Assembly (NCBI RefSeq): GCF_023656565.1
Contig: NZ_JAMOKG010000001.1
Location: forward strand, 1,629,383-1,693,382
DNA length: 64,000 nt
Direction of reading: 5' to 3'
Source: Flavobacterium tyrosinilyticum
GTDB lineage: Bacteria; Bacteroidota; Bacteroidia; Flavobacteriales; Flavobacteriaceae
Shown: one piece after another, positions 1-64,000 of the stretch
Layout: every line of letters begins with the position of its first letter
How positions within the stretch are numbered: the first letter of the stretch is position 1
Notes under the pieces: model-generated
The model's input: only the letters and a program-made list of their open reading frames with translations
Told to the model about the DNA's origin: nothing
The model's database searches: none
Translations under genes and position numbers: made by a program

Positions 1-2
1 GA

Positions 3-494
3 AGATTAAAGCGCGCCCAATTTGCCAAACAAAGAGTCGAAATTTTTAAACCCGCTATTGATACCCGTTATCATGACGAAATGGTCGTGTCGCACGATGC
101 CAACGAAATTCGTTCTACGCCAGTTCCTGCGGCGGCTAATATTTTAATTTTGGCCCAAGGATGTGATGTGATCGGGATTGACGAAGCTCAGTTTTTTGAT
201 GACGAAATTATTACCGTTTGTAACGATTTGGCAAATCAAGGAATTCGTGTAATTGTGGCTGGATTGGATATGGATTTTAAAGGAAATCCGTTTGGACCAA
301 TGCCAGGACTTATGGCAACTGCAGAATATGTAACGAAAGTTCATGCTGTTTGCACCAGAACGGGTAACTTAGCAAATTATAGTTTTAGAAAAACGGCTAA
401 TGATAAATTGGTAATGTTGGGCGAAACCGAAGAATACGAACCACTTAGCCGTGCAGCGTATTTTAACGCCATGAAAAAAAATCAAGAAAAATAA
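3..494 (+). CDS. tdk: thymidine kinase, type II (5' end outside window)
   Basis: Phosphorylates thymidine to dTMP with ATP in pyrimidine salvage. The reading frame is open from base 3, so the N-terminus with the P-loop lies upstream of the window. Visible are the DEAQFF motif (magnesium/Walker B region) and the [15 protein letters not shown] stretch that is diagnostic of the family. The zinc-ribbon half is changed: the first CxxC reads CTRT and the second, near the C-terminus, reads SRAA, so only one of four zinc cysteines remains. This appears common in Bacteroidota enzymes (from memory). The gene ends 28 bases before the next ORF, which may be co-transcribed. Confidence 0.93.
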
Positions 495-522
495 TCTTAT
501 TTTTATTTCAATTTTAAAAGCG

Positions 523-960
523 ATGCAAGAAAAACAAAAGATGAGAAAACAGAACATTTTATTATTAGTTATTATTGGAGTTGCTTTAGCCGTTGCGGCA
601 TATTTTCAGTTTTTCCTTTCGGAACAAGCCGATGAAGTTAGTACTGAAATAACAGAATTGGTTGAAAAATACAATAAAAGCTGTCCGTTAAATATTCAAG
701 AAGGAATTCGTTTAGACAGCGTCACTTTGCCTCAAGAAAGAACAGTTCAATATAATTTAACCTTGATAAAGGTGGCTAAAGAAACTGCGGAGATTAGTGT
801 AATTCAGGAAGAAATTAGAAAAAGTCTTTTAAGCACTGCGAAAGCAAATCCTGGACTGCAGGTTTTTAGAGAAAACGATTATACTTTGGTGTATAGCTAC
901 TCTGATAAAAAGAAGGTGTTTTTGTTTGATGTAAAAATATTGCCAGACGAGTATAAATAA
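523..960 (+). CDS. small membrane-anchored hypothetical protein
   Basis: Unrecognised protein of 145 residues (139 if it starts at the second ATG, base 541, which gives the more typical MRKQN signal-anchor start). One hydrophobic segment (about residues 13-30) is followed by a charged periplasmic domain of about 110 residues with one cysteine (KSCPLN). It follows tdk on the same strand and a strong terminator sits directly after it, so the two may form one unit. No catalytic motif is visible. It could be an anchored periplasmic protein or a secreted one whose signal is cleaved. Confidence 0.7.
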   Translation: MQEKQKMRKQNILLLVIIGVALAVAAYFQFFLSEQADEVSTEITELVEKYNKSCPLNIQEGIRLDSVTLPQERTVQYNLTLIKVAKETAEISVIQEEIRKSLLSTAKANPGLQVFRENDYTLVYSYSDKKKVFLFDVKILPDEYK

Positions 961-980
961 TTCTAAGAAAAAGATATATA

Positions 981-1017
981 AAACCCGACAGATTTCCAAA
1001 ACCTGTCGGGTTTTTTG
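981..1017 (+). terminator. intrinsic terminator after tdk unit
   Basis: A perfect GC-containing stem (AACCCGACAG at 982-991 paired with CTGTCGGGTT at 1003-1012) is followed by a run of T. The A-run on the other side could let it work in both directions. Confidence 0.85.
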
Positions 1018-1037
1018 TTTTCAAAATATATTTATTC

Positions 1038-1213
1038 ATTCCGTAGGAATGTCTGGTTGGTAGAATTTTTTAATTTGATTCACCAGATATACGTTCCGTA
1101 GAAACGTTTGATTGTGGTCCAGCATATTCAATCATTATAACAAATGTCCTCACAGGACACGACCTAAATACCGCCAATATTTTTTTTCTACCGACAAGAT
1201 ATTCCTACGGAAT
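1038..1213. repeat. imperfect inverted repeat with TTCCGTAGGAA ends
   Basis: Arms 1038-1065 and 1186-1213 (28 bases each) are complementary with about five mismatches, and each contains the palindrome ATTCCGTAGGAAT. A third degenerate copy of the core (TTCCGTAGAAACG) lies around 1091. The element fills the gap between two terminators and looks like a REP-type interspersed palindrome. No transposase is nearby. Confidence 0.6.
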
Positions 1214-1241
1214 ATTTAATTTTAAATAATTGATAAAAACA

Positions 1242-1278
1242 AAACCCGATAGCTTTTTAAAACTATCGGGTTTGCTAT
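1242..1278 (-). terminator. intrinsic terminator after rpoN
   Basis: AAACCCGATAG (1242-1252) pairs with CTATCGGGTTT (1263-1273). On the minus strand the stem is followed by T-rich sequence, about 40 bases after the rpoN stop. Confidence 0.75.
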
Positions 1279-1315
1279 TTAAATGTACTTATATTTCTTA
1301 TATGGTTAGAGAAGT

Positions 1316-2776
1316 TTAAATCTTCTTTCTCATTCTCGCCACTGGAATATCCAACTGTTCACGATATTTTGCAATAGTTCTTCTTGCAATCGGATATCCT
1401 TTTTCTTTTAAGATTTCGGCCAATTGATCGTCTGGAAGCGGTTTTCTCTTATCTTCTTCCTCAATTGTATTCTGAAGAATCTTTTTAATTTCAAGAGTTG
1501 AAACATCTTCTCCTTGATCATTTTTCATGGCTTCAGAGAAAAATTCTTTAATAAGTTTCGTTCCGTATGGCGTTTCTACATATTTGCTGTTCGCCACACG
1601 CGAAATTGTCGAAATATCCAAACCAACCATATCTGCAATATCTTTTAAGATCATTGGTTTTAGTTTCGTTTCATCGCCGTCTAAGAAATATTCTTCCTGA
1701 TAATGCATAATGGCATTCATCGTTACAAAAAGAGTTTCCTGACGTTGTCTGATGGCATCGATAAACCATTTAGCAGAATCTAATTTTTGTTTGATAAACT
1801 GAACGGCATCTTTCTGCGCAGTCGATTTATCACGAGATTCTTTGTACGTCTGCATCATTTCCTGATAATCTTTAGAAACGTGCAAAGAAGGAGCATTTCT
1901 TCCGTTTAGGGTCAGTTCTAATTCGCCATCTACAATTCTTATGGCAAAATCGGGAACAATGTTTTCTGTAACTTTATTGTTTCCGGTAAAAGAACCGCCT
2001 GGTTTTGGGTTCAAACGTTCAATTTCGTGAATTGCTTTTTTAAGCTGTTCGTTAGAAATGCTGTATTTCTGTAATAATTTATCGTAATGTTTCTTCGTAA
2101 AAGCATCAAACTGATTTTCGATAATGTCAATTGCTAAATCAACATATTCAGTTGGAGTTTTATGTTTTAACTGAAGCAATAAACATTCTTGTAAATCACG
2201 CGCGCCAACTCCCGAAGGTTCAAGCTCATGAATCACCGTCATCATTTTCTCGACCATTGCTTCATCAGTATAAATTCCCTGAGTAAAAGCCATATCGTCT
2301 ACAATATCTGGAATACTTCTACGGATATAACCCATATCATCAATACTTCCAACTAAGAATTCAGCGATTTCGCGCTCTTCATCATTCAAAATAAAAGTAT
2401 TCAGCTGATTGATTAAATCCTGATGAAAACTGATTGGAGCCGCAAAAGGCGTTTCGCGCTCTTCGTCGTCACTGTAATTATTTACCTGAGTTTTGTAATC
2501 AGGCATATCGTCGTCGCTTAGATATTCGTCAATGTTAATGTCGTCTGCTTCGATTCTGTCTGATTCTGCATCATCATAATCGTCGTAGTCTTCATTAGCA
2601 TATTCATCAGCTTCGTAATCGTCTTCTTTTCCAGCTTCAAGAGCTGGATTTTCGTTCATTTCTTCTAATAAACGCTGTTCAAAAGCTTGCGTAGGCAATT
2701 GAATTAACTTCATCAGCTGAATTTGCTGTGGAGATAATTTTTGGGATAATTTTAAATTTAAAAATTGCTTTAGCAT
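1316..2776 (-). CDS. rpoN: RNA polymerase sigma-54 factor
   Basis: Alternative sigma factor that works with AAA+ enhancer-binding activators. From the chosen start (MLKQFLNLKL) it has 486 residues, close to the family norm of about 480. Visible are the glutamine-rich region I (SQKLSPQQIQLMKLIQLP), a very acidic region II (about residues 45-105), the core-binding and DNA-binding domains, and the signature RpoN box ARRTIAKYRE at about 464-473. A longer reading to 2818 would add MCLRALVAKNSALT, but those codons lie in an intergenic repeat, so it is rejected. Upstream are octamer repeats and a GxxExxY gene. Confidence 0.97.
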   Translation of the reverse strand: MLKQFLNLKLSQKLSPQQIQLMKLIQLPTQAFEQRLLEEMNENPALEAGKEDDYEADEYANEDYDDYDDAESDRIEADDINIDEYLSDDDMPDYKTQVNNYSDDEERETPFAAPISFHQDLINQLNTFILNDEEREIAEFLVGSIDDMGYIRRSIPDIVDDMAFTQGIYTDEAMVEKMMTVIHELEPSGVGARDLQECLLLQLKHKTPTEYVDLAIDIIENQFDAFTKKHYDKLLQKYSISNEQLKKAIHEIERLNPKPGGSFTGNNKVTENIVPDFAIRIVDGELELTLNGRNAPSLHVSKDYQEMMQTYKESRDKSTAQKDAVQFIKQKLDSAKWFIDAIRQRQETLFVTMNAIMHYQEEYFLDGDETKLKPMILKDIADMVGLDISTISRVANSKYVETPYGTKLIKEFFSEAMKNDQGEDVSTLEIKKILQNTIEEEDKRKPLPDDQLAEILKEKGYPIARRTIAKYREQLDIPVARMRKKI

Positions 2777-2795
2777 AGTTAAGGCGCTATTTTTT

Positions 2796-2862
2796 GCCAC
2801 TAAGGCGCGAAGGCACAAAGTTTTTTTATTTGTTTTTTATTTATGGCCACAAAGGCACAAAG
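2796..2862. repeat. octamer-phased repeat upstream of rpoN, two blocks
   Basis: Two blocks (2796-2821 and 2846-2862) of the form GCCAC-TAAGG-CGCGAAGG-CACAAAG, each followed by a T tract. Read on the minus strand they are CTTNGNGN units at 8-base spacing. The second block is the left flank of the GxxExxY gene; a matching block lies on the other side in the same orientation. Confidence 0.7.
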
Positions 2863-2895
2863 TTTTTTTTTACTTTCTTATATTTCAATGAAAAC

Positions 2896-3291
2896 TTAAA
2901 ATACTCTTTTTGTATTTATAAATCTTCTGATGCCACTCTTTATTAATGGAACATTGAAGTTAATTAAAAATCCTAAATCTTTATTCAGCAATTTTAACTG
3001 ACTTATAATTTGTGCTTCCCAAACTGGATTTATTTGGTCAACTGCTTTTATTTCTATTATTATAGAATCTTCAATCAGTAAATCTAATCTTAATCCTTCG
3101 CTAAATTCAATTCCATCATAAAAAATTGGAATATCAACCTGGCGTTTTACATCAAGACCAGCTTTTGTGATTTCATGGGCTAGACAAACTTCATAGACTC
3201 TTTCTAATAATCCAGGTCCAAGTTGTTTATGAACCTTAAATGCCGAGTTTACAATTATTTTTCCAATTTCTTCCGTTCTTTCCGAGAGCAT
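2896..3291 (-). CDS. GxxExxY protein
   Basis: Member of the GxxExxY family (TIGR04256-type), small proteins with a PD-(D/E)xK nuclease-like core and no settled function. From the MLSERTEEIG start it has 131 residues. The name motif is visible as G27-L-L-E30-R-V-Y33, and a later D...E-x-K pattern (RLDLLIEDSIIIEIKAV) fits the nuclease-like fold. The upstream 12 codons (MPLCLRGKSLKN) translate an octamer repeat, so the longer start is rejected. It sits alone between rpoN and asnS, flanked by direct copies of the GCCACGAAGGCACAAAG repeat, suggesting an accessory insertion. Confidence 0.85.
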   Translation of the reverse strand: MLSERTEEIGKIIVNSAFKVHKQLGPGLLERVYEVCLAHEITKAGLDVKRQVDIPIFYDGIEFSEGLRLDLLIEDSIIIEIKAVDQINPVWEAQIISQLKLLNKDLGFLINFNVPLIKSGIRRFINTKRVF

Positions 3292-3306
3292 ATTTTTTAG
3301 GGATTT

Positions 3307-3331
3307 GCCACGAAGGCACAAAGGCACAAAG
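3307..3331. repeat. octamer repeat, right flank of GxxExxY gene
   Basis: Units CACGAAGG, CACAAAGG and CACAAAGT follow each other at 8-base spacing, in the same orientation as the block at 2846-2862 on the other side of the gene. Confidence 0.7.
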
Positions 3332-3447
3332 TTTTTGTTTTGAAAGTTTTTAAATCTTCAATAAACAATAAAATAATACTTGTGAATTTATGTCTTCGTG
3401 GTATTATTTTAAAATTTTTAGAGTCTTTCAATCAGTTTAAAAATAAA

Positions 3448-3473
3448 CTTAGCGTCTTTGTGCCTTCGTGGCA
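3448..3473. repeat. octamer repeat just after asnS
   Basis: Three consecutive 8-base units, CTTAGCGT, CTTTGTGC and CTTCGTGG, end 14 bases from the asnS stop codon. This block is inverted relative to 3307-3331, so transcripts crossing both could fold. Confidence 0.7.
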
Positions 3474-3487
3474 AAAAACCTTACGTA

Positions 3488-4933
3488 TTAAAACTCCGCA
3501 CTTCCAGGAGTTCTTGGGAAAGGAATTACATCTCTAATGTTTGTCATTCCAGTTACAAACAATACCAAACGCTCAAATCCTAAACCAAAACCTGCGTGAG
3601 TTGCAGAACCAAATCTTCTGGTGTCTAAATACCAGTATAACTCTTCTTTATCAATTCCAAGTTTTTCCATTTTCTCAACCAAAACATCGTAACGTTCTTC
3701 TCTTTCAGAACCACCAACGATTTCTCCAATTCCAGGGAAAAGGATATCCATTGCACGAACAGTTTCTCTTCCTGGTTCTGTGTTGTCATTCAAACGCATG
3801 TAAAACGCTTTAATGTTTGCTGGGTAATCGTATAAAATTACCGGACATTTAAAGTGTTTTTCAACCAAGAAACGTTCGTGTTCTGACTGTAAATCAGCTC
3901 CCCACTCATTGATTAGATATTGGAATTTCTTCTTTTTATTTGGAGTTGAATCTCTTAAAATATCAATTGCTTCTGTATAAGAAACGCGTTTGAAGTTGTT
4001 TTCCAATACGAAGTTCAATTTCTCTAACAAAGCCATTTCGCTTCTTTCAGCCTGTGGTTTTGATTTTTCTTCTTCAAGAAGTCTTCCTTCTAAGAATTTC
4101 AAATCGTCTTTACAGTTGTCTAAAGCATATTTAATTACATACTGAATAAAATCTTCAGCCAAATCCATGTTGTCATCAAGGTCGTTGAAAGCAACTTCAG
4201 GCTCAATCATCCAAAATTCAGCAAGGTGACGAGAAGTATTTGAATTTTCTGCTCTAAACGTTGGCCCAAAAGTATAAATCTGACCTAAAGCCATTGCGAA
4301 CGTTTCACCTTCTAATTGTCCAGAAACCGTCAAGTTGGTATGTTTTCCGAAGAAATCTTTTTTGAAATCAATGTTTCCTTCTTCATTTTTAGGAAGATTA
4401 TCCAAAGGCAAAGAAGTAACTTGGAACATTTCTCCAGCACCTTCAGCATCAGCTCCAGTAATGATTGGCGTGTTTACATAAACGAAACCTTTTTGCTGGA
4501 AATAGCTGTGAACAGCATAAGATAAAACCGAACGGACACGCATAATCGCACCAAAAGCATTTGTACGTACACGCAAGTGAGCATTTTCACGTAAAAATTC
4601 TAAAGAGTGTTTTTTAGGTTGCATCGGGAATTTCTCAGCATCAGAATCTCCAAGAATTTCAAGTTTGTTTACTTGAATTTCATATTTCTGACCTGCACCC
4701 TTACTTTCAACCAAAGTTCCAATTACAGAAACCGCTGCTCCAGTTGTGATTCTTTTTAAAGTCTCTTCTGGTGTATTTTCAAAATCAACAACACATTGAA
4801 TATTATTAATTGTAGAACCGTCATTTAAAGCGATGAACTGATTATTTCTAAAAGTTCTCACCCAACCTTTTGCATTCACTTCCTGTAACGTCGTCGTACT
4901 GTTTAATAAGTCTCTAACTTTTGTGTGTTTCAT
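3488..4933 (-). CDS. asnS: asparagine--tRNA ligase
   Basis: Charges tRNA-Asn with asparagine; class IIb aminoacyl-tRNA synthetase of 481 residues, the expected length. An N-terminal OB-fold anticodon-binding domain (about residues 15-110) precedes the catalytic core. Motif 2 ([16 protein letters not shown]) and motif 3 (GFGLGFERL) are both present, and the [12 protein letters not shown] stretch is typical of AsnRS. The first ATG is used, after an AT-rich leader. No operon partner: downstream are repeats and the GxxExxY gene. Confidence 0.97.
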
Positions 4934-5009
4934 TTTTATATATAATTGATATTAAATAATATTCGTTTTGAACAACTGCAAATATAATCGATAATAATTA
5001 ATTTTTGAA

Positions 5010-5088
5010 GCTGATTCCTGCTCTTCGCTATATCTTTCTATTTTTAAAGGAAAAATAGAAAGGATGCCGCTACGATCAGGGCTAGGGC
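5010..5088 (-). ncRNA. structured RNA-like element (Flavo-1-like candidate)
   Basis: On the minus strand the element reads from GCCCTAGCCCTGATCGTAGC into a perfect 12-bp stem (CTTTCTATTTTT with AAAAATAGAAAG) and closes with GATATAGCGAAGAGCAGGAA. The conserved-looking AGCGGCATCC and GATATAGCG sides bracket the variable stem, with an outer CCTG/CAGG pairing. From memory this block recurs widely in Flavobacteriaceae and resembles the Flavo-1 RNA motif. It lies in the 320-base gap upstream of asnS. The family name is uncertain. Confidence 0.45.
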
Positions 5089-5125
5089 ATTTAGTTTCAA
5101 AAGAAGCACTTTCTTTTGCTTTTTT

Positions 5126-5223
5126 TCATTTCGACGAAGTAGAAATCTTCTTAAGAAACTCGACAAAGTTAAGAAGTACTGCGCGGAGCTTCTTGTGGAG
5201 ATTTCTCCTTCTTCGAAATGACA
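5126..5223. repeat. long palindromic repeat, TTTCGA-arm type
   Basis: The left arm begins TCATTTCGACGAAG and the right arm ends CTTCTTCGAAATGACA; they pair over about 23 bases with two mismatches. The core contains AACTCGACAAAG, GCGGAGCTTCTTGTGG. It belongs to the family also seen at 12452, 29555, 29671 and 36056. Confidence 0.75.
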
Positions 5224-5253
5224 AATTATCTCTTGTTTCTTATCAAATTAGGA

Positions 5254-5835
5254 TTATTTATCTACAAATTCACTTTTGTTTTGACGAATATATTCTATCA
5301 GCAAATTTTCCAATTTTTCTGTTTTATACAAATCATAGAATTCATCATCTAATTTGTTAAGAGGATTGTCATCGTATGATTTGCTAAAACCTTCAAGAGT
5401 GCCATCTTGATGTTTCGTTATATTTTTGTATTCTTTTTTATAGATGTTATTTGCTTTAACTACTAGATCAGCAAATTTATTGGCATGAATAAGTTTTAAA
5501 GCATCAGGTACAAGATCTGCAAATTGTCCACTAGAATTAAAATAATATTGATTAAACCCGCCATTATTAATTTCTCCTTCAAGATTCCAAATAATATAAA
5601 TTGCTTGCTCTGATTTAGATAATTTTAAGACACTTTCATATTCTTTTTCATAATCAGTTGAAAGTTTTGATGATATATTATTCCAAACTTTTTCAAGTAA
5701 TTCTGTGTCTTTTGTTCCGTTTATTGTTTCTTCGGTGAAATTTGGTTTTGTGATTTTTGTTTCAACCTTTTTTTTGCAACCAAAAAGATTTAGAATAGAT
5801 GCAATCATTATTAATAATATTATTTTCTTTTTCAT
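5254..5835 (-). CDS. DUF4375-type lipoprotein
   Basis: Predicted lipoprotein of 193 residues starting at MKKKIILLIM, with lipobox LNLFGC and acylated Cys near residue 20. A longer reading to 5922 overlaps the neighbouring exporter gene and is rejected. The mature part looks like the DUF4375/DMP19 family (IIWNLEGEINNGGFNQYYFNSSGQ), whose role is unknown and which also occurs among stand-alone immunity-like proteins. It begins 37 bases after the MMPL gene stop, so co-transcription is likely. It is AT-rich. Confidence 0.75.
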   Translation of the reverse strand: MKKKIILLIMIASILNLFGCKKKVETKITKPNFTEETINGTKDTELLEKVWNNISSKLSTDYEKEYESVLKLSKSEQAIYIIWNLEGEINNGGFNQYYFNSSGQFADLVPDALKLIHANKFADLVVKANNIYKKEYKNITKHQDGTLEGFSKSYDDNPLNKLDDEFYDLYKTEKLENLLIEYIRQNKSEFVDK

Positions 5836-5872
5836 TTTTTTCTTGATAATTGCAGAATCAGTAAAGAAAAAC

Positions 5873-8239
5873 TTATTTCTCCAATCCCTCCAATTCCTCT
5901 TTTTTAGTTTTCTTCTTCTCAAAAGTTAAAACCAATGAAGGCAATACAACCAAATTAGCAAACATTGCAAAAACCAAAGTACAAGAAATTAATCCTCCTA
6001 AAGCAATTGTTCCGCTGAAGCTTGATAAAGTAAAAGTTGCAAAACCTAAGATCAAAACGATAGAAGTGTAGAATGTACTTACTCCAGTTTCTCTTAAAGC
6101 GCTGAAAACAGATTTTTTTACTTTTCCTTTATTTTGAGTCAATTCATCTTTGTATTTCGCCATAAACTGAATAGCATTATCAACCGAGATTCCAAAAGCG
6201 ATACTGAATACCAAAATAGTTGAAGGTTTTAACGGAATGCCAAAATAACCCATTAATCCAGAAGTGATGCAAAGCGGTAAAATATTTGTAATCAAAGAAG
6301 CTGCTACCATTTTGAACGAACGGAATAAATACAGCATTAAGATTGCAATAGTTAAAATCGCAAACAATAATGACTCAATTAAGTTATGCGCCAAATAAGT
6401 TGTTCCTTTCTGGAAAACTAATGCTTTTCCTGTAATCGTAACTTCATAACGGTCTTTAGGGAAAATTTCGTCAATTTTTTTACGCAATTTTCCTTCTACT
6501 TTTGCCATTTCATCTGTTCCAATATCTTTCATAAAAGTTGTGATTCTGGCATATTGTCCAGTAGAATCAACATAAGCTTTCATTAAGTTTTCTTTACTGT
6601 TTTTGGTTGCATTTTTAGCATAACCTAAAATAAAAGTCTGTTCCTGAGAAGTTGGTAGTTGGTAATATTCAGGATTTCCGTTATAAAAAGCCTGTTTTGC
6701 ATATTTAACCAAGTTTACAACAGAAACTGGTTTTGCTAATTCAGGAATTTCAGAAATGGTGTTTTGTAATTCATCCATTTTACGAATGGTCGCTGGTTTC
6801 ATAACACCTTTTTTCTTTTTGGTGTCAATCATGATTTCCAGTGGCATTACACCGTTGAATTCTTTTTCGTAAAATAAAATATCTTTAAAGAAAGAAGCGC
6901 TTTTTGGCATTTCACCAATCAAACTTCCTGAAACTTTCATTTGTCTAACTCCATTCAAACTCACAAGAAACAGAACAGCGTAAATGCAATAAACAATTGT
7001 CTTTTTGCCTTTTACGATAGTTGTAACTGTATTTAAAAGCGTTGAAATATAAGTTTTATCTAAATGATATAAGTGTTTTGCTTTTGGTAATGGCATAAAA
7101 CTGTAAATAATTGGCACGATAAAAAGTGTCAAAGTATAAACAGAAATCACGTTGATAGAAGTGACCAATCCAAACTCAAAAAGCAGTTCGTTTCCTGTAA
7201 TCATTAAGGTTGCAAAACCAATTGCAGCCGTTAAGTTGGTCATGAAAGTTGAATGCCCAATTTTTGAAATAACACGCTGTAAAGCTTTTGCCTGATTGTT
7301 GTGTATTTTGATCTCCTGCTGATATTTGTTGATCAGGAAAATACAGTTTGTAATTCCGATTACGATAATCAGCGGCGGAATAATTGCTGTTAAAATCGTG
7401 ATTTTATAACCAAATAATCCAAGTGTTCCAAACGACCAAGTTACTCCGACAATTAAAATGCAAATCGAAATAAAAGTAGCTCTGAACGAACGGAAGAAGA
7501 AAAAGAAAATCAAAGAAACGGTCAATAAAGACGCTCCAATGAAAAGTCCGATTTCGCCTTTCATATTATCCGCATTGATTGTACGGATGTACGGCATTCC
7601 TGAAACTTTAAGATCGATTCCCGTTTCTTTTTCGAATTTATCGATTTTCGGAACTAAATCTTTTAAGATAAATACCTTTCTTTCGGCTGTATTTACCAGC
7701 GCTTTATTCATGTAAATGGCAGAACGAACACTTCCGCTTTCTTTGTTAAACAACAAACCTTCATAAAAAGGCAGATTGTGAAACAAATCGTATTGAACAC
7801 TTTTTAAATAAGCAGCATCCAATACTTTACTTTCGTCAATAAACGGTGCTAAAACAAATTTTTGGTTTACGGTATCTTTTTCAAGTTTCTTTAGATCATT
7901 TAAAGAAATTACTAAATCAACTTCTTTGGCTTTTTTCAAACCGTTCATTAATTCGGTCCAAGCCGCATAATTTTTTGGTGTAAAGAATTTAGGATCTTTA
8001 AAACCAATAACGATTAAGTTTCCTTCTTCGCCAAATTTGTCTAAGAATTTTTGATAATCTTTATTTGCAATATGATCTTTTGGAAGCAGGTTAGCTTCGG
8101 TATAAGTCATAGAAAGATTCTTCCACTGATAACCAAAGAAAATAGTTAAAGCAGAAAGTATAACCAGAATCGTAATTCGGTTTTTAAGTATGATTCGGGC
8201 TAACTTTTCCCAAAATCCAACTTGGATAGCGTTTTTCAT
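5873..8239 (-). CDS. MMPL/RND-family exporter
   Basis: Inner-membrane transporter of 788 residues with the duplicated RND architecture: one transmembrane helix, a large periplasmic loop, then five helices, repeated (first half about 1-400, second half about 400-780). Conserved GISVDNAIQFMAKYKDE in the second half fits the proton-relay region of the MMPL/HAE2 group. No membrane-fusion or TolC partner adjoins it, which is usual for MMPL-type exporters of lipids or hopanoids. The substrate cannot be named. The downstream DUF4375 lipoprotein is probably co-transcribed. Confidence 0.9.
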   Translation of the reverse strand: MKNAIQVGFWEKLARIILKNRITILVILSALTIFFGYQWKNLSMTYTEANLLPKDHIANKDYQKFLDKFGEEGNLIVIGFKDPKFFTPKNYAAWTELMNGLKKAKEVDLVISLNDLKKLEKDTVNQKFVLAPFIDESKVLDAAYLKSVQYDLFHNLPFYEGLLFNKESGSVRSAIYMNKALVNTAERKVFILKDLVPKIDKFEKETGIDLKVSGMPYIRTINADNMKGEIGLFIGASLLTVSLIFFFFFRSFRATFISICILIVGVTWSFGTLGLFGYKITILTAIIPPLIIVIGITNCIFLINKYQQEIKIHNNQAKALQRVISKIGHSTFMTNLTAAIGFATLMITGNELLFEFGLVTSINVISVYTLTLFIVPIIYSFMPLPKAKHLYHLDKTYISTLLNTVTTIVKGKKTIVYCIYAVLFLVSLNGVRQMKVSGSLIGEMPKSASFFKDILFYEKEFNGVMPLEIMIDTKKKKGVMKPATIRKMDELQNTISEIPELAKPVSVVNLVKYAKQAFYNGNPEYYQLPTSQEQTFILGYAKNATKNSKENLMKAYVDSTGQYARITTFMKDIGTDEMAKVEGKLRKKIDEIFPKDRYEVTITGKALVFQKGTTYLAHNLIESLLFAILTIAILMLYLFRSFKMVAASLITNILPLCITSGLMGYFGIPLKPSTILVFSIAFGISVDNAIQFMAKYKDELTQNKGKVKKSVFSALRETGVSTFYTSIVLILGFATFTLSSFSGTIALGGLISCTLVFAMFANLVVLPSLVLTFEKKKTKKEELEGLEK

Positions 8240-8407
8240 AAAATCTTTAAAAATGGATGCAAATGTAGTGAAAAGTGCTCGAAATCATAAATATTCGATT
8301 CTATTTTACTTTATGTTAACACAAGATGCAAGATTTTTAAAAACAGGATAATTTACTTGCTTTTTGCCAATTAGTCGTTAGCTTTTGCCATATTTGCAAT
8401 TCGTTTT

Positions 8408-8437
8408 ACAGTAAAAAATACTGTTATTGTAATTTTG
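8408..8437 (+). promoter_or_regulatory. promoter -7 box with palindromic operator
   Basis: TAATTTTG at 8430-8437 matches the Bacteroidota -7 consensus TAnnTTTG, 23 bases before the kinase ATG. Just upstream, ACAGTA (8408-8413) and TACTGT (8419-8424) form a perfect inverted repeat around five A, placed where a regulator would meet the -33 region. Confidence 0.5.
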
Positions 8438-8460
8438 CACTCAAAAATAGATCAGCAACA

Positions 8461-9222
8461 ATGCAACAAAATAATACTACAACTTTCATTTTTCTAACCA
8501 TTCTTTTGCTTTTAATTGTTATTATTTGCTTTATGATTTATCAATTAAAGCAAACGAAGAAAGCTAAAGAAGATGCTGAAAAAAGTTTTTATGCTTTAGA
8601 ATCTAAGGTAAACGATTTGCAGTTGGAGAATTTAGAATCCAAACTAAATCCGCATTTGTTTAAGAATATCTTAAATTCGATTCAGTCGCATGCTTATCAA
8701 ACTTATTTTGCTCTGGATAAATTGGCCAATGTTCTGGATTATATTTTGTACGAAAGCAAAAAGAAATTTGTAACGGCTAAAGAAGAAATAGATTTTGCAT
8801 TGAATTTAATAGAAATCAACAAAATCAAAATCAGTCCGCTTTTTGAACTTAAGGTTAAAACCAATATTAATCAGGAAGACAAATTATATGAACAGCCTTT
8901 GCTAGCGCCTTTAATTTCGATTGATTTAATTGAAAACGCATTCAAACATGCCGATCTTCAAAGTGCAGACGCTTTTATTTCGGTAGTTTTTGAATTTAAA
9001 AACAATGCTTTTTTTATGACGGTTTCCAATAAAATATCAGATAAAAAAGTACTGAAAAAAGAACGAAGCGGTTTTGGCCATACAACGCTCGAACACCGTC
9101 TTCGCATTATTTATAAGAATAATTTCAAACTCGATAGGTTTATAGAAAACGATGTTTATATTGCCCATCTAAAAATTGATTTACTTGAATACAAAACTGA
9201 AATGCTTGCTTCTGGACGATGA
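8461..9222 (+). CDS. LytS/YehU-type sensor histidine kinase
   Basis: Histidine kinase of 253 residues paired with the LytTR regulator that follows. One N-terminal membrane helix (about residues 8-29) leads through a short coiled linker into the His_kinase (PF06580) motif LESKLNPHLFKNILN, phospho-acceptor His65. The ATP-binding part shows the N box (DLIENAFKHA) and the G-rich GFGHTTLEHRLR. There is almost no periplasmic domain, so it probably senses a membrane or cytoplasmic cue. Its 3' end overlaps the regulator gene, suggesting translational coupling. Confidence 0.9.
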   Translation: MQQNNTTTFIFLTILLLLIVIICFMIYQLKQTKKAKEDAEKSFYALESKVNDLQLENLESKLNPHLFKNILNSIQSHAYQTYFALDKLANVLDYILYESKKKFVTAKEEIDFALNLIEINKIKISPLFELKVKTNINQEDKLYEQPLLAPLISIDLIENAFKHADLQSADAFISVVFEFKNNAFFMTVSNKISDKKVLKKERSGFGHTTLEHRLRIIYKNNFKLDRFIENDVYIAHLKIDLLEYKTEMLASGR

Positions 9223-9904
9223 ACTTCCAGGATTGACTTACCTAAAAATGCTTTGCGAACAAATTCCCGAATTGGAGATCGTGAAGACATTCAATAATCC
9301 TGAAAAACTTTTGTCTGATATACCTAATTTAGATTTTGACCTGCTAATTTCGGATATTGAAATGCCCGGAATTGATGGGCTACATCTGGCTGAAAAACTG
9401 CAAGATAAATTGGTGATTTTTTGTACTGCGTATAAAGAATACGCGGCCGAGGCATTTAATATCGATGCTGTAGACTATATTACAAAACCTGTAAAATTGG
9501 AACGTTTGCAAAAAGCAGTCACAAAAGCTTTGGAGCGTTTTGAGAAATCAAATTCAGATAAAAAATTCATTCAACTCAATACAGACAAAGGAAAAACGCT
9601 GTTGTATTTTAATAAAATTCAGTACATAAAAACTGCTGCAAGTGATAGTCGTGACAAAACGGTACTGCTTACCGATGGAAGTTTTTTGAATTTGAAAAAT
9701 GTAAAATTCGATACCCTTTTAAACGAATTGCCAGATGCTGATTTCTGTCGAGTTAATAAAAAAGAAATCGTGGCAGTAAAAGCAATTAAGTTCTTTAATC
9801 ATAACGAAATTGTGTTGCACCATGTTGAAGAAAACAGCAAAAACACAACGCTAATCTTAAGCGAAACTTATCGAGCTGATTTTTTGAGAAAGGTGAAATT
9901 ATAG
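9185..9904 (+). CDS. LytTR-family response regulator
   Basis: Partner of the upstream kinase. The receiver domain (residues 1-120) has the acidic pair DDE near residue 11, phospho-acceptor Asp57 (LLISDIEMPG) and the Lys of ITKPVK. A LytTR DNA-binding domain follows (about 135-239, with FCRVNKKEIVAVKAI). There is no ATG: the start is TTG, most likely base 9185 (MNTKLKCLLLDDE), or TTG 9176 three codons earlier. Both lie inside the kinase gene, a 38-47 base overlap consistent with coupled translation. LytTR sites are usually direct repeats, so the ACAGTA palindrome upstream need not be its target. Confidence 0.92.
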   Translation: MNTKLKCLLLDDELPGLTYLKMLCEQIPELEIVKTFNNPEKLLSDIPNLDFDLLISDIEMPGIDGLHLAEKLQDKLVIFCTAYKEYAAEAFNIDAVDYITKPVKLERLQKAVTKALERFEKSNSDKKFIQLNTDKGKTLLYFNKIQYIKTAASDSRDKTVLLTDGSFLNLKNVKFDTLLNELPDADFCRVNKKEIVAVKAIKFFNHNEIVLHHVEENSKNTTLILSETYRADFLRKVKL

Positions 9905-10066
9905 CCATTTGCGATAATTGGTTTGGCTTGGGATGACAATCATTTCTAAAACTTATTACAATTTTTTCCTGACTTGTTACATGTGATTGAAATTAACAAG
10001 TGAATTACTTTTTCACTAAATTCACAGTGCTGATATTTGCGTTAATTAAATCTAAAGAACGAGTTT

Positions 10067-12337
10067 ATGAATAACGTTAAGAACTCTCTATTCTACATAA
10101 CAGTTATTGGTGGTTTTACAGCGCTAATATATTGGGTAATTTCAAAAGGCGCTTCATTAGAAGTCGGGCGTAATATTGTAAAGAAAAGTGTTGAAAGTAA
10201 TCATTGGAAAGACTTTCTTCATTCGATGGTCGAAAATCTGCAGCATCCTCTGGCTATTTTATTAGCGCAGATCGTTACCATCATTTTAGTTGCCCGTTTG
10301 TTTGGATGGTTTTTTAGAAAAATCGGACAGCCGTCTGTAATTGGTGAAATGATTGCAGGAATTGTGTTAGGACCATCTTTGGTCGGAATGTATTTTCCAG
10401 AGTTTTCGGCTGCTTTATTTCCAAAAGAATCTTTAGGTAATCTACAGTTCTTAAGCCAAATCGGTTTAATCCTTTTTATGTTTGTTATCGGAATGGAATT
10501 GGATTTGAAAGTGCTAAAAAATAAAGCGCATGATGCAGTTGTAATCAGTCACGCCAGTATTGTAATTCCGTTTGCTTTAGGTTTATCATTGGCATTTTTT
10601 ATTTATGAAACGTATGCTCCATTGGGAGTTGAGTTTTCTTCTTTCGGTTTATTTATGGGAATCGCCATGAGTATTACCGCTTTCCCGGTTTTGGCTAGAA
10701 TAGTTCAAGAACGTGGCATGCAGAAAACAAGATTAGGAACCATTGCTATTACTTGCGCGGCTGCAGACGATATTACGGCTTGGTGTATTTTGGCAGTTGT
10801 TATTGCGATTGTAAAAGCGGGTTCGCTTTCGAGTTCACTTTATGTAATCGGAATGGCGATTTTGTATGTGATCATCATGCTAAAAATTGTTCGTCCCTTC
10901 TTAAAAAGAGTGGGAGATTTAAATGCGACGAGAGAAAGTTTAAATAAACCAGTTGTTGCTATTTTCTTTATTACACTTTTAATTTCTGCTTATGCGTCTG
11001 AGTTAATTGGAATTCATGCTTTGTTCGGTGCTTTTTTGGCTGGAGCGATTATGCCAGAAAACAATAAGTTTAGAAACATATTTATCGAAAAAGTAGAAGA
11101 CGTTGCCATCATTGTTTTATTGCCATTGTTTTTCGTTTTCACAGGTTTGCGTACACAAATCGGATTGTTGAATGATCCTGAATTATGGAAACTTACTGGT
11201 TTGATCATTTTGGTTGCTGTCGTTGGTAAATTCTTCGGGAGTGCTTTGGCAGCGAAATTTATGGGACAGAACTGGAAAGACAGTTTAGCCATTGGAGCCC
11301 TGATGAATACAAGAGGTTTGATGGAGCTGGTTGTTTTAAACATCGGTTACGATCTAGGGGTATTGTCAACAGAAATCTTTACTATGATGGTAATTATGGC
11401 ATTGGTGACTACTTTTATGACAGGCCCGGCTTTAGATTTTATTGGATTCATTTTTAAAGATAAAATCACAGCCGTTCCAGAGGAAATAGGGACTAAAAGT
11501 AAGTACAAGATTTTACTTTCGTTTGCTACTCCAGAAAAAGGGAAAAAATTACTCAAAATTGCCAACAGCCTTGTTAAAAAGCAAACGGATAATTCGGTTG
11601 TAACAGCCATGCATATTTCTTTAAGTACAGAAATACATTCTTTTGATGTTAAAGAACATGAACGAAAAATGATCGGGCCAGTGGTGGAAGAATCGCAATT
11701 GTTAGATCAAAATTTAGAGAGCTTGTTTAAAGTTTCGAGTGATATTGATTCAGATATTATTGATACGGCAAACCATGGAGAATATGATTTATTATTGGTT
11801 GGTTTAGGACAATCTATTTTTGATGGAACTTTGTTGGGGAAAATTCTCGGATTTACAACCAGAATTGTAAATCCAGATCGTTTGATTGATAAGTTCACAG
11901 GAAAAGAAGGTTTGTTTGAAAACAATCCGTTCGATGAGAGAACACGACATATTATTACTAAAGCGAAAATGCCAGTTGGTATTTTTATCGATAAGAATCT
12001 AGAAGAAGTAAACCAGATTTTTATGCCCGTTTTTAGTAAAGAAGATGCTTTTTTAATTGATTATGCTAAAAAGCTAATTAATAATAATGGTTCTCAGATT
12101 ACAGTTTTAGATGCTGGTGGAGAAGTTAAAAATACAAGAGAAATTCAGGAAACAATTCGTTCTATCGAACAAATTGCGCCAAATCATATCATGATTATGA
12201 ATGACAGAACACTGAAGAAAGAATTTTTAGAAAGCCAAAATCTAATGATTATCAGTTTAGATAGCTGGAAAAAACTAATAGAATCTCAAAGTATTTGGCT
12301 GAATAATTCGCCATCGGTTTTGATTCTAAAGCCATAA
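10067..12337 (+). CDS. CPA2-type cation:proton antiporter
   Basis: Integral membrane protein of 756 residues. After one extra N-terminal helix, about residues 60-460 form a 12-helix Na+/H+ exchanger domain (PF00999), with GEMIAGIVLGPS and the conserved ALFGAFLAGAIMPEN region. The C-terminal ~280 residues are soluble and resemble the universal-stress-protein-like tail of Bacteroidota CPA2 proteins, probably regulatory. It exchanges K+ or Na+ for protons, linked to pH or osmotic balance. It stands alone and ends in a hairpin terminator. Confidence 0.9.
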   Translation: MNNVKNSLFYITVIGGFTALIYWVISKGASLEVGRNIVKKSVESNHWKDFLHSMVENLQHPLAILLAQIVTIILVARLFGWFFRKIGQPSVIGEMIAGIVLGPSLVGMYFPEFSAALFPKESLGNLQFLSQIGLILFMFVIGMELDLKVLKNKAHDAVVISHASIVIPFALGLSLAFFIYETYAPLGVEFSSFGLFMGIAMSITAFPVLARIVQERGMQKTRLGTIAITCAAADDITAWCILAVVIAIVKAGSLSSSLYVIGMAILYVIIMLKIVRPFLKRVGDLNATRESLNKPVVAIFFITLLISAYASELIGIHALFGAFLAGAIMPENNKFRNIFIEKVEDVAIIVLLPLFFVFTGLRTQIGLLNDPELWKLTGLIILVAVVGKFFGSALAAKFMGQNWKDSLAIGALMNTRGLMELVVLNIGYDLGVLSTEIFTMMVIMALVTTFMTGPALDFIGFIFKDKITAVPEEIGTKSKYKILLSFATPEKGKKLLKIANSLVKKQTDNSVVTAMHISLSTEIHSFDVKEHERKMIGPVVEESQLLDQNLESLFKVSSDIDSDIIDTANHGEYDLLLVGLGQSIFDGTLLGKILGFTTRIVNPDRLIDKFTGKEGLFENNPFDERTRHIITKAKMPVGIFIDKNLEEVNQIFMPVFSKEDAFLIDYAKKLINNNGSQITVLDAGGEVKNTREIQETIRSIEQIAPNHIMIMNDRTLKKEFLESQNLMIISLDSWKKLIESQSIWLNNSPSVLILKP

Positions 12338-12401
12338 AATTTTAAATTCCAATTTTTTTAAATTCCAAATTCCAAAGTTGGGAATTTAAAAAAAAAAACA
12401 A

Positions 12402-12443
12402 AATTCCAAATTTCAATTGACTATTGGAGTTTGGGATTTTTTT
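12402..12443 (+). terminator. terminator after antiporter gene
   Basis: The AATTCCAAATTTCAAT arm pairs, with G-T pairs, to ATTGGAGTTTGGGATT and is followed by a T run. The same AATTCCAA/TTGGGATTT hairpin type recurs at 13142, 29499 and 36965. Confidence 0.65.
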
Positions 12444-12451
12444 ATTGTGTA

Positions 12452-12555
12452 TGTCATTTCGACCGAAGGGAGAAATCACACTAGTAGCTCGACAAAGATT
12501 GACAATTTTCTTTGCGGAATTTCTAGTGTGATTTCTCCCTTCGGTCTAAATGACA
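12452..12555. repeat. long palindromic repeat, TTTCGA-arm type
   Basis: The 33-base arms (12452-12484 and 12523-12555) begin TGTCATTTCGACCGAAGGG and pair with a single mismatch. The core reads CTCGACAAAGATTGACAATT then TTTGCGGAATT. Same family as 5126 and 29555-29770. Confidence 0.85.
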
Positions 12556-12684
12556 AAACTTACTGAAGTTTTCTGTTTTTTAGAGCACGCAGAACTTTGT
12601 CAAAGTTTCAAACTTTGACAAAGTTTTTTAGTAATATTTGTTATCTTGAAGATGATCACAGTAGTAACTTCGGCTTATACAAAA

Positions 12685-12909
12685 TTATACGTCTTCGTAC
12701 CATATTTGTTTTAACAGTATTCCTTTCTTAAAAATTTCTTCTGTTTCGTCTTCAAAATTAACTTTAACTATATAATCTTCATCATCATCTGATTGTTGAA
12801 CCCAATCAATCCATTCAATCGCAGGAGATAAATCTCCATTTTCTCTTACTATTCTATATCCTTCACCAAGGTTTTCAGAAAGTACTTCTTCAATTTTTTC
12901 TAAATTCAT
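12685..12909 (-). CDS. small acidic hypothetical protein
   Basis: Unrecognised 74-residue protein, strongly acidic (EWIDWVQQSDDDEDYIVKV), with no signal peptide or membrane segment, so probably cytoplasmic. The ATG start follows an AT-rich leader. It is isolated between two repeat-filled gaps. Size, acidity and isolation resemble orphan immunity or anti-toxin-like proteins, but no partner gene is present and this is only an impression. Codon use looks like the neighbours. Confidence 0.55.
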   Translation of the reverse strand: MNLEKIEEVLSENLGEGYRIVRENGDLSPAIEWIDWVQQSDDDEDYIVKVNFEDETEEIFKKGILLKQIWYEDV

Positions 12910-13355
12910 TTTGTTTAATTTTTGACATTATTAATTTCTTTCATCCAGAATAATTTAATCTTACAAATAGTAAAAAGAGTGTTGTTTGTAGAATAAACTA
13001 CTGCAATAGTAGTTCTTATGACGAATTTCGTCGGTCTAAATGAGATATAAAAATGACAGAATAAGGCAATTATGGAAAACGAGTTTTGATTTAGAAATCA
13101 TAAATAGTTTTAAAATTCCAAAGTAGGGAATTTAAATAAACAAAAACCCAAATTCCAATTTTACTTATTGGGGTTTGGGATTTTTTTTAGCCACGAATTC
13201 ACGAATTTTATTGAATTTCTTTACGCTGTATTTATCGATAAATTGCACAGATTTGCGCAGATTAGTAGCGGAAATTAGTGAAATGCATCGGTAAAATTTC
13301 CACAAAGTTTAAGTAGATAAATTTGTGAATTCGTGGCGAAAAAATGAATTTTAAA
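12910..13355. other. 446-base gap of repeats, no gene seen
   Basis: It holds a short inverted repeat (AACTACT 12996-13002 with AGTAGTT 13008-13014), a remnant of a palindrome arm near 13020-13045, a hairpin terminator (13142-13187) and an inverted repeat 13190-13208/13319-13337 built on GCCACGAATTCACGAATTT with one mismatch. The block between these last arms contains GCACAGATTTGCGCAGATTA-type sequence, common between Flavobacterium genes. Confidence 0.6.
13142..13187 (-). terminator. bidirectional hairpin terminator
   Basis: AACCCAAATTCCAAT pairs with ATTGGGGTTTGGGATT. Both sides carry A/T runs, so it can end transcripts from the DUF5686 gene on the minus strand. Confidence 0.55.
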
Positions 13356-15851
13356 TTAAAGCCCAAGATCAAGAACATAAGAAATCTTAACCGCAATATT
13401 GTCCTCAAACTTCAATAACTGATTTGGTCCATATCTATAGAATCCGCCTAAACCAAAACCTTTAAAGATTCTGTTCAATTCGATTCCTGATTCAAAATAA
13501 CCTTTATCCAAAGTTTTATATTCTGGGCCAACATGCTGTTCTGGATTTTCCATACTTCCCCAGGCCATTCTAGTAACTAAAACTAACGATGGGCGAACTT
13601 TTCTCATAATTCTAATTCGGTCAAAACCGTGCTTAATTTGAAACATCAAATATTGGCTTGAGAAGAACTCGTTAAAATACATGGTTTCAAAAGCATTTCT
13701 TCCGGCAAAAGTGATACGCTGAATAACGGTTTCCTTCGTTAAGTTATTCGGAGAGGTATTGTATAAATGTGTAATAGGAACATCTCCCATTGCATAACCA
13801 GCCTGTAAAAGCAAACTTGTTTTTTGGCGGTTTAAATACTGTTTTTCGTATTCGGCTTTAAAATCTATTTTGCTAAAAGTAAAATCATTTTCAAAAACAT
13901 TTGGTAACGACTGCGTATATTGAAAAGTAAATCTCGGAAACTTTTTATCGCTTTCAGTTCTTCCTGTTGGAGTCTGCATATAATTGCTGAAAGGTGCCCA
14001 CACAATCGAAAGCATTGCTGTGGTCATGATATAATTTGAATATAAATTCCCGTTTAGATTAAAAAGATAATCAAATTTTGGCTCGATATAATTTCGCGAA
14101 AATTCCAAAACGGCTTCAGTTTTCGGAATAAATTTGGTTTGAACATTGGCACGCCATCCTATATATTCATAAAATGTACTAATGTTTATCGGACGCGGAT
14201 CGTAAATTTTAAAAACACGTTTATCAACAGAAAAAACGGTACTTGCAATTTCTCGCACATCATCAGTATAATAACCATTAAACCAAGTATTGGTGTATTT
14301 GTCTAATAAAACGCCACCTCCAACACTGTATTTAAAAACACCATCTTTTGTTCCGTATGCGGTGTAGCCTTCTAGGCGGAAGTTTTTAGATAAACGATCG
14401 TTTGTAATTCCGCCAACGCCAAGACGAAAACCTTCGTAATTGTTATAACTTATGATTTTTTTCAAATCTAAATCGACAGGGCCAATCGGGTAGAAGCCAT
14501 TAATGATTTTTCGGCCAATTCCTAAACGTTTTTCGATTCGATTTCGAATTGAAAGACTATCTAATAGCAAATAAGTTTTTTGGCTTTTTAAATCCAAATT
14601 TTCCTTTCGGTAAGCTTGCCAGAAACTTTCCGGTTTTTTGGCCGCATCGTCTTTAATTTCGATATAAAGTGAAGTGTTTTTTATTGGACTGTCGGTGTTT
14701 ACACGAATGTCAAAACTATTACTTTCAGAAAGGAGATAGGTAAAATCTGAAGCCACTTTTTTTCTGGGTTCGAAATTCTCTTCAACATCTCCGTCAAATT
14801 GAATTGTACCGCCCAAAATTCGAATATCATCATCATTTTTACCTTTTACGATTTTAAAAGTGGTGTTGCTTTGAAACCATATTTTCTCTTTCGGAATATA
14901 TTCAAATTCGTGAATTCCACTAATATCCAAAACACCCTTAATACGCATTACAGCTTTCGCGACAGCGTAATTTTCTTTATCAATATATAAAACCCCTTCT
15001 AATCCAGAAGTTCTGTGTTTTGATTTATTTTTAAAATAGATCATATACGCGTCACGACCTTTAATGCCAACAGTGTCTAAGAGTTTATAATTGTAGTTAG
15101 AAGGTGCATTTTTCGAAATCGGATTTTCATATTTGGTTTCAAATAATTCGTACTTAGAATCGTAAATTGAGATAGATTGAAGGTTGAAGGCCAGAACTTC
15201 ATAAATAGGCTGTTTGAAACCTGCAATTTTGGTTCCCAAAACGGTTTCTTTGAGCTTGTGGTCTCCAAACTGATATTGAGAAACTTTCTCGGTCTGAAAC
15301 AAATGCTGTTTGCTTACAATTTCTTTAAACTTATAATCGGAAGAATCGATATTGATAACTTTTTTACTTAAGTCTTTATATGCCGCCGAAGTATCGATAC
15401 GTCCATCAATCGAATCCGGATTAGCAGTAACAATAAGTTTGTTATAGGTTTTATACTCAAAATTATTGAGTTTTTTCTGCGGATCGTTTTTCGCTTTATT
15501 GGCAATAACTTTTTTAATAATGGTAAGCGCAGGGTTTTCATTAGAAACAACAACTTCTTTTAGATCATCTGTCTGCTGTAAAAGCGCTACCGAATAAAAG
15601 GTTTTGTTATTGATTAACGCAATAGTCTTAGTTTGGAAACCTACATAAGAAACCGTAAGCGATGTAGCCGAACTGCTAATTTTAAAAATAAATTTTCCAT
15701 CAACATCTGTAATAGTGTTATTGCTTTCTGAGGTGGTAATGGTGGCAAACGGAAGAGGTTTGTTGTTTGAATCGGTTACGATTCCGTTTATTTGAATTTG
15801 CGCTTGAAGGGTAAGCGTAAAAAACAAAGTCAAAAAACAAAATAGCTTCAT
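13356..15851 (-). CDS. DUF5686 outer-membrane protein with carboxypeptidase-like domain
   Basis: Protein of 831 residues from MKLFCFLTLF, which opens a clear Sec signal ending at LQAQ; the longer reading to 15932 is rejected. After the signal comes a CarboxypepD_reg-like beta-sandwich (about residues 20-105; GIVTDSNNKPLPFATI, SYVGFQT), then the DUF5686 region and a beta-rich C-terminus of aromatic-alternating strands, consistent with an outer-membrane barrel. This architecture is widespread in Bacteroidota; its function is unknown. It follows the frr terminator, so it is a separate unit. Confidence 0.85.
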   Translation of the reverse strand: MKLFCFLTLFFTLTLQAQIQINGIVTDSNNKPLPFATITTSESNNTITDVDGKFIFKISSSATSLTVSYVGFQTKTIALINNKTFYSVALLQQTDDLKEVVVSNENPALTIIKKVIANKAKNDPQKKLNNFEYKTYNKLIVTANPDSIDGRIDTSAAYKDLSKKVINIDSSDYKFKEIVSKQHLFQTEKVSQYQFGDHKLKETVLGTKIAGFKQPIYEVLAFNLQSISIYDSKYELFETKYENPISKNAPSNYNYKLLDTVGIKGRDAYMIYFKNKSKHRTSGLEGVLYIDKENYAVAKAVMRIKGVLDISGIHEFEYIPKEKIWFQSNTTFKIVKGKNDDDIRILGGTIQFDGDVEENFEPRKKVASDFTYLLSESNSFDIRVNTDSPIKNTSLYIEIKDDAAKKPESFWQAYRKENLDLKSQKTYLLLDSLSIRNRIEKRLGIGRKIINGFYPIGPVDLDLKKIISYNNYEGFRLGVGGITNDRLSKNFRLEGYTAYGTKDGVFKYSVGGGVLLDKYTNTWFNGYYTDDVREIASTVFSVDKRVFKIYDPRPINISTFYEYIGWRANVQTKFIPKTEAVLEFSRNYIEPKFDYLFNLNGNLYSNYIMTTAMLSIVWAPFSNYMQTPTGRTESDKKFPRFTFQYTQSLPNVFENDFTFSKIDFKAEYEKQYLNRQKTSLLLQAGYAMGDVPITHLYNTSPNNLTKETVIQRITFAGRNAFETMYFNEFFSSQYLMFQIKHGFDRIRIMRKVRPSLVLVTRMAWGSMENPEQHVGPEYKTLDKGYFESGIELNRIFKGFGLGGFYRYGPNQLLKFEDNIAVKISYVLDLGL

Positions 15852-15912
15852 ACAGAATGATATAGTTTCAAAAACGAAAAAAAAATAATTTTCGTATGCA
15901 AAAATAGCAATA

Positions 15913-15952
15913 AAAAAATCCGTCTGGTACAATAAACCAAACGGATTTTTTA
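15913..15952 (-). terminator. intrinsic terminator after frr
   Basis: AAAAATCCGT (15914-15923) pairs with ACGGATTTTT (15941-15950), with extra pairing of the CTGGT/ACCAA flanks. On the minus strand a T run follows. Confidence 0.8.
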
Positions 15953-15971
15953 TTTTATCTCAATCTCAAGA

Positions 15972-16535
15972 TTATACTTTCATGATTTCAGCTTCTTTTG
16001 CAGCCAATAACTCATCAATTTTTTTGATGTAAGAGTTTGTTAAGTTTTGAACTTCTTCTTCTGCAGATTTACAGATGTCTTCAGAAGTTCCTTCTTTTTC
16101 TAACTTTTTAATATCAGTATTAGCATCTTTACGAGAGTTACGAATACCAATTTTAGCATCTTCAGCTTCAGATTTTGCTTGTTTCGCTAAATCGCGACGA
16201 CGCTCTTCTGTTAATGGTGGTACGCTAATGATGATCATATCTCCATTATTCATTGGGTTAAAACCAATGTTAGCGATCAAGATTGCTTTTTCAATTGCTT
16301 GCAGCATATTTTTTTCAAATGGCTGTAATGTAATTGTTCTAGCATCTGGAACACTAATTTTAGATACTTGAGAAAGCGGAGTTGCAGATCCGTAATAATC
16401 TACAAAAACACCTCCAAGCATAGCTGGAGAAGCTTTCCCTGCACGAATATTAAGAAATTCTTTCTCTAAGTGTGCAATAGTACCGTTCATTGATTCCTCA
16501 GTACTTTCTAAAATAAAGTCTATTTCTTCAGTCAT
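15972..16535 (-). CDS. frr: ribosome recycling factor
   Basis: Splits post-termination ribosomes together with EF-G. At 187 residues it matches the family. The three-helix bundle domain is recognisable in LEKEFLNIRAGKASPAMLGG at the start and in TEERRRDLAKQAKSEAEDAK, the highly conserved hinge-proximal helix. It follows pyrH by 75 bases, the usual bacterial order, and is probably co-transcribed with it. The short gap carries repeated AGTTTTC motifs. Confidence 0.97.
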   Translation of the reverse strand: MTEEIDFILESTEESMNGTIAHLEKEFLNIRAGKASPAMLGGVFVDYYGSATPLSQVSKISVPDARTITLQPFEKNMLQAIEKAILIANIGFNPMNNGDMIIISVPPLTEERRRDLAKQAKSEAEDAKIGIRNSRKDANTDIKKLEKEGTSEDICKSAEEEVQNLTNSYIKKIDELLAAKEAEIMKV

Positions 16536-16610
16536 TTTTTTTTTAGTTTTCAGTTTTCATTCTCAGTTTTCAGTTAAAGTCTTGCGCGACTGTAAAACTG
16601 TTGCTGATGA

Positions 16611-17318
16611 CTATATATTTACTACAGTTCCAATGTTTTCGCCTTCGCAAATTTTCAATAGGTTTCCGATTTTGTTCATATCAAAAACAACGATTGGAAG
16701 TTTGTTTTCTTGGCTTAATGTAAATGCAGTTGTGTCCATTACATTTAATCCTTTTTTGATTACATCATCAAATGAGATAAAATCAAATTTTACTGCAGAA
16801 GCATTTTTTTCTGGATCAGAATCGTAAACACCATCAACACGAGTACCTTTAAGGATAACATCAGCATTGATTTCGATACCTCTTAAAACAGCAGCTGTAT
16901 CGGTTGTAAAATATGGATTTCCAGTTCCGGCACCAAAAATTACAATTCTGCCTTTTTCAAGGTGGCGATCTGCTCTTCTTTTAATATATGGTTCTGCAAT
17001 AGATTCCATTTTCAAAGCAGTCTGCAAACGCGTTTTCATTCCTTTATCTTCAAGAGCGCCCTGCAAAGCCATTCCGTTAATAACAGTCGCAAGCATTCCC
17101 ATGTAATCGCCTTGTACTCTATCCATTCCAGCACTTGCTCCGGCAACGCCTCTAAAAATATTTCCTCCTCCAATAACAATAGCAATTTCTACTCCTTTTG
17201 CGTGAATCTGCTTGATTTCATCTGCATATTCGGCTAATCTTTTCGGGTCTATACCGTATTGTAAATCACCCATTAAGGCCTCGCCGCTAAGTTTAAGAAG
17301 AATTCTTTTATATTTCAT
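16611..17318 (-). CDS. pyrH: uridylate kinase
   Basis: Phosphorylates UMP to UDP; hexameric amino-acid-kinase-fold enzyme of 235 residues. Visible are the N-terminal [12 protein letters not shown], the nucleotide site [11 protein letters not shown], and [17 protein letters not shown], all typical of bacterial PyrH. It heads the pyrH-frr unit. A CAAATATA (reverse complement TATATTTG) at 17341-17348 fits a minus-strand -7 box, giving a leader of about 15-20 bases. Confidence 0.97.
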
Positions 17319-17451
17319 GTGTGTGTTGCGTTAATTTGTGCAAATATAGACATATTCTGATTTTTAAAAATAATGTTTGCAAAATTATTTTGAGAAGCGT
17401 CAATTAATTAAATTTTTTAATTTTGTAGGAAAATATATTTAAGTTTTTAAA

Positions 17452-17988
17452 ATGGTAATGGATACAAAATTTGCTTTGGATTTTTTGCAAAAGCATCAAC
17501 CAATGCCTGATGATGAAGATTTATCGGAAGAATTAATAGCGACTTATAACGAAATTAGAGAATACTTTATGAGAGTAAAGGACAAGAAGTGCATTAAGTT
17601 GTTTTTGAATTCTTTTGGATATCTAGATGGATTTGGAGTTTATCAATTGGTAGATAGTGTAATTCTTCAATTTTCGATTGAAGATATTTTGGATGATTTG
17701 ATTGATGGATTAAAAAGTGAATATTTTAGTGTGCGTTATTGGTGCGCAATGATCTCAGCTAATTATCCATGTTTGGAGCTTGTCTATTCATTGGAAAAAT
17801 TATTGTATGAAAATAATTTATCTCCTGAAGATGAATTTGATTTAAAATCAGCAGCTTTAATAAGCCTAAGTATGTTTGAATTTCCAGAAACAATAAAAGT
17901 TTTAAAATCTTATATAAATAAAGAAAGTGATGAAGAATTGTTGAGTGAAGCAAAAACTTTTCTTTCTGAACTTGAAAAAATGTTATGA
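17452..17988 (+). CDS. HEAT-like helical hypothetical protein
   Basis: Unrecognised soluble protein of 178 residues (176 if it starts at the second ATG, 17458). The sequence is almost entirely alpha-helical, with alternating acidic and leucine-rich helices and the HEAT-like phrases KSEYFSVRYWCAMISANY and EFDLKSAALISLSMFEFPE. Such HEAT-like proteins in Bacteroidota include many stand-alone immunity-type proteins; nothing here proves that role. A -7-like TAATTTTG lies at 17418-17425. A decayed second copy of its C-terminus follows directly. Confidence 0.7.
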   Translation: MVMDTKFALDFLQKHQPMPDDEDLSEELIATYNEIREYFMRVKDKKCIKLFLNSFGYLDGFGVYQLVDSVILQFSIEDILDDLIDGLKSEYFSVRYWCAMISANYPCLELVYSLEKLLYENNLSPEDEFDLKSAALISLSMFEFPETIKVLKSYINKESDEELLSEAKTFLSELEKML

Positions 17989-18121
17989 ATCATTTAGAAT
18001 TTCTTTAAGAAAATTGAAGATTAAAGGTTTTGAAGAAAAAATGAAAACCATCATAAATTCTGAAAAAGGTTGGATAAAGTCAGAAGCAAAAAAGTATTTG
18101 GATAAGTCAGCTTCGTGGTAA
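17981..18121 (+). pseudogene. decayed C-terminal copy of the HEAT-like gene
   Basis: In the +2-shifted frame the bases after the HEAT-like gene encode about 46 codons ending at TAA 18119-18121. The remnant has ISLRKLKIKGFEEKMKTI and then INSEKGWIKSEAKKYLDK, which aligns with ISLSMFEFPETIKVLKSY and INKESDEELLSEAKTFLSE of the intact protein with no large gap. It lacks the N-terminal two thirds and a plausible start, so it reads as the tail of a tandem duplicate. Confidence 0.6.
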
Positions 18122-18202
18122 AATTATCAATAATGTGACAAATGTCATTTCTAAGTCATTTCAAAAATTCGTATTTTTATTGTAACCTAAAAATAAAAAA
18201 AT

Positions 18203-18820
18203 ATGAAAAGCATCGTAGCCAAATCATTATTCAATAGTCATTCTTATGCTGAATATAGAAAAATAGTAACCGATTTATTGACTGAAGGAAAATCTACAGG
18301 AAATGAACAATCTGAAAGTCTTACCAATTATTCCAAGTTGAATGAAGCCAGAATGAATAGGCTAGACAAAACGATAACTATTTCAGATTCGATTGCAGAG
18401 AAGCTTCAAAATTTAGACAATCATTATATCTGGCTGGTTCTTTCGGAAGGTTGGTGCGGAGATGCAGCCCAGATTCTTCCAGTTTTAAATAAAATGGCCT
18501 TGGTTTCTCATAAAAAGATTGATTTGAGAATTGCATTTCGCGATGAAAATGACGATTTGATGAACCATTATCTAACCAATGGCGGAAGAGCAATTCCTAA
18601 AGTAATCGTTATTTGCAAAGAAGCCGGAATTGTACGTGCAGATTGGGGGCCAAGACCAAAAGGAGCAACCGAATTAATGGCCAAACATAAAAGAGAAGTT
18701 GGCGCTATTGACGAAAAAATTAAAACCGATTTACAGTTATGGTATTTAGCAGATAAAGGAATTTCGGTTCAGGAAGAATTGGTTGAAATCATGGAAAATA
18801 TCAAATATAATCGCCTTTAA
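18203..18820 (+). CDS. thioredoxin-fold protein (Thioredoxin_9 type)
   Basis: Cytoplasmic protein of 205 residues with a thioredoxin-like core (about residues 55-165). The active-site region is LSEGWCGDAAQILP with a single cysteine (Cys85) where classical thioredoxins have CxxC, and the cis-Pro loop is RAIPKVIVI. This WCGD version characterises the Thioredoxin_9 group, whose substrates are unknown. There is no signal peptide. It stands alone and is preceded by the HEAT-like remnant. Confidence 0.85.
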   Translation: MKSIVAKSLFNSHSYAEYRKIVTDLLTEGKSTGNEQSESLTNYSKLNEARMNRLDKTITISDSIAEKLQNLDNHYIWLVLSEGWCGDAAQILPVLNKMALVSHKKIDLRIAFRDENDDLMNHYLTNGGRAIPKVIVICKEAGIVRADWGPRPKGATELMAKHKREVGAIDEKIKTDLQLWYLADKGISVQEELVEIMENIKYNRL

Positions 18821-18877
18821 TCGGATTAATGTGTTGATAAGCAGATGATTTAGTTAATAAAATTATCTTAAAGTCTT

Positions 18878-18906
18878 TTTGACTTCAAAAGATTTTTGTA
18901 ACTTAG
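18878..18906 (+). promoter_or_regulatory. Bacteroidota-type promoter for small peptide gene
   Basis: TTTG at 18878-18881 and TAACTTAG at 18899-18906 (one mismatch to TAnnTTTG) are separated by 17 bases. The predicted transcript would carry a leader of about 80 bases, the 25-codon ORF and a terminator. Confidence 0.4.
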
Positions 18907-18992
18907 TGAAAGTAACCCACTTCTATTATAACTTTCAGATTTACTCTTTTTATTGGTGTTTTATTTATTGTCCAACAATTAAATACACTATT

Positions 18993-19070
18993 ATGAAAAA
19001 GTTATTCGAAAGGTTTTATGATTTCTTTTCTAAATTTCTATTTGGAGGAAAGAATGTGCCTCACTATTAA
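18993..19070 (+). CDS. 25-residue amphipathic peptide (candidate gene)
   Basis: ATG at 18993 opens a 25-codon frame with the start MKKLFERFYDFFSKFLFGG and a hydrophilic tail ending in PHY. The body alternates aromatic/aliphatic residues with Lys, Arg, Asp and Glu, giving an amphipathic helix. It is not in a repeat and has a promoter-like element upstream and a strong terminator 45 bases downstream, so a dedicated short transcript is likely. It might be a membrane-active peptide, a leader or a type I toxin-like peptide. A longer frame from 18879 has no good start and is less likely. Confidence 0.45.
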   Translation: MKKLFERFYDFFSKFLFGGKNVPHY

Positions 19071-19112
19071 ACAGAAATAAGTATGAAATAATTTTACTTG
19101 TTTTTAGGAGCT

Positions 19113-19150
19113 TGGCACATTACTTTTCAAATTGTAATGTGCTTTTTTTG
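19113..19150 (+). terminator. strong intrinsic terminator
   Basis: GCACATTAC (19115-19123) pairs perfectly with GTAATGTGC (19134-19142), followed by seven T. The only plus-strand gene it can serve is the small peptide ORF at 18993. Confidence 0.85.
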
Positions 19151-19156
19151 TTTTAA

Positions 19157-19846
19157 TTATTTAAAGCTTTCTTCAAATAAAGTAATATCAATTGCATTTT
19201 TTACGTCGTAATCGCCAATTTTAGTTCGGCGTAAAACAGTTAAATGCGAACCTGAATTCATGGCTTTTCCAAAATCATAAGCCAGAGAGCGAATGTAAGT
19301 TCCTTTAGAGCAAACTACTCTAAAATCTATTTCAGGCAATGCAATTCTTGTAATTTCAAATTCGTGAATCGTAGTTTTTCTGCTTTCAATTTCGATAGAT
19401 TCTCCTGCGCGAGCATGTTCGTACAAACGAACGCCGTCTTTTTTAATAGCTGAGAAAATAGGCGGTTTCTGATCGATTTCGCCCAAAAATTGTTTTACCG
19501 TTTCATGAATCAAAGCTTCATCGATATGATCGGTTGGAAATGTCTGATCTATTTCCGTTTCTAAATCGTAAGATGGAGTAGTGGCACCTATATAAAAAGT
19601 ACCTGTATATTCTTTTGCCTGACCTTGAAGTTCTGAAATTCTTTTAGTGAATTTTCCGGTGCAGATTAATAAAAGTCCCGTCGCTAAAGGATCTAAAGTT
19701 CCTGCGTGACCAATTTTGAACTTTTTTGGAAGTCCAACTTTATTAATTAAAAGGTATTTTAATTTATTAACAGCTTGAAATGAACTCCATTTTAATGGTT
19801 TGTCAATCAATAAAACTTGTCCTTCTAAATATTCTTCAGGTGTCAT
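19157..19846 (-). CDS. truB: tRNA pseudouridine(55) synthase
   Basis: Makes pseudouridine-55 in the T-loop of tRNAs. It has 229 residues, slightly shorter than the E. coli enzyme because the C-terminal PUA domain is reduced, as is usual in Bacteroidota. The catalytic Asp is in GHAGTLDPLATGLLLICTG, and KPLKWSSFQAVNKLK and GTYIRSLAYDFG are the other family signatures. The ATG shares its A with the uppP stop codon (1-base overlap), so the two are translationally coupled. Confidence 0.96.
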   Translation of the reverse strand: MTPEEYLEGQVLLIDKPLKWSSFQAVNKLKYLLINKVGLPKKFKIGHAGTLDPLATGLLLICTGKFTKRISELQGQAKEYTGTFYIGATTPSYDLETEIDQTFPTDHIDEALIHETVKQFLGEIDQKPPIFSAIKKDGVRLYEHARAGESIEIESRKTTIHEFEITRIALPEIDFRVVCSKGTYIRSLAYDFGKAMNSGSHLTVLRRTKIGDYDVKNAIDITLFEESFK

Positions 19847-20643
19847 TATATAATCGTAAGCGGATGAATGAAAAAGTGAATCAATAATAAAATGATTCCG
19901 GCAATGATTCGGTAGTAACCAAAAACTTTAAATCCGTTTTTAGTTAAAAATCCGATGAAAGTTTTAATTGCCAATAATGCTACAGCAAAAGCAACAATAT
20001 TCCCAATAACCAACATGTTTACTTGATCGTGAGATAATTCAAAACCAGCTTTGTAATAATCGTAGCATTTTTTTGCAGTTGCTCCCAACATAGTAGGAAC
20101 GGCTAAGAAAAATGAAAATTCTGCAGCTGTCGTTCTTGATAATTTTTGAGACATTCCCCCAACAATACTAGCTCCGCTTCGAGAAACTCCAGGAATCATA
20201 GCAATACATTGAAACAATCCGATTTTGAAAGCTTGTAAATAACTGATTTCTTGAGAGGTTTCAGCTGTATTTGGATTGTTAAACCATTCGTCTACTTTCA
20301 ATAAAATAATTCCACCGATTAAAAGTGAAATGGCGACAGTTACCGGATTTTCTAATAAGCCATCAATAAAATCGCTTAATAATAATCCTAAAACAACTGC
20401 TGGAATAAAAGCAACAAGAAGTTTAAAGTAAAAATCAAAAGTTTGAAAGAAACGTTTGAAGTATAAAATAACAACAGAAAGTATCGCGCCAAGCTGAATT
20501 ACAATAGTAAAAAGTTTAGTGAAATCGTCATGAGCGATTCCAAAAAAAGAAGAGGCAATAATCATGTGACCTGTAGAAGAAACAGGCAAAAACTCTGTAA
20601 TTCCTTCAATAATAGCAAGAACAATAGCTTGTAGTGTATTCAT
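19846..20643 (-). CDS. uppP: undecaprenyl-diphosphatase
   Basis: Integral inner-membrane enzyme of 265 residues that dephosphorylates undecaprenyl pyrophosphate to recycle the lipid carrier for peptidoglycan and glycan assembly; also called BacA, giving low-level bacitracin resistance. Both active-site signatures are intact: [16 protein letters not shown] near residue 14 and [10 protein letters not shown] near 155. About eight membrane helices. It lies between DUF3098 and truB. Confidence 0.97.
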
Positions 20644-20649
20644 TTAGTT

Positions 20650-20745
20650 TAGATTATTAGATTTTTAGACTTCTTAGACTTTTTAGATTTAAAAAGATTA
20701 ATTTAATAATCTAAAGATCTAAGAAGTCTAAGCTGTCTAAGAAAG
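20650..20745. repeat. octamer-type TTAGA/TCTAA inverted array
   Basis: Units such as TTAGATTA, TTAGATTT and TTAGACTT on the left, and TCTAAAGA, TCTAAGAA and TCTAAGCT on the right, follow 8-9 base phasing. The two halves are inverted with respect to each other and could form a hairpin between DUF3098 and uppP. Confidence 0.6.
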
Positions 20746-20746
20746 T

Positions 20747-21004
20747 CTATTTTGATTTTTTGAATATAGAATAAATCGTGATTCCGAAACCGATTAAAAC
20801 AGTTGTCGGTGCTAAACGAATACGTCTAAAGTTAAAAATATCTTCGTTAAAAACATTTGGATCTTTACTTCCTCCGCCAGACATTAAAATAAATCCTAGC
20901 GCAATTACAGCAATACCAATCAATAAAATTTTATAATTGATGCTGTCAAAAAGGAATTCTTGTTTTTGAACTTGTTGTTCTTCTTTATTATTGTTGTTTT
21001 TCAT
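20747..21004 (-). CDS. DUF3098 membrane protein
   Basis: Small inner-membrane protein of 85 residues with two membrane helices (about 27-43 and 65-80) around the conserved MSGGGSKDPNVFNEDIFNFRR. DUF3098 occurs nearly always between ftsX and uppP in Bacteroidota, as here. A role in cell division or envelope assembly is inferred only from that context. The N-terminus is a charged Asn/Lys/Gln-rich tail. Confidence 0.88.
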   Translation of the reverse strand: MKNNNNKEEQQVQKQEFLFDSINYKILLIGIAVIALGFILMSGGGSKDPNVFNEDIFNFRRIRLAPTTVLIGFGITIYSIFKKSK

Positions 21005-21111
21005 TTTTATCTTTTGTTAAACCAGCAAAGCTAAGTTTGTTTATTTGTAGCCTGAGCAAAAGCGAAGGCGTTATAATCTAAAATCTACAGTCTGCAATCT
21101 AAAATCAAAAA

Positions 21112-21987
21112 TTAATAAAGATCGTCAGTTCTTAAATTCAAGAAACGCTGTGTTGCGAAATGTGTGCTTACCCAAGTAATTAGAACTCCTAATCCGAAAA
21201 CGGCAACCAAGACTAAACCGGTTAGAGCTTTGTCTTCTAGAATTCCTAAACCAGGGAAATTTGTATCGACATAAAGCAACAGTGCGATCAAAGCAATAAT
21301 GGCAAGACCAGCACCAAGCATTCCAAGTTTTACACTTCGCATTACAAATGGTTTACGGATAAACGCTTTTGTAGCGCCAACCATCTGCATGGTTTTGATA
21401 ATAAAACGATTTGAATGTATAGATAAACGTAGCGAACTGTTGATTAATAAAACAGCAATTACAGTTAAGAAACCGCTGATAATCAAAATCCACATACTTA
21501 CTTTTCTGATGTTGTCATTTACCAGATTTACCAATTGTTTGTCGTAAACAATATCTGAAATCATAGCATTTTTGCGAAAGTTGCTTTCAATCTTAACAAT
21601 GCTGTCTCTTTCTACGTAATCTGCTTTTAAGTGAATATCGTATGAATTCAATAACGGATTTTCTCCCAAAAAGGTTAAAAAGTCTTCTCCAATGATGTCA
21701 GTATGGTCTTTTGCCGCTTTTTCTTTGGTTACATAAACAAAAGATCTCGCAAAAGGAGCTCTTTTAAGTTCCGTATTAAATGCTTTGATAACACTGTCGT
21801 TTGCTTCATTTTTAAAGAAAACCGTCATGGCGATTTTTTCTTTAAAATCGTCCGCCAACTGTTTTGAATTAATAATGAATAATCCTAGTACTCCCAAAAG
21901 GAATAAAACCAAGAATACACTTAATACTACCGAAAAATAAGAGGAAATTAACCTGCGTTTTTGAAATTTATCAAAGTTAGAACTCAT
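21112..21987 (-). CDS. ftsX: cell division protein FtsX
   Basis: Permease-like partner of FtsE; the FtsEX complex controls peptidoglycan hydrolases at the septum. 291 residues with one N-terminal helix (about 16-38), an extracytoplasmic domain (about 40-165) and three C-terminal helices, the FtsX layout. The conserved IKTMQMVGATKAFIRKPFV coupling stretch and the C-terminal end RFLNLRTDDLY support it. ftsE is not in the window. It starts the ftsX-DUF3098-uppP-truB cluster. Confidence 0.95.
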   Translation of the reverse strand: MSSNFDKFQKRRLISSYFSVVLSVFLVLFLLGVLGLFIINSKQLADDFKEKIAMTVFFKNEANDSVIKAFNTELKRAPFARSFVYVTKEKAAKDHTDIIGEDFLTFLGENPLLNSYDIHLKADYVERDSIVKIESNFRKNAMISDIVYDKQLVNLVNDNIRKVSMWILIISGFLTVIAVLLINSSLRLSIHSNRFIIKTMQMVGATKAFIRKPFVMRSVKLGMLGAGLAIIALIALLLYVDTNFPGLGILEDKALTGLVLVAVFGLGVLITWVSTHFATQRFLNLRTDDLY

Positions 21988-22187
21988 AGTCTGCTTAAAT
22001 TATGTGGTAAAAATAATAAAGAATTTCTTTATTTAAAGTTAATAACAAACTTTTATACTTAAAAGTACAATTTAAATCTTGAATAAAGTTTTTATTTAAT
22101 CCCAAAGTGTGCAAGGTTTTGTGTGAAGTTTCTAAACAAAGCTTATTTAATCTCGCAAAGTCGCAGAGTCGCAAAGTAGAAACTATA

Positions 22188-22356
22188 GCCACAGATTAAA
22201 AAGATTCAAATGATTTTTTAAATCTTTGTAAATCCTTAATCTATGGCAGAAAATTGCGTAAAGCCTTTTGCAAGGTTCGCAAAGTAAAAAGTATAGCCAC
22301 AGATTAAAAGGATTGAAATGATTTTTAAAATCTGTGTAAGTCCTTTAATCTGTGGC
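22188..22356. repeat. tandem duplicated hairpin, GCCACAGATTAAA type
   Basis: Two copies (22188-22247, 22296-22356) each begin GCCACAGATTAAAA and end with the complementary TTAATCTRTGGC, forming stem-loops. Each is preceded by GCAAAGTA plus a short TATA-rich piece, so the duplicated block is about 108 bases and includes the octamer unit. Confidence 0.7.
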
Positions 22357-22393
22357 AAAAAAATAAAGCTTTGCATTTTGCACGTATTGTTTT

Positions 22394-22523
22394 TCAAATA
22401 TAGCCCGTGGTTTCAACCACGGGGACACAATCATGGGCACGATCCGTATTTCAGTGGATTCGATCACGGGACGAAAAATATATAAAAACGTTTCCCGTGG
22501 TTAAAACCACGGGCTATATTTGA
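22394..22523. repeat. nested palindrome with CCCGTGG arms
   Basis: The outer arms (22394-22423, 22493-22523) are inverted copies beginning TCAAATATAGCCCGTGG, and each arm is itself a palindrome (CCCGTGGTTTCAACCACGGG in the left arm). The middle holds a further GATCCG/GGATTCGATC-type pairing. Single degraded copies lie at 36842 and 36911. Confidence 0.75.
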
Positions 22524-22554
22524 CAAGCAGATATTTAAAATTAATTGAACAAAA

Positions 22555-22625
22555 ACTTTGCGACTCCGCGACTTTGCGAGCAAAAAAACTTAGTAGCTTA
22601 GCATCTCAGAATCTCAGAATCTTTA
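22555..22625. repeat. composite octamer array
   Basis: Eight-base units run without break from the CTTTGCGA type (three units, then GCAAAAAAA) into the CTTAG/CTCAG type (CTTAGTAG, CTTAGCAT, CTCAGAAT twice). It is the clearest case where two flavours share one phase. It ends at the stop of the downstream minus-strand gene. Confidence 0.75.
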
Positions 22626-23213
22626 CTTAACCTTATAAACTTCGATACTTTTTAGCCAATAAACATGGCGTGGTCCTGTTCTAATATCATTTTTACAAAT
22701 TGCGATCATTTTGCCGTTTTTAACTGGTTTTCCATTTTCTTCAAAAAGAATATAGGCATTTTCTCCCGTCGGATTATTGAAAAGTTCTGCCCATGAAAAA
22801 GTTGCTTTATAATCATCTGAAGCTCTAGCTACAATATAGAAGTTTCGGTCTTTATGATCTTCCTGCTTGATTTTGGCTTTTTCGAGAATATCTTTTAAAA
22901 GAACGCCTTTGCAAGCTTTAATTTCTCTTTTTACTTCTCCATTTTTCCCAGTAATTTTAAAATTGTCAAGGGTAACAACTTTCATTTTTTTTAGAGAATC
23001 GACTGTTAAATGTAGCGGAAATTCAACTTCGCCCTTTACTTCAATTTGATGATTGACTAATTTCAAGCTGTCTTCTGCCGTAAGCGTTCCATGTTCATGT
23101 TTTTTAGTTTCAGAAGTTTTTTCAGTTGAAATTTTTTCTTCTTTTTTAGATGAATTGCACATGGAGCATGAAAATGCAATTAAAAGAACGAGAATGTAAT
23201 TTTGTGTTTTCAT
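22623..23213 (-). CDS. lipoprotein with sulfite-oxidase-like (PF00174-type) domain
   Basis: 196 residues with a lipoprotein signal (about 1-19; Cys at SMCNSS), a His/Glu/Lys-rich spacer and a domain (about 55-196) resembling the molybdopterin-oxidoreductase fold: LTVDSLKKMKVVTL, CKGVLLKDILEKA, ATFSWAELF and the C-terminal YWLKSIEVYKV. The cysteine that binds the cofactor in true sulfite oxidases is not at its usual place, so it may bind a ligand without catalysis. It starts 12 bases after the TonB receptor gene, with a ModE-type regulator upstream. Confidence 0.7.
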   Translation of the reverse strand: MKTQNYILVLLIAFSCSMCNSSKKEEKISTEKTSETKKHEHGTLTAEDSLKLVNHQIEVKGEVEFPLHLTVDSLKKMKVVTLDNFKITGKNGEVKREIKACKGVLLKDILEKAKIKQEDHKDRNFYIVARASDDYKATFSWAELFNNPTGENAYILFEENGKPVKNGKMIAICKNDIRTGPRHVYWLKSIEVYKVK

Positions 23214-23225
23214 AAGAGTTGTGAT

Positions 23226-25781
23226 TTAAATTTTACTGCTTTCCCAAACCAATGACAAATAATATAATCCGCCAATTGATGGGCCGCCGAGAATTGAAGA
23301 GTAGGGTTTGTTCAAAATATTTGTTCCGCCCAATTTTGCCGAAATTCCTTTTTTGAAAGCATAATTTACCTGAGCATCCATTGACCAATATGCAGGAACG
23401 GTTCCGCTGACTAGAAAAGAAACATAATCAAAATTATTTTGATAACGTGCGGTAACACTCGCTCCGAGATTTTTCCAGATATTTTGAGCAATCAAAGTTC
23501 CGTTTACATTAAATTCGGGTGTATTGAAACCGTCTTCTAAACCATCTTTATCATCTGTTCTGTCTAGTTTGGTATAAGTTAAATTGGTAAGCGCGCTGAA
23601 AGTATTATCAAAACGGTATTTCAAACCTAAGCTTCCTCCATAATTGTAAATTTTACTTTTAGAATTGGTCCAAAGTCTGTAGCGATTTTGAGTGTTTTTA
23701 GAATATAAAGCAGTCGGAATCAAATTTGGATCTGTCGTATTCGGAATACTGGCTTCTACCTGAGCGATGAAATTTTTATAAGAGTTGTAATAGAAATCGG
23801 CGTCAATAAAAAGATTTCTGTTTAATGCCAATCCTCTAAAACCAACTTCAAACGATTTTACAAATTCTGGTTCCAGATATGTATAAGGATTTTTCTGAAT
23901 CGTATTTTTATTTTTTTCGATCGCCTGTGCCTGCGTCAAACCATTTGTGTTTACATCGGTATTTACCTGTGCTTGAAATTTATCGATTGAAGCTTTTGTA
24001 TAAGAGTTTTCAAAAACGCCATCAGACATAATTCGTAATCCGCCAACACGTTTTACACCGCCTGAATTTACATTCGAAAATCCTTCAAAAATACTGGGGA
24101 ATCGATACCCGTTTTGGTAAGAAGCTCTAAAATTGATGGTTTCTTTTGGAGAATAAACTGCGGTAAACTGCGGCGTAAATTTCGCATCAAAATAATCAGC
24201 TTTATCCATTCTAACAGTTGCACTCAAACGTAATTTATCTGAAAAAAAATCTTTTGTCACTTGTGTGAAAGCGCCGGTTTTTTGATACGTCAGATTTTCA
24301 TCAGCATGAACGGGATTGATGAAATAATTTCCGTCGGGAACTATAGTGTAATTTCTGTAATCGACACCGCTCAAAAGTTTCGCATCAATTTTTTCGAAAA
24401 ATGAAACAAAAGCTTTATCCCAATTAACCAATCCTTCGCCATGTGCTAAAGTCGATTTTACTCTCAGAGCCGCGCCAATATCCCAATTGTTAATATCGAT
24501 CAATTCGTTTTTCTTTTGTTCGTAAGCTTCAGTTCCGGGCAAAAATCTTTCTACATCAGATTGCGTTCTGGCAATTCTGTGTGCGTCGGCAACGCTTGCT
24601 CCGCTTGCAACAGCATTTTTATAAGCCATACCATAATCAGCAAACCATTTATCATCCGATTTATAAGCGCGATCCATATTTTCTGCCAACGAACGCATAT
24701 TGTATGAATCGCCAGTATTTTCGGTTGTTGCGTATGCTTTTACCTGAAAAATAGGGGTGTGATAATCGGCAGAAAATTGATTTAAAGTATAATTGTCTAA
24801 TCTAAATCTATTTGAACGCTGATAAATCGTATTGATTAAAGCTGTTTTGTAAGTCACAGAAAGTTCATGATCTTTTTTTGGTCTAAAATACAATCCGAAA
24901 TCAGCTTTGTAATTTTTTATTTCGTAATCAGAAATGTCTGTTTCTCGATAACCTGTTCGGGCAACAACATAATTTTTGCCATTTAAGTTTAATGTTTTTC
25001 TGTTCGCCGATTCATTTCCGTAACCGTTCACTTCGTCATACGCTGGATTATCTGCACCAAACAAACCTGTTGAAGCATTGGCATTTGGAGCCAAATCGGT
25101 TCTGTCATCGGCAACCCAATCTGTTCCACCTGTTGTTGAAGCATTGATTTTAAGCGCCCATTTTTCATTGAAAGCTTTTGCGATTCTTAAATTAAACTGA
25201 GAATATACTTTCGGTGAAAACCGATCAATATTCCCGACATGATTTACGCCAGTCAATTGCTGTATAGCGATTCCCTGATATTCAAAAGGATTTTTGGTTT
25301 GAATATTGGCTAAACCATTAATCGCATTCATTCCATACAAAGCGGCAGCCGTTCCGGGAATGATTTCGATTTTATCAATATCCAAATCATTTGCACCTAG
25401 CGCATTTGCAATTGGAGCGCCCAAGTGTGGAGCCTGATTGTCGATTCCGTCTACCAATTGGGCAAATCTTACATTGGTAGAATTGGCAAAACCTCTTGTA
25501 TTGATGACTTTAAAACCTAGACTTGGCGTAATAATCTGAACGCCTTTTACATTTTCTAATGCTTCATAAATACTTGGCGATCCCATTGCTTTCGCTTCCG
25601 CCGATTTTAACTGCTCAATACTTATGGGAGAATGCATTAATTTTTCAGAACGGCGAGATGCAGTAATCACGATTTCATTTAGTTCTTCTTTTTTAATGCT
25701 GTCTTGCGTTTTCGAATTTTGGACTTGAGAAAAACTTTTCAGGCTTATAAAAACAAAGAATAAATACAGTTTTTGGTTCAT
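23226..25781 (-). CDS. TonB-dependent receptor
   Basis: Outer-membrane active transporter of 851 residues. Signal peptide (about 1-19), a TonB-box-like ELNEIVITASRRSEK, a plug domain (about 40-160; NVRFAQLVDGIDNQAP, GTAAALYGMNAINGLANI) and a 22-strand barrel ending in the aromatic-rich C-terminus. It lacks the CarboxypepD_reg domain of SusC-type receptors and has no SusD partner, so a small ligand such as a metal chelate or vitamin is likelier than a glycan. It is probably co-transcribed with the downstream lipoprotein. Ligand unknown; see the ModE finding. Confidence 0.9.
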   Translation of the reverse strand: MNQKLYLFFVFISLKSFSQVQNSKTQDSIKKEELNEIVITASRRSEKLMHSPISIEQLKSAEAKAMGSPSIYEALENVKGVQIITPSLGFKVINTRGFANSTNVRFAQLVDGIDNQAPHLGAPIANALGANDLDIDKIEIIPGTAAALYGMNAINGLANIQTKNPFEYQGIAIQQLTGVNHVGNIDRFSPKVYSQFNLRIAKAFNEKWALKINASTTGGTDWVADDRTDLAPNANASTGLFGADNPAYDEVNGYGNESANRKTLNLNGKNYVVARTGYRETDISDYEIKNYKADFGLYFRPKKDHELSVTYKTALINTIYQRSNRFRLDNYTLNQFSADYHTPIFQVKAYATTENTGDSYNMRSLAENMDRAYKSDDKWFADYGMAYKNAVASGASVADAHRIARTQSDVERFLPGTEAYEQKKNELIDINNWDIGAALRVKSTLAHGEGLVNWDKAFVSFFEKIDAKLLSGVDYRNYTIVPDGNYFINPVHADENLTYQKTGAFTQVTKDFFSDKLRLSATVRMDKADYFDAKFTPQFTAVYSPKETINFRASYQNGYRFPSIFEGFSNVNSGGVKRVGGLRIMSDGVFENSYTKASIDKFQAQVNTDVNTNGLTQAQAIEKNKNTIQKNPYTYLEPEFVKSFEVGFRGLALNRNLFIDADFYYNSYKNFIAQVEASIPNTTDPNLIPTALYSKNTQNRYRLWTNSKSKIYNYGGSLGLKYRFDNTFSALTNLTYTKLDRTDDKDGLEDGFNTPEFNVNGTLIAQNIWKNLGASVTARYQNNFDYVSFLVSGTVPAYWSMDAQVNYAFKKGISAKLGGTNILNKPYSSILGGPSIGGLYYLSLVWESSKI

Positions 25782-25860
25782 GGGTTTTGGCGGTTAAATT
25801 CAGTATGTTTTAAAATGAATACTGATGGTTAAAAAAAAAGTCGGTTTGGTTGGTTATTTT

Positions 25861-26007
25861 TTTAAACACATAGAAACATAGGTTTTTTTATCCTCAAAAA
25901 GATTGTAAAAAAGAAACTAGTTTCTAAAACATAGATTTGCTATGTGTATTTGAATTAAGAGAAACGCCTTTTTACGATTGCTAAAGCTATGTTTCTATGT
26001 GTTTAAA
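25861..26007. repeat. 21-bp perfect inverted repeat with octamer units
   Basis: TTTAAACACATAGAAACATA plus G (25861-25881) is perfectly complementary to 25987-26007. The right arm is two octamers, CTATGTTT and CTATGTGT. It lies between the TonB receptor and the ModE-type gene, about 105 bases apart. Confidence 0.8.
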
Positions 26008-26016
26008 TATTTGTTT

Positions 26017-26364
26017 TTAAAACTTCAAATTCTGAGTTTCTTTTTGAGCAAACTCTTTAATACGTTTTTCAACTTCATAAAAAATAGTAATGGCTCTTTC
26101 TCCAGCATCGGTTAATCTTGCACCTCCGCCGCCTTTTCCTCCAAGAAGTTTTTCAACTAATGGACTTTCAGCACGCTGATTCATTTCTTCGACCAATTGC
26201 CAAGCTTGACGATATGCCATCTTCATTTCTTTTGCAGCATTGGTAATCGATCCCGTTTTCTTGATGTTTTCAAGAAGCCAGATTTTACCAATTCCAAGAA
26301 ATGCGCCTTCAGCTTCCTCGATCCAAACACGGACTTCAACATTGTATTTTTTACTGTCGGCCAT
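26017..26364 (-). CDS. ModE-type winged-helix regulator (no Mop domain)
   Basis: DNA-binding protein of 115 residues equivalent to the N-terminal LysR-like winged helix of ModE: GIGKIWLLENIKKTGSI, NAAKEMKMAYRQAWQLVEEM, and GGKGGGGARLTDAGERAI are diagnostic. The C-terminal molybdate-binding (Mop) domains of E. coli ModE are absent, as in many stand-alone relatives. It lies 235 bases upstream of, and in line with, the TonB receptor gene and is a good candidate to control it. Molybdate or tungstate sensing is inference. Confidence 0.88.
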   Translation of the reverse strand: MADSKKYNVEVRVWIEEAEGAFLGIGKIWLLENIKKTGSITNAAKEMKMAYRQAWQLVEEMNQRAESPLVEKLLGGKGGGGARLTDAGERAITIFYEVEKRIKEFAQKETQNLKF

Positions 26365-26520
26365 TTTAATTTTTTAAATGCTATTCAAAAATAATTCTTT
26401 TCTGATAAAAATATTCTGTCAACGTAATATATTTTCTAAGTATAAAAATGCAAACATAAGTATTTTTACGTAATTAAAAATAAGTATTTTGTTATTTTAT
26501 TTGTTTGTCAGTGAAATAGC

Positions 26521-26551
26521 TTTGCTACAATCCGCAATAAATGTAAATTTG
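26521..26551 (+). promoter_or_regulatory. leuS promoter
   Basis: TTTG (26521-26524), a 19-base spacer and TAAATTTG (26544-26551) match the Bacteroidota consensus exactly. Start of transcription near 26558 gives a leader of about 57 bases. Confidence 0.7.
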
Positions 26552-26575
26552 CGGCTTAATTAATTTAGTGAAAAG

Positions 26576-26613
26576 CTTAGAACCTTAGTAACTTAGAATC
26601 TTAGTCACTTAGA
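26576..26613 (+). repeat. octamer array in the leuS leader
   Basis: Five units, CTTAGAAC, CTTAGTAA, CTTAGAAT, CTTAGTCA and CTTAGAA, run at exact 8-base spacing up to the leuS ATG. The array lies inside the predicted 5' untranslated region. Confidence 0.8.
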
Positions 26614-26614
26614 A

Positions 26615-29479
26615 ATGAAGTACAATCCAAACGAAATTGAAGCCAAATGGCAAAAATATTGGGCAGAAAATCAAACTTTTGCAGCAAAGAATAACTCTGA
26701 AAAAACGAAACACTATGTTCTCGATATGTTTCCTTATCCATCTGGAGCAGGACTGCATGTTGGGCACCCGCTGGGTTATATAGCTTCAGATGTATATTCT
26801 CGTTTCAAAAGACATCAAGGTTTCAATGTTTTGCACCCAATGGGATACGATAGTTTCGGATTGCCAGCAGAACAATATGCGATTCAGACCGGACAGCGTC
26901 CAGAAGATACAACTCGCGTAAATATTGACGGAGGAGTAGACAAAGAAGGAAAACAAATTGCAGGTTACAGAAAACAATTAGATAAAATCGGATTCTCATT
27001 TGACTGGGCGCGTGAAGTGCGTACATCAAACCCTGATTATTACAAGCATACACAATGGATTTTTATTCAATTGTTCAACTCTTGGTATTGCAGAAAACAA
27101 GGTCAAGCTTTTGATATTTCTGAGCTTGTAACTGTTTTTGAAGAAAGCGGAAATGCATTGGTTGAGGCGGTTTGTGATGATAACGTTGCTATTTTTACTG
27201 CTGACGAATGGAAATCTTATTCTGAAGATCAAAAAGAGAAAATCTTGTTGCAATACAGAATGACGTATTTGGCAGAAACAGAAGTAAACTGGTGTCCAGG
27301 CTTAGGAACTGTTTTAGCAAATGACGAAATTGTAAACGGAGTTTCGGAACGTGGTGGCTTTCCTGTTATAAGAAAAAAAATGACACAATGGAGTATGCGA
27401 ATTTCTGCTTATGCCGAACGCTTACTTCAAGGTTTAAATGATATTGACTGGAGCGAGTCAATTAAAGAATCTCAAAGAAACTGGATCGGGAAATCGGTTG
27501 GGGCTTTGGTGACTTTTAATGTGAAAAATCATGATGAAGTAATCGAAGTTTTCACTACTCGTCCTGATACTATTTTTGGAGTTACTTTTATGACTTTGGC
27601 GCCAGAACATGATTTGGTTGCTAAAATTACAACTCCAGAACAAAAAGAAGCTGTTGAAGCGTATATCGAAAAAACAGCAAAACGTTCGGAGCGTGAGCGT
27701 ATGGCCGATGTAAAAACCATTTCAGGAGTATTTACTGGAGCTTATGCGGAGCATCCGTTTACAAAAGAAGCTATTCCGGTTTGGATTGGTGATTATGTTT
27801 TGGCAGGCTATGGAACTGGTGCTGTAATGGCAGTTCCTTGCGGAGACGAAAGAGATTATGCTTTCGCTAATTTCTTTAAAGGTCGGAATGGAATGCAGGA
27901 AATCAAAAATATCTTCGCGAATGTTGATATTTCTGAAGCGGCTTATGGATCTAAAGACAATGTTGAAATCGCAGCTTCTGATTTCTTAAACGGATTAAAT
28001 TACAAAGACGCGACAGCAAAAGCGATTTATAAGTTAGAAGAAATCGGACAAGGAAAAGGAAAAACAAATTACCGTTTGCGTGATGCTGTTTTCTCTCGTC
28101 AGCGTTATTGGGGTGAACCGTTCCCAGTTTATTATGTGAATGGATTGCCTAAAATGATCGATACACAGCATTTGCCAATTATTTTGCCAGAAGTAGAGAA
28201 ATATTTACCAACAGAAGACGGTTTGCCTCCATTAGGAAACGCGGCAGTTTGGGCTTGGGATACAAAACAAAACAAAGTTGTTAATACAGATTTAGTTGAT
28301 AATGTTTCGATTTTTCCTTTAGAATTGAACACTATGCCAGGATGGGCAGGAAGTTCATGGTATTGGATGCGTTATATGGATGCGCACAATGAAAATGAAT
28401 TTGCAAGCAAAGAAGCTTTAGCTTACTGGGAAAATGTAGATTTATATATTGGAGGAAGTGAGCACGCAACAGGTCACTTGTTGTATTCTCGTTTCTGGAA
28501 CAAATTCTTAAAAGACAAAGGTTTTGCTCCGACCGAAGAGCCATTCAAAAAACTGATTAATCAGGGAATGATTTTAGGGACTACAGCTTATGTTTACAGA
28601 TTAGAAGGTACAAATACTTTTGTGTCTAAAAATAAAATTGAAGGTCAAAATGTACAGCCAATTCGTGTTGATGTTCATTTTGTTAATTCTTCAGATGAAT
28701 TAAATATCGAAAAGTTCAAAGCTTGGAGAGAAGATTTCAATACAGCAGAATTTATTTTTGATGAAAACGGAAAATACATTGTAGGTCGTGAAGTAGAAAA
28801 AATGTCTAAGTCATACTATAATGTGGTAACTCCAGATGATATTTGTGCTGAATATGGAGCTGATACATTACGTTTATACGAAATGTTCTTAGGTCCGTTA
28901 GAGCAAGCAAAACCTTGGAATACTGCTGGTATTTCTGGAGTATTTGGCTTCTTGAAAAAATTGTGGAGATTGTATTTTGATGATAACGGTTTAATCGTAA
29001 ACAACGACGAACCAACAAAAGACAACTTGAAATCATTACATAAAACGATCAAAAAAGTAGCAGAAGATATCGAGAATTTCTCTTTCAACACTTCGGTTTC
29101 TCAATTTATGATTTGTGTAAACGAATTGTCTTCTCAAAACTGTCATTCAAGAGCGATTTTAGAACCGTTAGCAATTTTGGTTTCACCATACGCACCTCAT
29201 ATTGCAGAAGAATTATGGTCGCAATTAGGACATACAACTTCGATTTCTGAAGTTGCGTTCCCGATTTTTGATGAGAAACATTTAATTGAAACCAATAAAG
29301 AATATCCAGTTTCTTTCAACGGAAAAATGCGTTTCACCATCGAATTGCCTTTGGATTTAACCAAAGAACAAATCGAAGAAATCGTAATGAAAGACGAAAG
29401 AACACAAAAACACTTAGACGGAAAAACGCCAAATAAAGTGATTATTGTTCCTGGAAAAATCATCAACCTTGTAGGTTAA
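26615..29479 (+). CDS. leuS: leucine--tRNA ligase
   Basis: Charges tRNA-Leu; class Ia synthetase of 954 residues. Bacterial LeuRS are usually 800-880, so this is the longer Bacteroidota form, with extra sequence around residues 165-205 and 640-710. The HIGH motif is HVGHPLGY (near residue 47), the editing domain (CP1) covers about 235-450 with TTRPDTIFGVTF, and the KMSKS loop is EKMSKSYYN near 730. The anticodon-binding and C-terminal domains follow. It is transcribed alone and ends in a hairpin terminator. Confidence 0.98.
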   Translation: MKYNPNEIEAKWQKYWAENQTFAAKNNSEKTKHYVLDMFPYPSGAGLHVGHPLGYIASDVYSRFKRHQGFNVLHPMGYDSFGLPAEQYAIQTGQRPEDTTRVNIDGGVDKEGKQIAGYRKQLDKIGFSFDWAREVRTSNPDYYKHTQWIFIQLFNSWYCRKQGQAFDISELVTVFEESGNALVEAVCDDNVAIFTADEWKSYSEDQKEKILLQYRMTYLAETEVNWCPGLGTVLANDEIVNGVSERGGFPVIRKKMTQWSMRISAYAERLLQGLNDIDWSESIKESQRNWIGKSVGALVTFNVKNHDEVIEVFTTRPDTIFGVTFMTLAPEHDLVAKITTPEQKEAVEAYIEKTAKRSERERMADVKTISGVFTGAYAEHPFTKEAIPVWIGDYVLAGYGTGAVMAVPCGDERDYAFANFFKGRNGMQEIKNIFANVDISEAAYGSKDNVEIAASDFLNGLNYKDATAKAIYKLEEIGQGKGKTNYRLRDAVFSRQRYWGEPFPVYYVNGLPKMIDTQHLPIILPEVEKYLPTEDGLPPLGNAAVWAWDTKQNKVVNTDLVDNVSIFPLELNTMPGWAGSSWYWMRYMDAHNENEFASKEALAYWENVDLYIGGSEHATGHLLYSRFWNKFLKDKGFAPTEEPFKKLINQGMILGTTAYVYRLEGTNTFVSKNKIEGQNVQPIRVDVHFVNSSDELNIEKFKAWREDFNTAEFIFDENGKYIVGREVEKMSKSYYNVVTPDDICAEYGADTLRLYEMFLGPLEQAKPWNTAGISGVFGFLKKLWRLYFDDNGLIVNNDEPTKDNLKSLHKTIKKVAEDIENFSFNTSVSQFMICVNELSSQNCHSRAILEPLAILVSPYAPHIAEELWSQLGHTTSISEVAFPIFDEKHLIETNKEYPVSFNGKMRFTIELPLDLTKEQIEEIVMKDERTQKHLDGKTPNKVIIVPGKIINLVG

Positions 29480-29498
29480 TTTTAAATTCCAATATGAA

Positions 29499-29543
29499 AA
29501 ATTCCAAATTCCAATTTTACGATTGGGGTTTGGGATTTTTTTT
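29499..29543 (+). terminator. leuS terminator
   Basis: An AATTCCAAATTCCAAT arm pairs with ATTGGGGTTTGGGATT and is followed by nine T, 20 bases after the leuS stop. Confidence 0.75.
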
Positions 29544-29554
29544 TCGTCTTGTTT

Positions 29555-29658
29555 TGTCAGTCTGAGCGAAGTCGAAGACCGCATAAGTAACTCTACAATG
29601 ATTGGCGATTTTCTTTACGGAGCTTCTTGCGTGGTCTTCGACTTCGCTCAGACTGACA
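29555..29658. repeat. long palindromic repeat, CTGAGCGAAG-arm type
   Basis: Arms of 26 bases beginning TGTCAGTCTGAGCGAAGTCG pair perfectly. The core reads CTCTACAATGATTGGCGATT then TTTACGGAGCTTCTTGCG, nearly the same as the core of the next element, while the arms are unrelated to it. Confidence 0.85.
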
Positions 29659-29670
29659 ATGCGTAGAGTT

Positions 29671-29770
29671 TGTCATCCTGAGGAACGAAGGATCGCACGC
29701 GAAACTCGACAAAGATTGGCGATTCAGTTTACGGAGTATCTTGTGTGATCCTTCGTTCCTCAGGATGACA
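29671..29770. repeat. long palindromic repeat, CCTGAGGAACG-arm type
   Basis: Arms of 24 bases beginning TGTCATCCTGAGGAACGAAG pair perfectly (29671-29694 with 29747-29770). The core reads CTCGACAAAGATTGGCGATT then TTTACGGAGTATCTTGTG. Only 12 bases separate it from the preceding element. Confidence 0.85.
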
Positions 29771-29785
29771 AGATTGGGAAAAAAA

Positions 29786-29857
29786 CTTCGCGACTTCGCG
29801 TCTTTGCGAGCAAAAAAACTCGCGTTCTTTGCGTAAATCTTCGCGCTCTTCGCGGTT
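29786..29857. repeat. octamer array, CTTCGCG type
   Basis: Units such as CTTCGCGA, CTTCGCGT and CTTTGCGA run at 8-base spacing and are followed by a looser set (TTCTTTGCG, CTTCGCGC, TCTTCGCGG). It lies in the 505-base leuS-hydrolase gap, otherwise filled by the two palindromes and terminators. Confidence 0.7.
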
Positions 29858-29984
29858 AAAAACCCACACCAACATTGGAATTTGGATTTTTTTTATTGAA
29901 ATTTTCATTTTCGTTGTAACATTTTAATAGTTGTCGTATCAAAAGCATGGATCCGATTTAATTAACAACTTAAAACTATTAAAA

Positions 29985-30830
29985 ATGAAAAAGTATATCA
30001 TCTTAATTATCGCATTCTTATTCTCAGCATTATGTTTAAATGTTTTTGCGCAAACGAAACAATTTCCGTTTGAAGTTTTAAAAACCGGAAATGGAGATCA
30101 GTCTATTATATTTATTCCTGGTTTTGCATCGTCTGGAGATGTTTGGAATGAAACTAGGGCTACATTCGAAAATCAATTTACCTGTTATACCCTTACAATG
30201 GCTGGTTTTGCGGGAAGAAAACCACAGCCGAATGCTTCGTTCGAAAACTGGAAGAATGGAATTGCCAATTATATCAAAGAAAATAATATTGAAAAACCAA
30301 TTTTAATTGGCCATAGTATGGGAGGCGGACTTGCGCTTGCCATTGCAGCAGATTATCCAGATTTGATTAGTAAAATCGTGGTAGTAGATGCGCTTCCTTG
30401 TTTGGCGGCGTTAAGTGATCCTGCTTTTAAATCAAAAATGAATAACGATTGTTCTTCGACTGTAAATCAGATGACAGGAATGACCAATGATCAGTTTTAC
30501 GATATGCAGAAAAAGACAATGCCAAGACTTTTGGCTGATGCATCTAAGCTGGATATGGTTGTAGATTGGAGTGTAAAATCGGATAGAACAACTTTTGGGC
30601 AAATGTATTGTGACTTTTACAATATTGATTTAAGAGAAAGAATTGCACAGATAAAATGCCCCGCTTTAATTTTATTAGAATCTTATTTTATAAATTTAAA
30701 ACCAGCTATAGAAGATCAGTATAAAAATTTGAAAACGGCCAATTTTCAGTACGCTACAAATGGCCTGCATTTTATTATGTACGATGATACAGCTTGGTAC
30801 TTAGAGCAATTAAGCACTTTTTTAAAATAG
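29985..30830 (+). CDS. secreted alpha/beta hydrolase
   Basis: Hydrolase of 281 residues from MKKYIILIIA; the longer reading to 29931 lacks a signal and is rejected. A Sec signal ends at NVFAQ. The alpha/beta-hydrolase core shows the oxyanion HG-like FIPGFASSG, the nucleophile elbow GHSMGGG (Ser111) and a C-terminal His in GLHFIMYDD. Substrate unknown; probably periplasmic. It is followed after 5 bases by an ECF sigma gene, which is unusual and points to a stress-response unit. Confidence 0.88.
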   Translation: MKKYIILIIAFLFSALCLNVFAQTKQFPFEVLKTGNGDQSIIFIPGFASSGDVWNETRATFENQFTCYTLTMAGFAGRKPQPNASFENWKNGIANYIKENNIEKPILIGHSMGGGLALAIAADYPDLISKIVVVDALPCLAALSDPAFKSKMNNDCSSTVNQMTGMTNDQFYDMQKKTMPRLLADASKLDMVVDWSVKSDRTTFGQMYCDFYNIDLRERIAQIKCPALILLESYFINLKPAIEDQYKNLKTANFQYATNGLHFIMYDDTAWYLEQLSTFLK

Positions 30831-30835
30831 AAAGA

Positions 30836-31309
30836 ATGGAATTTGAACAAATCTACAAAATGTATTGGGATCGAATTTTCAGGCTCTGCATGGGTTTCGT
30901 GAATGATTATGATACCGCTCAGGATTTGACTCAGGAAACTTTTATAATTGTTTGGCAAAAGCTGGAAACTTTTAGAAACGAGTCGGCAATTGGGACTTGG
31001 ATTTTTAGAATTGCTTCTAATAATTGTTTGAGACAAATTGAAAAACAAAAACGTTTCCCAAAATCAGAACTTCCTATTCATCTTTCAGAAGAAAAACAAC
31101 ATTCTATAGAACCTCAGATTCAATTCTTGTATAAATGTATTGCTGAGCTTCCCGAAACCGATCGTATTATTATTTCATTAGAATTGGAAGACATCAAACA
31201 AAATGAAATTGCAAAAATTGTCGGACTTTCTGAAGCCAATGTTAGAGTGAAAATCCATAGAATAAAAGAAAAACTGACTCAAAAATTTAAAGAAAATGAA
31301 CAACGATAA
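30836..31309 (+). CDS. ECF-type RNA polymerase sigma factor
   Basis: 157 residues from MEFEQIYKMYWDR; the longer reading inside the hydrolase gene is rejected. Region 2 (DYDTAQDLTQETFIIVWQKL, GTWIFRIASNNCLRQI) and region 4 (about 100-150; LPETDRIIISLELE, NEIAKIVGLSEANVRVKIHR) are intact. It overlaps the following membrane-protein gene by 14 bases, so the two are coupled, as sigma and anti-sigma genes usually are. Confidence 0.92.
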   Translation: MEFEQIYKMYWDRIFRLCMGFVNDYDTAQDLTQETFIIVWQKLETFRNESAIGTWIFRIASNNCLRQIEKQKRFPKSELPIHLSEEKQHSIEPQIQFLYKCIAELPETDRIIISLELEDIKQNEIAKIVGLSEANVRVKIHRIKEKLTQKFKENEQR

Positions 31310-31892
31310 CAATATAGATTTTAAAGATTTATGGAAAAAACAATCCGTAAGTCAGCCAGACCTAACCGATTTGCTGGCGCGATTAAGTAAATTTAAAAAA
31401 GCGGCTTTGCGCAGTTTATGGATGATCAATATTTTGCTTTCGGTAACAAGTGTCTTTATTGTTTTTATTTGGATATATTATCAGCCACAATTTGTTTCGA
31501 CTAAAATCGGAATTGTGCTTACCATTCTTGCTATGGTCGTTTATGTGTTTGTCTATAATAAGTTAATGGGCGATTATAAAAACATAGATGCTACACAGCC
31601 CAATCAGGAATACCTTCAAAAACTGATTTCGATAAAAAAGAAGCAACAGTTTCTGCAAACCAAAATGATGAGTTTTTACTTTATGGCACTAACACTTGGA
31701 ATTTGTTTGTATATGTACGAATACGCTAGTAGAATGAGTGCTTTAGGAGCGGGTTTAGCGTACGGAATCACTTTGCTTTGGATGTTGTTCAATTGGTTTT
31801 ACATTCGCCCGAAACAAATTAAAAAACAGCAGGAAAAAATAAATACTTTAATTGAAAAGTTTGAAGAAGTCGACAATCAATTAAGGTCATAA
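31296..31892 (+). CDS. four-helix membrane protein, probable anti-sigma factor
   Basis: 198 residues: a short cytoplasmic N-terminus (about 1-38), four membrane helices (about 42-62, 70-88, 118-138, 146-168) and a charged C-terminal tail that looks helical (KKQQEKINTLIEKFEEVDNQ). It has no FecR or zinc-anti-sigma motif. Its overlap with the sigma gene makes a membrane anti-sigma role likely; this is inference from position only. A perfect hairpin terminator follows. Confidence 0.7.
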   Translation: MNNDNNIDFKDLWKKQSVSQPDLTDLLARLSKFKKAALRSLWMINILLSVTSVFIVFIWIYYQPQFVSTKIGIVLTILAMVVYVFVYNKLMGDYKNIDATQPNQEYLQKLISIKKKQQFLQTKMMSFYFMALTLGICLYMYEYASRMSALGAGLAYGITLLWMLFNWFYIRPKQIKKQQEKINTLIEKFEEVDNQLRS

Positions 31893-31894
31893 AA

Positions 31895-31935
31895 AAAAGA
31901 AGCTTCGTAAAATCTTACGAAGCTTTCTTTTTACC
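31895..31935 (+). terminator. terminator after hydrolase-sigma operon
   Basis: AAGCTTCGTAA (31900-31910) pairs perfectly with TTACGAAGCTT (31915-31925), with T-rich sequence after. Confidence 0.8.
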
Positions 31936-31966
31936 AAAAACTTAAATCTAAATTCTAAACTAATTT

Positions 31967-32368
31967 TTAAAGAGGAAAAACGTACGGTGTAAGAGATAAT
32001 ACAATTATTCCGTCGCTATTTGCTGTCGCAGTTAATTCATTCTCTAATTTTCCTCCAATGTAAATTTTTCCAGTTAAGGTTTGTCCAGCAACACCACCGT
32101 ATCCACTTGCGCTTAATGATGCTCCAAGAGATTTTGCTTCAGCAGTAAATTCTTTAGTCCAAGGAAGTTTGGTCATATCTTCATTTAATGCATTACCTCC
32201 TTTTTCAAAGTAAGTAACTGAAGCTGTTCCTGTATAATTTCCAGTTATTTCATATTTAACATCTCTTGATACACTTCCTGAGCCATTATCATCATTATCG
32301 CTGCTGCAAGAAACTGCTGTAAAAGCAAGAGTCATTACAATTGCTAGGGTTTTCAAAATTGATTTCAT
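31967..32368 (-). CDS. MmpS-like lipoprotein
   Basis: Lipoprotein of 133 residues: signal and lipobox ending at TAVSCSSDND. The mature domain reads VKYEITGNYTGTASVTYF, LPWTKEFTAEA, GQTLTGKIYIGGKLE, the pattern of the MmpS/PF05423 beta-sandwich proteins that assist MMPL exporters in actinobacteria and occur as small lipoproteins in Bacteroidota. No MMPL gene adjoins it here (one is at 5873). It is divergent from the TPR histidine kinase and shares the promoter-operator region with it. Confidence 0.7.
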   Translation of the reverse strand: MKSILKTLAIVMTLAFTAVSCSSDNDDNGSGSVSRDVKYEITGNYTGTASVTYFEKGGNALNEDMTKLPWTKEFTAEAKSLGASLSASGYGGVAGQTLTGKIYIGGKLENELTATANSDGIIVLSLTPYVFPL

Positions 32369-32401
32369 AATAAAATTCTTTAATTAAAATTCATAACTTA
32401 A

Positions 32402-32433
32402 CAAAGTTAGACGCTTATCCTACGGATGGCAAT
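32402..32433 (-). promoter_or_regulatory. promoter of MmpS-like lipoprotein
   Basis: CAAAGTTA (32402-32409) is an exact minus-strand TAACTTTG -7 box; a CAAT about 20 bases further upstream is a weak -33 match. The leader is about 25-30 bases. Confidence 0.5.
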
Positions 32434-32473
32434 ACCTGATAAAATGTATTTTTTATTACCTGATATCAGGTAA
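32433..32473. promoter_or_regulatory. palindromic operator TTACCTGATATCAGGTAA
   Basis: A perfect 18-base palindrome at 32456-32473, with a second half-site TACCTGAT at 32433-32440 exactly 24 bases away. It lies between two divergent promoters of a lipoprotein gene and a two-component operon. The LuxR-type regulator encoded there is the obvious candidate binder. Confidence 0.6.
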
Positions 32474-32489
32474 AAGCAAGTGATTTTTT

Positions 32490-32519
32490 TTTGAAAGTCG
32501 TTAAGCTTTAATAACTTTG
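32490..32519 (+). promoter_or_regulatory. promoter of TPR histidine kinase operon
   Basis: TTTG (32490-32493), 18 bases, then TAACTTTG (32512-32519). The start would lie about 10 bases before the ATG, a near-leaderless transcript. Confidence 0.65.
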
Positions 32520-32535
32520 AGTAAATGCCACATTT

Positions 32536-34548
32536 ATGAAGAAACTCTACGCCTTATTCTTTTTTTTATTTTTCACTGCAATTTCCAGTTCGCAAGTAAT
32601 TCTTTCATTAGATGATGATACGGTTTATATTGACAGTATTGTTAAAATCACAAAAAACACAAAATCCGACAGTGTCAAAAGTTTGAATAGTTTTAGATTG
32701 TCAAAACTATTTTTAATGGCCCAGGATGCAGAAAAATCAAAGGAATACCTTAATCAAGCAAATCGTCTAAAAATTAAATTTCCTTTTTTAAGAGATGCTT
32801 CTGTTTTTTATAATGCGTACAGCTTTATAGAAAAAGGCGATTTAGAAGGTTTTGAAAAAGCTTTACTAGATGCAAACGAGAAACTTAAAAAGTATCGTAA
32901 TAAAGAGGCATATAAACTTCGTGCTGTTATACTTCAGAACTACGGCATTATGCAGCAAAGGAAGAATAATGAAAACGCTTATATGAAATTGCTAGTGAAC
33001 GAAGCGATTCCTATTGCGAAAAAAAGTGGTGATTATGAATTGATAAGTGCTTTAAATAAAGCAGTTGCCATTATTTTTATGAATAATGATGAACGCGAAA
33101 AAGCGGCAGAATATCTAGATCAAGCGCAGAAATATATTGAAAGTGCTACGAAAAAATCGGCAACTTTAGCCGAGTCTAAGATGGAGACGTATATTATAAA
33201 TGCAGAAAATTTAGTTGAGCTGAAGCATTTTTATGATGCTAAAGAAATTCTGGAGAAAGCTTATGCAACATTAGAAAAATACCCAGAATCTAATCTAAAT
33301 GATTCTTATTTTTATTCGGAAGGACTTTATTATGCGAAACAAAATAAGCATAATGAGGCATTGCAAAGTTTTGATAAAGGAATTAAATCGGCAGAAAAGC
33401 ATCATAATGCTATAGCGGTAAACAGATTGAAGTTTGCAGAATATGAAGTACTCTTTAAACTTAAAAATTATGATAAGGCCAAAAGCAATTTGGAATATTT
33501 GATAAAAAACACTCCTTTTATTATAGACAAGAAAAACTATTATAAAGAATTGTCAAAAGTTTATAACGCGACCAAAGAATATCCAAAAGCCTATTATTAT
33601 TCGAATAAATACAATGTCATTAATGATAGTCTAAATGATGCCAAACTGAAAAATGAAATTGTAGAGCTCGAAGCCAAGTATAAAAAAGCAGAAAGCGAAA
33701 AGAAAATTGGTTTGTTGCAATCTGAAAATGAAAAAGCGGTTTTGCAGGTTAATAATAATCGCTTGAATATGATGCTTTTTGCAGTGCTTTCGTTTGTATT
33801 GTTTTTGACTGTTTTGTTTTTGTGGAGTTGGAATAATTATCAGAAAAAGATAAGTTTTCAAAAAGAAGTCAATCATAAACAAGAACTTGAAGCATTAGAG
33901 AATCAGCAGAAATTATCTGTTTCAAATGCCTTGATTGAGGGAGAAGAAATCGAACGTAAAAGAATTGCCAGAGATTTGCATGACGGACTAGGAAGTATGC
34001 TTTCTGGATTGAAAATTCATTTGAATCTTGCGGAACGTGAAAACAATGAAAATGTTTCCAATATAAACGGAATGCTGAACGATTCGATAAAAGAACTTCG
34101 CAATATTTCTCAGAATTTAATGCCTGAAAGTTTAATGAAATTAGGGCTCGAACATGCTCTAAGAGATTTGTGTGCATCGCATTCAACACCAGAGACAGCA
34201 ATAGAATTTCAGTATTTGATAAAAAAAACAACTTTACCGCAGCATTTTAAAATAATGATTTTCAGGATTATTCAAGAGCTTTTAAATAATGCTTTAAAAT
34301 ATGCAAAAGCTTCTCAGATTTTAGTTTCCTGCTCTCAAAATAAAGACGTATTTTTTATAACAGTTGAAGATAATGGAGTTGGTTTTAATGTAGAATATGC
34401 AGAAAAAAGAGATGGAATGGGCTTGCGAAATATTAAAAACCGTGTGGCTTTTTTAAACGGAAAATTAGAAATTGATTCTGTCCTGGATAAAGGGACTTCA
34501 ACTTATATCGAATTAAAATATAACCCAAATCATGATTATGAAGTATAA
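32536..34548 (+). CDS. TPR-containing NarL-type sensor histidine kinase
   Basis: 670 residues: signal peptide, a periplasmic tetratricopeptide-repeat region (about 30-360), one membrane helix (about 412-430), a coiled linker and the HisKA_3/HATPase module (about 465-670). The phosphorylation motif is KRIARDLHDGLGSMLSG with His482; the N box is ELLNNALKYA and the G box GMGLRNIKNRV. Bacteroidota use this layout to sense envelope signals. It overlaps its response regulator gene by 17 bases. Confidence 0.92.
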   Translation: MKKLYALFFFLFFTAISSSQVILSLDDDTVYIDSIVKITKNTKSDSVKSLNSFRLSKLFLMAQDAEKSKEYLNQANRLKIKFPFLRDASVFYNAYSFIEKGDLEGFEKALLDANEKLKKYRNKEAYKLRAVILQNYGIMQQRKNNENAYMKLLVNEAIPIAKKSGDYELISALNKAVAIIFMNNDEREKAAEYLDQAQKYIESATKKSATLAESKMETYIINAENLVELKHFYDAKEILEKAYATLEKYPESNLNDSYFYSEGLYYAKQNKHNEALQSFDKGIKSAEKHHNAIAVNRLKFAEYEVLFKLKNYDKAKSNLEYLIKNTPFIIDKKNYYKELSKVYNATKEYPKAYYYSNKYNVINDSLNDAKLKNEIVELEAKYKKAESEKKIGLLQSENEKAVLQVNNNRLNMMLFAVLSFVLFLTVLFLWSWNNYQKKISFQKEVNHKQELEALENQQKLSVSNALIEGEEIERKRIARDLHDGLGSMLSGLKIHLNLAERENNENVSNINGMLNDSIKELRNISQNLMPESLMKLGLEHALRDLCASHSTPETAIEFQYLIKKTTLPQHFKIMIFRIIQELLNNALKYAKASQILVSCSQNKDVFFITVEDNGVGFNVEYAEKRDGMGLRNIKNRVAFLNGKLEIDSVLDKGTSTYIELKYNPNHDYEV

Positions 34549-35167
34549 AACGGTAATAGTAGACGACCATCCAATTGTGATTTCTGGAATTGCGGGCTTA
34601 CTTTCAGAGTTAGATAATATAGAAATTGTAGAAAAATTCGAATCGGGAATTGCGCTTTTAGATTATATAGAAGACAATAAAGTGGATTTGATTTTAATGG
34701 ATATTTTTCTACCTGTAATAAATGGAGTAGATCTGTGCAAAACAATCAAGCAAAAGCATCCTAAAATTGTAATTATAGGGATGAGTAGCCAGTCTGAAAG
34801 AAGTTTGGTTATGCAGTTTATCCAGAATGGAGGCAACGGATATATTCTTAAAAATGCTTCTTTTGATGAATTTAAAAACTGTATTTACAAAGCAATTGAG
34901 GGCGAAATTGTTTTTAGCGAAGAAGTAAAAACGATAATCAGTCAGCCTTTGTCTGAAGATTTAGAACGAATTCCAGGTTTGAGCCGAAGAGAAAGAGATA
35001 TTGCATTACTGCTTTCGCAAGGAAAATCGACTCAGGAAATTGCTGATGATTTATTTTTGAGTTTTTTAACCGTTCAAACACATCGACGCAATATTCTTCA
35101 GAAATATAAAATGAAAAATGTGGCAGAATTAATTGCCTTTCTACTTAAAAACAATATGTTGAATTAA
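34532..35167 (+). CDS. LuxR-family response regulator
   Basis: NarL-type regulator of 211 residues (or 209 from the ATG at 34538). The receiver has acidic VDDHP near residue 11, phospho-acceptor Asp57 (LILMDIFLP) and Lys in ILKNAS. The helix-turn-helix is at about 145-205 (LSRRERDIALLLSQGKSTQE, LFLSFLTVQTHRRNIL). Coupled to the upstream TPR kinase and probably binding the palindrome 32456-32473. Confidence 0.93.
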   Translation: MIMKYKTVIVDDHPIVISGIAGLLSELDNIEIVEKFESGIALLDYIEDNKVDLILMDIFLPVINGVDLCKTIKQKHPKIVIIGMSSQSERSLVMQFIQNGGNGYILKNASFDEFKNCIYKAIEGEIVFSEEVKTIISQPLSEDLERIPGLSRRERDIALLLSQGKSTQEIADDLFLSFLTVQTHRRNILQKYKMKNVAELIAFLLKNNMLN

Positions 35168-35268
35168 GTCAAAAGTGGTAAAATAATGTCAAAATGACAT
35201 TTTGTTAAAATGGTTCGCAATTTGCAGTTTGTTTTGTAAATTTAAAAATCAATCTAAAAACACAAAAA

Positions 35269-35955
35269 ATGGGATCAGGATATTTAATTATTGCTGGAGC
35301 TATAATGCTGTTCAGCTGGCTGGTAAGCTCGCAGCTGAAAAGTAAATTTGAATTGTATTCGAAGTTGCAATTGAGAAACGGAATGAGCGGAAGAGAAATT
35401 GCTGAAAAAATGCTTGCCGATAACGGAATCACAGATGTTCGTGTTATTTCGACACCAGGTCAGTTAACAGATCATTATAACCCTTCAGATAAAACAGTGA
35501 ATTTAAGTGAAGCAGTTTACAACCATCGCAATGCAGCTGCAGCGGCCGTTGCAGCACACGAATGCGGTCACGCTGTACAGCATGCTATTGGTTACGAATG
35601 GCTGACTATGCGTTCTAAGTTAGTGCCTATTGTTAGCGTTGCTTCAAATTATGTACAATGGATTTTAATTGCAGGAATTTTAATGATTAAAGTTTTTCCG
35701 GGATTATTATTAATCGGAATCATCATTTTTGCTGCAACGACTTTGTTCTCGGTTATTACGCTTCCGGTAGAATATGATGCGAGTAATCGCGCTTTGGCTT
35801 GGCTAGAAAACAAACACATGCTTACGCAAGAAGAGCAGGCTGGAGCAAAAGATGCCTTAAAATGGGCGGCAAGAACGTATGTAGTAGCAGCAATTGGTTC
35901 AATCGCAACGTTGTTGTACTATATATCAATTTATTCTGGAAGTAGAAGGAACTAA
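35269..35955 (+). CDS. YugP-type zinc metallopeptidase
   Basis: Membrane protein of 228 residues in the neutral zinc metallopeptidase family (PF04298). Zinc site HECGH (residues 97-101, a variant of HExxH) follows an Ala-rich helix; three more membrane segments lie after it, and LPVEYDASNRALAWLE is the conserved third-ligand region. Substrate unknown. It stands alone and ends in a strong terminator. Confidence 0.92.
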   Translation: MGSGYLIIAGAIMLFSWLVSSQLKSKFELYSKLQLRNGMSGREIAEKMLADNGITDVRVISTPGQLTDHYNPSDKTVNLSEAVYNHRNAAAAAVAAHECGHAVQHAIGYEWLTMRSKLVPIVSVASNYVQWILIAGILMIKVFPGLLLIGIIIFAATTLFSVITLPVEYDASNRALAWLENKHMLTQEEQAGAKDALKWAARTYVVAAIGSIATLLYYISIYSGSRRN

Positions 35956-35996
35956 TTTGATAATTGAGATAATTAGTCAATTAGATAATTTATAGC

Positions 35997-36035
35997 AAAC
36001 CCGACAGATTTTTAAAATCTGTCGGGTTTTGTTTT
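35997..36035 (+). terminator. terminator after zinc peptidase gene
   Basis: A perfect 15-16 bp stem, AAACCCGACAGATTTT with its complement, followed by T. It is the same stem type as the one at 982-1012. Confidence 0.85.
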
Positions 36036-36055
36036 ATAATGACTTTTTGATCAAT

Positions 36056-36120
36056 TGTCAGACTGAGCGAAGTCGAAGCCCTTATGTCTAATTAAGCCTT
36101 CCACTTCGCTCAGGATTACA
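36056..36120. repeat. degenerate palindrome, CTGAGCGAAG-arm type
   Basis: The left arm TGTCAGACTGAGCGAAGTCG is found again inverted near 36100 (CCACTTCGCTCAGGATTACA) with several mismatches. The usual CTCGACAAAG core is missing. Confidence 0.6.
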
Positions 36121-36179
36121 GTAGGATATTATTCGTTTTCAAGAATTATCTAATTATCAAATTGACACATTATCTAATT

Positions 36180-36650
36180 CTAAAGCTGTATCTGTCTATC
36201 AATCTGCTGATCCAGTGAGATAAAGGTTTCAGTTCTCGAAACTCCTTCAATTGCTTGGATTTTGTTGTTCAAAAGCTGCATTAAATGTTCGTTGTCTCGA
36301 CAGATAATTTTGATCAGAACCGACCAGTTTCCTGTGGTATAATGACATTCTAAAACTTCGGGTATTTTTCTAAGTTCTTTTACGGCTTCTGAGTTTCTGG
36401 AAGCTTTATCCAAATAAACTCCAACAAATGCCATGGTATTGTAGCCTAGAACTTTTGGGTTTACAGTAAACTTAGAACCAGAAATTACGCCCGATTGTTC
36501 CAGTTTTTTTAATCTCTGATGAATCGCGGCTCCAGAAATTCCGATTTTATTGGCGATTTGCAAAATCGGTTTTCGAGCATCTTCCATTAGGTATCGAAGA
36601 ATCTCTTTGTCGATTCCGTCAATTTCAATTAAGAGGGAGTTGATTTTCAT
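36180..36650 (-). CDS. Lrp/AsnC-family transcriptional regulator
   Basis: 156 residues: an N-terminal helix-turn-helix (about 12-60; IDKEILRYLMEDARKP, IANKIGISGAAIHQRLKKLE) and a C-terminal RAM ligand-binding domain (about 70-150). Members sense amino acids such as leucine and act as octamers. No amino-acid gene adjoins it, so the regulon is unknown. It begins downstream of a repeat-filled gap. Confidence 0.92.
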   Translation of the reverse strand: MKINSLLIEIDGIDKEILRYLMEDARKPILQIANKIGISGAAIHQRLKKLEQSGVISGSKFTVNPKVLGYNTMAFVGVYLDKASRNSEAVKELRKIPEVLECHYTTGNWSVLIKIICRDNEHLMQLLNNKIQAIEGVSRTETFISLDQQIDRQIQL

Positions 36651-37031
36651 AACTTACAATTTGAAACTATTTTTGTGATTTGGGTTTTGAATAGAAATCA
36701 AATGTAATTAAAATGCAGAACAAAAGAAAATTCCATTTTTTTTAAATTCCAAAAACTAAAAAGCAAACTCCAAAAAATCAAATTCCAAATTCCAAATTCC
36801 TTCACCTGTTCATTACCGCTCGAGTCCAAATTTCAAAATTCAAATATAACCCGTGGTTTCAACCACGGGAGACGTATAGCATAGATCCCAAATCTCCAAT
36901 CCCAAAATTTAAAATATAACCATTGGTTTCAGCCACAGGACAAATCGTGAAAATCCTAAAAACAAAAAATCCAAATCCCAGTGATTAGTTGGAATTTGGA
37001 TTTTTAAAATTTGTATATTTTTATTCTTAGG
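36651..37031. other. 381-base gap with heptamer and CCCGTGG repeats
   Basis: No gene seen. It carries runs at 7-base phase (ATTCCAA type at about 36770-36800, TCCAAAT/TTCAAAA type near 36826-36845), a CCCGTGGTTTCAACCACGGG palindrome near 36850-36870, a degraded copy at 36911-36940 and the hemD terminator. Confidence 0.6.
36965..37005 (-). terminator. terminator after hemD
   Basis: AAAATCCAAATCCCA pairs with TTGGAATTTGGATTTT around a short loop; A and T runs on both sides allow minus-strand termination 27 bases after the hemD stop. Confidence 0.7.
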
Positions 37032-37781
37032 TTATTTTCCTTTGTTGGCTTCTGCTACGTATTTTTCTAAAGCCATTGTCATAGAAGGAGTTTCAGGAGT
37101 TGGAGCAAGAATATCAATTCTTAAACCATGATCTAAAGCTTCTTTCTGAGTAGTACTTCCAAATACAGCAATTCGAGTATCATTTTGTTTAAAATCTGGG
37201 AAATTTTTAAACAATGATTTGATTCCTGTTGGGCTGAAAAAAGCTAAAACATCATAATAAACGTCAGCTAGGTCAGATAAATCGCTCATTACAGTTCTGT
37301 AGAAAATAGCTTGTGCCCAATCTACTTTTAAACTGTTTAAGGTAACAGGAGCATCTGCATTTAATTGGTCAGATGCAGGAAGTAAAAACTTCTCGTCTTT
37401 GTACTTCTTAATTAGCGGAGATAAATCTGCAAAATCTTTTGCTCCAACGTAAATTTTACGTTTTCTGTACACAACATACTTTTGAAGGTAGAACGCAACA
37501 GCCTCAGATTGACAAAAATACTTCAATCCTTCAGGAACTTTGTAACGCATTTCATCAGCCACTCTAAAAAAATGATCTACAGCATTTCGACTTGTTAAAA
37601 TGATCGCAGTGTAATGATTAAGATCGATTTTTTGTAATCGAATCTCTTTTGCGCTAACCCCTTCTACATGAATAAATGGTCTGAAATCAATTTTTATTTT
37701 GTGTTTTTGTTGGAGCTCAAAGTAAGGAGAATTCTCCACTTTAGGTTCAGGCTGTGACACCAAAATTGTTTTCACTTTCAT
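37032..37781 (-). CDS. hemD: uroporphyrinogen-III synthase
   Basis: Closes hydroxymethylbilane to uroporphyrinogen III in tetrapyrrole synthesis. 249 residues from MKVKTILVSQPEP; the longer reading to 37820 overlaps the upstream gene and is rejected. HemD is poorly conserved, but the bilobal pattern is visible: an N-terminal Rossmann-like half with IILTSRNAVDHFF and a second half with FFSPTGIKSLF and FGSTTQKEA. Bacteroidota keep hemD next to DUF4271, as here. Confidence 0.85.
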   Translation of the reverse strand: MKVKTILVSQPEPKVENSPYFELQQKHKIKIDFRPFIHVEGVSAKEIRLQKIDLNHYTAIILTSRNAVDHFFRVADEMRYKVPEGLKYFCQSEAVAFYLQKYVVYRKRKIYVGAKDFADLSPLIKKYKDEKFLLPASDQLNADAPVTLNSLKVDWAQAIFYRTVMSDLSDLADVYYDVLAFFSPTGIKSLFKNFPDFKQNDTRIAVFGSTTQKEALDHGLRIDILAPTPETPSMTMALEKYVAEANKGK

Positions 37782-37795
37782 ATTATAAATATTTA

Positions 37796-38464
37796 CTAAG
37801 CACTCCCTTTTGCTATCCAATAATAGAGAAAATAATAAGGGGCTATTTCAAGAGCGCAAAGATACAAAATAAAATAAAATAACTTACCGATAATTACGTT
37901 TTGATACGTTTTAATTGAAATAAAGTAAGAGTATACACTAATACACAGGGAAATACCTATGATTGCTAGCGGAATAATCTGCGGAATATTGTTGTAATAG
38001 AACAAAATAGCATTGATTGGAAGGATTAAAACGCCAATATAAGTCCTGTAAGTTACTTTTTGTAGATTAAATAGCTCTACAAAATCGTCAATATTGAATG
38101 AAGCGGCTACAATTTTTTCGATTAAATACTTTCCTAAAATGAAATAAAGCAAAAAAGTGGCAATCTGAATAAATAGAACCCAGTCGGTTTTTGAAGCGTA
38201 GCCAAAACTATTCATGGTAAGCAGAATAAAAAAGGCAAACGATACAATTTGTACAAAAAATAAACCAACCGTAAAGCTGTTTTTCATGTGGCTGTTGTCT
38301 CGATAAATTTTAGCGTATTTATCAGAAAAAATAAGTTTACTAAACTCACTAAATCTTGTTTCGTAAGCAGATTTTGTCATGGCAACAACGGCAAAGGTCA
38401 CCACAAATAAAAGTGTTGCCCAGTCCTTGTTTTCGATTATTCGAGGATGAAGTTGTTCAATCAT
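37796..38464 (-). CDS. DUF4271 membrane protein
   Basis: Inner-membrane protein of 222 residues with about six helices and few charged loops. The family is conserved immediately upstream of hemD in Flavobacteriia and its role is unknown. It ends 14 bases before the hemD start, so they are co-transcribed. A CAAAATTA (reverse complement TAATTTTG) at 38472-38479 fits a -7 box. Confidence 0.85.
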   Translation of the reverse strand: MIEQLHPRIIENKDWATLLFVVTFAVVAMTKSAYETRFSEFSKLIFSDKYAKIYRDNSHMKNSFTVGLFFVQIVSFAFFILLTMNSFGYASKTDWVLFIQIATFLLYFILGKYLIEKIVAASFNIDDFVELFNLQKVTYRTYIGVLILPINAILFYYNNIPQIIPLAIIGISLCISVYSYFISIKTYQNVIIGKLFYFILYLCALEIAPYYFLYYWIAKGSA

Positions 38465-38541
38465 AGCGATACAAAATTAGTAATTTTTTGATGCAATACT
38501 TTTATTATATATTTATTATGAATCAAATGCTATAAAAAGTT

Positions 38542-38549
38542 TACTTTTG
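38542..38549 (+). promoter_or_regulatory. -7 box for the glycosyltransferase-pyrC operon
   Basis: TACTTTTG matches TAnnTTTG, 22 bases before the ATG. No good -33 match, so modest support. Confidence 0.4.
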
Positions 38550-38571
38550 CGATGAAATTACCGAGAAAAAA

Positions 38572-39297
38572 ATGAATGATAGTATTGTCATAATTCCCAC
38601 TTATAACGAAATTGAAAACATAGAAAGTATAGTAAGAGCTGTACTTTCGCAACATAAATCTTTTCATCTGCTTATTATTGATGATAATTCTCCAGATCAT
38701 ACTGCTAAAAAAGTGATCGCTTTACAGGAAGAATTTCCAGGAAAACTTTTTTTAGAACAAAGAACAAAAAAGTCTGGATTAGGAACTGCGTATGTTCATG
38801 GCTTTAAATGGGCTTTGGAGCGTGACTATCAATTTATTTTTGAGATGGATGCCGATTTTTCGCATAACCCAAATGATTTAGAAAAATTATATGATGCTTG
38901 TCATTTTGGCGGAGCAGATCTTGCAATTGGATCTCGTTATGTAACAGGAGTAAATGTGGTGAACTGGCCTTTAAGCCGAGTTTTGATGTCTTACTTTGCA
39001 TCTGTTTATGTGAAATTTATTACCGGAATGAAAATTCATGATGCTACTGCAGGTTTTGTTTGTTATAAAAGAGAGGTTTTGGAAAAAATTAATCTGAACA
39101 AAATAAAATTTGTTGGATATGCGTTTCAAATCGAGATGAAGTACAGAACCTATTGTGCTAAATTTCAAATTACCGAAGTCCCAATTATTTTTACAGACCG
39201 AACAAAAGGTGTTTCTAAAATGAGCAATGCGATCATTAAAGAAGCGATACTTGGAGTAATTTCACTTAGAATAAGAAAATTAGTCAATTCATTATAA
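38572..39297 (+). CDS. dolichol-phosphate mannose synthase-like glycosyltransferase (GT2)
   Basis: Transfers a sugar from a nucleotide donor to a polyprenyl phosphate. 241 residues, catalytic domain only, without the C-terminal membrane helices some relatives carry. GT-A motifs: IIPTYNEIENIE, IIDDNSPDHTA, and the metal-binding EMDADFSHNP; later AIGSRYVTG and FVGYAFQIEMKYR are typical of polyprenol monophosphomannose synthases. It opens a three-gene unit (11 and 9 base gaps) with dihydroorotase and a DUF4296 lipoprotein. Confidence 0.92.
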   Translation: MNDSIVIIPTYNEIENIESIVRAVLSQHKSFHLLIIDDNSPDHTAKKVIALQEEFPGKLFLEQRTKKSGLGTAYVHGFKWALERDYQFIFEMDADFSHNPNDLEKLYDACHFGGADLAIGSRYVTGVNVVNWPLSRVLMSYFASVYVKFITGMKIHDATAGFVCYKREVLEKINLNKIKFVGYAFQIEMKYRTYCAKFQITEVPIIFTDRTKGVSKMSNAIIKEAILGVISLRIRKLVNSL

Positions 39298-39307
39298 ACC
39301 AACCAAA

Positions 39308-40648
39308 ATGAACAGGATTTTAATAAAGAATGCCAAAATTGTAAACGAAGGGACAATTGTTGAAGGTGATGTTTTAATTGAAAATGATCTGATTGTTGAA
39401 ATTGCAGACAGCATTTCATTAAAAACTTCAGATTGCATTGTAATCGATGCTGAAGGAAATTATTTAATGCCTGGCGCGATAGACGATCAAGTGCATTTTA
39501 GAGAACCAGGTTTAACACATAAAGGAGATATCGAATCGGAATCTCGTGCTGCTGTTGCGGGAGGAATTACTTCTTTTATTGAACAGCCGAATACAGTTCC
39601 GAATGCAGTTACTCAGGAAATTTTAGAAGATAAATACCAAATTGCTTCTCAAAAATCATTTGCGAATTACTCGTTTATGATGGGAGCAACAAATGATAAC
39701 TTGGAAGAAGTTTTAAAAACAAATCCAAAAAATGTTGCTGGGATTAAAATTTTCTTAGGTTCATCTACAGGGAATATGTTGGTTGATAATGAAGCGGTTT
39801 TGGAAAAGATTTTTTCAAGCACTCCAATGTTAATTGCAGTTCATTGTGAGGACGAGACTACGATTAAAAATAATCTTGCTGCTTTTAAAGAGCAATATGG
39901 AGAAGATGTTCCAGTTACGGCACACAATTTAATTAGAAGTGCAGAGGCTTGTTACATTTCTTCTTCAAAAGCAGTAGCTTTGGCTAAAAGAACAGGAGCA
40001 AGATTGCATATTTTCCATCTATCAACGGCGAAAGAAATGGAATTGTTTACGAATAAAATTCCATTAGAAGATAAAAAAATTACCGCTGAGGTTTGCGTGC
40101 ACCATCTTTGGTTTACTGACGAAGACTATAAAACAAAAGGTAATTTCATTAAATGGAATCCTGCTGTTAAAACTGCCGAAGATCGTGCAGAACTTTGGAA
40201 AGCTTTAAACGACGGAAGAATTGACGTAATTGCAACAGATCACGCTCCTCATACAAAAGAAGAAAAACAGCAGTCTTATTTGAATGCGCCTTCTGGAGGT
40301 CCGCTGGTACAGCATGCAGTTGTAGCAATGTTTGAAGCGCATCATCAAGGAAAAATTAGCGTGGAGAAAATTGTGGAGAAAATGTGCCACAATCCAGCTA
40401 AGATTTTTAAAATTGAAAAAAGAGGTTTTATTAAAGAAGGATACCATGCCGATTTGGTAATCGTAAATCCAAGTTTACCTTGGAGCGTGAAACCAGAAAA
40501 CATTTTATACAAATGCGGATGGTCTCCATTTGAAGGTTTTACTTTTAAATCTAGAATCACACATACTTTTGTAAACGGTGAATTGGTTTATAATAACTTT
40601 AAAGTAAAAGATACCAGAGCGGGTAAAAGATTATTGTTTGACAGATAA
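39308..40648 (+). CDS. pyrC: dihydroorotase
   Basis: Cyclises carbamoyl aspartate to dihydroorotate in pyrimidine synthesis; metal-dependent amidohydrolase of 446 residues. The first metal motif reads DDQVHFREPG with Gln61 where most enzymes have His (His63 remains); the other ligands look intact (IKIFLGSSTG lysine, HCEDE, HIFHLSTAKE, ATDHAPHT). From memory this DDQVHF form is usual in Bacteroidota. The second gene of the glycosyltransferase-pyrC-DUF4296 unit. Confidence 0.93.
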   Translation: MNRILIKNAKIVNEGTIVEGDVLIENDLIVEIADSISLKTSDCIVIDAEGNYLMPGAIDDQVHFREPGLTHKGDIESESRAAVAGGITSFIEQPNTVPNAVTQEILEDKYQIASQKSFANYSFMMGATNDNLEEVLKTNPKNVAGIKIFLGSSTGNMLVDNEAVLEKIFSSTPMLIAVHCEDETTIKNNLAAFKEQYGEDVPVTAHNLIRSAEACYISSSKAVALAKRTGARLHIFHLSTAKEMELFTNKIPLEDKKITAEVCVHHLWFTDEDYKTKGNFIKWNPAVKTAEDRAELWKALNDGRIDVIATDHAPHTKEEKQQSYLNAPSGGPLVQHAVVAMFEAHHQGKISVEKIVEKMCHNPAKIFKIEKRGFIKEGYHADLVIVNPSLPWSVKPENILYKCGWSPFEGFTFKSRITHTFVNGELVYNNFKVKDTRAGKRLLFDR

Positions 40649-40657
40649 AAAGCAACT

Positions 40658-41149
40658 ATGAAGAATTTTATAGTAATAATATTGGTTATATTTCTTTCTA
40701 TAAGCTGTAAAAAGGATGTTGTAAAACAGCCTGCAAAGCTTATTGAGAAAGATAAAATGATTGATATTATGTACGATTTATCTCTTTTGGAAGCAATGAG
40801 ATATCAGAAACCGTTGTCTTTGGATTCTATAGAAAATGATCCGACGAAATTTATTTTGAAAAAATACAAAGTAGACAGTCTTCAATTTGCTCAAAACAAC
40901 ATGTATTATGCTTCAGATTATGAGAATTATAAAGACATGTTTGATCAAGTGAACAAAAGGATTTCTGTAAACCAGCGAGCGGCAGATTCTTTAGCTAAAA
41001 TTGATGAGAAAAAAGCAGCTAAGGAGGCTAAAAAGAAAGCCCCAGAAGTTTCAAAAGATTCGGTAAAGAAAGTAGCTCCTAAGATTAATGTCGATTCTAT
41101 AAAAAGAGCTCACATGCAAATGCAAGACAGAAGAAAAAAACGATTATAG
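40658..41149 (+). CDS. DUF4296 lipoprotein
   Basis: Lipoprotein of 163 residues: signal with lipobox SISCKK, a DUF4296 domain (about 25-110; MIDIMYDLSLLEAMRYQ, YKVDSLQFAQNNMYYASD) and a Lys/Ala-rich tail. Function unknown; it recurs next to pyrC in Flavobacteriia. Its stop codon region overlaps the tail of the opposing epimerase gene by six bases. Confidence 0.88.
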   Translation: MKNFIVIILVIFLSISCKKDVVKQPAKLIEKDKMIDIMYDLSLLEAMRYQKPLSLDSIENDPTKFILKKYKVDSLQFAQNNMYYASDYENYKDMFDQVNKRISVNQRAADSLAKIDEKKAAKEAKKKAPEVSKDSVKKVAPKINVDSIKRAHMQMQDRRKKRL

Positions 41150-42145
41150 TTTAGAGCTGTCTTTAATATATTGATGAATATTAGTAAAAACCGTTCCTAG
41201 AGCGGTTTTTATTTTTTCATTACTGTACAGATTTTTTGAATACGAAGCTTTTGCTGTTGCTTTTGTAATGCTTCTTTTTCTAAAGAATAAAGTAGAAAAT
41301 ATCCCATCAGTAATCCACAAGAAATTCATTAGAAAAGGCTTTGCATGAATGTGTGGCCTTTTTACTTTTAAAGCATCAGAAACGGTGTCTAAAAGATCTT
41401 TAAAAATAATATTGTCTGAGATAAGCGTGAAACGTTCGTTTTTTATTTCGCTTTTCATCAATTCAAAACTTACTTTAGCAACGTCGTCGACAGAAATAAA
41501 ACCAGTACTTCCAAGTGTGTAGAATGGAAGTCCTTTTGAAACTTTTCGATAAATTTCACTACTGCCTTCGTCAAAAATATCCATCATTTTTGGCGGTCCT
41601 AAAATAACTCCCGGATTTACAATAATAACATTTAAGCCTTCTTGATGCCCTCGCCAAACTTCCATTTCTGCACCATATTTAGAAATAGCGTAATCGCTGT
41701 GTGGTTTCTCGGGATTCCAATCGGTTTCTTCGGTAATGTGTGTTTCGTGAGGAGCAATATCGCCTAAAGCGGCAATCGAACTGATGTAGCAAAATTTTTC
41801 TACTTCTTTGGCAATGGCAAAATTAATCATATTGGCAGTTCCTTCGATATTGGTTTTTCTAAGGATTTCTTCGTCTTTTGGTTCAAACGAAATAAAAGCT
41901 GCGCAATGATATACTTGTTTAATATCGATAAAAGCAGTTTCGAGTGAAGGTACATCTAGAATATCGGCTTCAAGCCAATTGATTTTTTCAAACAAATCTG
42001 CTTTTTTATAAAAATCAAAAACCGATTTTGTTTTTTCAATTTTATTTTGACTTCTGTAAATAGCCCGAACATTTTCTCCATTTTCTATTAAATGAAGCAA
42101 TAAATGTGCGCCAACTAAACCAGTTCCTCCAGTTACTAATATCAT
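41144..42145 (-). CDS. NAD-dependent epimerase/dehydratase
   Basis: Extended short-chain dehydrogenase of 333 residues from MILVTGGTGLVGAH; upstream codons to 42235 lack support. The dinucleotide motif TGGTGLVGAH opens the protein and the catalytic YAISKYGAE (YxxxK) is in the middle. Substrate not determined; sequence resembles the NAD-dependent epimerases acting on nucleotide sugars or dihydroflavonol-like substrates. It converges on the pyrC unit with a six-base overlap. Confidence 0.9.
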   Translation of the reverse strand: MILVTGGTGLVGAHLLLHLIENGENVRAIYRSQNKIEKTKSVFDFYKKADLFEKINWLEADILDVPSLETAFIDIKQVYHCAAFISFEPKDEEILRKTNIEGTANMINFAIAKEVEKFCYISSIAALGDIAPHETHITEETDWNPEKPHSDYAISKYGAEMEVWRGHQEGLNVIIVNPGVILGPPKMMDIFDEGSSEIYRKVSKGLPFYTLGSTGFISVDDVAKVSFELMKSEIKNERFTLISDNIIFKDLLDTVSDALKVKRPHIHAKPFLMNFLWITDGIFSTLFFRKRSITKATAKASYSKNLYSNEKIKTALGTVFTNIHQYIKDSSKL

Positions 42146-42281
42146 GTTGTAAAGATAGTACTTTTGTATAAATGAGATTTGGTTACAAAGGGAGTTGTTG
42201 ATAAAATTAGATAAAAAACAGTTTAGAGAAATCATTAATTTCTGTAAACTGTTTAATTATTAAGTCGTGAAAAAAATTGGC

Positions 42282-43517
42282 TTAAAAAATCGTGTATGAA
42301 AAGATAAAATCAACAGAGCCATAGTTTGCGGCAAGATCGCTATACTCGCTCATTAAATCTTTTTTGGTATTTAGTCTTGCTTCCACACCAAATTTATCTC
42401 TAAAATTATATCCAAAACCAAAGGCTAGATTAGATCCTGCTGTACTTTCACTAACTCTATCTTTATCATAGACCACTTTACTTTTTCCTGCATCGAAAGT
42501 AAATCCTGCGTTGATAAAGAATTTTGAATTTTTGTTCAAGAAAAGGTAGTGGCGAATTCCCATCGGAATCTGTATTCCGCTGTATTCTACATCTACTTCA
42601 TGTTCCTCTAAAGGAGATGTAGGGAAAAGACCAGGAAGGCTGTAGCTTTTTTGATTTTTGTATTTCTGGTATGTCGGATTTAAAAATACGCTCCATTTAT
42701 TTTTGTTGAATGGAAGAATATATTCTGCTTCAAGACCGATTTTAAAATTGGTTTTATTGTCTAATTTTATATTGCGGTACGGAAGACTTTTACTGTCCAT
42801 GGATAAAGAAATTAAGCTTATTCCAGGAGTAATTTTAATATGGAAAATGTTTTTCTCTCCATCATCTGATGTTTTTTTAGTTTCCGTATCAGGAGAAATA
42901 TTGTTGAATTTTATAAAATATTTCGTCAAATCAGATTTTGTGTAAGACAAGTTTTTAATATCGTTATCAGTAATGTTTGACGATCTTACATTTAGGTTTA
43001 GCTGTTGCTTATAATAAGTGTTCTCCTTAATATTTTTGCTAGCGTTTTCATTTTGTGTTTCAATGTATCTAAGGTACACAAGCTGTTCAAGCGGCACTTC
43101 TTTTGTTTCATAAAAGTATCTGAAAAGATTGGCTTCTCTATAAGAATATAATGAGGCTTCGCCAATAACTAAAACACGAAGAAAAAGAGTGCTTTCTTCC
43201 CAAACTGGTTTTCCTGTTTGTGATATTTTAGATAAGTCATCAGTTGAACGATCTATCTTTACTTTTGCTCTTTTGAAGGTAATACTGTTTCCAATTCCAA
43301 ATTCAGAAACGTTTGCAATAGTTTCGCTTACATAGTCCTTGTCGTTTGGATCTATTTTGTATCTAAAATCGGTTGGGTTGTCTTTCCAGTCTAAGTTTCG
43401 GATTAAACATTCTGTTCGATTTCCATTGTTGGAAATAAAGTATCCTTTTTCAAAAGTAACCTGTGCATTGATGAAAGTGCAACAAAGAAAAAGAATAAGT
43501 AAAAAAGTTTTTTTCAT
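42282..43517 (-). CDS. outer-membrane beta-barrel protein, unknown
   Basis: 411 residues with a Sec signal ending at FINAQ, a beta-rich N-terminal domain (about 20-190) and a C-terminal barrel of about eight strands (about 215-411) with porin-like spacing and a final aromatic residue (IFSYTIF). The N-terminal part recalls proteins that carry a short soluble domain before an outer-membrane barrel. No name can be assigned. It stands alone. Confidence 0.7.
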   Translation of the reverse strand: MKKTFLLILFLCCTFINAQVTFEKGYFISNNGNRTECLIRNLDWKDNPTDFRYKIDPNDKDYVSETIANVSEFGIGNSITFKRAKVKIDRSTDDLSKISQTGKPVWEESTLFLRVLVIGEASLYSYREANLFRYFYETKEVPLEQLVYLRYIETQNENASKNIKENTYYKQQLNLNVRSSNITDNDIKNLSYTKSDLTKYFIKFNNISPDTETKKTSDDGEKNIFHIKITPGISLISLSMDSKSLPYRNIKLDNKTNFKIGLEAEYILPFNKNKWSVFLNPTYQKYKNQKSYSLPGLFPTSPLEEHEVDVEYSGIQIPMGIRHYLFLNKNSKFFINAGFTFDAGKSKVVYDKDRVSESTAGSNLAFGFGYNFRDKFGVEARLNTKKDLMSEYSDLAANYGSVDFIFSYTIF

Positions 43518-43673
43518 TATGGGTAGTTTTTTTGGGAGGCGAAACTAAGGAAAAAACAAAATATTTTTTTACGTGTTTCCGTAAATTGATTTATTTAATG
43601 TACTTCGGTCTGCTTTTTAGAAAACAAAGTGTCTAAATATGCATTTAACACACACTTTGTTTAAATTTTATAA

Positions 43674-43718
43674 AAATAAAAAACTTTGTGCCTTAGTGTC
43701 TTCGTGGCAGACTTTTTT
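43674..43718. repeat. 45-bp direct repeat, left copy
   Basis: Identical over 45 bases to 44380-44424. It contains the octamers CTTTGTGC, CTTAGTGT and CTTCGTGG, then GCAGACTTTTTT. Confidence 0.92.
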
Positions 43719-43814
43719 AGCAGTCACTAAAAAGTAAGATTATTATTATATTTTTTAATGTTATAGGAAACTCTTTTAATATCTTTGTATTATTAAATTG
43801 GCAATGTTTAAATT

Positions 43815-44309
43815 ATGGAAAAACAAAGCACTTATATAATTGAGCTAAGTAAAATGCTTGAAAATGCTATAAGGAGAATGAAGATAGAACACCCAAATTT
43901 TATAATCTATACAACAAGTATTTGGACTGACCATTCGGCTAAAGTTAGTGCTATAAGTTTTGATAGTAAAAGTAATTCATTGCAGAATATAGATGCGTCA
44001 AATATATATAACAAAAAGCATTACGACATGTATATATCTGAAGGGAATTTTAAAATGGCGGATATGTTTAAACCAAACGAAAGCGATAGATTTTGTAATC
44101 CGGCAGATTTTGAGCTAGAATCTTTTGAGGAATTTAATCATAATTCTGTACCTTCTAAATGGTATCCAACTCTTGTGAAATTTGGAAAATTGGCTTTTGA
44201 AAAGATTGTTTGGGAATTGAATGTCGATGAAGATAATTTTGAATTGGGAATAAACAGCACTAAGGATTGGTATGATAAGACATGGAATATTCGGAATTCA
44301 AAAGGATGA
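43815..44309 (+). CDS. hypothetical protein between direct repeats
   Basis: Unrecognised soluble protein of 164 residues, no signal or membrane helix. It is mixed alpha/beta, with an acidic C-terminal half (FELESFEEFNHN, ELNVDEDNFELGINST) and many aromatics. General look and isolation recall stand-alone immunity-like proteins such as DUF4303-type, but no family match can be claimed. It lies between two perfect 45-bp direct repeats, right before the tyrS promoter. A -7-like TATCTTTG is at 43780-43787. Confidence 0.7.
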   Translation: MEKQSTYIIELSKMLENAIRRMKIEHPNFIIYTTSIWTDHSAKVSAISFDSKSNSLQNIDASNIYNKKHYDMYISEGNFKMADMFKPNESDRFCNPADFELESFEEFNHNSVPSKWYPTLVKFGKLAFEKIVWELNVDEDNFELGINSTKDWYDKTWNIRNSKG

Positions 44310-44379
44310 AGTAAGATATAAAGAATAATCAATAGTTTTTTGAATTTTGCTACAAAGAGTTAAGGCGCAAAATTCGTAG

Positions 44380-44424
44380 AAATAAAAAACTTTGTGCCTT
44401 AGTGTCTTCGTGGCAGACTTTTTT
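44380..44424. repeat. 45-bp direct repeat, right copy
   Basis: Identical to 43674-43718. Its terminal T tract supplies the first bases of the tyrS -33 TTTG. Confidence 0.92.
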
Positions 44425-44453
44425 GATATTGCCATTGACATTGATTACATTTG
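44422..44453 (+). promoter_or_regulatory. tyrS promoter
   Basis: TTTG (44422-44425), a 20-base spacer and TACATTTG (44446-44453) fit the Bacteroidota consensus; the leader is about 12 bases. Confidence 0.7.
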
Positions 44454-44471
44454 CGCAAATTATTTAAAAAA

Positions 44472-45767
44472 ATGAAGAATCTAGTTGAAGAATTAAAATG
44501 GCGCGGGTTATACCATGATAGTATGCCTGGAACGGAAGAACAATTGCTAAAAGAAGCAACCACTGCCTATATCGGTTTTGATCCAACGGCAGATTCACTG
44601 CACATCGGAAGTATGGTTCAGATTATTTTATTGGTTCACTTAAAGAATTTTGGTCACAGACCGATTGCTTTAGTAGGTGGAGCAACAGGAATGATTGGTG
44701 ACCCTTCTGGTAAATCTGATGAAAGAAACTTGCTTGATGAAGTAGCTTTGGCTAAAAATGTAGCGGGAATCAAAAGTGTTTTGTCTCGTTTCTTGGATTT
44801 TAATTCAACCGAAGCAAATGCGCCAGTAATGGTGAATAACTACGATTGGATGAAAGAATTCTCTTTTATTGATTTTGCACGTGAAGTTGGAAAAAGAATC
44901 ACTGTAAATTATATGATGGCTAAAGATTCTGTAAAAAAGAGATTTAGCGGAGAAGGTGAGGGAATGTCTTTTACAGAGTTTACATACCAATTAATTCAAG
45001 GTTACGATTTTTATCATTTATATAAAAACAATAATTGCATTCTGCAAATGGGTGGTTCTGACCAATGGGGTAATATTACCACAGGAACAGAATTAGTGCG
45101 CAGAATGGGAGGAGAGAATGCCAAAGCGTATGCTTTAACAACGCCTCTAATTACAAAAGCGGACGGATCTAAATTTGGTAAATCTGAAGGTGGAAATGTT
45201 TGGTTGGATGCTGATAAAACTTCTGTATACAAATTCTACCAATTTTGGGTAAACACAACAGATGTTGATGCAGAGAAATACATTAAAATCTTTACTTTCT
45301 TAGATAAAGAAACTATCGATGGATTAATCGAAGAGCACAAAGCTGCTCCACATTTGAGAGTTTTACAAAAGAAATTGGCAGAAGAAATCACTGTTTTTGT
45401 TCATAATCGTGAAGAATTAGAAAAAGCAATTCAGGCTTCAAATATTTTATTCGGAAATTCAACTGCCGAAGATTTGAAGAAATTGGATGAAGCGACTTTT
45501 TTAGAAGTTTTTGATGGAGTTCCGCAAGCTGAAATCGCAAAAGCTGATTTAGAAAACGGATTGGATATCATCACGGTTTTAAACGAAAAAACAGGTTTCT
45601 TTAAATCAAATGGAGAAGCGAGACGTGCTTTGACAGCAAACTCAATTTCTGTAAATAGAGAAAAAATCAAAGAAGATTTTGTTTTAACAGCAAATGATTT
45701 AATTAACGATCAGTTTGTTTTGTTGCAAAGCGGAAAGAAAAATTATTTTGTAATCCGCGTTGTTTAA
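44472..45767 (+). CDS. tyrS: tyrosine--tRNA ligase
   Basis: Charges tRNA-Tyr; class Ic synthetase of 431 residues from [13 protein letters not shown]. The TTG-started longer reading begins inside the promoter and is rejected. The HIGH motif is HIGSM (near 45), tyrosine-binding GSDQWGNI is present, and KMSKS appears as KFGKS. A C-terminal S4 RNA-binding domain (about 365-431) has the typical NGEARRAL. It is transcribed alone and ends in a hairpin. Confidence 0.98.
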
Positions 45768-45771
45768 AAAC

Positions 45772-45812
45772 GTTTAACTCTTTAATCGGTTAATTGTTTA
45801 ATCGATCTGTAA
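45772..45812. repeat. octamer array after tyrS
   Basis: Units TTTAACTC, TTTAATCG, GTTAATTG and TTTAATCG run at 8-base spacing directly after the tyrS stop. Confidence 0.6.
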
Positions 45813-45835
45813 GAATCTTAATAAATTAAATATAT

Positions 45836-45871
45836 AAATCCCAATGTTCGGAAAGGATGTTGGGATTTTTT
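45836..45871 (+). terminator. tyrS terminator
   Basis: AAATCCCAA (45836-45844) pairs with TTGGGATTT (45860-45868), then T. Confidence 0.75.
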
Positions 45872-45945
45872 ATTTTAATTCGCTGACAATGAAAATATAA
45901 AACTTTTTTTATTAAGTTTATTCCCTAAAAACTAACAAAACGATT

Positions 45946-46290
45946 ATGATTGGAATTTTACTTATTTATTGGATTTGGAAAGGATATACCAATTTGGCTC
46001 TTGAATATGATAAGAACAAATGGGGTTATTTCGGAATTGGAATAGCGTCTTATTATGGAGGCACTCTTGTTTCTGGATTTGTTGTTGGACTTTTATCCGT
46101 TCTTATCAGCGGTGTTGAAAATGTAAACGATGACAGTTTTAGCAATCCAGGATGGAATATACTTTTTGTGCTTTTTGGCGCTTTGGCTTGCTATGGAGTT
46201 TATAAGCTTTTAGAAAGTAAAGGTGAAAAAGAAAAAGCGCTTCAAAAAAGAGAAGGGATTGAAAGTATCGGTGTAATAGAGGAGAATTAA
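45946..46290 (+). CDS. small membrane protein, unknown
   Basis: 114 residues with three hydrophobic stretches (about 1-11, 30-58 and 68-86) and a charged cytoplasmic C-terminus. The WIWKGYTNLALEYDKNKWGYFGIG opening resembles small Bacteroidota membrane proteins with no assigned role. It stands alone between tyrS and the converging LuxE-like gene. Confidence 0.65.
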   Translation: MIGILLIYWIWKGYTNLALEYDKNKWGYFGIGIASYYGGTLVSGFVVGLLSVLISGVENVNDDSFSNPGWNILFVLFGALACYGVYKLLESKGEKEKALQKREGIESIGVIEEN

Positions 46291-46336
46291 TTTTTCTTGC
46301 GATTAAACGATTTCACAAATCAGCGATCAGACCTTT

Positions 46337-47332
46337 TTACAAAACCATCAAATTACAGCCGCGAATATCAGAATTATCAAAACGTCCCAATACTTCAAAA
46401 GAGTTGTTGGGATTTTTTTTGCCTAAATCCTGCGTGGCAATAAAAGAACAGGAATTGATGTTGGCTAAATCAATTACATTGATTCCGCCAGTTTTTCCGT
46501 CTTTCACGTAAGTGAGAGCATCTTCGGGATCTCGAACCAAAATATGCATCCAAGAAGGGCATTCAAAGACACCTTCGCCTAAAGAATAGGCTTGCGCTAA
46601 AAGCTCGGTCATTCCGTATTCTGAATGAATAGAAGAAACGCCGAAACCTTTACAAAGTATTTCATGTAATTCTTCACGAATCATTTCTTTACGTTTTCCT
46701 TTCATTCCTCCAGTTTCCATAATAATGGTATTTTGAAGGTTGAATTGGTGTTTTTCGATCAAATCTAATAAAGCGTAAGTCACCCCAATTAAGATTACAT
46801 TTTGGCCGGCTTCGTCCAATTCAAGAAGTTTTTTGATTAAGTCATCGTGGTTGTGTAAATAAAACCCGCTTTCAGGCTGATTAGAGAGTTTTATTAAATC
46901 TTCTACCATGTAAATTAAAGAAGAGCCTTCACGTTCTAAATAAGAGGGCAAAAGGGCTAAAACAACGTAATCTTCGATGTTTCCGTAAAATTGCGAAAAT
47001 CCTTTGCGGTAACTTTCCTCATATAGGGAAATATCGGTCACTAAATGTCTGCTTGTAATCATTCCAGTTGTTCCACTGCTGGTAAAAGTTACTTGTGTCG
47101 GATCTGTATTAGAAACTACATCATGACTTTTGAAAAACTGAATGGGTAAAAATGGAATTTGCTGAAGCGATTTTACTTGTTGCGGATTAACATTTAAAAA
47201 ATCACAAAAATCACGATAAACTTTGTTGTTCTCGTGCTGAAAACGAAACACTTTTAATGCTATTTTTTCAAATTGTTTCTGACTTGAAATGGTAAAGATA
47301 TCGTTGGCTGTGATCAAAACTTTTTTTTGCAA
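46337..47332 (-). CDS. LuxE-like acyl-protein synthetase
   Basis: 331 residues of the LuxE/acyl-protein synthetase branch of the adenylate-forming (ANL) superfamily. The AMP-binding signature VTFTSSGTTGMITSRHL is near residue 85, and HSEYGMTELLAQAY is the A5-type adenine-binding motif. Such proteins activate fatty acids; here no luxCD partners are present, so the acceptor is unknown. The short length lacks the usual C-terminal AMP_C domain. Ends before a short inverted repeat. Confidence 0.85.
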   Translation of the reverse strand: MQKKVLITANDIFTISSQKQFEKIALKVFRFQHENNKVYRDFCDFLNVNPQQVKSLQQIPFLPIQFFKSHDVVSNTDPTQVTFTSSGTTGMITSRHLVTDISLYEESYRKGFSQFYGNIEDYVVLALLPSYLEREGSSLIYMVEDLIKLSNQPESGFYLHNHDDLIKKLLELDEAGQNVILIGVTYALLDLIEKHQFNLQNTIIMETGGMKGKRKEMIREELHEILCKGFGVSSIHSEYGMTELLAQAYSLGEGVFECPSWMHILVRDPEDALTYVKDGKTGGINVIDLANINSCSFIATQDLGKKNPNNSFEVLGRFDNSDIRGCNLMVL

Positions 47333-47423
47333 AGATATTGTTTTTTAGTGTTCAGTTGCAGTATTCAGTCACAGTTTTCAGCAAAGTATGTAAACTGAAA
47401 ACTGCCACTGAGACTGAAAACTA

Positions 47424-47446
47424 AAAAAAGCTCCAAAGGAGCTTAT
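47424..47446 (-). terminator. terminator after T9SS tail protein
   Basis: AAGCTCC with GGAGCTT around AAA; on the minus strand it is followed by seven T. It overlaps the last codons of the gene. Confidence 0.75.
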
Positions 47447-47781
47447 CTTATAATGAGTTTTCGGGTTGCCGATGCATTTTGTTCGCTTATTTTGATGATA
47501 TAAACACCTGGCGGTAATTCTGAAACACTTAGCTCTCTTGATACTAAATGCGCTTGCAATACTTTTTTGCCTAAAATGTCAAACACAATAATTTCTTTCT
47601 CTAAATCGTTTTTAGATGAGATATAGACTTTTCCGTTTGTAACTGGATTAGGATACAAGCTAAGACCCTCGATAGAAGTAGATTCTTGAGTTTTTGGTAA
47701 TTGCTTGCTGTCCTGAGCCGAAACGCTTACAGTGAAGAAAAATGCCAATAAGAAAGTAATATAAAAGTAGTTTTTTGCCAT
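47443..47781 (-). CDS. minimal T9SS type A sorting-domain protein
   Basis: Only 112 residues from MAKNYFYITF; a longer reading to 47811 is not supported. It has a Sec signal ending at VSAQ, a linker of about 20 residues and then a complete type A C-terminal secretion domain (LYPNPVTNGKVYI, IVFDILGKKV, LPPGVYIIKI, KLIIR). Nothing is left for a passenger. It would be exported by the type IX system and either attached to the cell surface or released. It lies downstream of the beta-helix lipoprotein after a terminator. Confidence 0.85.
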   Translation of the reverse strand: MAKNYFYITFLLAFFFTVSVSAQDSKQLPKTQESTSIEGLSLYPNPVTNGKVYISSKNDLEKEIIVFDILGKKVLQAHLVSRELSVSELPPGVYIIKISEQNASATRKLIIR

Positions 47782-47838
47782 CGCGTGTATTTGATTAATG
47801 TAAATATACAAAAAAAATTACAAAAAGTACGCCAAAAA

Positions 47839-47866
47839 AAAACATCCTAAAGAATTAGGATGTTTT
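47839..47866 (-). terminator. terminator after beta-helix lipoprotein gene
   Basis: AAAACATCCTAA pairs with TTAGGATGTTTT (47855-47866) around AGAA, with T on the minus strand. Confidence 0.75.
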
Positions 47867-47888
47867 TAACATTATGTTTTCGAAGTAA

Positions 47889-49070
47889 TTAGAAACCTAC
47901 TGTCCATCCAGCAGCCCATGTTGGTTGAGCAACACCAGCTCCAGCTCCAGTTGCAGTAGCAGATTCTACTGATACAGCAGCTACGTCAGCAGAACTTCCG
48001 TCTGTTTTCTTTCCTTTAGTTTTTGTAGGTACATCAGCAACGTAAAGTACGTTTGAAACTTTTAAAGCTGATGGTACGAAAGCGATAGTTTCATCGTTTT
48101 CAACATCGATACCAGTTTTCCATCCGCTTAAAACTACGTTAGAAACTTGACCTTTAGTTCCTCTTCTGAATTTGATACCTTGGTTTTCAGTGTAAACAGT
48201 TGCATCTGCAGCACTTCCAGGTCCAACAAGAGTCATGTTAGTGATTGTTGGGTTAGCGATTGGAGTATTAGCATATCCTAATTCGAAGTTATCAGCTTCA
48301 ATTCCTCTGTTTCCTTTTCCGAAAGCTAATTTACCATACCAGTTAGTGTTAGTTCCAGACCATCCTTCAGTCCAGTCAAATTGATCATCTTCGTTACCAA
48401 TAGCAACTAAGTTAGAAGTATTTACAGTTCCACCGAAGAATTCGAATCCGTCATCAGAACCGTGGAAAGCTTGTACGTTTTCAACAACTGTACCTGAACC
48501 AACTCCGAAGAAAGAAAGTGCGTTGAATTCTTTTTCAGTGTTAAATGCAGCACCAGCGTACTCGATTCTTAAGAATTTAATAACTCCAGAGTTATCGTTA
48601 GCAACAGTTCCACCGTAAGTTAAGTCAGCAACTTCAGATTGAGCAGTTCCTGTACCACCAGATGTACGGTTGATTGGAGCTTTTCCACAGATTACTAATC
48701 CACCCCAGTCTCCAGGAGCTTTAGTAGCTAAACCAGATGTCATGATAACAGGTTTTGCAGCAGTTCCGTTTACGTTGATTTTACCTCCTTGTGCGATTGC
48801 GATATAAGCAGATGTACCTCCAACTCCTTGAATTACTGTTCCAGCAGGAATAGTAAGAGTAGCGCCAGAGTTAACTTGAATTTTTCCTGTTAGTTTGTAA
48901 GTTGTTCCTGCATCAAGAACTACTTCTCCGTCAGTAATTGTTCCTTTAAAATCATTTGCGTTAACAACAAATGAAGATGATGGTTTGTTGTTGTCATCAC
49001 TAGAGCAGCTTGTCATTAAACCTGCAGATAAAGTGACAATTCCAATTAATTTTACAATTGAGTTTTTCAT
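47889..49070 (-). CDS. beta-helix cell-surface lipoprotein
   Basis: 393 residues from MKNSIVKLIG (upstream codons to 49109 rejected). Lipobox LMTSCSSDDN gives an acylated Cys near residue 22. The mature protein is a Gly/Asn/Thr-rich right-handed beta-helix, with repeats such as SGATLTIPAGTVIQGVGG, FFGVGSGTVVENVQAFHGSD and GFEFFGGTVNTSNLVAIG. Acidic pairs (GNEDDQFDW) could bind metal or a ligand. It follows a TonB receptor gene, separated by a hairpin, and is probably its surface partner. Confidence 0.8.
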   Translation of the reverse strand: MKNSIVKLIGIVTLSAGLMTSCSSDDNNKPSSSFVVNANDFKGTITDGEVVLDAGTTYKLTGKIQVNSGATLTIPAGTVIQGVGGTSAYIAIAQGGKINVNGTAAKPVIMTSGLATKAPGDWGGLVICGKAPINRTSGGTGTAQSEVADLTYGGTVANDNSGVIKFLRIEYAGAAFNTEKEFNALSFFGVGSGTVVENVQAFHGSDDGFEFFGGTVNTSNLVAIGNEDDQFDWTEGWSGTNTNWYGKLAFGKGNRGIEADNFELGYANTPIANPTITNMTLVGPGSAADATVYTENQGIKFRRGTKGQVSNVVLSGWKTGIDVENDETIAFVPSALKVSNVLYVADVPTKTKGKKTDGSSADVAAVSVESATATGAGAGVAQPTWAAGWTVGF

Positions 49071-49264
49071 AATTGTGTTGTAATTTTTGTGTTTAATTTC
49101 TTGAGGCAAAGATGGAATAGAAATCTTTTTTAGATGTTAAGAAACCGTGATTGTTAGTTTAACAAAAACCGTATTTAATATTAAGTAAATGTTAGGTTTG
49201 TAAACTGAAAATAAACTGCTTTTACGAGCCCTAGAACCTGCGCGTTTTTATATAATAGAAATAA

Positions 49265-49294
49265 AAAGAGGCCAGTTGTTAAACTGACCTCTTT
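49265..49294 (-). terminator. terminator or attenuator after TonB receptor gene
   Basis: AAAGAGGCCAGTT pairs with AACTGACCTCTTT with one mismatch; on the minus strand a TTTTTAT run follows. It lies between the receptor and the lipoprotein gene, so it could tune their ratio. Confidence 0.7.
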
Positions 49295-49319
49295 GTCTAT
49301 AATTGTTTCTTGTATTAGA

Positions 49320-52076
49320 TTAGAATGTGTAATTAAGTTTGAAGCTTAATCCTAATCCTTTTTTGTATGATAATACATTTACATCTCCAGAAGCATTTTC
49401 TTGTACTCTGTTGATTTTTGGATCAAGAATGTTTTTTACTACGAAATCTAATCCTAAGTTTTTGTTTAATTTAGATTTAGCAATAAAATCTAATGAACCA
49501 AAAGCTTTGTCAACTAAGTCTCCTCTTCCGTTTGTTCCTATTGCGTTGATACGATCTGAGAAATAAGTATAAGCAACGGTTGTGTTTAAACTTCTATCAT
49601 TTTCCCATTCTGCTAAGTAAGAAAGGTCAGCGTTTAACAGTAAATCTGAAGCTCCTGTAAATTGGCTTTTAGAGTTTGTAAATACAACTTGGTAATCTGT
49701 TTCTCTATCAACTTTGTCTGCGTTTAACTCTTGACTTGTATGTAAGTAAGATGCGTTAATACCAGCAGATAATTTTTTTGCATTTACTTCGTCAAAATTG
49801 AAAAGCATTTTACGGTATTCTACTTCAGCTCCAGCTACATATCCGTAATCTCCTGTGTTAATGTAAGAGATATCATTAGAAGAAGAAGCAATAGTAACTT
49901 CGTTCATTGGGTTAAGAATGTACTTTCCAAAAGCAGTGAATGAAATTAACTCGTCACTAGTTGGGAACATTTCCCATTTAAGATCTAAATTGTAATCATC
50001 AGATTCGTATAAGTAAGGGTTACCCACTTTTACTTGTAATACTTCTTCGTAAACAAATAATGCTCTTTCTTTAAATTGAGGCAATGTATATGTTTTACTG
50101 AAACCTAAACGTAAATTTTGTTTTTCGTTCAATTCATATTTCATTGTTAAGCTTGGCAAAAATGCTACTTTGCTTAACTCATCGCTTCCAACATCTCCTA
50201 ATTGAGTGTTCCAATCTACATTTTGAACAATTGATTCTGCACGTAAACCTAAAACAGCTGTTAATTTTGGATTGAATTTGTATTCTGTGTTTAAGTAACC
50301 TCCAAAGATTGTTTGTTTACCATCATAAGTTTGAGGATCTAAAGCATTTGATACTTGAGAGTTTCCTCTAAAAGTAGAAATGTTGAAGTATCCGTTGTTT
50401 AAGTTTGCTTCGTTGTAAAACAAATCTAAATTATTCGGGTCAACAATGGTGTTGGTGTAACCTGGTTGAGATAAGAAGTTAAATTGAGAAGCCTCAAAGT
50501 TTCTGTTTTTAATTCTTCCGCTTGCTCCTAATGTGAATTTTCCTTTGTATTCGTCATCAGAATTTTTGTTGAATTTATAATCTACAGAAATATTACCTGC
50601 TAATTCGTCTTCTTTCAACTTTTGGAAATATCTGTGGTTATCTGGTCTAGAGATAGAAGATAATACGTAACCAGTTGGTTCGTTTCTAAAAGTATTTTGT
50701 GCTCTATCTGGCATTGAACCATCAATAATGTTGTAAGATGCTCCCCAGTTTAATTTAGATCTGTCGCTTAATTTGTGATCTCCAAGTAATTGGTTAATCC
50801 AAAGACTGTTTTTCTCGTAGTTAAAACGACGAATTAAACCATTTCCGTTGTTGGCAAGATCGACAATATATCCAGCATATTCTTCTTTAGATTGAGAAGA
50901 AGTATTAATGTAAACAGTATTAAAACTTACTTTGTTATCTGAGTTAATTTTATAACCAACATTCAATAAACCTGTAGAGTTTGTTTGGTAACCCATATCA
51001 GTATACGAGTAGAAATCTTTGTTTGCAACTCCAGCACCGTTTACACCACCTTTTGCAGTAGCATTACGAATAGAGTTGTATTCATTGCTGAAATTAGCTG
51101 TAGCAAAGAAACTTAATTTTCCACCGTCACCAACATTAAAAGATTTTCCACCTGAAATTCCTAGCGAACCAGCAATAGGATTTTTTCCATCCATTTGCAA
51201 AGTGTTGTAATTGTATTGAGTAAGCGGATTGCTTGGAACTGAAGGATTATCAAATCCGAAGCTGTTGATGCCTCTTTGTAATTTAAAATCTTTTTCAGCT
51301 AATGCATTTGTGTTTACATTAGAACCCATTTCGATTTTAAAATATCCGTTTCCTTTGTAATCTTTAGAAATGATATCTACGTTTCCTCCAGCAAAATCTC
51401 CGTATAATTTACTGCTGTAAACTTTGTCAATAGAAACATATTCTAAGATATCAGTAGAGAAAATTTCAAGATTGATGTTTTTCTTTTCAGGATCGTTTGA
51501 CGGAATTGGTAATCCGTTCATTGTTGTAGAGTTGTAACGGTCACCTAAACCTCTTACGAAAATATTTCCAGAACCTTCCTGTTTTGTAATACCAGTAGTT
51601 TTAGAAACTGCAGCTGCAACATCGCTAACTCCTTTTCTAGAAAGTTCTTGCGCACCAATAGATTGTTTAATATCTACAGCATTTTTTTGTTCCAAAAGTA
51701 AAGCAGATTCTTTTTGTTTGCTTCCAGTTGAAGCTTGAACCACTACATCTTTAAGAGTATAACTTCCTGATGAAAGCCCTTGATTAACCGTTACAGTTTC
51801 GTTTGCTTTTACAGCTACAGGAGCTTCTACAGATTCATATCCTAAAAAACTAAAAATTAAAGTATAATTTCCAGGATTTACGCTTAAGGAATATTTTCCA
51901 TCTACGTCCGTATTTACGCTAATATTTGTACCTTTAACTAAAACATTAGCAAATGGTAACGATGCGTTGTTCATATCTTTGTCAGTCAGAACTCCAGAAA
52001 TCGTACCTTTGTTTTGCGCGATCGAAATCGTACAGATAAATAATGCAATAAAGAGAAATCTTAAATTGAATTTCAT
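49320..52076 (-). CDS. TonB-dependent receptor with CarboxypepD_reg domain
   Basis: Outer-membrane transporter of 918 residues: Sec signal (about 1-20), a CarboxypepD_reg-like domain (about 22-110; GKYSLSVNPGNYTLIFSFLG), a plug (about 115-240; RGLGDRYNSTTMNGLPIPS) and a 22-strand barrel ending LSFKLNYTF. No SusD-type gene follows; a beta-helix lipoprotein takes that place. It is divergent from the PhoB-like gene, and TAACA half-sites lie in its promoter, so induction by phosphate limitation is plausible. Confidence 0.9.
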   Translation of the reverse strand: MKFNLRFLFIALFICTISIAQNKGTISGVLTDKDMNNASLPFANVLVKGTNISVNTDVDGKYSLSVNPGNYTLIFSFLGYESVEAPVAVKANETVTVNQGLSSGSYTLKDVVVQASTGSKQKESALLLEQKNAVDIKQSIGAQELSRKGVSDVAAAVSKTTGITKQEGSGNIFVRGLGDRYNSTTMNGLPIPSNDPEKKNINLEIFSTDILEYVSIDKVYSSKLYGDFAGGNVDIISKDYKGNGYFKIEMGSNVNTNALAEKDFKLQRGINSFGFDNPSVPSNPLTQYNYNTLQMDGKNPIAGSLGISGGKSFNVGDGGKLSFFATANFSNEYNSIRNATAKGGVNGAGVANKDFYSYTDMGYQTNSTGLLNVGYKINSDNKVSFNTVYINTSSQSKEEYAGYIVDLANNGNGLIRRFNYEKNSLWINQLLGDHKLSDRSKLNWGASYNIIDGSMPDRAQNTFRNEPTGYVLSSISRPDNHRYFQKLKEDELAGNISVDYKFNKNSDDEYKGKFTLGASGRIKNRNFEASQFNFLSQPGYTNTIVDPNNLDLFYNEANLNNGYFNISTFRGNSQVSNALDPQTYDGKQTIFGGYLNTEYKFNPKLTAVLGLRAESIVQNVDWNTQLGDVGSDELSKVAFLPSLTMKYELNEKQNLRLGFSKTYTLPQFKERALFVYEEVLQVKVGNPYLYESDDYNLDLKWEMFPTSDELISFTAFGKYILNPMNEVTIASSSNDISYINTGDYGYVAGAEVEYRKMLFNFDEVNAKKLSAGINASYLHTSQELNADKVDRETDYQVVFTNSKSQFTGASDLLLNADLSYLAEWENDRSLNTTVAYTYFSDRINAIGTNGRGDLVDKAFGSLDFIAKSKLNKNLGLDFVVKNILDPKINRVQENASGDVNVLSYKKGLGLSFKLNYTF

Positions 52077-52143
52077 TTTTTTTCAGTGTTGTGTTTGTGT
52101 CTTATTATTTTTGTGCAAAGAAAGAACCGCTCTGTGAAGTCCA

Positions 52144-52192
52144 TGTTACCGACTTGTTATGTTTTTGTGTTGTTAAGATTATCAAATTGTTA
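52144..52192 (-). promoter_or_regulatory. candidate Pho-box array upstream of TonB receptor
   Basis: Minus-strand TAACA motifs end at 52144, 52155 and 52188, i.e. 11 and 33 bases apart, with one more out of phase at 52171. A CTTTGCA -7-like element (52115-52121) lies 28 bases after the last TAACAT, 11 more than in the porin promoter. Confidence 0.4.
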
Positions 52193-52319
52193 CGAGATTA
52201 AATTACGGTTAACACCATTTTTTAAAGGTTCTTTTGTTAGTATATTTACCCTGTGAAATAAGAAATATCGAATGTTTAATGAAGAAGTTTCGATATAAAA
52301 ATCTCAATTTTTGCTATTT

Positions 52320-53003
52320 ATGAAAAAAACACAAACTAAGATTTTATTAGTTGACGACGAACCAGATATCTTAGAAATCGTTGGCTATAACCTTGCTCAG
52401 GAAGGCTATCAGATTGTTACAGCTTCTAATGGAAAAGATGCTATAGCAAAAGCACAGAAAGAGCTGCCAGAATTAATCATTATGGACGTGATGATGGCAG
52501 AAATGGACGGAATGGAGGCTTGCGAGCATATTAGAAAAATTCCTGAATTAAATAATGTTATCATAACATTTCTTACAGCAAGAAGCGAAGATTATTCTCA
52601 AGTAGCTGGTTTTGATGCAGGTGCCGATGACTATATTACTAAGCCAATTAAACCAAAATTATTGGTCTCAAAAGTAAAGGCGCTGTTAAGAAGGTTAAAA
52701 GAACAAGAAGTTGTTACAGATACTTTAAATGTAGGCGGAATCGAGATTAATCGTGAAGAATACAAAATCATAAAAGGCAATGTAGAAATTGCTTTGCCAA
52801 GAAAAGAATTCGAATTATTTTATCTATTGGCTTCAAAACCAGGGAAAGTTTTTAAAAGAGACGAAATCCTAGATAAAGTGTGGGGTAATGAAGTTGTAGT
52901 TGGAGGAAGAACAATCGACGTTCACATCAGAAAGCTGCGCGAAAAAATAGGCGAAGATCTTTTTAAAACTATAAAAGGTGTAGGCTATAAATTTGAAGTT
53001 TAG
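52320..53003 (+). CDS. PhoB-like response regulator (OmpR family)
   Basis: 227 residues from MKKTQTKILLVDDE; the TTG-started longer reading is rejected. Receiver domain with phospho-acceptor Asp56 (LIIMDVMMAEMDG) and Lys in ITKPIK, then a winged-helix Trans_reg_C domain (about 132-227; LPRKEFELFYLLASKPGKVF, GGRTIDVHIRKLREKIG). With the histidine kinase gene 253 bases downstream it resembles PhoBR, and the porin next to them supports phosphate control, but the name is inference. Own terminator follows. Confidence 0.85.
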   Translation: MKKTQTKILLVDDEPDILEIVGYNLAQEGYQIVTASNGKDAIAKAQKELPELIIMDVMMAEMDGMEACEHIRKIPELNNVIITFLTARSEDYSQVAGFDAGADDYITKPIKPKLLVSKVKALLRRLKEQEVVTDTLNVGGIEINREEYKIIKGNVEIALPRKEFELFYLLASKPGKVFKRDEILDKVWGNEVVVGGRTIDVHIRKLREKIGEDLFKTIKGVGYKFEV

Positions 53004-53013
53004 ATTTTAAGAT

Positions 53014-53045
53014 GCTAAGGTTCTAAGATACTAAGTTGCTAAGTG
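53014..53045. repeat. octamer array, CTAAG type
   Basis: Units CTAAGGTT, CTAAGATA, CTAAGTTG and CTAAGTGA run at exact 8-base spacing after the PhoB-like gene. Confidence 0.7.
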
Positions 53046-53108
53046 ATTTTAGAATTTTGGTAAAGATTTAAGCCCATTCAAATTCTTTTAAAAATATTCA
53101 ATACATTT

Positions 53109-53160
53109 AAACCATATAAGAATTGAAGCTGTACAATCTTCATTTTCTTATATGGTTTTT
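53109..53160 (+). terminator. terminator between the PhoB-like and kinase genes
   Basis: AAACCATATAAGAA pairs perfectly with TTCTTATATGGTTT, with an inner TGAAG/CTTCA stem, then T. The regulator and kinase thus appear to be transcribed separately. Confidence 0.75.
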
Positions 53161-53256
53161 GAGTTATTCCTTTTTTGTTTTTGGATTTATTCAAAAGAAA
53201 ATAACTTAAAAACAAAACTTAATTTTTCTTAATTCCTTAATGGTTCAATTTTTCCA

Positions 53257-54342
53257 ATGAAGATTAATTTTAAAAAAACATACAAATTCGCCATAAAATC
53301 GGCATTGTACATCAGTCTCTTTACAACAGCATTTGTACTGATGTTAATGTCATTATTTTATAAAAATCAATTAAAACACCAAGTTGCGTTTGGAATAATT
53401 TTCATTATTGTAATCTATATTTTCTCTTTTCTGGTTTTGCAATATCGTGTAGAACGCTTTATTTACCGAAGAGTGAAGAAAATTTACGATGAGGTTTCGC
53501 TATTAGAATCAACAACATTAATCAATCAGCCGATTAATACCGATATGGAAACGCTTTCGCGTGAAGTGAAAAAGTTCGCGACCGATAAAAAGCTTGAAAT
53601 CGAAATGCTCGAAATCCGCGAGCAATATAGAAGAGAGTTTTTAGGAAACGTTTCGCACGAACTAAAAACCCCTTTATTTACCGTTCAAGGCTACGTCTCA
53701 ACTTTACTTGACGGAGCAATGGATGATAAAAATATTAGAAAGAAATATTTAAAACGCGCCGAAAAAGGAGTGGAGCGTCTTATCTATATAGTAGAAGATT
53801 TGGATATGATTACCAAATTAGAATCGGGCGATTTAGATTTGAATATGACCGATTTTGATGTTGTCGAATTAATTCAGAATGTCTTTGAATTGCTTGAAAT
53901 GAAAGCTGATAAAAAGAAAATTAAATTGGCTTTTGAAAGTAAAAATATACAATCGGTAATAATTAGAGGAGATCAGGACAGAATACAGCAAGTGCTGGAA
54001 AATCTGATTGTAAATTCTATTAAGTACGGAAAAGAAGGCGGTCTGACAGAAGTTGGCGTAGTTAATTTAACCAAGAAAAAAGTCCTTATACGTATTAGTG
54101 ATAACGGAGAAGGTGTTGAAAAACAAAACATTCCGAGGCTTTTTGAGCGTTTTTACCGAGTGGATAAAAGCGGAACAAGATCGGAAGGTGGTTCTGGTTT
54201 AGGTTTGGCAATTGTAAAGCATATTATTGAAGCGCATAAAGAGAAAGTTTATGTAGAAAGTGAGTTCGGAATTGGTTCTGAATTCTCTTTTACGCTCGAA
54301 AAAGCAAATAAAGCATCAAAAATCGACGTTAAAAAATCGTAA
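53257..54342 (+). CDS. PhoR-like sensor histidine kinase
   Basis: 361 residues: two N-terminal membrane helices (about 14-34 and 45-62) with almost no periplasmic loop, a helical linker, HisKA with NVSHELKTPLFTVQGY (His134) and HATPase_c (about 240-352; NLIVNSIKYG, DNGEGVEKQNIPRLFERFYR, GGSGLGLAIVKHI). The missing sensor loop fits PhoR-like kinases that sense through a transporter complex. Downstream of the PhoB-like gene and upstream of the OprP-type porin. Confidence 0.88.
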   Translation: MKINFKKTYKFAIKSALYISLFTTAFVLMLMSLFYKNQLKHQVAFGIIFIIVIYIFSFLVLQYRVERFIYRRVKKIYDEVSLLESTTLINQPINTDMETLSREVKKFATDKKLEIEMLEIREQYRREFLGNVSHELKTPLFTVQGYVSTLLDGAMDDKNIRKKYLKRAEKGVERLIYIVEDLDMITKLESGDLDLNMTDFDVVELIQNVFELLEMKADKKKIKLAFESKNIQSVIIRGDQDRIQQVLENLIVNSIKYGKEGGLTEVGVVNLTKKKVLIRISDNGEGVEKQNIPRLFERFYRVDKSGTRSEGGSGLGLAIVKHIIEAHKEKVYVESEFGIGSEFSFTLEKANKASKIDVKKS

Positions 54343-54409
54343 CGTCGGTTTTGCTGAAAGCCCTAAAACAAAGGTGTTTAACAATAAATAAACATACTGA
54401 TTTAGGTCA

Positions 54410-54460
54410 TAACATTAAATTTTTATTATAGTAACATCTGGTTAATGATTTCTTAACATA
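54410..54460 (+). promoter_or_regulatory. candidate Pho-box array upstream of porin
   Basis: TAACA occurs at 54410, 54432 and 54454, exactly 22 bases apart, with TAATGAT at 54443 filling the 11-base phase. Two 11-base half-sites per 22 is the layout of PhoB boxes in other bacteria. A CATCTTTG -7-like box follows at 54469. Confidence 0.45.
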
Positions 54461-54505
54461 GGTGCTCCATCTTTGCATCCTGAAATTAAGGGAATTACAG
54501 AACTA

Positions 54506-55816
54506 ATGATAAAAAGAAAACTTTTAGCCGTTTTATTACTGTTGGCTTGTGCTGCAAATGCACAGGAAACTAATAAGCAAGAATTAAATAAACAGGATGT
54601 AAAAAACGAAGTAATGCGTATTTTAGATTCTATAAATAAAGCTAAACTTCCAGAGACAAAATCTGGAGGAGGAGTTGAAGAACATTGGTACGATAGAATC
54701 TCCTTAAGAGGTTACGCACAAATTAGATACAATGGCTTGCTTTCTACAAACGATAAAGTATCTTGCGAACAATGTGATAGATCTTGGGGAACCACTTCGA
54801 CAGCTCCAGATGCAAAAGCAAACAACGGACTTTTTATTCGCCGTGCCCGTTTAGTATTTTCTGGTCAAGTTCATCCAAATGTATTTTTCTATTTTCAGCC
54901 CGATTTTGCAAGTTCGCCTTCTAGTGGAATTAATAATTTTGTACAGATTCGTGATTTGTATTTTGATCTTTCTTTTGATAAAAAAAGAGAATATCGTGTG
55001 CGTGTTGGACAAAGTAAAATACCGTACGGATTTGAGAATATGCAGTCAAGTTCACAGCGTTTAACTCTAGATCGTGCAGATGGAATCAACTCTTCAATCT
55101 TAAATGAACGTGATTTAGGAATATTCTTTTATTGGGCTCCAGCCGAAATCAGAAAGCGTTTTGAAATGCTGGTTAGAGATGGTTACAAAGGTTCTGGAGA
55201 TTTTGGTGTTTTTGCTTTAGGAGTTTACAATGGTCAAATCGCAAATAAATTAGATGGAAACAGAGACTTAAATGTGGTGGCTAGAGTAACTTATCCTTTT
55301 GTTATTGGAAGCCAGATTATAGAACCTGGAATTCAGGCTTACACCGGTAAATGGGCTTTTACAGGAGAAGTTTCGCCAGGAGTTACAGTTAACGATCCTC
55401 AATATGTAAAAGATCAACGTGTTGGAGCGACTTTCGTTTTATATCCAAGACCGTTCGGAATCCAGACCGAATACAACATTGGAACTGGACCTCGATATAA
55501 CACGCTTACCAATACAATTGACCAAACCGATTTAAATGGAGGTTATGTTTTGTTAAACTATAAATGGGATATTAAAAAACAGCATATTTATCCTTTCGCT
55601 AAATTCCAATATTACGACGGAGGAAAAAAATACGAAAAAGATGCTAGAAGTTACGTAGTAAGAGATTTTGAATTTGGTGTAGAATGGCAGCCAATTAAAG
55701 CCTTAGAACTAACAGCGGAATATGTAGTAGCAGACCGAACTTTTGAAGACAGCGTCTTGCCCGTAAACAGACAGCAAGGAAATGTTCTTAGAATGCAGGT
55801 ACAGTTTAACTTCTAA
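54506..55816 (+). CDS. OprP/OprO-type porin
   Basis: 436 residues from MIKRKLLAVLL with a Sec signal ending at ANAQ; earlier codons rejected. A short coiled N-terminus precedes a 16-strand porin barrel (about 75-436) typical of the phosphate-selective porin O/P family: FIRRARLVFSGQVHPNVF, YRVRVGQSKIPYGFENMQ, and EFGVEWQPIKALELTAEYV. In Bacteroidota the family is used for anion uptake; phosphate selectivity is not proven here. It lies next to PhoBR-like genes. Confidence 0.88.
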   Translation: MIKRKLLAVLLLLACAANAQETNKQELNKQDVKNEVMRILDSINKAKLPETKSGGGVEEHWYDRISLRGYAQIRYNGLLSTNDKVSCEQCDRSWGTTSTAPDAKANNGLFIRRARLVFSGQVHPNVFFYFQPDFASSPSSGINNFVQIRDLYFDLSFDKKREYRVRVGQSKIPYGFENMQSSSQRLTLDRADGINSSILNERDLGIFFYWAPAEIRKRFEMLVRDGYKGSGDFGVFALGVYNGQIANKLDGNRDLNVVARVTYPFVIGSQIIEPGIQAYTGKWAFTGEVSPGVTVNDPQYVKDQRVGATFVLYPRPFGIQTEYNIGTGPRYNTLTNTIDQTDLNGGYVLLNYKWDIKKQHIYPFAKFQYYDGGKKYEKDARSYVVRDFEFGVEWQPIKALELTAEYVVADRTFEDSVLPVNRQQGNVLRMQVQFNF

Positions 55817-55837
55817 AATAAGTACCCAGATAAAACA

Positions 55838-55982
55838 GATTTGCTTTCGCGAAGACGCGGATAAAAACTTATTTTTATTTGAGAAAAAATTCAATTGCCT
55901 CCAGCTTTAGCTGGAGGTTTTTTTATTGTAGTAAAGAATAACGGTAAAATCCGCTTAATCCGCGTCTTTGCGAAAGCAAATC
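55838..55982. repeat. long inverted repeat around the porin terminator
   Basis: Arms 55838-55862 and 55958-55982 (GATTTGCTTTCGCGAAGACG plus CGGAT, 25 bases) pair with one mismatch; similarity continues outward, to about 45 bases. The terminator 55898-55920 lies between them. Confidence 0.75.
55898..55925 (+). terminator. porin terminator
   Basis: CCTCCAGC and GCTGGAGG pair perfectly around TTTA, then T. Confidence 0.85.
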
Positions 55983-56000
55983 CGTTTCATCAGCGTACAA

Positions 56001-57080
56001 TTATGCTGTTTTGTCTTCAAAAACCTTAAATAAAGAATCCCAGTCAATATTGTTTTCAAATTGAGATAATCCTTTAAACGACTTTACTTTTGATAAATCT
56101 TCAATGCTAAAGTCATCCTGCATGGCATAAGGTACAAGATTTTCTTCCTGAAGTTTTATGGCCAAATATTCCTGTTCATATTGACCAGGTGTCGGAATAA
56201 AAAAGGCTTTTTTACCCAACTTTGCCAAATCCATTACAGTCGTATAACCAGATCGGCACAATACAAATTCACTTTCATTAAAAGTCTGCTCCAACTGTTT
56301 CGAGTTCATGAAATTATAATAGGTAACATTTCCAGCCTGCCATTTTTCTTGCGATTTTTCTACAATTCCCTGTACAAATACCACTTTTCCGGGATAGTTT
56401 GCCGCTTCTTTCTGTAGTTTTTCATCCAAAAAAGTACGCTGAGGTTCAGGGCCAGACAATATAATCATCAAATCATATATTTTCGGAGTATCCTTTTTCT
56501 TCATGCGGCTCAACGGGCCAATATATTTTAGATTGAGTTCATTCGATTTTAAATGACCTAAATCTCCCGTTAAGTTAACTTTTCCGTCTGTATCAGGAAC
56601 CCAGCATTCATTGTATTTTTTAATAATATGCTGGTGACATTTACTTGTAAACCAAGTCGTATTTCCTGTCATTACATTCAATTGATGCGTCATAAAAACC
56701 GAAGGCACTTTTTTACTGAAAACCCCCAATCTGTTATCTGAGATTATGCCATCAATGCCGTGTTTTTTGATCCAATGATTTACCATTTTTTTCTCATCCA
56801 AAATGGCAGTAATCATTTTCGGAAGATTCTTAATCAGTTTCCATTTAAAGTTTTTACCATTCTTTGCATATTCAATATGATAAGAAGGCAATTCTAAAGT
56901 TTGTATATAAGGAAATTCTTTTCGTAACAGAGCCAGCGCAACACCATCTGAGGCGATAATCGGAATGTAATTATTCTCTTGAAGCGCTTTGATAATTGGA
57001 ATGCAGCGAGTGGCATGCCCAAGTCCCCAATTTAATGGAGCTACTAAAATAGTTTTATTCGCAGAATAATCTATGCTCAT
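56001..57080 (-). CDS. MurG-like glycosyltransferase
   Basis: 359 residues from MSIDYSANKT. N-terminal half: LVAPLNWGLGHATRCIPIIK, the MurG/GT28 acceptor-side glycine motif. C-terminal half: CRSGYTTVMDLAKLGKKAFF and PTPGQYEQEYLA, the nucleotide-sugar-binding helix. It resembles the Bacteroidota group related to UDP-GlcNAc transferases; substrate unknown. No membrane helix. It stands alone, upstream of the octamer arrays at 57161. Confidence 0.88.
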   Translation of the reverse strand: MSIDYSANKTILVAPLNWGLGHATRCIPIIKALQENNYIPIIASDGVALALLRKEFPYIQTLELPSYHIEYAKNGKNFKWKLIKNLPKMITAILDEKKMVNHWIKKHGIDGIISDNRLGVFSKKVPSVFMTHQLNVMTGNTTWFTSKCHQHIIKKYNECWVPDTDGKVNLTGDLGHLKSNELNLKYIGPLSRMKKKDTPKIYDLMIILSGPEPQRTFLDEKLQKEAANYPGKVVFVQGIVEKSQEKWQAGNVTYYNFMNSKQLEQTFNESEFVLCRSGYTTVMDLAKLGKKAFFIPTPGQYEQEYLAIKLQEENLVPYAMQDDFSIEDLSKVKSFKGLSQFENNIDWDSLFKVFEDKTA

Positions 57081-57160
57081 TTTTAACACGTTTTAAAAAC
57101 GAAGATAGACAAATATGTTTTCTGTGTTATTTCGAGGGTATTACTAAATTATTAATTTAA

Positions 57161-57300
57161 GGTTCTAAGTTTTGGAGTTGCTAAGTTACTAAGATGCTAA
57201 GTCTCTAAGCTCAAAGATTTTCTATTTAAAAAAAGAAAGCCGAACTATAAGTTCGGCTTAATCTTAGAATCTCAGCGTCTTAGCATCTTAGAAACTTAAT
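57161..57300. repeat. CTAAG octamer arrays on both sides of a terminator
   Basis: At 57161-57213 units CTAAGTTA, CTAAGATG, CTAAGTCT and CTAAGCTC run at 8-base spacing; at 57256-57300 the complementary CTTAGAAT, CTTAGCAT and CTTAGAAA type runs to the gene end. A GCCGAAC/GTTCGGC hairpin terminator (57231-57261) lies between. Confidence 0.75.
57231..57261 (-). terminator. terminator after Lys/Ala-rich gene
   Basis: AAGCCGAAC pairs with GTTCGGCTT around a TATAA loop; on the minus strand a T-rich run follows. Confidence 0.75.
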
Positions 57301-57850
57301 CTTGAATATACGTTTTATTTCCATTTTTGTTAATATAGTATTTACCGCCTCTTGGTCCAGTATATACTTTTTTACCATTGTATTCGCCAGTTACTTTGTC
57401 TGGAACAGATGGTGCTTTTTCGTTAGTTTCTTTTAAAGTTTTTGTGGCCGATTTTTTAGCAGCAGTCGCATCTTTTTTGGCAGCGTCAGCTTTTGCGGTC
57501 GATTTCTTCGCATCGGCTTTTGCTTTGTCAGCAGTAGTTTTGGCTTTATCAGATTCTACAGTAGCTTTTTTTGCATCGGCTTTAGCTTTTGCAGCTTCCT
57601 TATCAGCGGTTTTTTTTGCAGCGTCAGCAGATTCTTTCTTGGCTTTTGTTGAAGCTGCTTTTGCATCGTCAGCGGCCTTTTTCGATTTTGTGGCTTCTTT
57701 TTTTGCGTCAGCCGAAGCTTTGTCCGCACTTGCTTTGGCTTTTTTTGCCGAAGTTTCTGTTTTGCTTTTTGCAGTCTTTGCAGTTGTTTCCTGAGCATAA
57801 AAATTAGAAGAGAAAGCAACCATTAAACAGAACAATACTAATTTTTTCAT
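57296..57850 (-). CDS. Lys/Ala-rich secreted protein with PBCV basic-adaptor domain
   Basis: 184 residues: a Sec signal ending at NFYAQ, then about 115 residues of Lys/Ala heptad-like repeats (AKKATADKA and related) with histone-H1- or late-embryogenesis-like composition, and a C-terminal domain YNGKKVYTGPRGGKYYINKN typical of PF08789 (PBCV-specific basic adaptor). It probably binds an acidic polymer outside the cell, such as DNA or polysaccharide; that is inference. The antisense 57378-57794 reading is a composition artefact. Confidence 0.8.
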   Translation of the reverse strand: MKKLVLFCLMVAFSSNFYAQETTAKTAKSKTETSAKKAKASADKASADAKKEATKSKKAADDAKAASTKAKKESADAAKKTADKEAAKAKADAKKATVESDKAKTTADKAKADAKKSTAKADAAKKDATAAKKSATKTLKETNEKAPSVPDKVTGEYNGKKVYTGPRGGKYYINKNGNKTYIQD

Positions 57851-57913
57851 AAGGCTAAAAGTTTAAATTTCAATTAAAATTAAACAATTTATTGTCATCT
57901 TTTTCGTGTTACA

Positions 57914-60900
57914 TTAAAAATATGCACGAAGCTGAACGTTTCCTGTATGAATCGTATTTCCGGTTTCACTTTTTCTTCCTTGATAATTTAAATTAACATC
58001 CAAAAAAGACGTAATGTTCTTTTGCAGAAGCAGTTTCCAAACCAAATTTGATCCCGCTTGAAGTCCTTCTAGCATCTGAAAACCTACTGATGAAAATTCA
58101 TTTCCGCTAAATTTATTTTCATAAAAAGAGAATTCTCCATTAATCGTAACTTTCTTTTCGCCTGCATAAGAAAAAGAAGTTCCAAGCCTGTTTTGGTCTA
58201 AAGTTTCCAGATTTCCAATTTGATTTTTCTTGTTTTGAAGTTCGTAAAAGAAATCCAATTTGGTGTTTTTAGAAAATAAATAACTGATTTTTGGCGCCAG
58301 CTGCCAGCCTTGAATATCATAATTTTTCTCTGTAAAATCTTTAGAAACCAAATCGGTTTTAATGGTTTTGGTAAAGAGATTAAATAGCCAGCTTTTTTGG
58401 TACAAATGGGTATATTGAATTTGATGCGAATAATTCTGTACGTTTTGCGAACCAATAGAAAGCAGACTTTTGCCTTTATTGACCAAATAAGAATAGGTTA
58501 CAGAATGTTTTTGTTTGCCTCGATTGTAAAATAAACTGTTTCTAAAACTGGAATTCAAGCCTAAAATATTTTCTTCTGAGGAATCAAACGGATTGAGTTC
58601 TAATTTTTCGCCCTCGCTTTTCACCTTTCGATCCATTATAAAAGAGGTCTGATTGTAAAAATAAGACAGCAGTTTTTTGACGCCTTTTTCATTCTGCCAT
58701 TGTAGCGGATTCAAAGTTAAAGATTGTGAAAACTTATTTTGGTTGGTTTTTATATAGACCTGATTCGGTAAAAAGACTCTGACATATCTCGCCTGATCTT
58801 GGTAAACCGCAACTTCAAATTCTTCCAGTTCCTGAATTCCGTTTCCGTTATAATCGTTCCAAGTGTAAACTCCTTGACCAGTTGGAACTTCTACGTATGT
58901 AAATTCTTGTTGGGCAATAGTTCCAGAACTCGTTTCGTAAGCCGTTCCAATCTGCATGAACTGATTAAAAAAACGATCGTTGTATAAAACTCTCGAATTT
59001 AAAGAAGGTTCATTTTGCCTCAATTTGTCTGTAAAATCTAAGTTTCGATAACTCGCATAAACTGCTAAATCGGTCTTTTTGGTCTGAATTAATTTCGACT
59101 TTAAATAATACGTCTGCGAATTGTTTACATGCTGCAATAATCCGTTTTGCAAACTATCGTTGCGTCTTTGCAGAAAACCAAGTTCAACGAAAACTTTGGT
59201 GCTGTCACCACGTCCCGTAAATACGCCATATTCTGTAAATCTTTGGCTTAAAGCCGAAAACTGATTGCTTACTTTGTCTTTTTCCTGATTGTTTTCTAAT
59301 TGCATAGTGCCACCAATCCAGTTTTTTCCAAAATGATATTTGGTTCTAGTCTGGTTTCTAATAAATTTTGAAGTCGAAACTGTAGCATCAGAATTCAGGA
59401 AACTTCCGTTGTTTTCGATCGTCCAATTTTTCAATTTGAATAAAGCGTTTGTGGTATGTCGTACGCCTGTGTAGCTTTCGCTAAAATCTAATTTTTCAAA
59501 TTGGTACGTTAGCAAACCGATATTGGAAGTCTTATTTTTAGAAAACAAATCAAAATTTAATCCCGTAACCAAAAGGCTCTGATTGCCATAAAGTGTTCCA
59601 GTTAAATTCCAATCGCGATTAAACTCAATATTGTATAAACGTTCTACCGATTTAAAATTCTGCTGCACATATTGATAATTTGCAAAAGCGTCTAAACTCC
59701 AGTCTCTAGAAAAAAGACGTTTTTTAAGATTGGTTTTAAAAGCAACTCCTTCATTATTAGCATCGTCAATTGTAGAAAATAAATTCTGGTCATTATTGCT
59801 GACAGCCAATTCAAAATCAACCAACGTTTTTTCATCGGGATTATATTTTCCTAAAAACGTTGCCACTTGAAGTTTCATTGGCGCGACAAGCTGAACAATT
59901 GGTTCGTAATTTCCCTGTAGAATTCCGTTAACAGGTTCCACGTATTGATAAATTCGTTCAACAGAATTACTGTTTTGAATGATATAATTTCCAGCATTTG
60001 CGCCCACTTGGCTAAATCTTACATTGTACAAAACATCGGCAGAATTATTCGAATATTCATAAACTTCAACAGAATTGACGAGTATTTTTCGATACAAAAT
60101 TTTATTATCGGCATAAGTATCTTCGTAAGCAGAAGGCGCTTTCATTAAATTGATGTCATCACCCGCCTGACTTAATATCTGAACTTGTTCTGGAGAAAGA
60201 TTTTGCTGCAAAGGCTGATTTTTCATATCATTTTCAGAATACAAATAACCGCCAAAACTCCAGTTTTTGTTTTCGTGAGTTGCGCCTGCGTATGTTACAA
60301 GACGATTATAATTTCGTTCCGAATATTGGTATTCCACATTAATACGCATTTCTGAAGTAATGGTAAAAAGCGAAGTAAAAACAATTTCTCCTGCATTGTA
60401 ATCAATCACATAATCGTTGTTTTCGCCCCTTTTTAATAAAACCCCGTTTACATAAACGCGTTCTGAACCCGAAATAACGAGAACATACAATTCTCCATTT
60501 TGGCCTTTTAGTTTGTACGGACCCTGATTTCCTTCCTGACCCGTAAAAGTACTTTTGGCATATTGTCCTTTTACAAAAGCAACCGAAGCAAAAACATTGG
60601 TCTTACTTTTTCCGGTATCAAAATCAAAGTTGGCAGAAAGTCCCTGGACCTTTTTATTAAAGCCCAAAAATTGAGTTTTCCTGTTTTCTAAAAAAACATC
60701 GCCGGCGCGAATGTTCCAGTCCTCACTAAAAAGTTCGATGAAAATATTGTCAAACTGATCAAGTTTTTGCGAATAACCGCCATCTTGCAGCGGAATATTA
60801 TTGTCTTGAAGTGAAGCTCTCAAACTCACTTTGTCTGAAAGTTTTCCTGTAATCTGTAAATCTAAATTGGAGTTTAAAACCGTACTTTGATTATTACCAA

Positions 60901-61348
60901 CCGTAATGCCTCGAGTAATGCTTCCAGAAGTTTCCAGACCGTCAAATGGTGTTACTTTTTTGGCGTTTGAATTGTTGTCTATTCGGTAAAGTTTTTCTGT
61001 TCCGACATCGCCGCTTACAATTTGTTCCGATTTGTAAAGACTGTATTCTTTGGTTAAGAGATCGGGATAATTAAGATAATTGACAATTAAGGTATCTGAA
61101 ACCGATTGGAAATTTTCATTTAAAAGCAAATATCCTTTTTGAAAATCGACTTTATAAGAAGTAGAATCAATCGGTTGGTTTTTAGTATTTAGAATTTGAA
61201 AAAATCCAGAATTTATAGAGACTTTTTCCAAACGAATAGTGTCTTTTGAAACGATTACTTTTTTGGTTTTGTACAGTGATTCAGTTTCCTGAGCCTGAAG
61301 CGCAGAAAACCAGAAGAAAACCGTCAAAAACAGTAATTTTTTCAACAT
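57914..61348 (-). CDS. 1144-residue outer-membrane beta-barrel protein
   Basis: Sec signal ending at LQAQ, an N-terminal extension (about 20-190), the recurring ITGKLSDKVSLRASLQDNN region, and a distinctive module (about 265-345; GQEGNQGPYKLKGQNGELYV, SGSERVYVNGVLLKRGENND, YVIDYNAGEIVFTS) known from other large Bacteroidota outer-membrane proteins. The rest is a long, Tyr/Asn-rich barrel ending in a C-terminal Phe. No function is known to me; it may be a secretion or biogenesis pore. It follows the Lys/Ala-rich gene's promoter side, 63 bases apart. Confidence 0.7.
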   Translation of the reverse strand: MLKKLLFLTVFFWFSALQAQETESLYKTKKVIVSKDTIRLEKVSINSGFFQILNTKNQPIDSTSYKVDFQKGYLLLNENFQSVSDTLIVNYLNYPDLLTKEYSLYKSEQIVSGDVGTEKLYRIDNNSNAKKVTPFDGLETSGSITRGITVGNNQSTVLNSNLDLQITGKLSDKVSLRASLQDNNIPLQDGGYSQKLDQFDNIFIELFSEDWNIRAGDVFLENRKTQFLGFNKKVQGLSANFDFDTGKSKTNVFASVAFVKGQYAKSTFTGQEGNQGPYKLKGQNGELYVLVISGSERVYVNGVLLKRGENNDYVIDYNAGEIVFTSLFTITSEMRINVEYQYSERNYNRLVTYAGATHENKNWSFGGYLYSENDMKNQPLQQNLSPEQVQILSQAGDDINLMKAPSAYEDTYADNKILYRKILVNSVEVYEYSNNSADVLYNVRFSQVGANAGNYIIQNSNSVERIYQYVEPVNGILQGNYEPIVQLVAPMKLQVATFLGKYNPDEKTLVDFELAVSNNDQNLFSTIDDANNEGVAFKTNLKKRLFSRDWSLDAFANYQYVQQNFKSVERLYNIEFNRDWNLTGTLYGNQSLLVTGLNFDLFSKNKTSNIGLLTYQFEKLDFSESYTGVRHTTNALFKLKNWTIENNGSFLNSDATVSTSKFIRNQTRTKYHFGKNWIGGTMQLENNQEKDKVSNQFSALSQRFTEYGVFTGRGDSTKVFVELGFLQRRNDSLQNGLLQHVNNSQTYYLKSKLIQTKKTDLAVYASYRNLDFTDKLRQNEPSLNSRVLYNDRFFNQFMQIGTAYETSSGTIAQQEFTYVEVPTGQGVYTWNDYNGNGIQELEEFEVAVYQDQARYVRVFLPNQVYIKTNQNKFSQSLTLNPLQWQNEKGVKKLLSYFYNQTSFIMDRKVKSEGEKLELNPFDSSEENILGLNSSFRNSLFYNRGKQKHSVTYSYLVNKGKSLLSIGSQNVQNYSHQIQYTHLYQKSWLFNLFTKTIKTDLVSKDFTEKNYDIQGWQLAPKISYLFSKNTKLDFFYELQNKKNQIGNLETLDQNRLGTSFSYAGEKKVTINGEFSFYENKFSGNEFSSVGFQMLEGLQAGSNLVWKLLLQKNITSFLDVNLNYQGRKSETGNTIHTGNVQLRAYF

Positions 61349-61447
61349 AAATACTTTAACTCTAAAAAGTCAAAAGTAGTATTTATAATTGGGAATTGTA
61401 GTCTAGGATATTGTAGATTTATTGATTAGCTATTGAGGTTATTCTCT

Positions 61448-61666
61448 CTATTTAATAAAAGCTAAAACGATCAAAATCAATGAGGCAATAATTACAACAA
61501 AAATAGGATTTGCATAATTAGCATGCCATCCAAATTCATTTATTCTTTTTGGGAAATAGGATCTTTTGTCTTTTGGGTTATAATAAAACATTCCCCAAAT
61601 CCAATTGTCTGGATCATTTTCCCATTCGTTTTTTGTTTCTTCACTTGGTTCGTTAGCGTTTTTCAT
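61448..61666 (-). CDS. DUF5808-like small membrane protein
   Basis: 72 residues: an acidic N-terminus, the aromatic NWIWGMFYYNPKDKRSYFPK motif, HANYANP and one C-terminal membrane helix (about 50-71). The WxxGxFYYNP...PKR pattern matches DUF5808, function unknown. It lies divergent from the AraC regulator gene, with about 93 bases between the starts. Confidence 0.7.
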   Translation of the reverse strand: MKNANEPSEETKNEWENDPDNWIWGMFYYNPKDKRSYFPKRINEFGWHANYANPIFVVIIASLILIVLAFIK

Positions 61667-61727
61667 AATTTTTTGTATTAGTTGGCTATTATAAAGTTAA
61701 TTGATTTTCATTTAGAAATAATCTTTT

Positions 61728-61735
61728 TAGCTTTG
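61728..61735 (+). promoter_or_regulatory. -7 box for AraC regulator
   Basis: TAGCTTTG matches TAnnTTTG, 24 bases before the ATG. The -33 position has TTTT instead of TTTG. Confidence 0.4.
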
Positions 61736-61759
61736 TTAACGATATGACAAATTTAAATT

Positions 61760-62818
61760 ATGGATACTAGCAAAGAACTTTTATTCTTTTTTAGTGCTTT
61801 AGGAGTTTTCAACGGAATTATTCTCGGCGTGTACTTCTTCTTTTTTACTAAGAAAAAATACCTGACGAATTATTTTCTTGGAGCACTTTTGTTTGCTCTG
61901 AGTGTCCGTATCGGAAAATCTGTGTTTGTTTATTTTCATCCCGAACTTCCAAAAATGTATCTTCAGTTTGGGCTTACGGCTTGTTTTTTTATCGGACCAT
62001 TTTTGTATTATTTTATCAAATCGGCAGTTGATGAAGTGCAGATAATGCCCAAATCATGGAAATTTATTCTGGCATTTTGGGGAACATTAATCGTTGCAGT
62101 TGGCATTTTATATCCGTACGAAGCGTATCCAAAATTTTGGGGAGGTTATTTAATAAGAATCATTTATTTTCAATGGTTTATTTATATTGTTTTTGCTGGT
62201 TTTGAACTTCGTGGCGTTTTGAAAAAAATCCTCACCCCGAAAGAAAAAACAACTCCAGCCGAAATGTGGTTCGGAATGCTTTTTTTAGGTAATTTTCTCT
62301 TGTTTCTATTTTATTTTCTATCCATTATGGGAGCGCCAGGAGCTACCTATATAAGTGGAGCGGTCGTTTTTTCGTTTATTTTATACTTAGGGATTTCGAT
62401 TCTTTTGTACCGAAAAAAAACAGACGATTTATTTTTATTGAATGGAAAGATTTCGAATAAAAAAATAGAATCAGCAGATGCAAGAATGTGGTCAGAAAAA
62501 TTGGAGAACGCCATGTTTGAAAAAAGTTTATATAAAAATCCAAACCTGACACTTCAAGATCTTTCTCAAGAAATTAATATATCAAGCCATCAATTATCGC
62601 AGTTTCTGAATAATAATCTAGGAAAGAATTTTACCAGTTACGTAAACGAATTTCGAATTAACGAAGCGTGTAAAATTATCACTTCTTCAGATAAATTGAC
62701 ATTAGAATCTGTGGGTTATGATGTTGGTTTTAATTCTAAATCCACCTTCTTTGCCGCATTCAAAAAACATACGGGAACAACTCCGCTTAACTATCAGCTT
62801 CAGGCTTTACAATCCTAA
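61760..62818 (+). CDS. membrane-anchored AraC-family regulator
   Basis: 352 residues: seven membrane helices in the first ~220 residues, then an AraC HTH domain (about 245-350; LQDLSQEINISSHQLSQFL, YDVGFNSKSTFFAAFKKHTG). The membrane sensor-AraC fusion is common in Bacteroidota. It lies 111 bases upstream of a receptor-type gene on the same strand and may control it. Confidence 0.9.
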   Translation: MDTSKELLFFFSALGVFNGIILGVYFFFFTKKKYLTNYFLGALLFALSVRIGKSVFVYFHPELPKMYLQFGLTACFFIGPFLYYFIKSAVDEVQIMPKSWKFILAFWGTLIVAVGILYPYEAYPKFWGGYLIRIIYFQWFIYIVFAGFELRGVLKKILTPKEKTTPAEMWFGMLFLGNFLLFLFYFLSIMGAPGATYISGAVVFSFILYLGISILLYRKKTDDLFLLNGKISNKKIESADARMWSEKLENAMFEKSLYKNPNLTLQDLSQEINISSHQLSQFLNNNLGKNFTSYVNEFRINEACKIITSSDKLTLESVGYDVGFNSKSTFFAAFKKHTGTTPLNYQLQALQS

Positions 62819-62929
62819 TTGAGTATCGATTTATAAATTCGTACTCCTGATTTCGCTTTTTGCAATCTCATTTATTGATTTTCAGATGACTTTTGTTTCA
62901 TCAAAGTCAAACTTAATCGCTAAAAATTT

Positions 62930-64000
62930 ATGAGATTTATAAAATTGGTTATCATTTCTATTTTTTTTCTGATTTTTTCATCAATAGAAATTAAAGCGCA
63001 ACGCTTCAAAAATGTTAAAGACAAAAGTTATTATAGCGATGATGTAATCCTTAGAAAAAAAACATTAAAGTCTCCTCAAGATACTGTAATTATTAAAGAG
63101 AAAGAGAAAGAGCACAATGAGCTAAATGAAGTGGTTATAAAAAGCCAAGTTTCATTATTAAAATACGGAGCAAACGGCAATATTGATGTCAATGTAAACG
63201 GAACTGTTCTGGCAACCAGCAGTTCGGTAAACGAATTGTTAGGAAGAGTCCCCAATGTTGTGGTTGCCGACGGAGAAATAAGTGTTGTTGGAAAAGGTGA
63301 AGCTATAATTTATCTCAACGGAGTTTTGATTAATTATGAACGCTTTGCTGCAATTCCCGTTTCGCAAATTCAAAAGATTGAAGTCATTTCCAATCCTTCT
63401 GCGAGATATGATGCCGAAGGAAAAGCGGTCATTAATATTATAACCAAAAAAAATATCGAAAGTGGTGTAATGGGAACTGTCAATCAGCATGTAACCGTTT
63501 CTAAATTTGGCGGAACAATTTATAATACGCTTGTTGATTTTAATTATTCGAAAGGGAAATTTTCGTTTGTAACCAACTACGGTTTGCAGTTAGGAAGAAA
63601 CCGCGAGTTGCTGTACACCACAAGAACACGCCCCGATTCTGATGATTTTATGAAATCTGAATTGACAACCGACTGGAAAAGAAGATTTAATAATTATTCT
63701 AATTTCGGATTTGGACTTCAGTATAGTTTTTCTCCCAATAATTATATTTCACTGGCGTATAGTGGAAATGTAAATGATCTAGGTGGAATTACAGAAAGCA
63801 GAAATTCGATAACCAATAATTTTGAAAAAAGTTTTTATGCCACAGATGTTGACAGAAACGATGTTTTGTTAAATCAGTTTGTCAATTTGAATTATAATTG
63901 GACAACAGCTAAAGGTTCGACATTGTTTATAGGATCACAATTTTCAAATTATAATCAAACCATAAGAGATTTTATTGGCGAAAATAGCTTGGTCGACGAA
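62930..64000 (+). CDS. outer-membrane receptor-like protein (3' end outside window)
   Basis: An open frame from ATG 62930 to the window end (357 codons, no stop). A Sec signal ends at IKAQ; ELNEVVIKSQ is TonB-box/plug-like, VNELLGRVPNVVV, YLNGVLINYERFAAIP and ARYDAEGKAVINIITKK form the plug, and barrel strands follow. It belongs to the OMP_b-brl_3 group of TonB-receptor-like proteins. Because it has no stop in the window it is easily overlooked. It is probably regulated by the AraC gene upstream. Confidence 0.85.
   Translation, partial: MRFIKLVIISIFFLIFSSIEIKAQRFKNVKDKSYYSDDVILRKKTLKSPQDTVIIKEKEKEHNELNEVVIKSQVSLLKYGANGNIDVNVNGTVLATSSSVNELLGRVPNVVVADGEISVVGKGEAIIYLNGVLINYERFAAIPVSQIQKIEVISNPSARYDAEGKAVINIITKKNIESGVMGTVNQHVTVSKFGGTIYNTLVDFNYSKGKFSFVTNYGLQLGRNRELLYTTRTRPDSDDFMKSELTTDWKRRFNNYSNFGFGLQYSFSPNNYISLAYSGNVNDLGGITESRNSITNNFEKSFYATDVDRNDVLLNQFVNLNYNWTTAKGSTLFIGSQFSNYNQTIRDFIGENSLVDE

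Follow-up and report, generated by a model that had tools for sequence, protein, structure and literature searches.

Intergenic arrays of 7- and 8-nucleotide direct repeats at gene ends in Flavobacterium

The short tandemly repeated repetitive (STRR) heptamers of heterocystous cyanobacteria are degenerate heptamer arrays in intergenic DNA, with few unit types. The arrays described here share with them degenerate heptamers between genes; the unit types of STRR are fewer than those of Flavobacterium. The closest description found in the open-access literature is that of the TAACTGA direct repeats of Beggiatoaceae, Cyanobacteria and five Bacteroidetes (MacGregor, 2015; PMC4679880). In the parts of that paper drawn on here, the repeats stand mostly in forward orientation just upstream of start codons and sometimes in reverse just past stop codons, indels between two close strains come mostly in 7-nt steps, and essential genes are among the bearers. 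That system has one unit sequence, and its main genome contains few related heptamers (PMC4679880). The Flavobacterium arrays resemble it as short-period intergenic direct repeats that stand just before start codons and read towards them (41 of 176 arrays lay within 20 bp of a start, and CTTWG orientation is kept). They differ from the system as given there in their many unit types, their periods of 7 and 8 nt, their frequent outward-facing pairs and the exchange of unit type at orthologous sites. The tandem TAACTGA doublet, TAACTGATAACTGA, had 0 copies in the genome studied here and at least one copy in 8 of 61 genomes of the genus. The first-pass annotation of this DNA knew of no description of such arrays, which holds only in part: heptamer arrays before start codons had already been published in the TAACTGA account. 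REP elements, BIMEs and REPINs with RAYT transposases, as presented in the portions of the literature used here (PMC3116915, PMC2817692, PMC3733652), are also dispersed, hairpin-forming, inverted intergenic pairs; unlike them, the Flavobacterium arms are direct-repeat arrays, and none was found in the 3.2-3.3 kb around each of the four Y1 matches of this genome.

The sequence analyzed, referred to as the window, was the 64,000-nt stretch C1:1629383-1693382 of the Flavobacterium tyrosinilyticum genome (G000; 5.29 Mb, seven contigs). Octamer arrays had been proposed at 18 coordinates in gaps between genes, and at 17 of these three or more units about 8 nt apart were seen by eye; the site at 25987 had only two units, and the site at 20650 mixes spacings of 8 and 9. 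The gene at 20643 is presumably uppP and the gene at 26615 is taken to be leuS. The features were as follows, with the basis of each in brackets.

2796-2820, minus strand: TGC-family arm with a GTGGC end (sequence)
3307-3331, minus strand: TGC-family left arm, paired with 3448 (sequence, pair calling)
3448-3472, plus strand: TGC-family right arm, 15 bases before the stop of 3488-4933 (sequence, pair calling)
20644-20746, minus strand: gap with a predicted hairpin (MFE -28.3, z -6.3) between the DUF3098 gene and the downstream minus-strand gene (folding)
22152-22176, minus strand: CGA left arm, CTTTGCGA units on the minus strand (sequence; TRF period 8)
22556-22580, plus strand: CGA right arm of three units, pairing with 22152-22176 about 380 nt away (sequence)
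22589-22625, plus strand: CTTAG arm of four units plus a truncated unit containing the stop of the minus-strand gene ending at 22623 (sequence)
25987-26002, plus strand: CTATGTTT type, two units only, weak (sequence)
26576-26614, plus strand: CTTAG leader of five units directly before the leuS start codon at 26615 (sequence, relatives)
29786-29810, plus strand: CGA-family arm (sequence)
35953-35990, minus strand: AATTAG 3' arm between the stop codon and a terminator-like hairpin, AAACCCGACAG..CTGTCGGGTTTT (sequence, relatives)
36144-36179, plus strand: AATTATC partner arm of 35953-35990 at the 3' end of the convergent gene (sequence, relatives)
43684-43708, plus strand: TGC-family arm (sequence)
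44390-44414, plus strand: TGC-family arm (sequence)
45774-45805, minus strand: TTTAATCG-type array directly past the stop at 45767 (sequence)
53008-53043, minus strand: CTAAG 3' array beginning 5 positions past the stop of 52311-53003 (sequence)
57176-57209, minus strand: CTTAG left arm, CTAAG on the plus strand (array calling)
57261-57291, plus strand: CTTAG right arm, 53 nt from the called left arm and 4 bases from the stop of 57296-57850 (array calling)

Two types had been thought to join in phase at 22555-22625. CTTTG stands at 22556 and CTTAG at 22589, a difference of 33 nt, so the two types are out of phase by one base. Other hairpins stand between the two CGA arms at 22152-22176 and 22556-22580. 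A GCCACAGATTAAAAGGATT...AATCTGTGGC-like hairpin is present twice in the region 22189-22360, with an apparent 9-nt period in its arm; similar 9-periodic arms (ACCATATAAGTGATATAAG, GCAGATTTAGCAGATT) were present in relatives. In five related loci (L064, L074, L075, L077 and L083) about 300 bp extra, resembling a small minus-strand gene, lay between the arms that match 35955-36180. An Rfam search of the window at gathering score gave no match at any array. The sole match was Flavo-1 RNA (RF01705; 5010-5087, minus strand, 75.5 bits), which lies off the arrays, and a known Rfam RNA was therefore rejected as their identity.

The periodicity test proposed in the first-pass annotation was run on the window and sixty 20-kb stretches, together 1.26 of the 5.29 Mb, comprising 880 gaps and 170 kb, with gene calls from an ORF-based hexamer script of our own instead of a standard tool. 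Strong windows were defined as 24-base windows with at least 17 matches and were compared with 10 dinucleotide shuffles. Intergenic DNA contained 98 strong windows at lag 8 (11.1 shuffled) and 108 at lag 7 (16.6 shuffled), with 16 at lag 6 (16.5 shuffled), 20 at lag 9 (12.7 shuffled) and harmonics at lags 14, 16, 21 and 24; three N runs raise every lag, in the shuffles as well. The excess at lags 7 and 8 with little at 6 or 9 places the array period at 7 or 8 nt. The predicted lag-8 excess over shuffled controls was thus found, both in this genome and in other Flavobacterium loci. Plain averaged autocorrelation was blunter (z 16.6 at lag 8, 12.7 at lag 7, 11.6 at lag 6, 8.7 at lag 9, and about 11-12 at lags 2 and 21). 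In the whole genome CTTWGNNNCTTWGNNNCTTWG was found 83 times forward and 102 times reverse, compared with 24 and 2 for the same pattern reversed in reading.

Unsupervised calling, from which gaps with N were dropped, gave 176 arrays in 130 of the 880 gaps, 90 at lag 7 and 86 at lag 8. The idea of one period shared by different units stood insofar as several unit sequences have the same period; a period of 8 is not unique, as lag 7 was equally common. The numerous unit types and the two periods bear out the view that the arrays are not copies of one mobile element, and a single mobile family for all of them was rejected. The set is also not made up of open arrays throughout, since part of it forms defined repeat families: CGA arrays had three units in 37 of 37 cases (three being the floor of a caller with a minimum of three units), CTTAG arrays five in 42 of 63, and CTTTG arrays five in 10 and four in 9 of 24. 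Long, almost pure arrays of 7- or 8-nt units were seen at C1:329537 (built of AGATTCTG units), C1:68191, C2:625923 and C2:797391, two of them broken by N runs; these four are candidates for length-variable loci or for assembly trouble.

Arrays were concentrated at gene ends, with 116 of 176 within 20 bp of one where 71.5 would be expected from random placement in their own gaps. Convergent gaps had 2.11 arrays per kb, codirectional gaps 1.08 and divergent gaps 0.31, a density that tracks the number of 3' ends per gap. Orientation followed the genes. CTTWG pointed towards the start codon, and CWAAG was read after the stop, in 80 of 92 intergenic arrays and in all 52 of those within 19 bp of a gene end; one additional CTTWG array was intragenic. 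Other unit types had the same skew, C over G before starts and G over C after stops. For octamers the counts were 33 to 0 at stops and 14 to 1 at starts (3 ties each), and for heptamers 22 to 1 at starts and only 24 to 13 at stops, where the polarity-breaking heptamers (13 of 39 arrays) were mostly of the AATTCC type.

Over 1.26 Mb from G000 and 1.2 Mb from relatives, neighboring CTTWG arrays less than 300 bp apart formed 28 outward pairs, no inward pairs and 11 same-strand pairs (19 outward pairs in the former and 9 in the latter, some of them orthologous); the five inward neighbors of G000 were spaced 568 to 2030 nt. The core type was correlated between paired CTTWG arms (r 0.95). The order of the three-base spacers was not matched beyond shuffling (33 vs 31.0 ± 2.0), so exact pairing is not selected, and the idea that one arm is as a rule a snap-back copy of its partner was rejected. 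By eye, single arm pairs such as the one at C1:818724 resemble near copies. Among neighboring arrays of any type in the same gap, 22 of 46 pairs were inverted-similar, against 6% at random; across a gene the figure was 2 of 23, near the random level, and pairing between the arrays at the two ends of one gene was rejected on this basis. Many arms were solitary rather than paired. In CTTWG arrays the A-run was mostly on the inner side, and the T-run of a pair lay inside it, on the loop side and not after it. The final unit of CTTAG arrays was often truncated (e.g., CTTAA).

Across species, the lag test was applied to 78 of 80 leuS loci (L124 and L127 left out), using 20-base windows with at least 15 matches. 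The 24 close Flavobacterium loci contained 61 strong windows at lag 7 and 69 at lag 8 vs about 3 shuffled, with a smaller excess at lag 5 (18 vs 5.6), and 34 other Flavobacterium-group loci contained 24 and 27 vs about 3.5. In 20 leuS loci of other genera no excess was found at lags 7 and 8 (3 and 1 vs about 3). With a strict unsupervised caller, 17 of 60 Flavobacterium-group loci had a lag-7/8 leader and 0 of 20 others did. The CTTAG triple CTTAGNNNCTTAGNNNCTTAG was found in 25 of 395 genomes of the phylum: 15 of the 24 from the genus, with up to 87 copies (it was missing from the other 9), and 10 of the 371 outside it, with 1 to 10 copies each. Three consecutive copies of the pure heptamer AATCTAA gave 39 matches in G000, many from a few long arrays, and one copy each in two genomes among the 119 from the family's other genera. 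The closest named relatives by leuS were Flavobacterium species. One locus from a record titled Rhizobium sp. (L087, CALQAH020000001.1) has a leuS 80% identical to that of G000 and is probably mislabelled.

At leuS, at uppP and at C1:863475 arrays persist in many species while the unit type differs. The leuS leader array directly adjoins the start codon and, depending on the species, is made of CTTAG, CTTTG, CTCAG or heptamer units, or is missing. Among 30 relative leaders, comprising the 24 nearest loci (L061-L084), taken whole, and six (L124, L100, L107, L113, L085 and L088) added since an array had already been seen there, five units were kept in 20 of the nearest 24. Bases 3 and 5 of the unit had been put forward as the most constant; in the leuS leaders they are bases 1, 2 and 5 of the CTTAG unit instead. 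In 17 distinct leaders C and T occupied positions 1 and 2 in 68 of 68 units, as the caller required, and G occupied position 5 in 66 of 68, which it did not require; position 3 was T in 61 and C in 7. The leaders differed by 0.40 in spacer columns and by 0.51 in the flank. Solitary leaders such as this one hold the rhythm without a partner arm. In L078, L082, L090, L102, L108, L109 and L117 an extra element, ATGACTTGAG..GCGAAAGCATGA.., stands just before leuS, between the array or gap and the start codon; several copies contain the two-codon frame ATG ACT TGA.

The gap at C1:863475 contained a CTTTG pair in G000, the same pair with one more 8-nt unit in G409, a CTTAG pair with a CTTAG leader in G400 and G402, a CTTTG pair with a CTTAG leader in G398 and a heptamer pair in G419; six other genomes were without an array by eye. 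Paired sites here have the unit type changed in both arms. The difference between G000 and G409 was the one case of a unit-step length change between relatives. In close species the uppP gap contained TTTTAGA heptamers, arrays of 8-9 nt or CAGTTTT heptamers. Some array-less species have short gaps at these compared sites (C1:863475 and uppP), and in several the uppP gap was about 20 bp or shorter. Among 45 uppP gaps of at least 45 nt (shorter gaps were dropped), the predicted fold had z below -2 in 23, namely 22 of 39 from the Flavobacterium group and 1 of 6 from other genera. The 17 Flavobacterium-group gaps that did not reach this value included most of the TTTTAGA gaps, and by these predictions a stable fold is not general and belongs to only part of the arrays. 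In 32 of 34 gaps pairing was lower over the final 18 nt before the start than elsewhere, possibly in part as an end effect of folding the gaps alone.

Persistence was counted over 400 kb and three relatives, where the comparisons are not independent (10 gaps at 5' ends and 13 at 3' ends). At 5' sites an array was present in both genomes in 21 comparisons where 1.8 were expected, and the unit type differed in 6 of them; by gap, it was kept in at least one of the three relatives at 8 of 10, and at 3 of 10 it was of another type in one relative. At 3' sites both genomes had an array in 10 of 41 comparisons (2.4 expected), 2 with another type, and an array was still there in one or more relatives at 7 of 13 gaps; turnover of 3' arrays is fast. 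In eight ungapped orthologous arrays the core differed at 3 of 145 positions and the spacer at 12 of 63, these eight being what remained of 41 comparisons after 33 with identity below 75% or poor flanks were dropped. Of 10 large indels with matching flanks, one was a whole 83-bp arm pair at C1:1083819, present in G000 and missing from G400; at this one clean empty site no target duplication was evident.

The genome contained four Y1 transposase (PF01797) matches, at C1:1612925, C1:1303045, C2:1260445 and C1:1271805 (L261-L264). Within the 3.2-3.3 kb surrounding each there was no CTTWG triple and no lag-7/8 array, and RAYT-driven REPs were rejected for this reason; by eye, each match was adjoined by non-periodic palindromes or hairpins. 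The C2:1260445 match has two TGA within the matched stretch. A CCCGTGG hairpin at 22401-22520 of the window resembles the hairpin beside C1:1303045.

In F. johnsoniae, translation starts do not use Shine-Dalgarno sequences, and leader structure tunes initiation, according to the portion of the published account used here (PMC6847099). Array leaders had a fold energy of -3.5 kcal/mol (n = 43) vs -5.9 kcal/mol for 300 of 771 controls, mainly because of composition: compared with their own shuffles they were only slightly less structured (z +0.30 ± 0.12). A strict promoter lay within 160 bp upstream of 2 of 43 start-side arrays vs 87 of 771 controls. Most start-side arrays are therefore not demonstrated as promoter-proximal leaders, and that role was rejected as a general one. 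At 3' ends an arm precedes a separate terminator-like hairpin in both gaps examined: the AATTAG arm at 35955, and C1:864639, where the hairpin is kept in four genomes and the preceding array varies. The arrays would resemble intrinsic terminators as hairpins at 3' ends in transcribed DNA, and AATTCC arms in L063 and L068, which have a T-run behind them, themselves have the look of terminators. They are unlike them in that the T-runs of CTTWG pairs lie inside the pair and, in the two gaps just named, a separate terminator-like hairpin stands after the arm. Spaced Rho sites seem less likely; several unit types have no C in the unit.

The arrays have in common their period, their position at gene ends, their polarity, the agreement of type within a gap and, at some sites, the exchange of type in place. 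Our preferred reading, held tentatively and derived from sequence comparison, is that they may form a class of intergenic or intercistronic 7- or 8-nt direct-repeat elements, strongest in Flavobacterium, that evolve in concert and serve as hairpins and leaders at transcript boundaries. In the typical paired form, arms of the same type would face outward to the flanking genes and could pair imperfectly into a hairpin in the interval from a stop codon to the following gene; arms without a partner are found as well. The arrays may be made and homogenized by replication slippage in whole-unit steps together with exchange between arms and loci, as suggested by the unit-step change between G000 and G409, the long near-pure arrays and arm types that agree without exact order. 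The rather fixed unit number of CGA and CTTAG arrays speaks against free slippage. Arrays would be kept where two transcripts or cistrons are separated, because their density follows 3' ends, arms precede separate terminator-like hairpins, array leaders are less structured and the last 18 nt are less paired. On the start side, the G-poor last units may provide an unpaired leader for translation without Shine-Dalgarno sequences. A bolder version, which we consider improbable, is a boundary code that keeps rhythm and not sequence: hairpins would shift register in steps of complete units, and in this way mask or free the leader of the following cistron and shut off the preceding one. Since every arm would be able to base-pair with every other arm of its type, 3' arms and 5' leaders of different messages could likewise pair in trans by type.

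Two alternatives are unlikely to about the same degree. Different unit types might suit different putative readers, which would fit the G kept at position 5 of the leuS units against the 0.40 and 0.51 differences of spacer and flank, the conserved core and variable spacer of the ungapped orthologous arrays (3/145 vs 12/63) and the rather fixed unit number. It would be hard to reconcile with the many unrelated unit sequences that replace one another at one site, and RNA from 3' ends would contain the units in reverse complement. Alternatively, the arrays could be non-autonomous mobile elements of a MITE- or REPIN-like kind, whose inverted ends happen to be direct repeats and which lie near gene ends because the ancestral gaps were short. 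The presence of the whole arm pair at C1:1083819 in G000 and not in G400 favors this, as do families of rather fixed length occurring as both arms, the depletion in divergent gaps and the short gaps at these sites in some array-less species. However, that site has no evident target duplication, no mobilizer was found (in the 3.2-3.3 kb around each Y1 match there were different hairpins but no array), and the holding of one site by different types in many species is unexpected for independent insertions.

A neutral by-product of polymerase slippage, with 7-8-nt units favored by the polymerase and surviving only where harmless, appears somewhat less probable than either. Heptamers are reportedly the commonest long simple repeats in most genomes, for which polymerase contact has been offered as the explanation (Mrazek, 2007, as cited in PMC4679880), and long near-pure arrays do exist. 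The polarity relative to genes already strains this view, and so do the conserved core with its variable spacer, the persistence of arrays at start codons between species and the 20 array-free loci of other genera. Least probable is a translational stop in three frames, in which one stop per unit and a period not divisible by three would close all frames within three units. All three frames were indeed stopped in 45% of 75 3'-end arrays vs 16% shuffled, but the 41 arrays at 5' ends were equally enriched (49% vs 13.5%), so periodicity alone explains these stops; by eye, stops are scarce or absent in the CAAAG, GTTTCAA, AATTCC, CGA and TGC types.

If the rhythm of these elements is conserved while their sequence is exchanged, ordinary motif and homology searches would miss them. 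In that case the genus would also provide a natural series of site-matched replacements, at leuS and uppP, for asking what leaders without Shine-Dalgarno sequences need. The same sites could reveal the course of concerted evolution in bacterial intergenic DNA.
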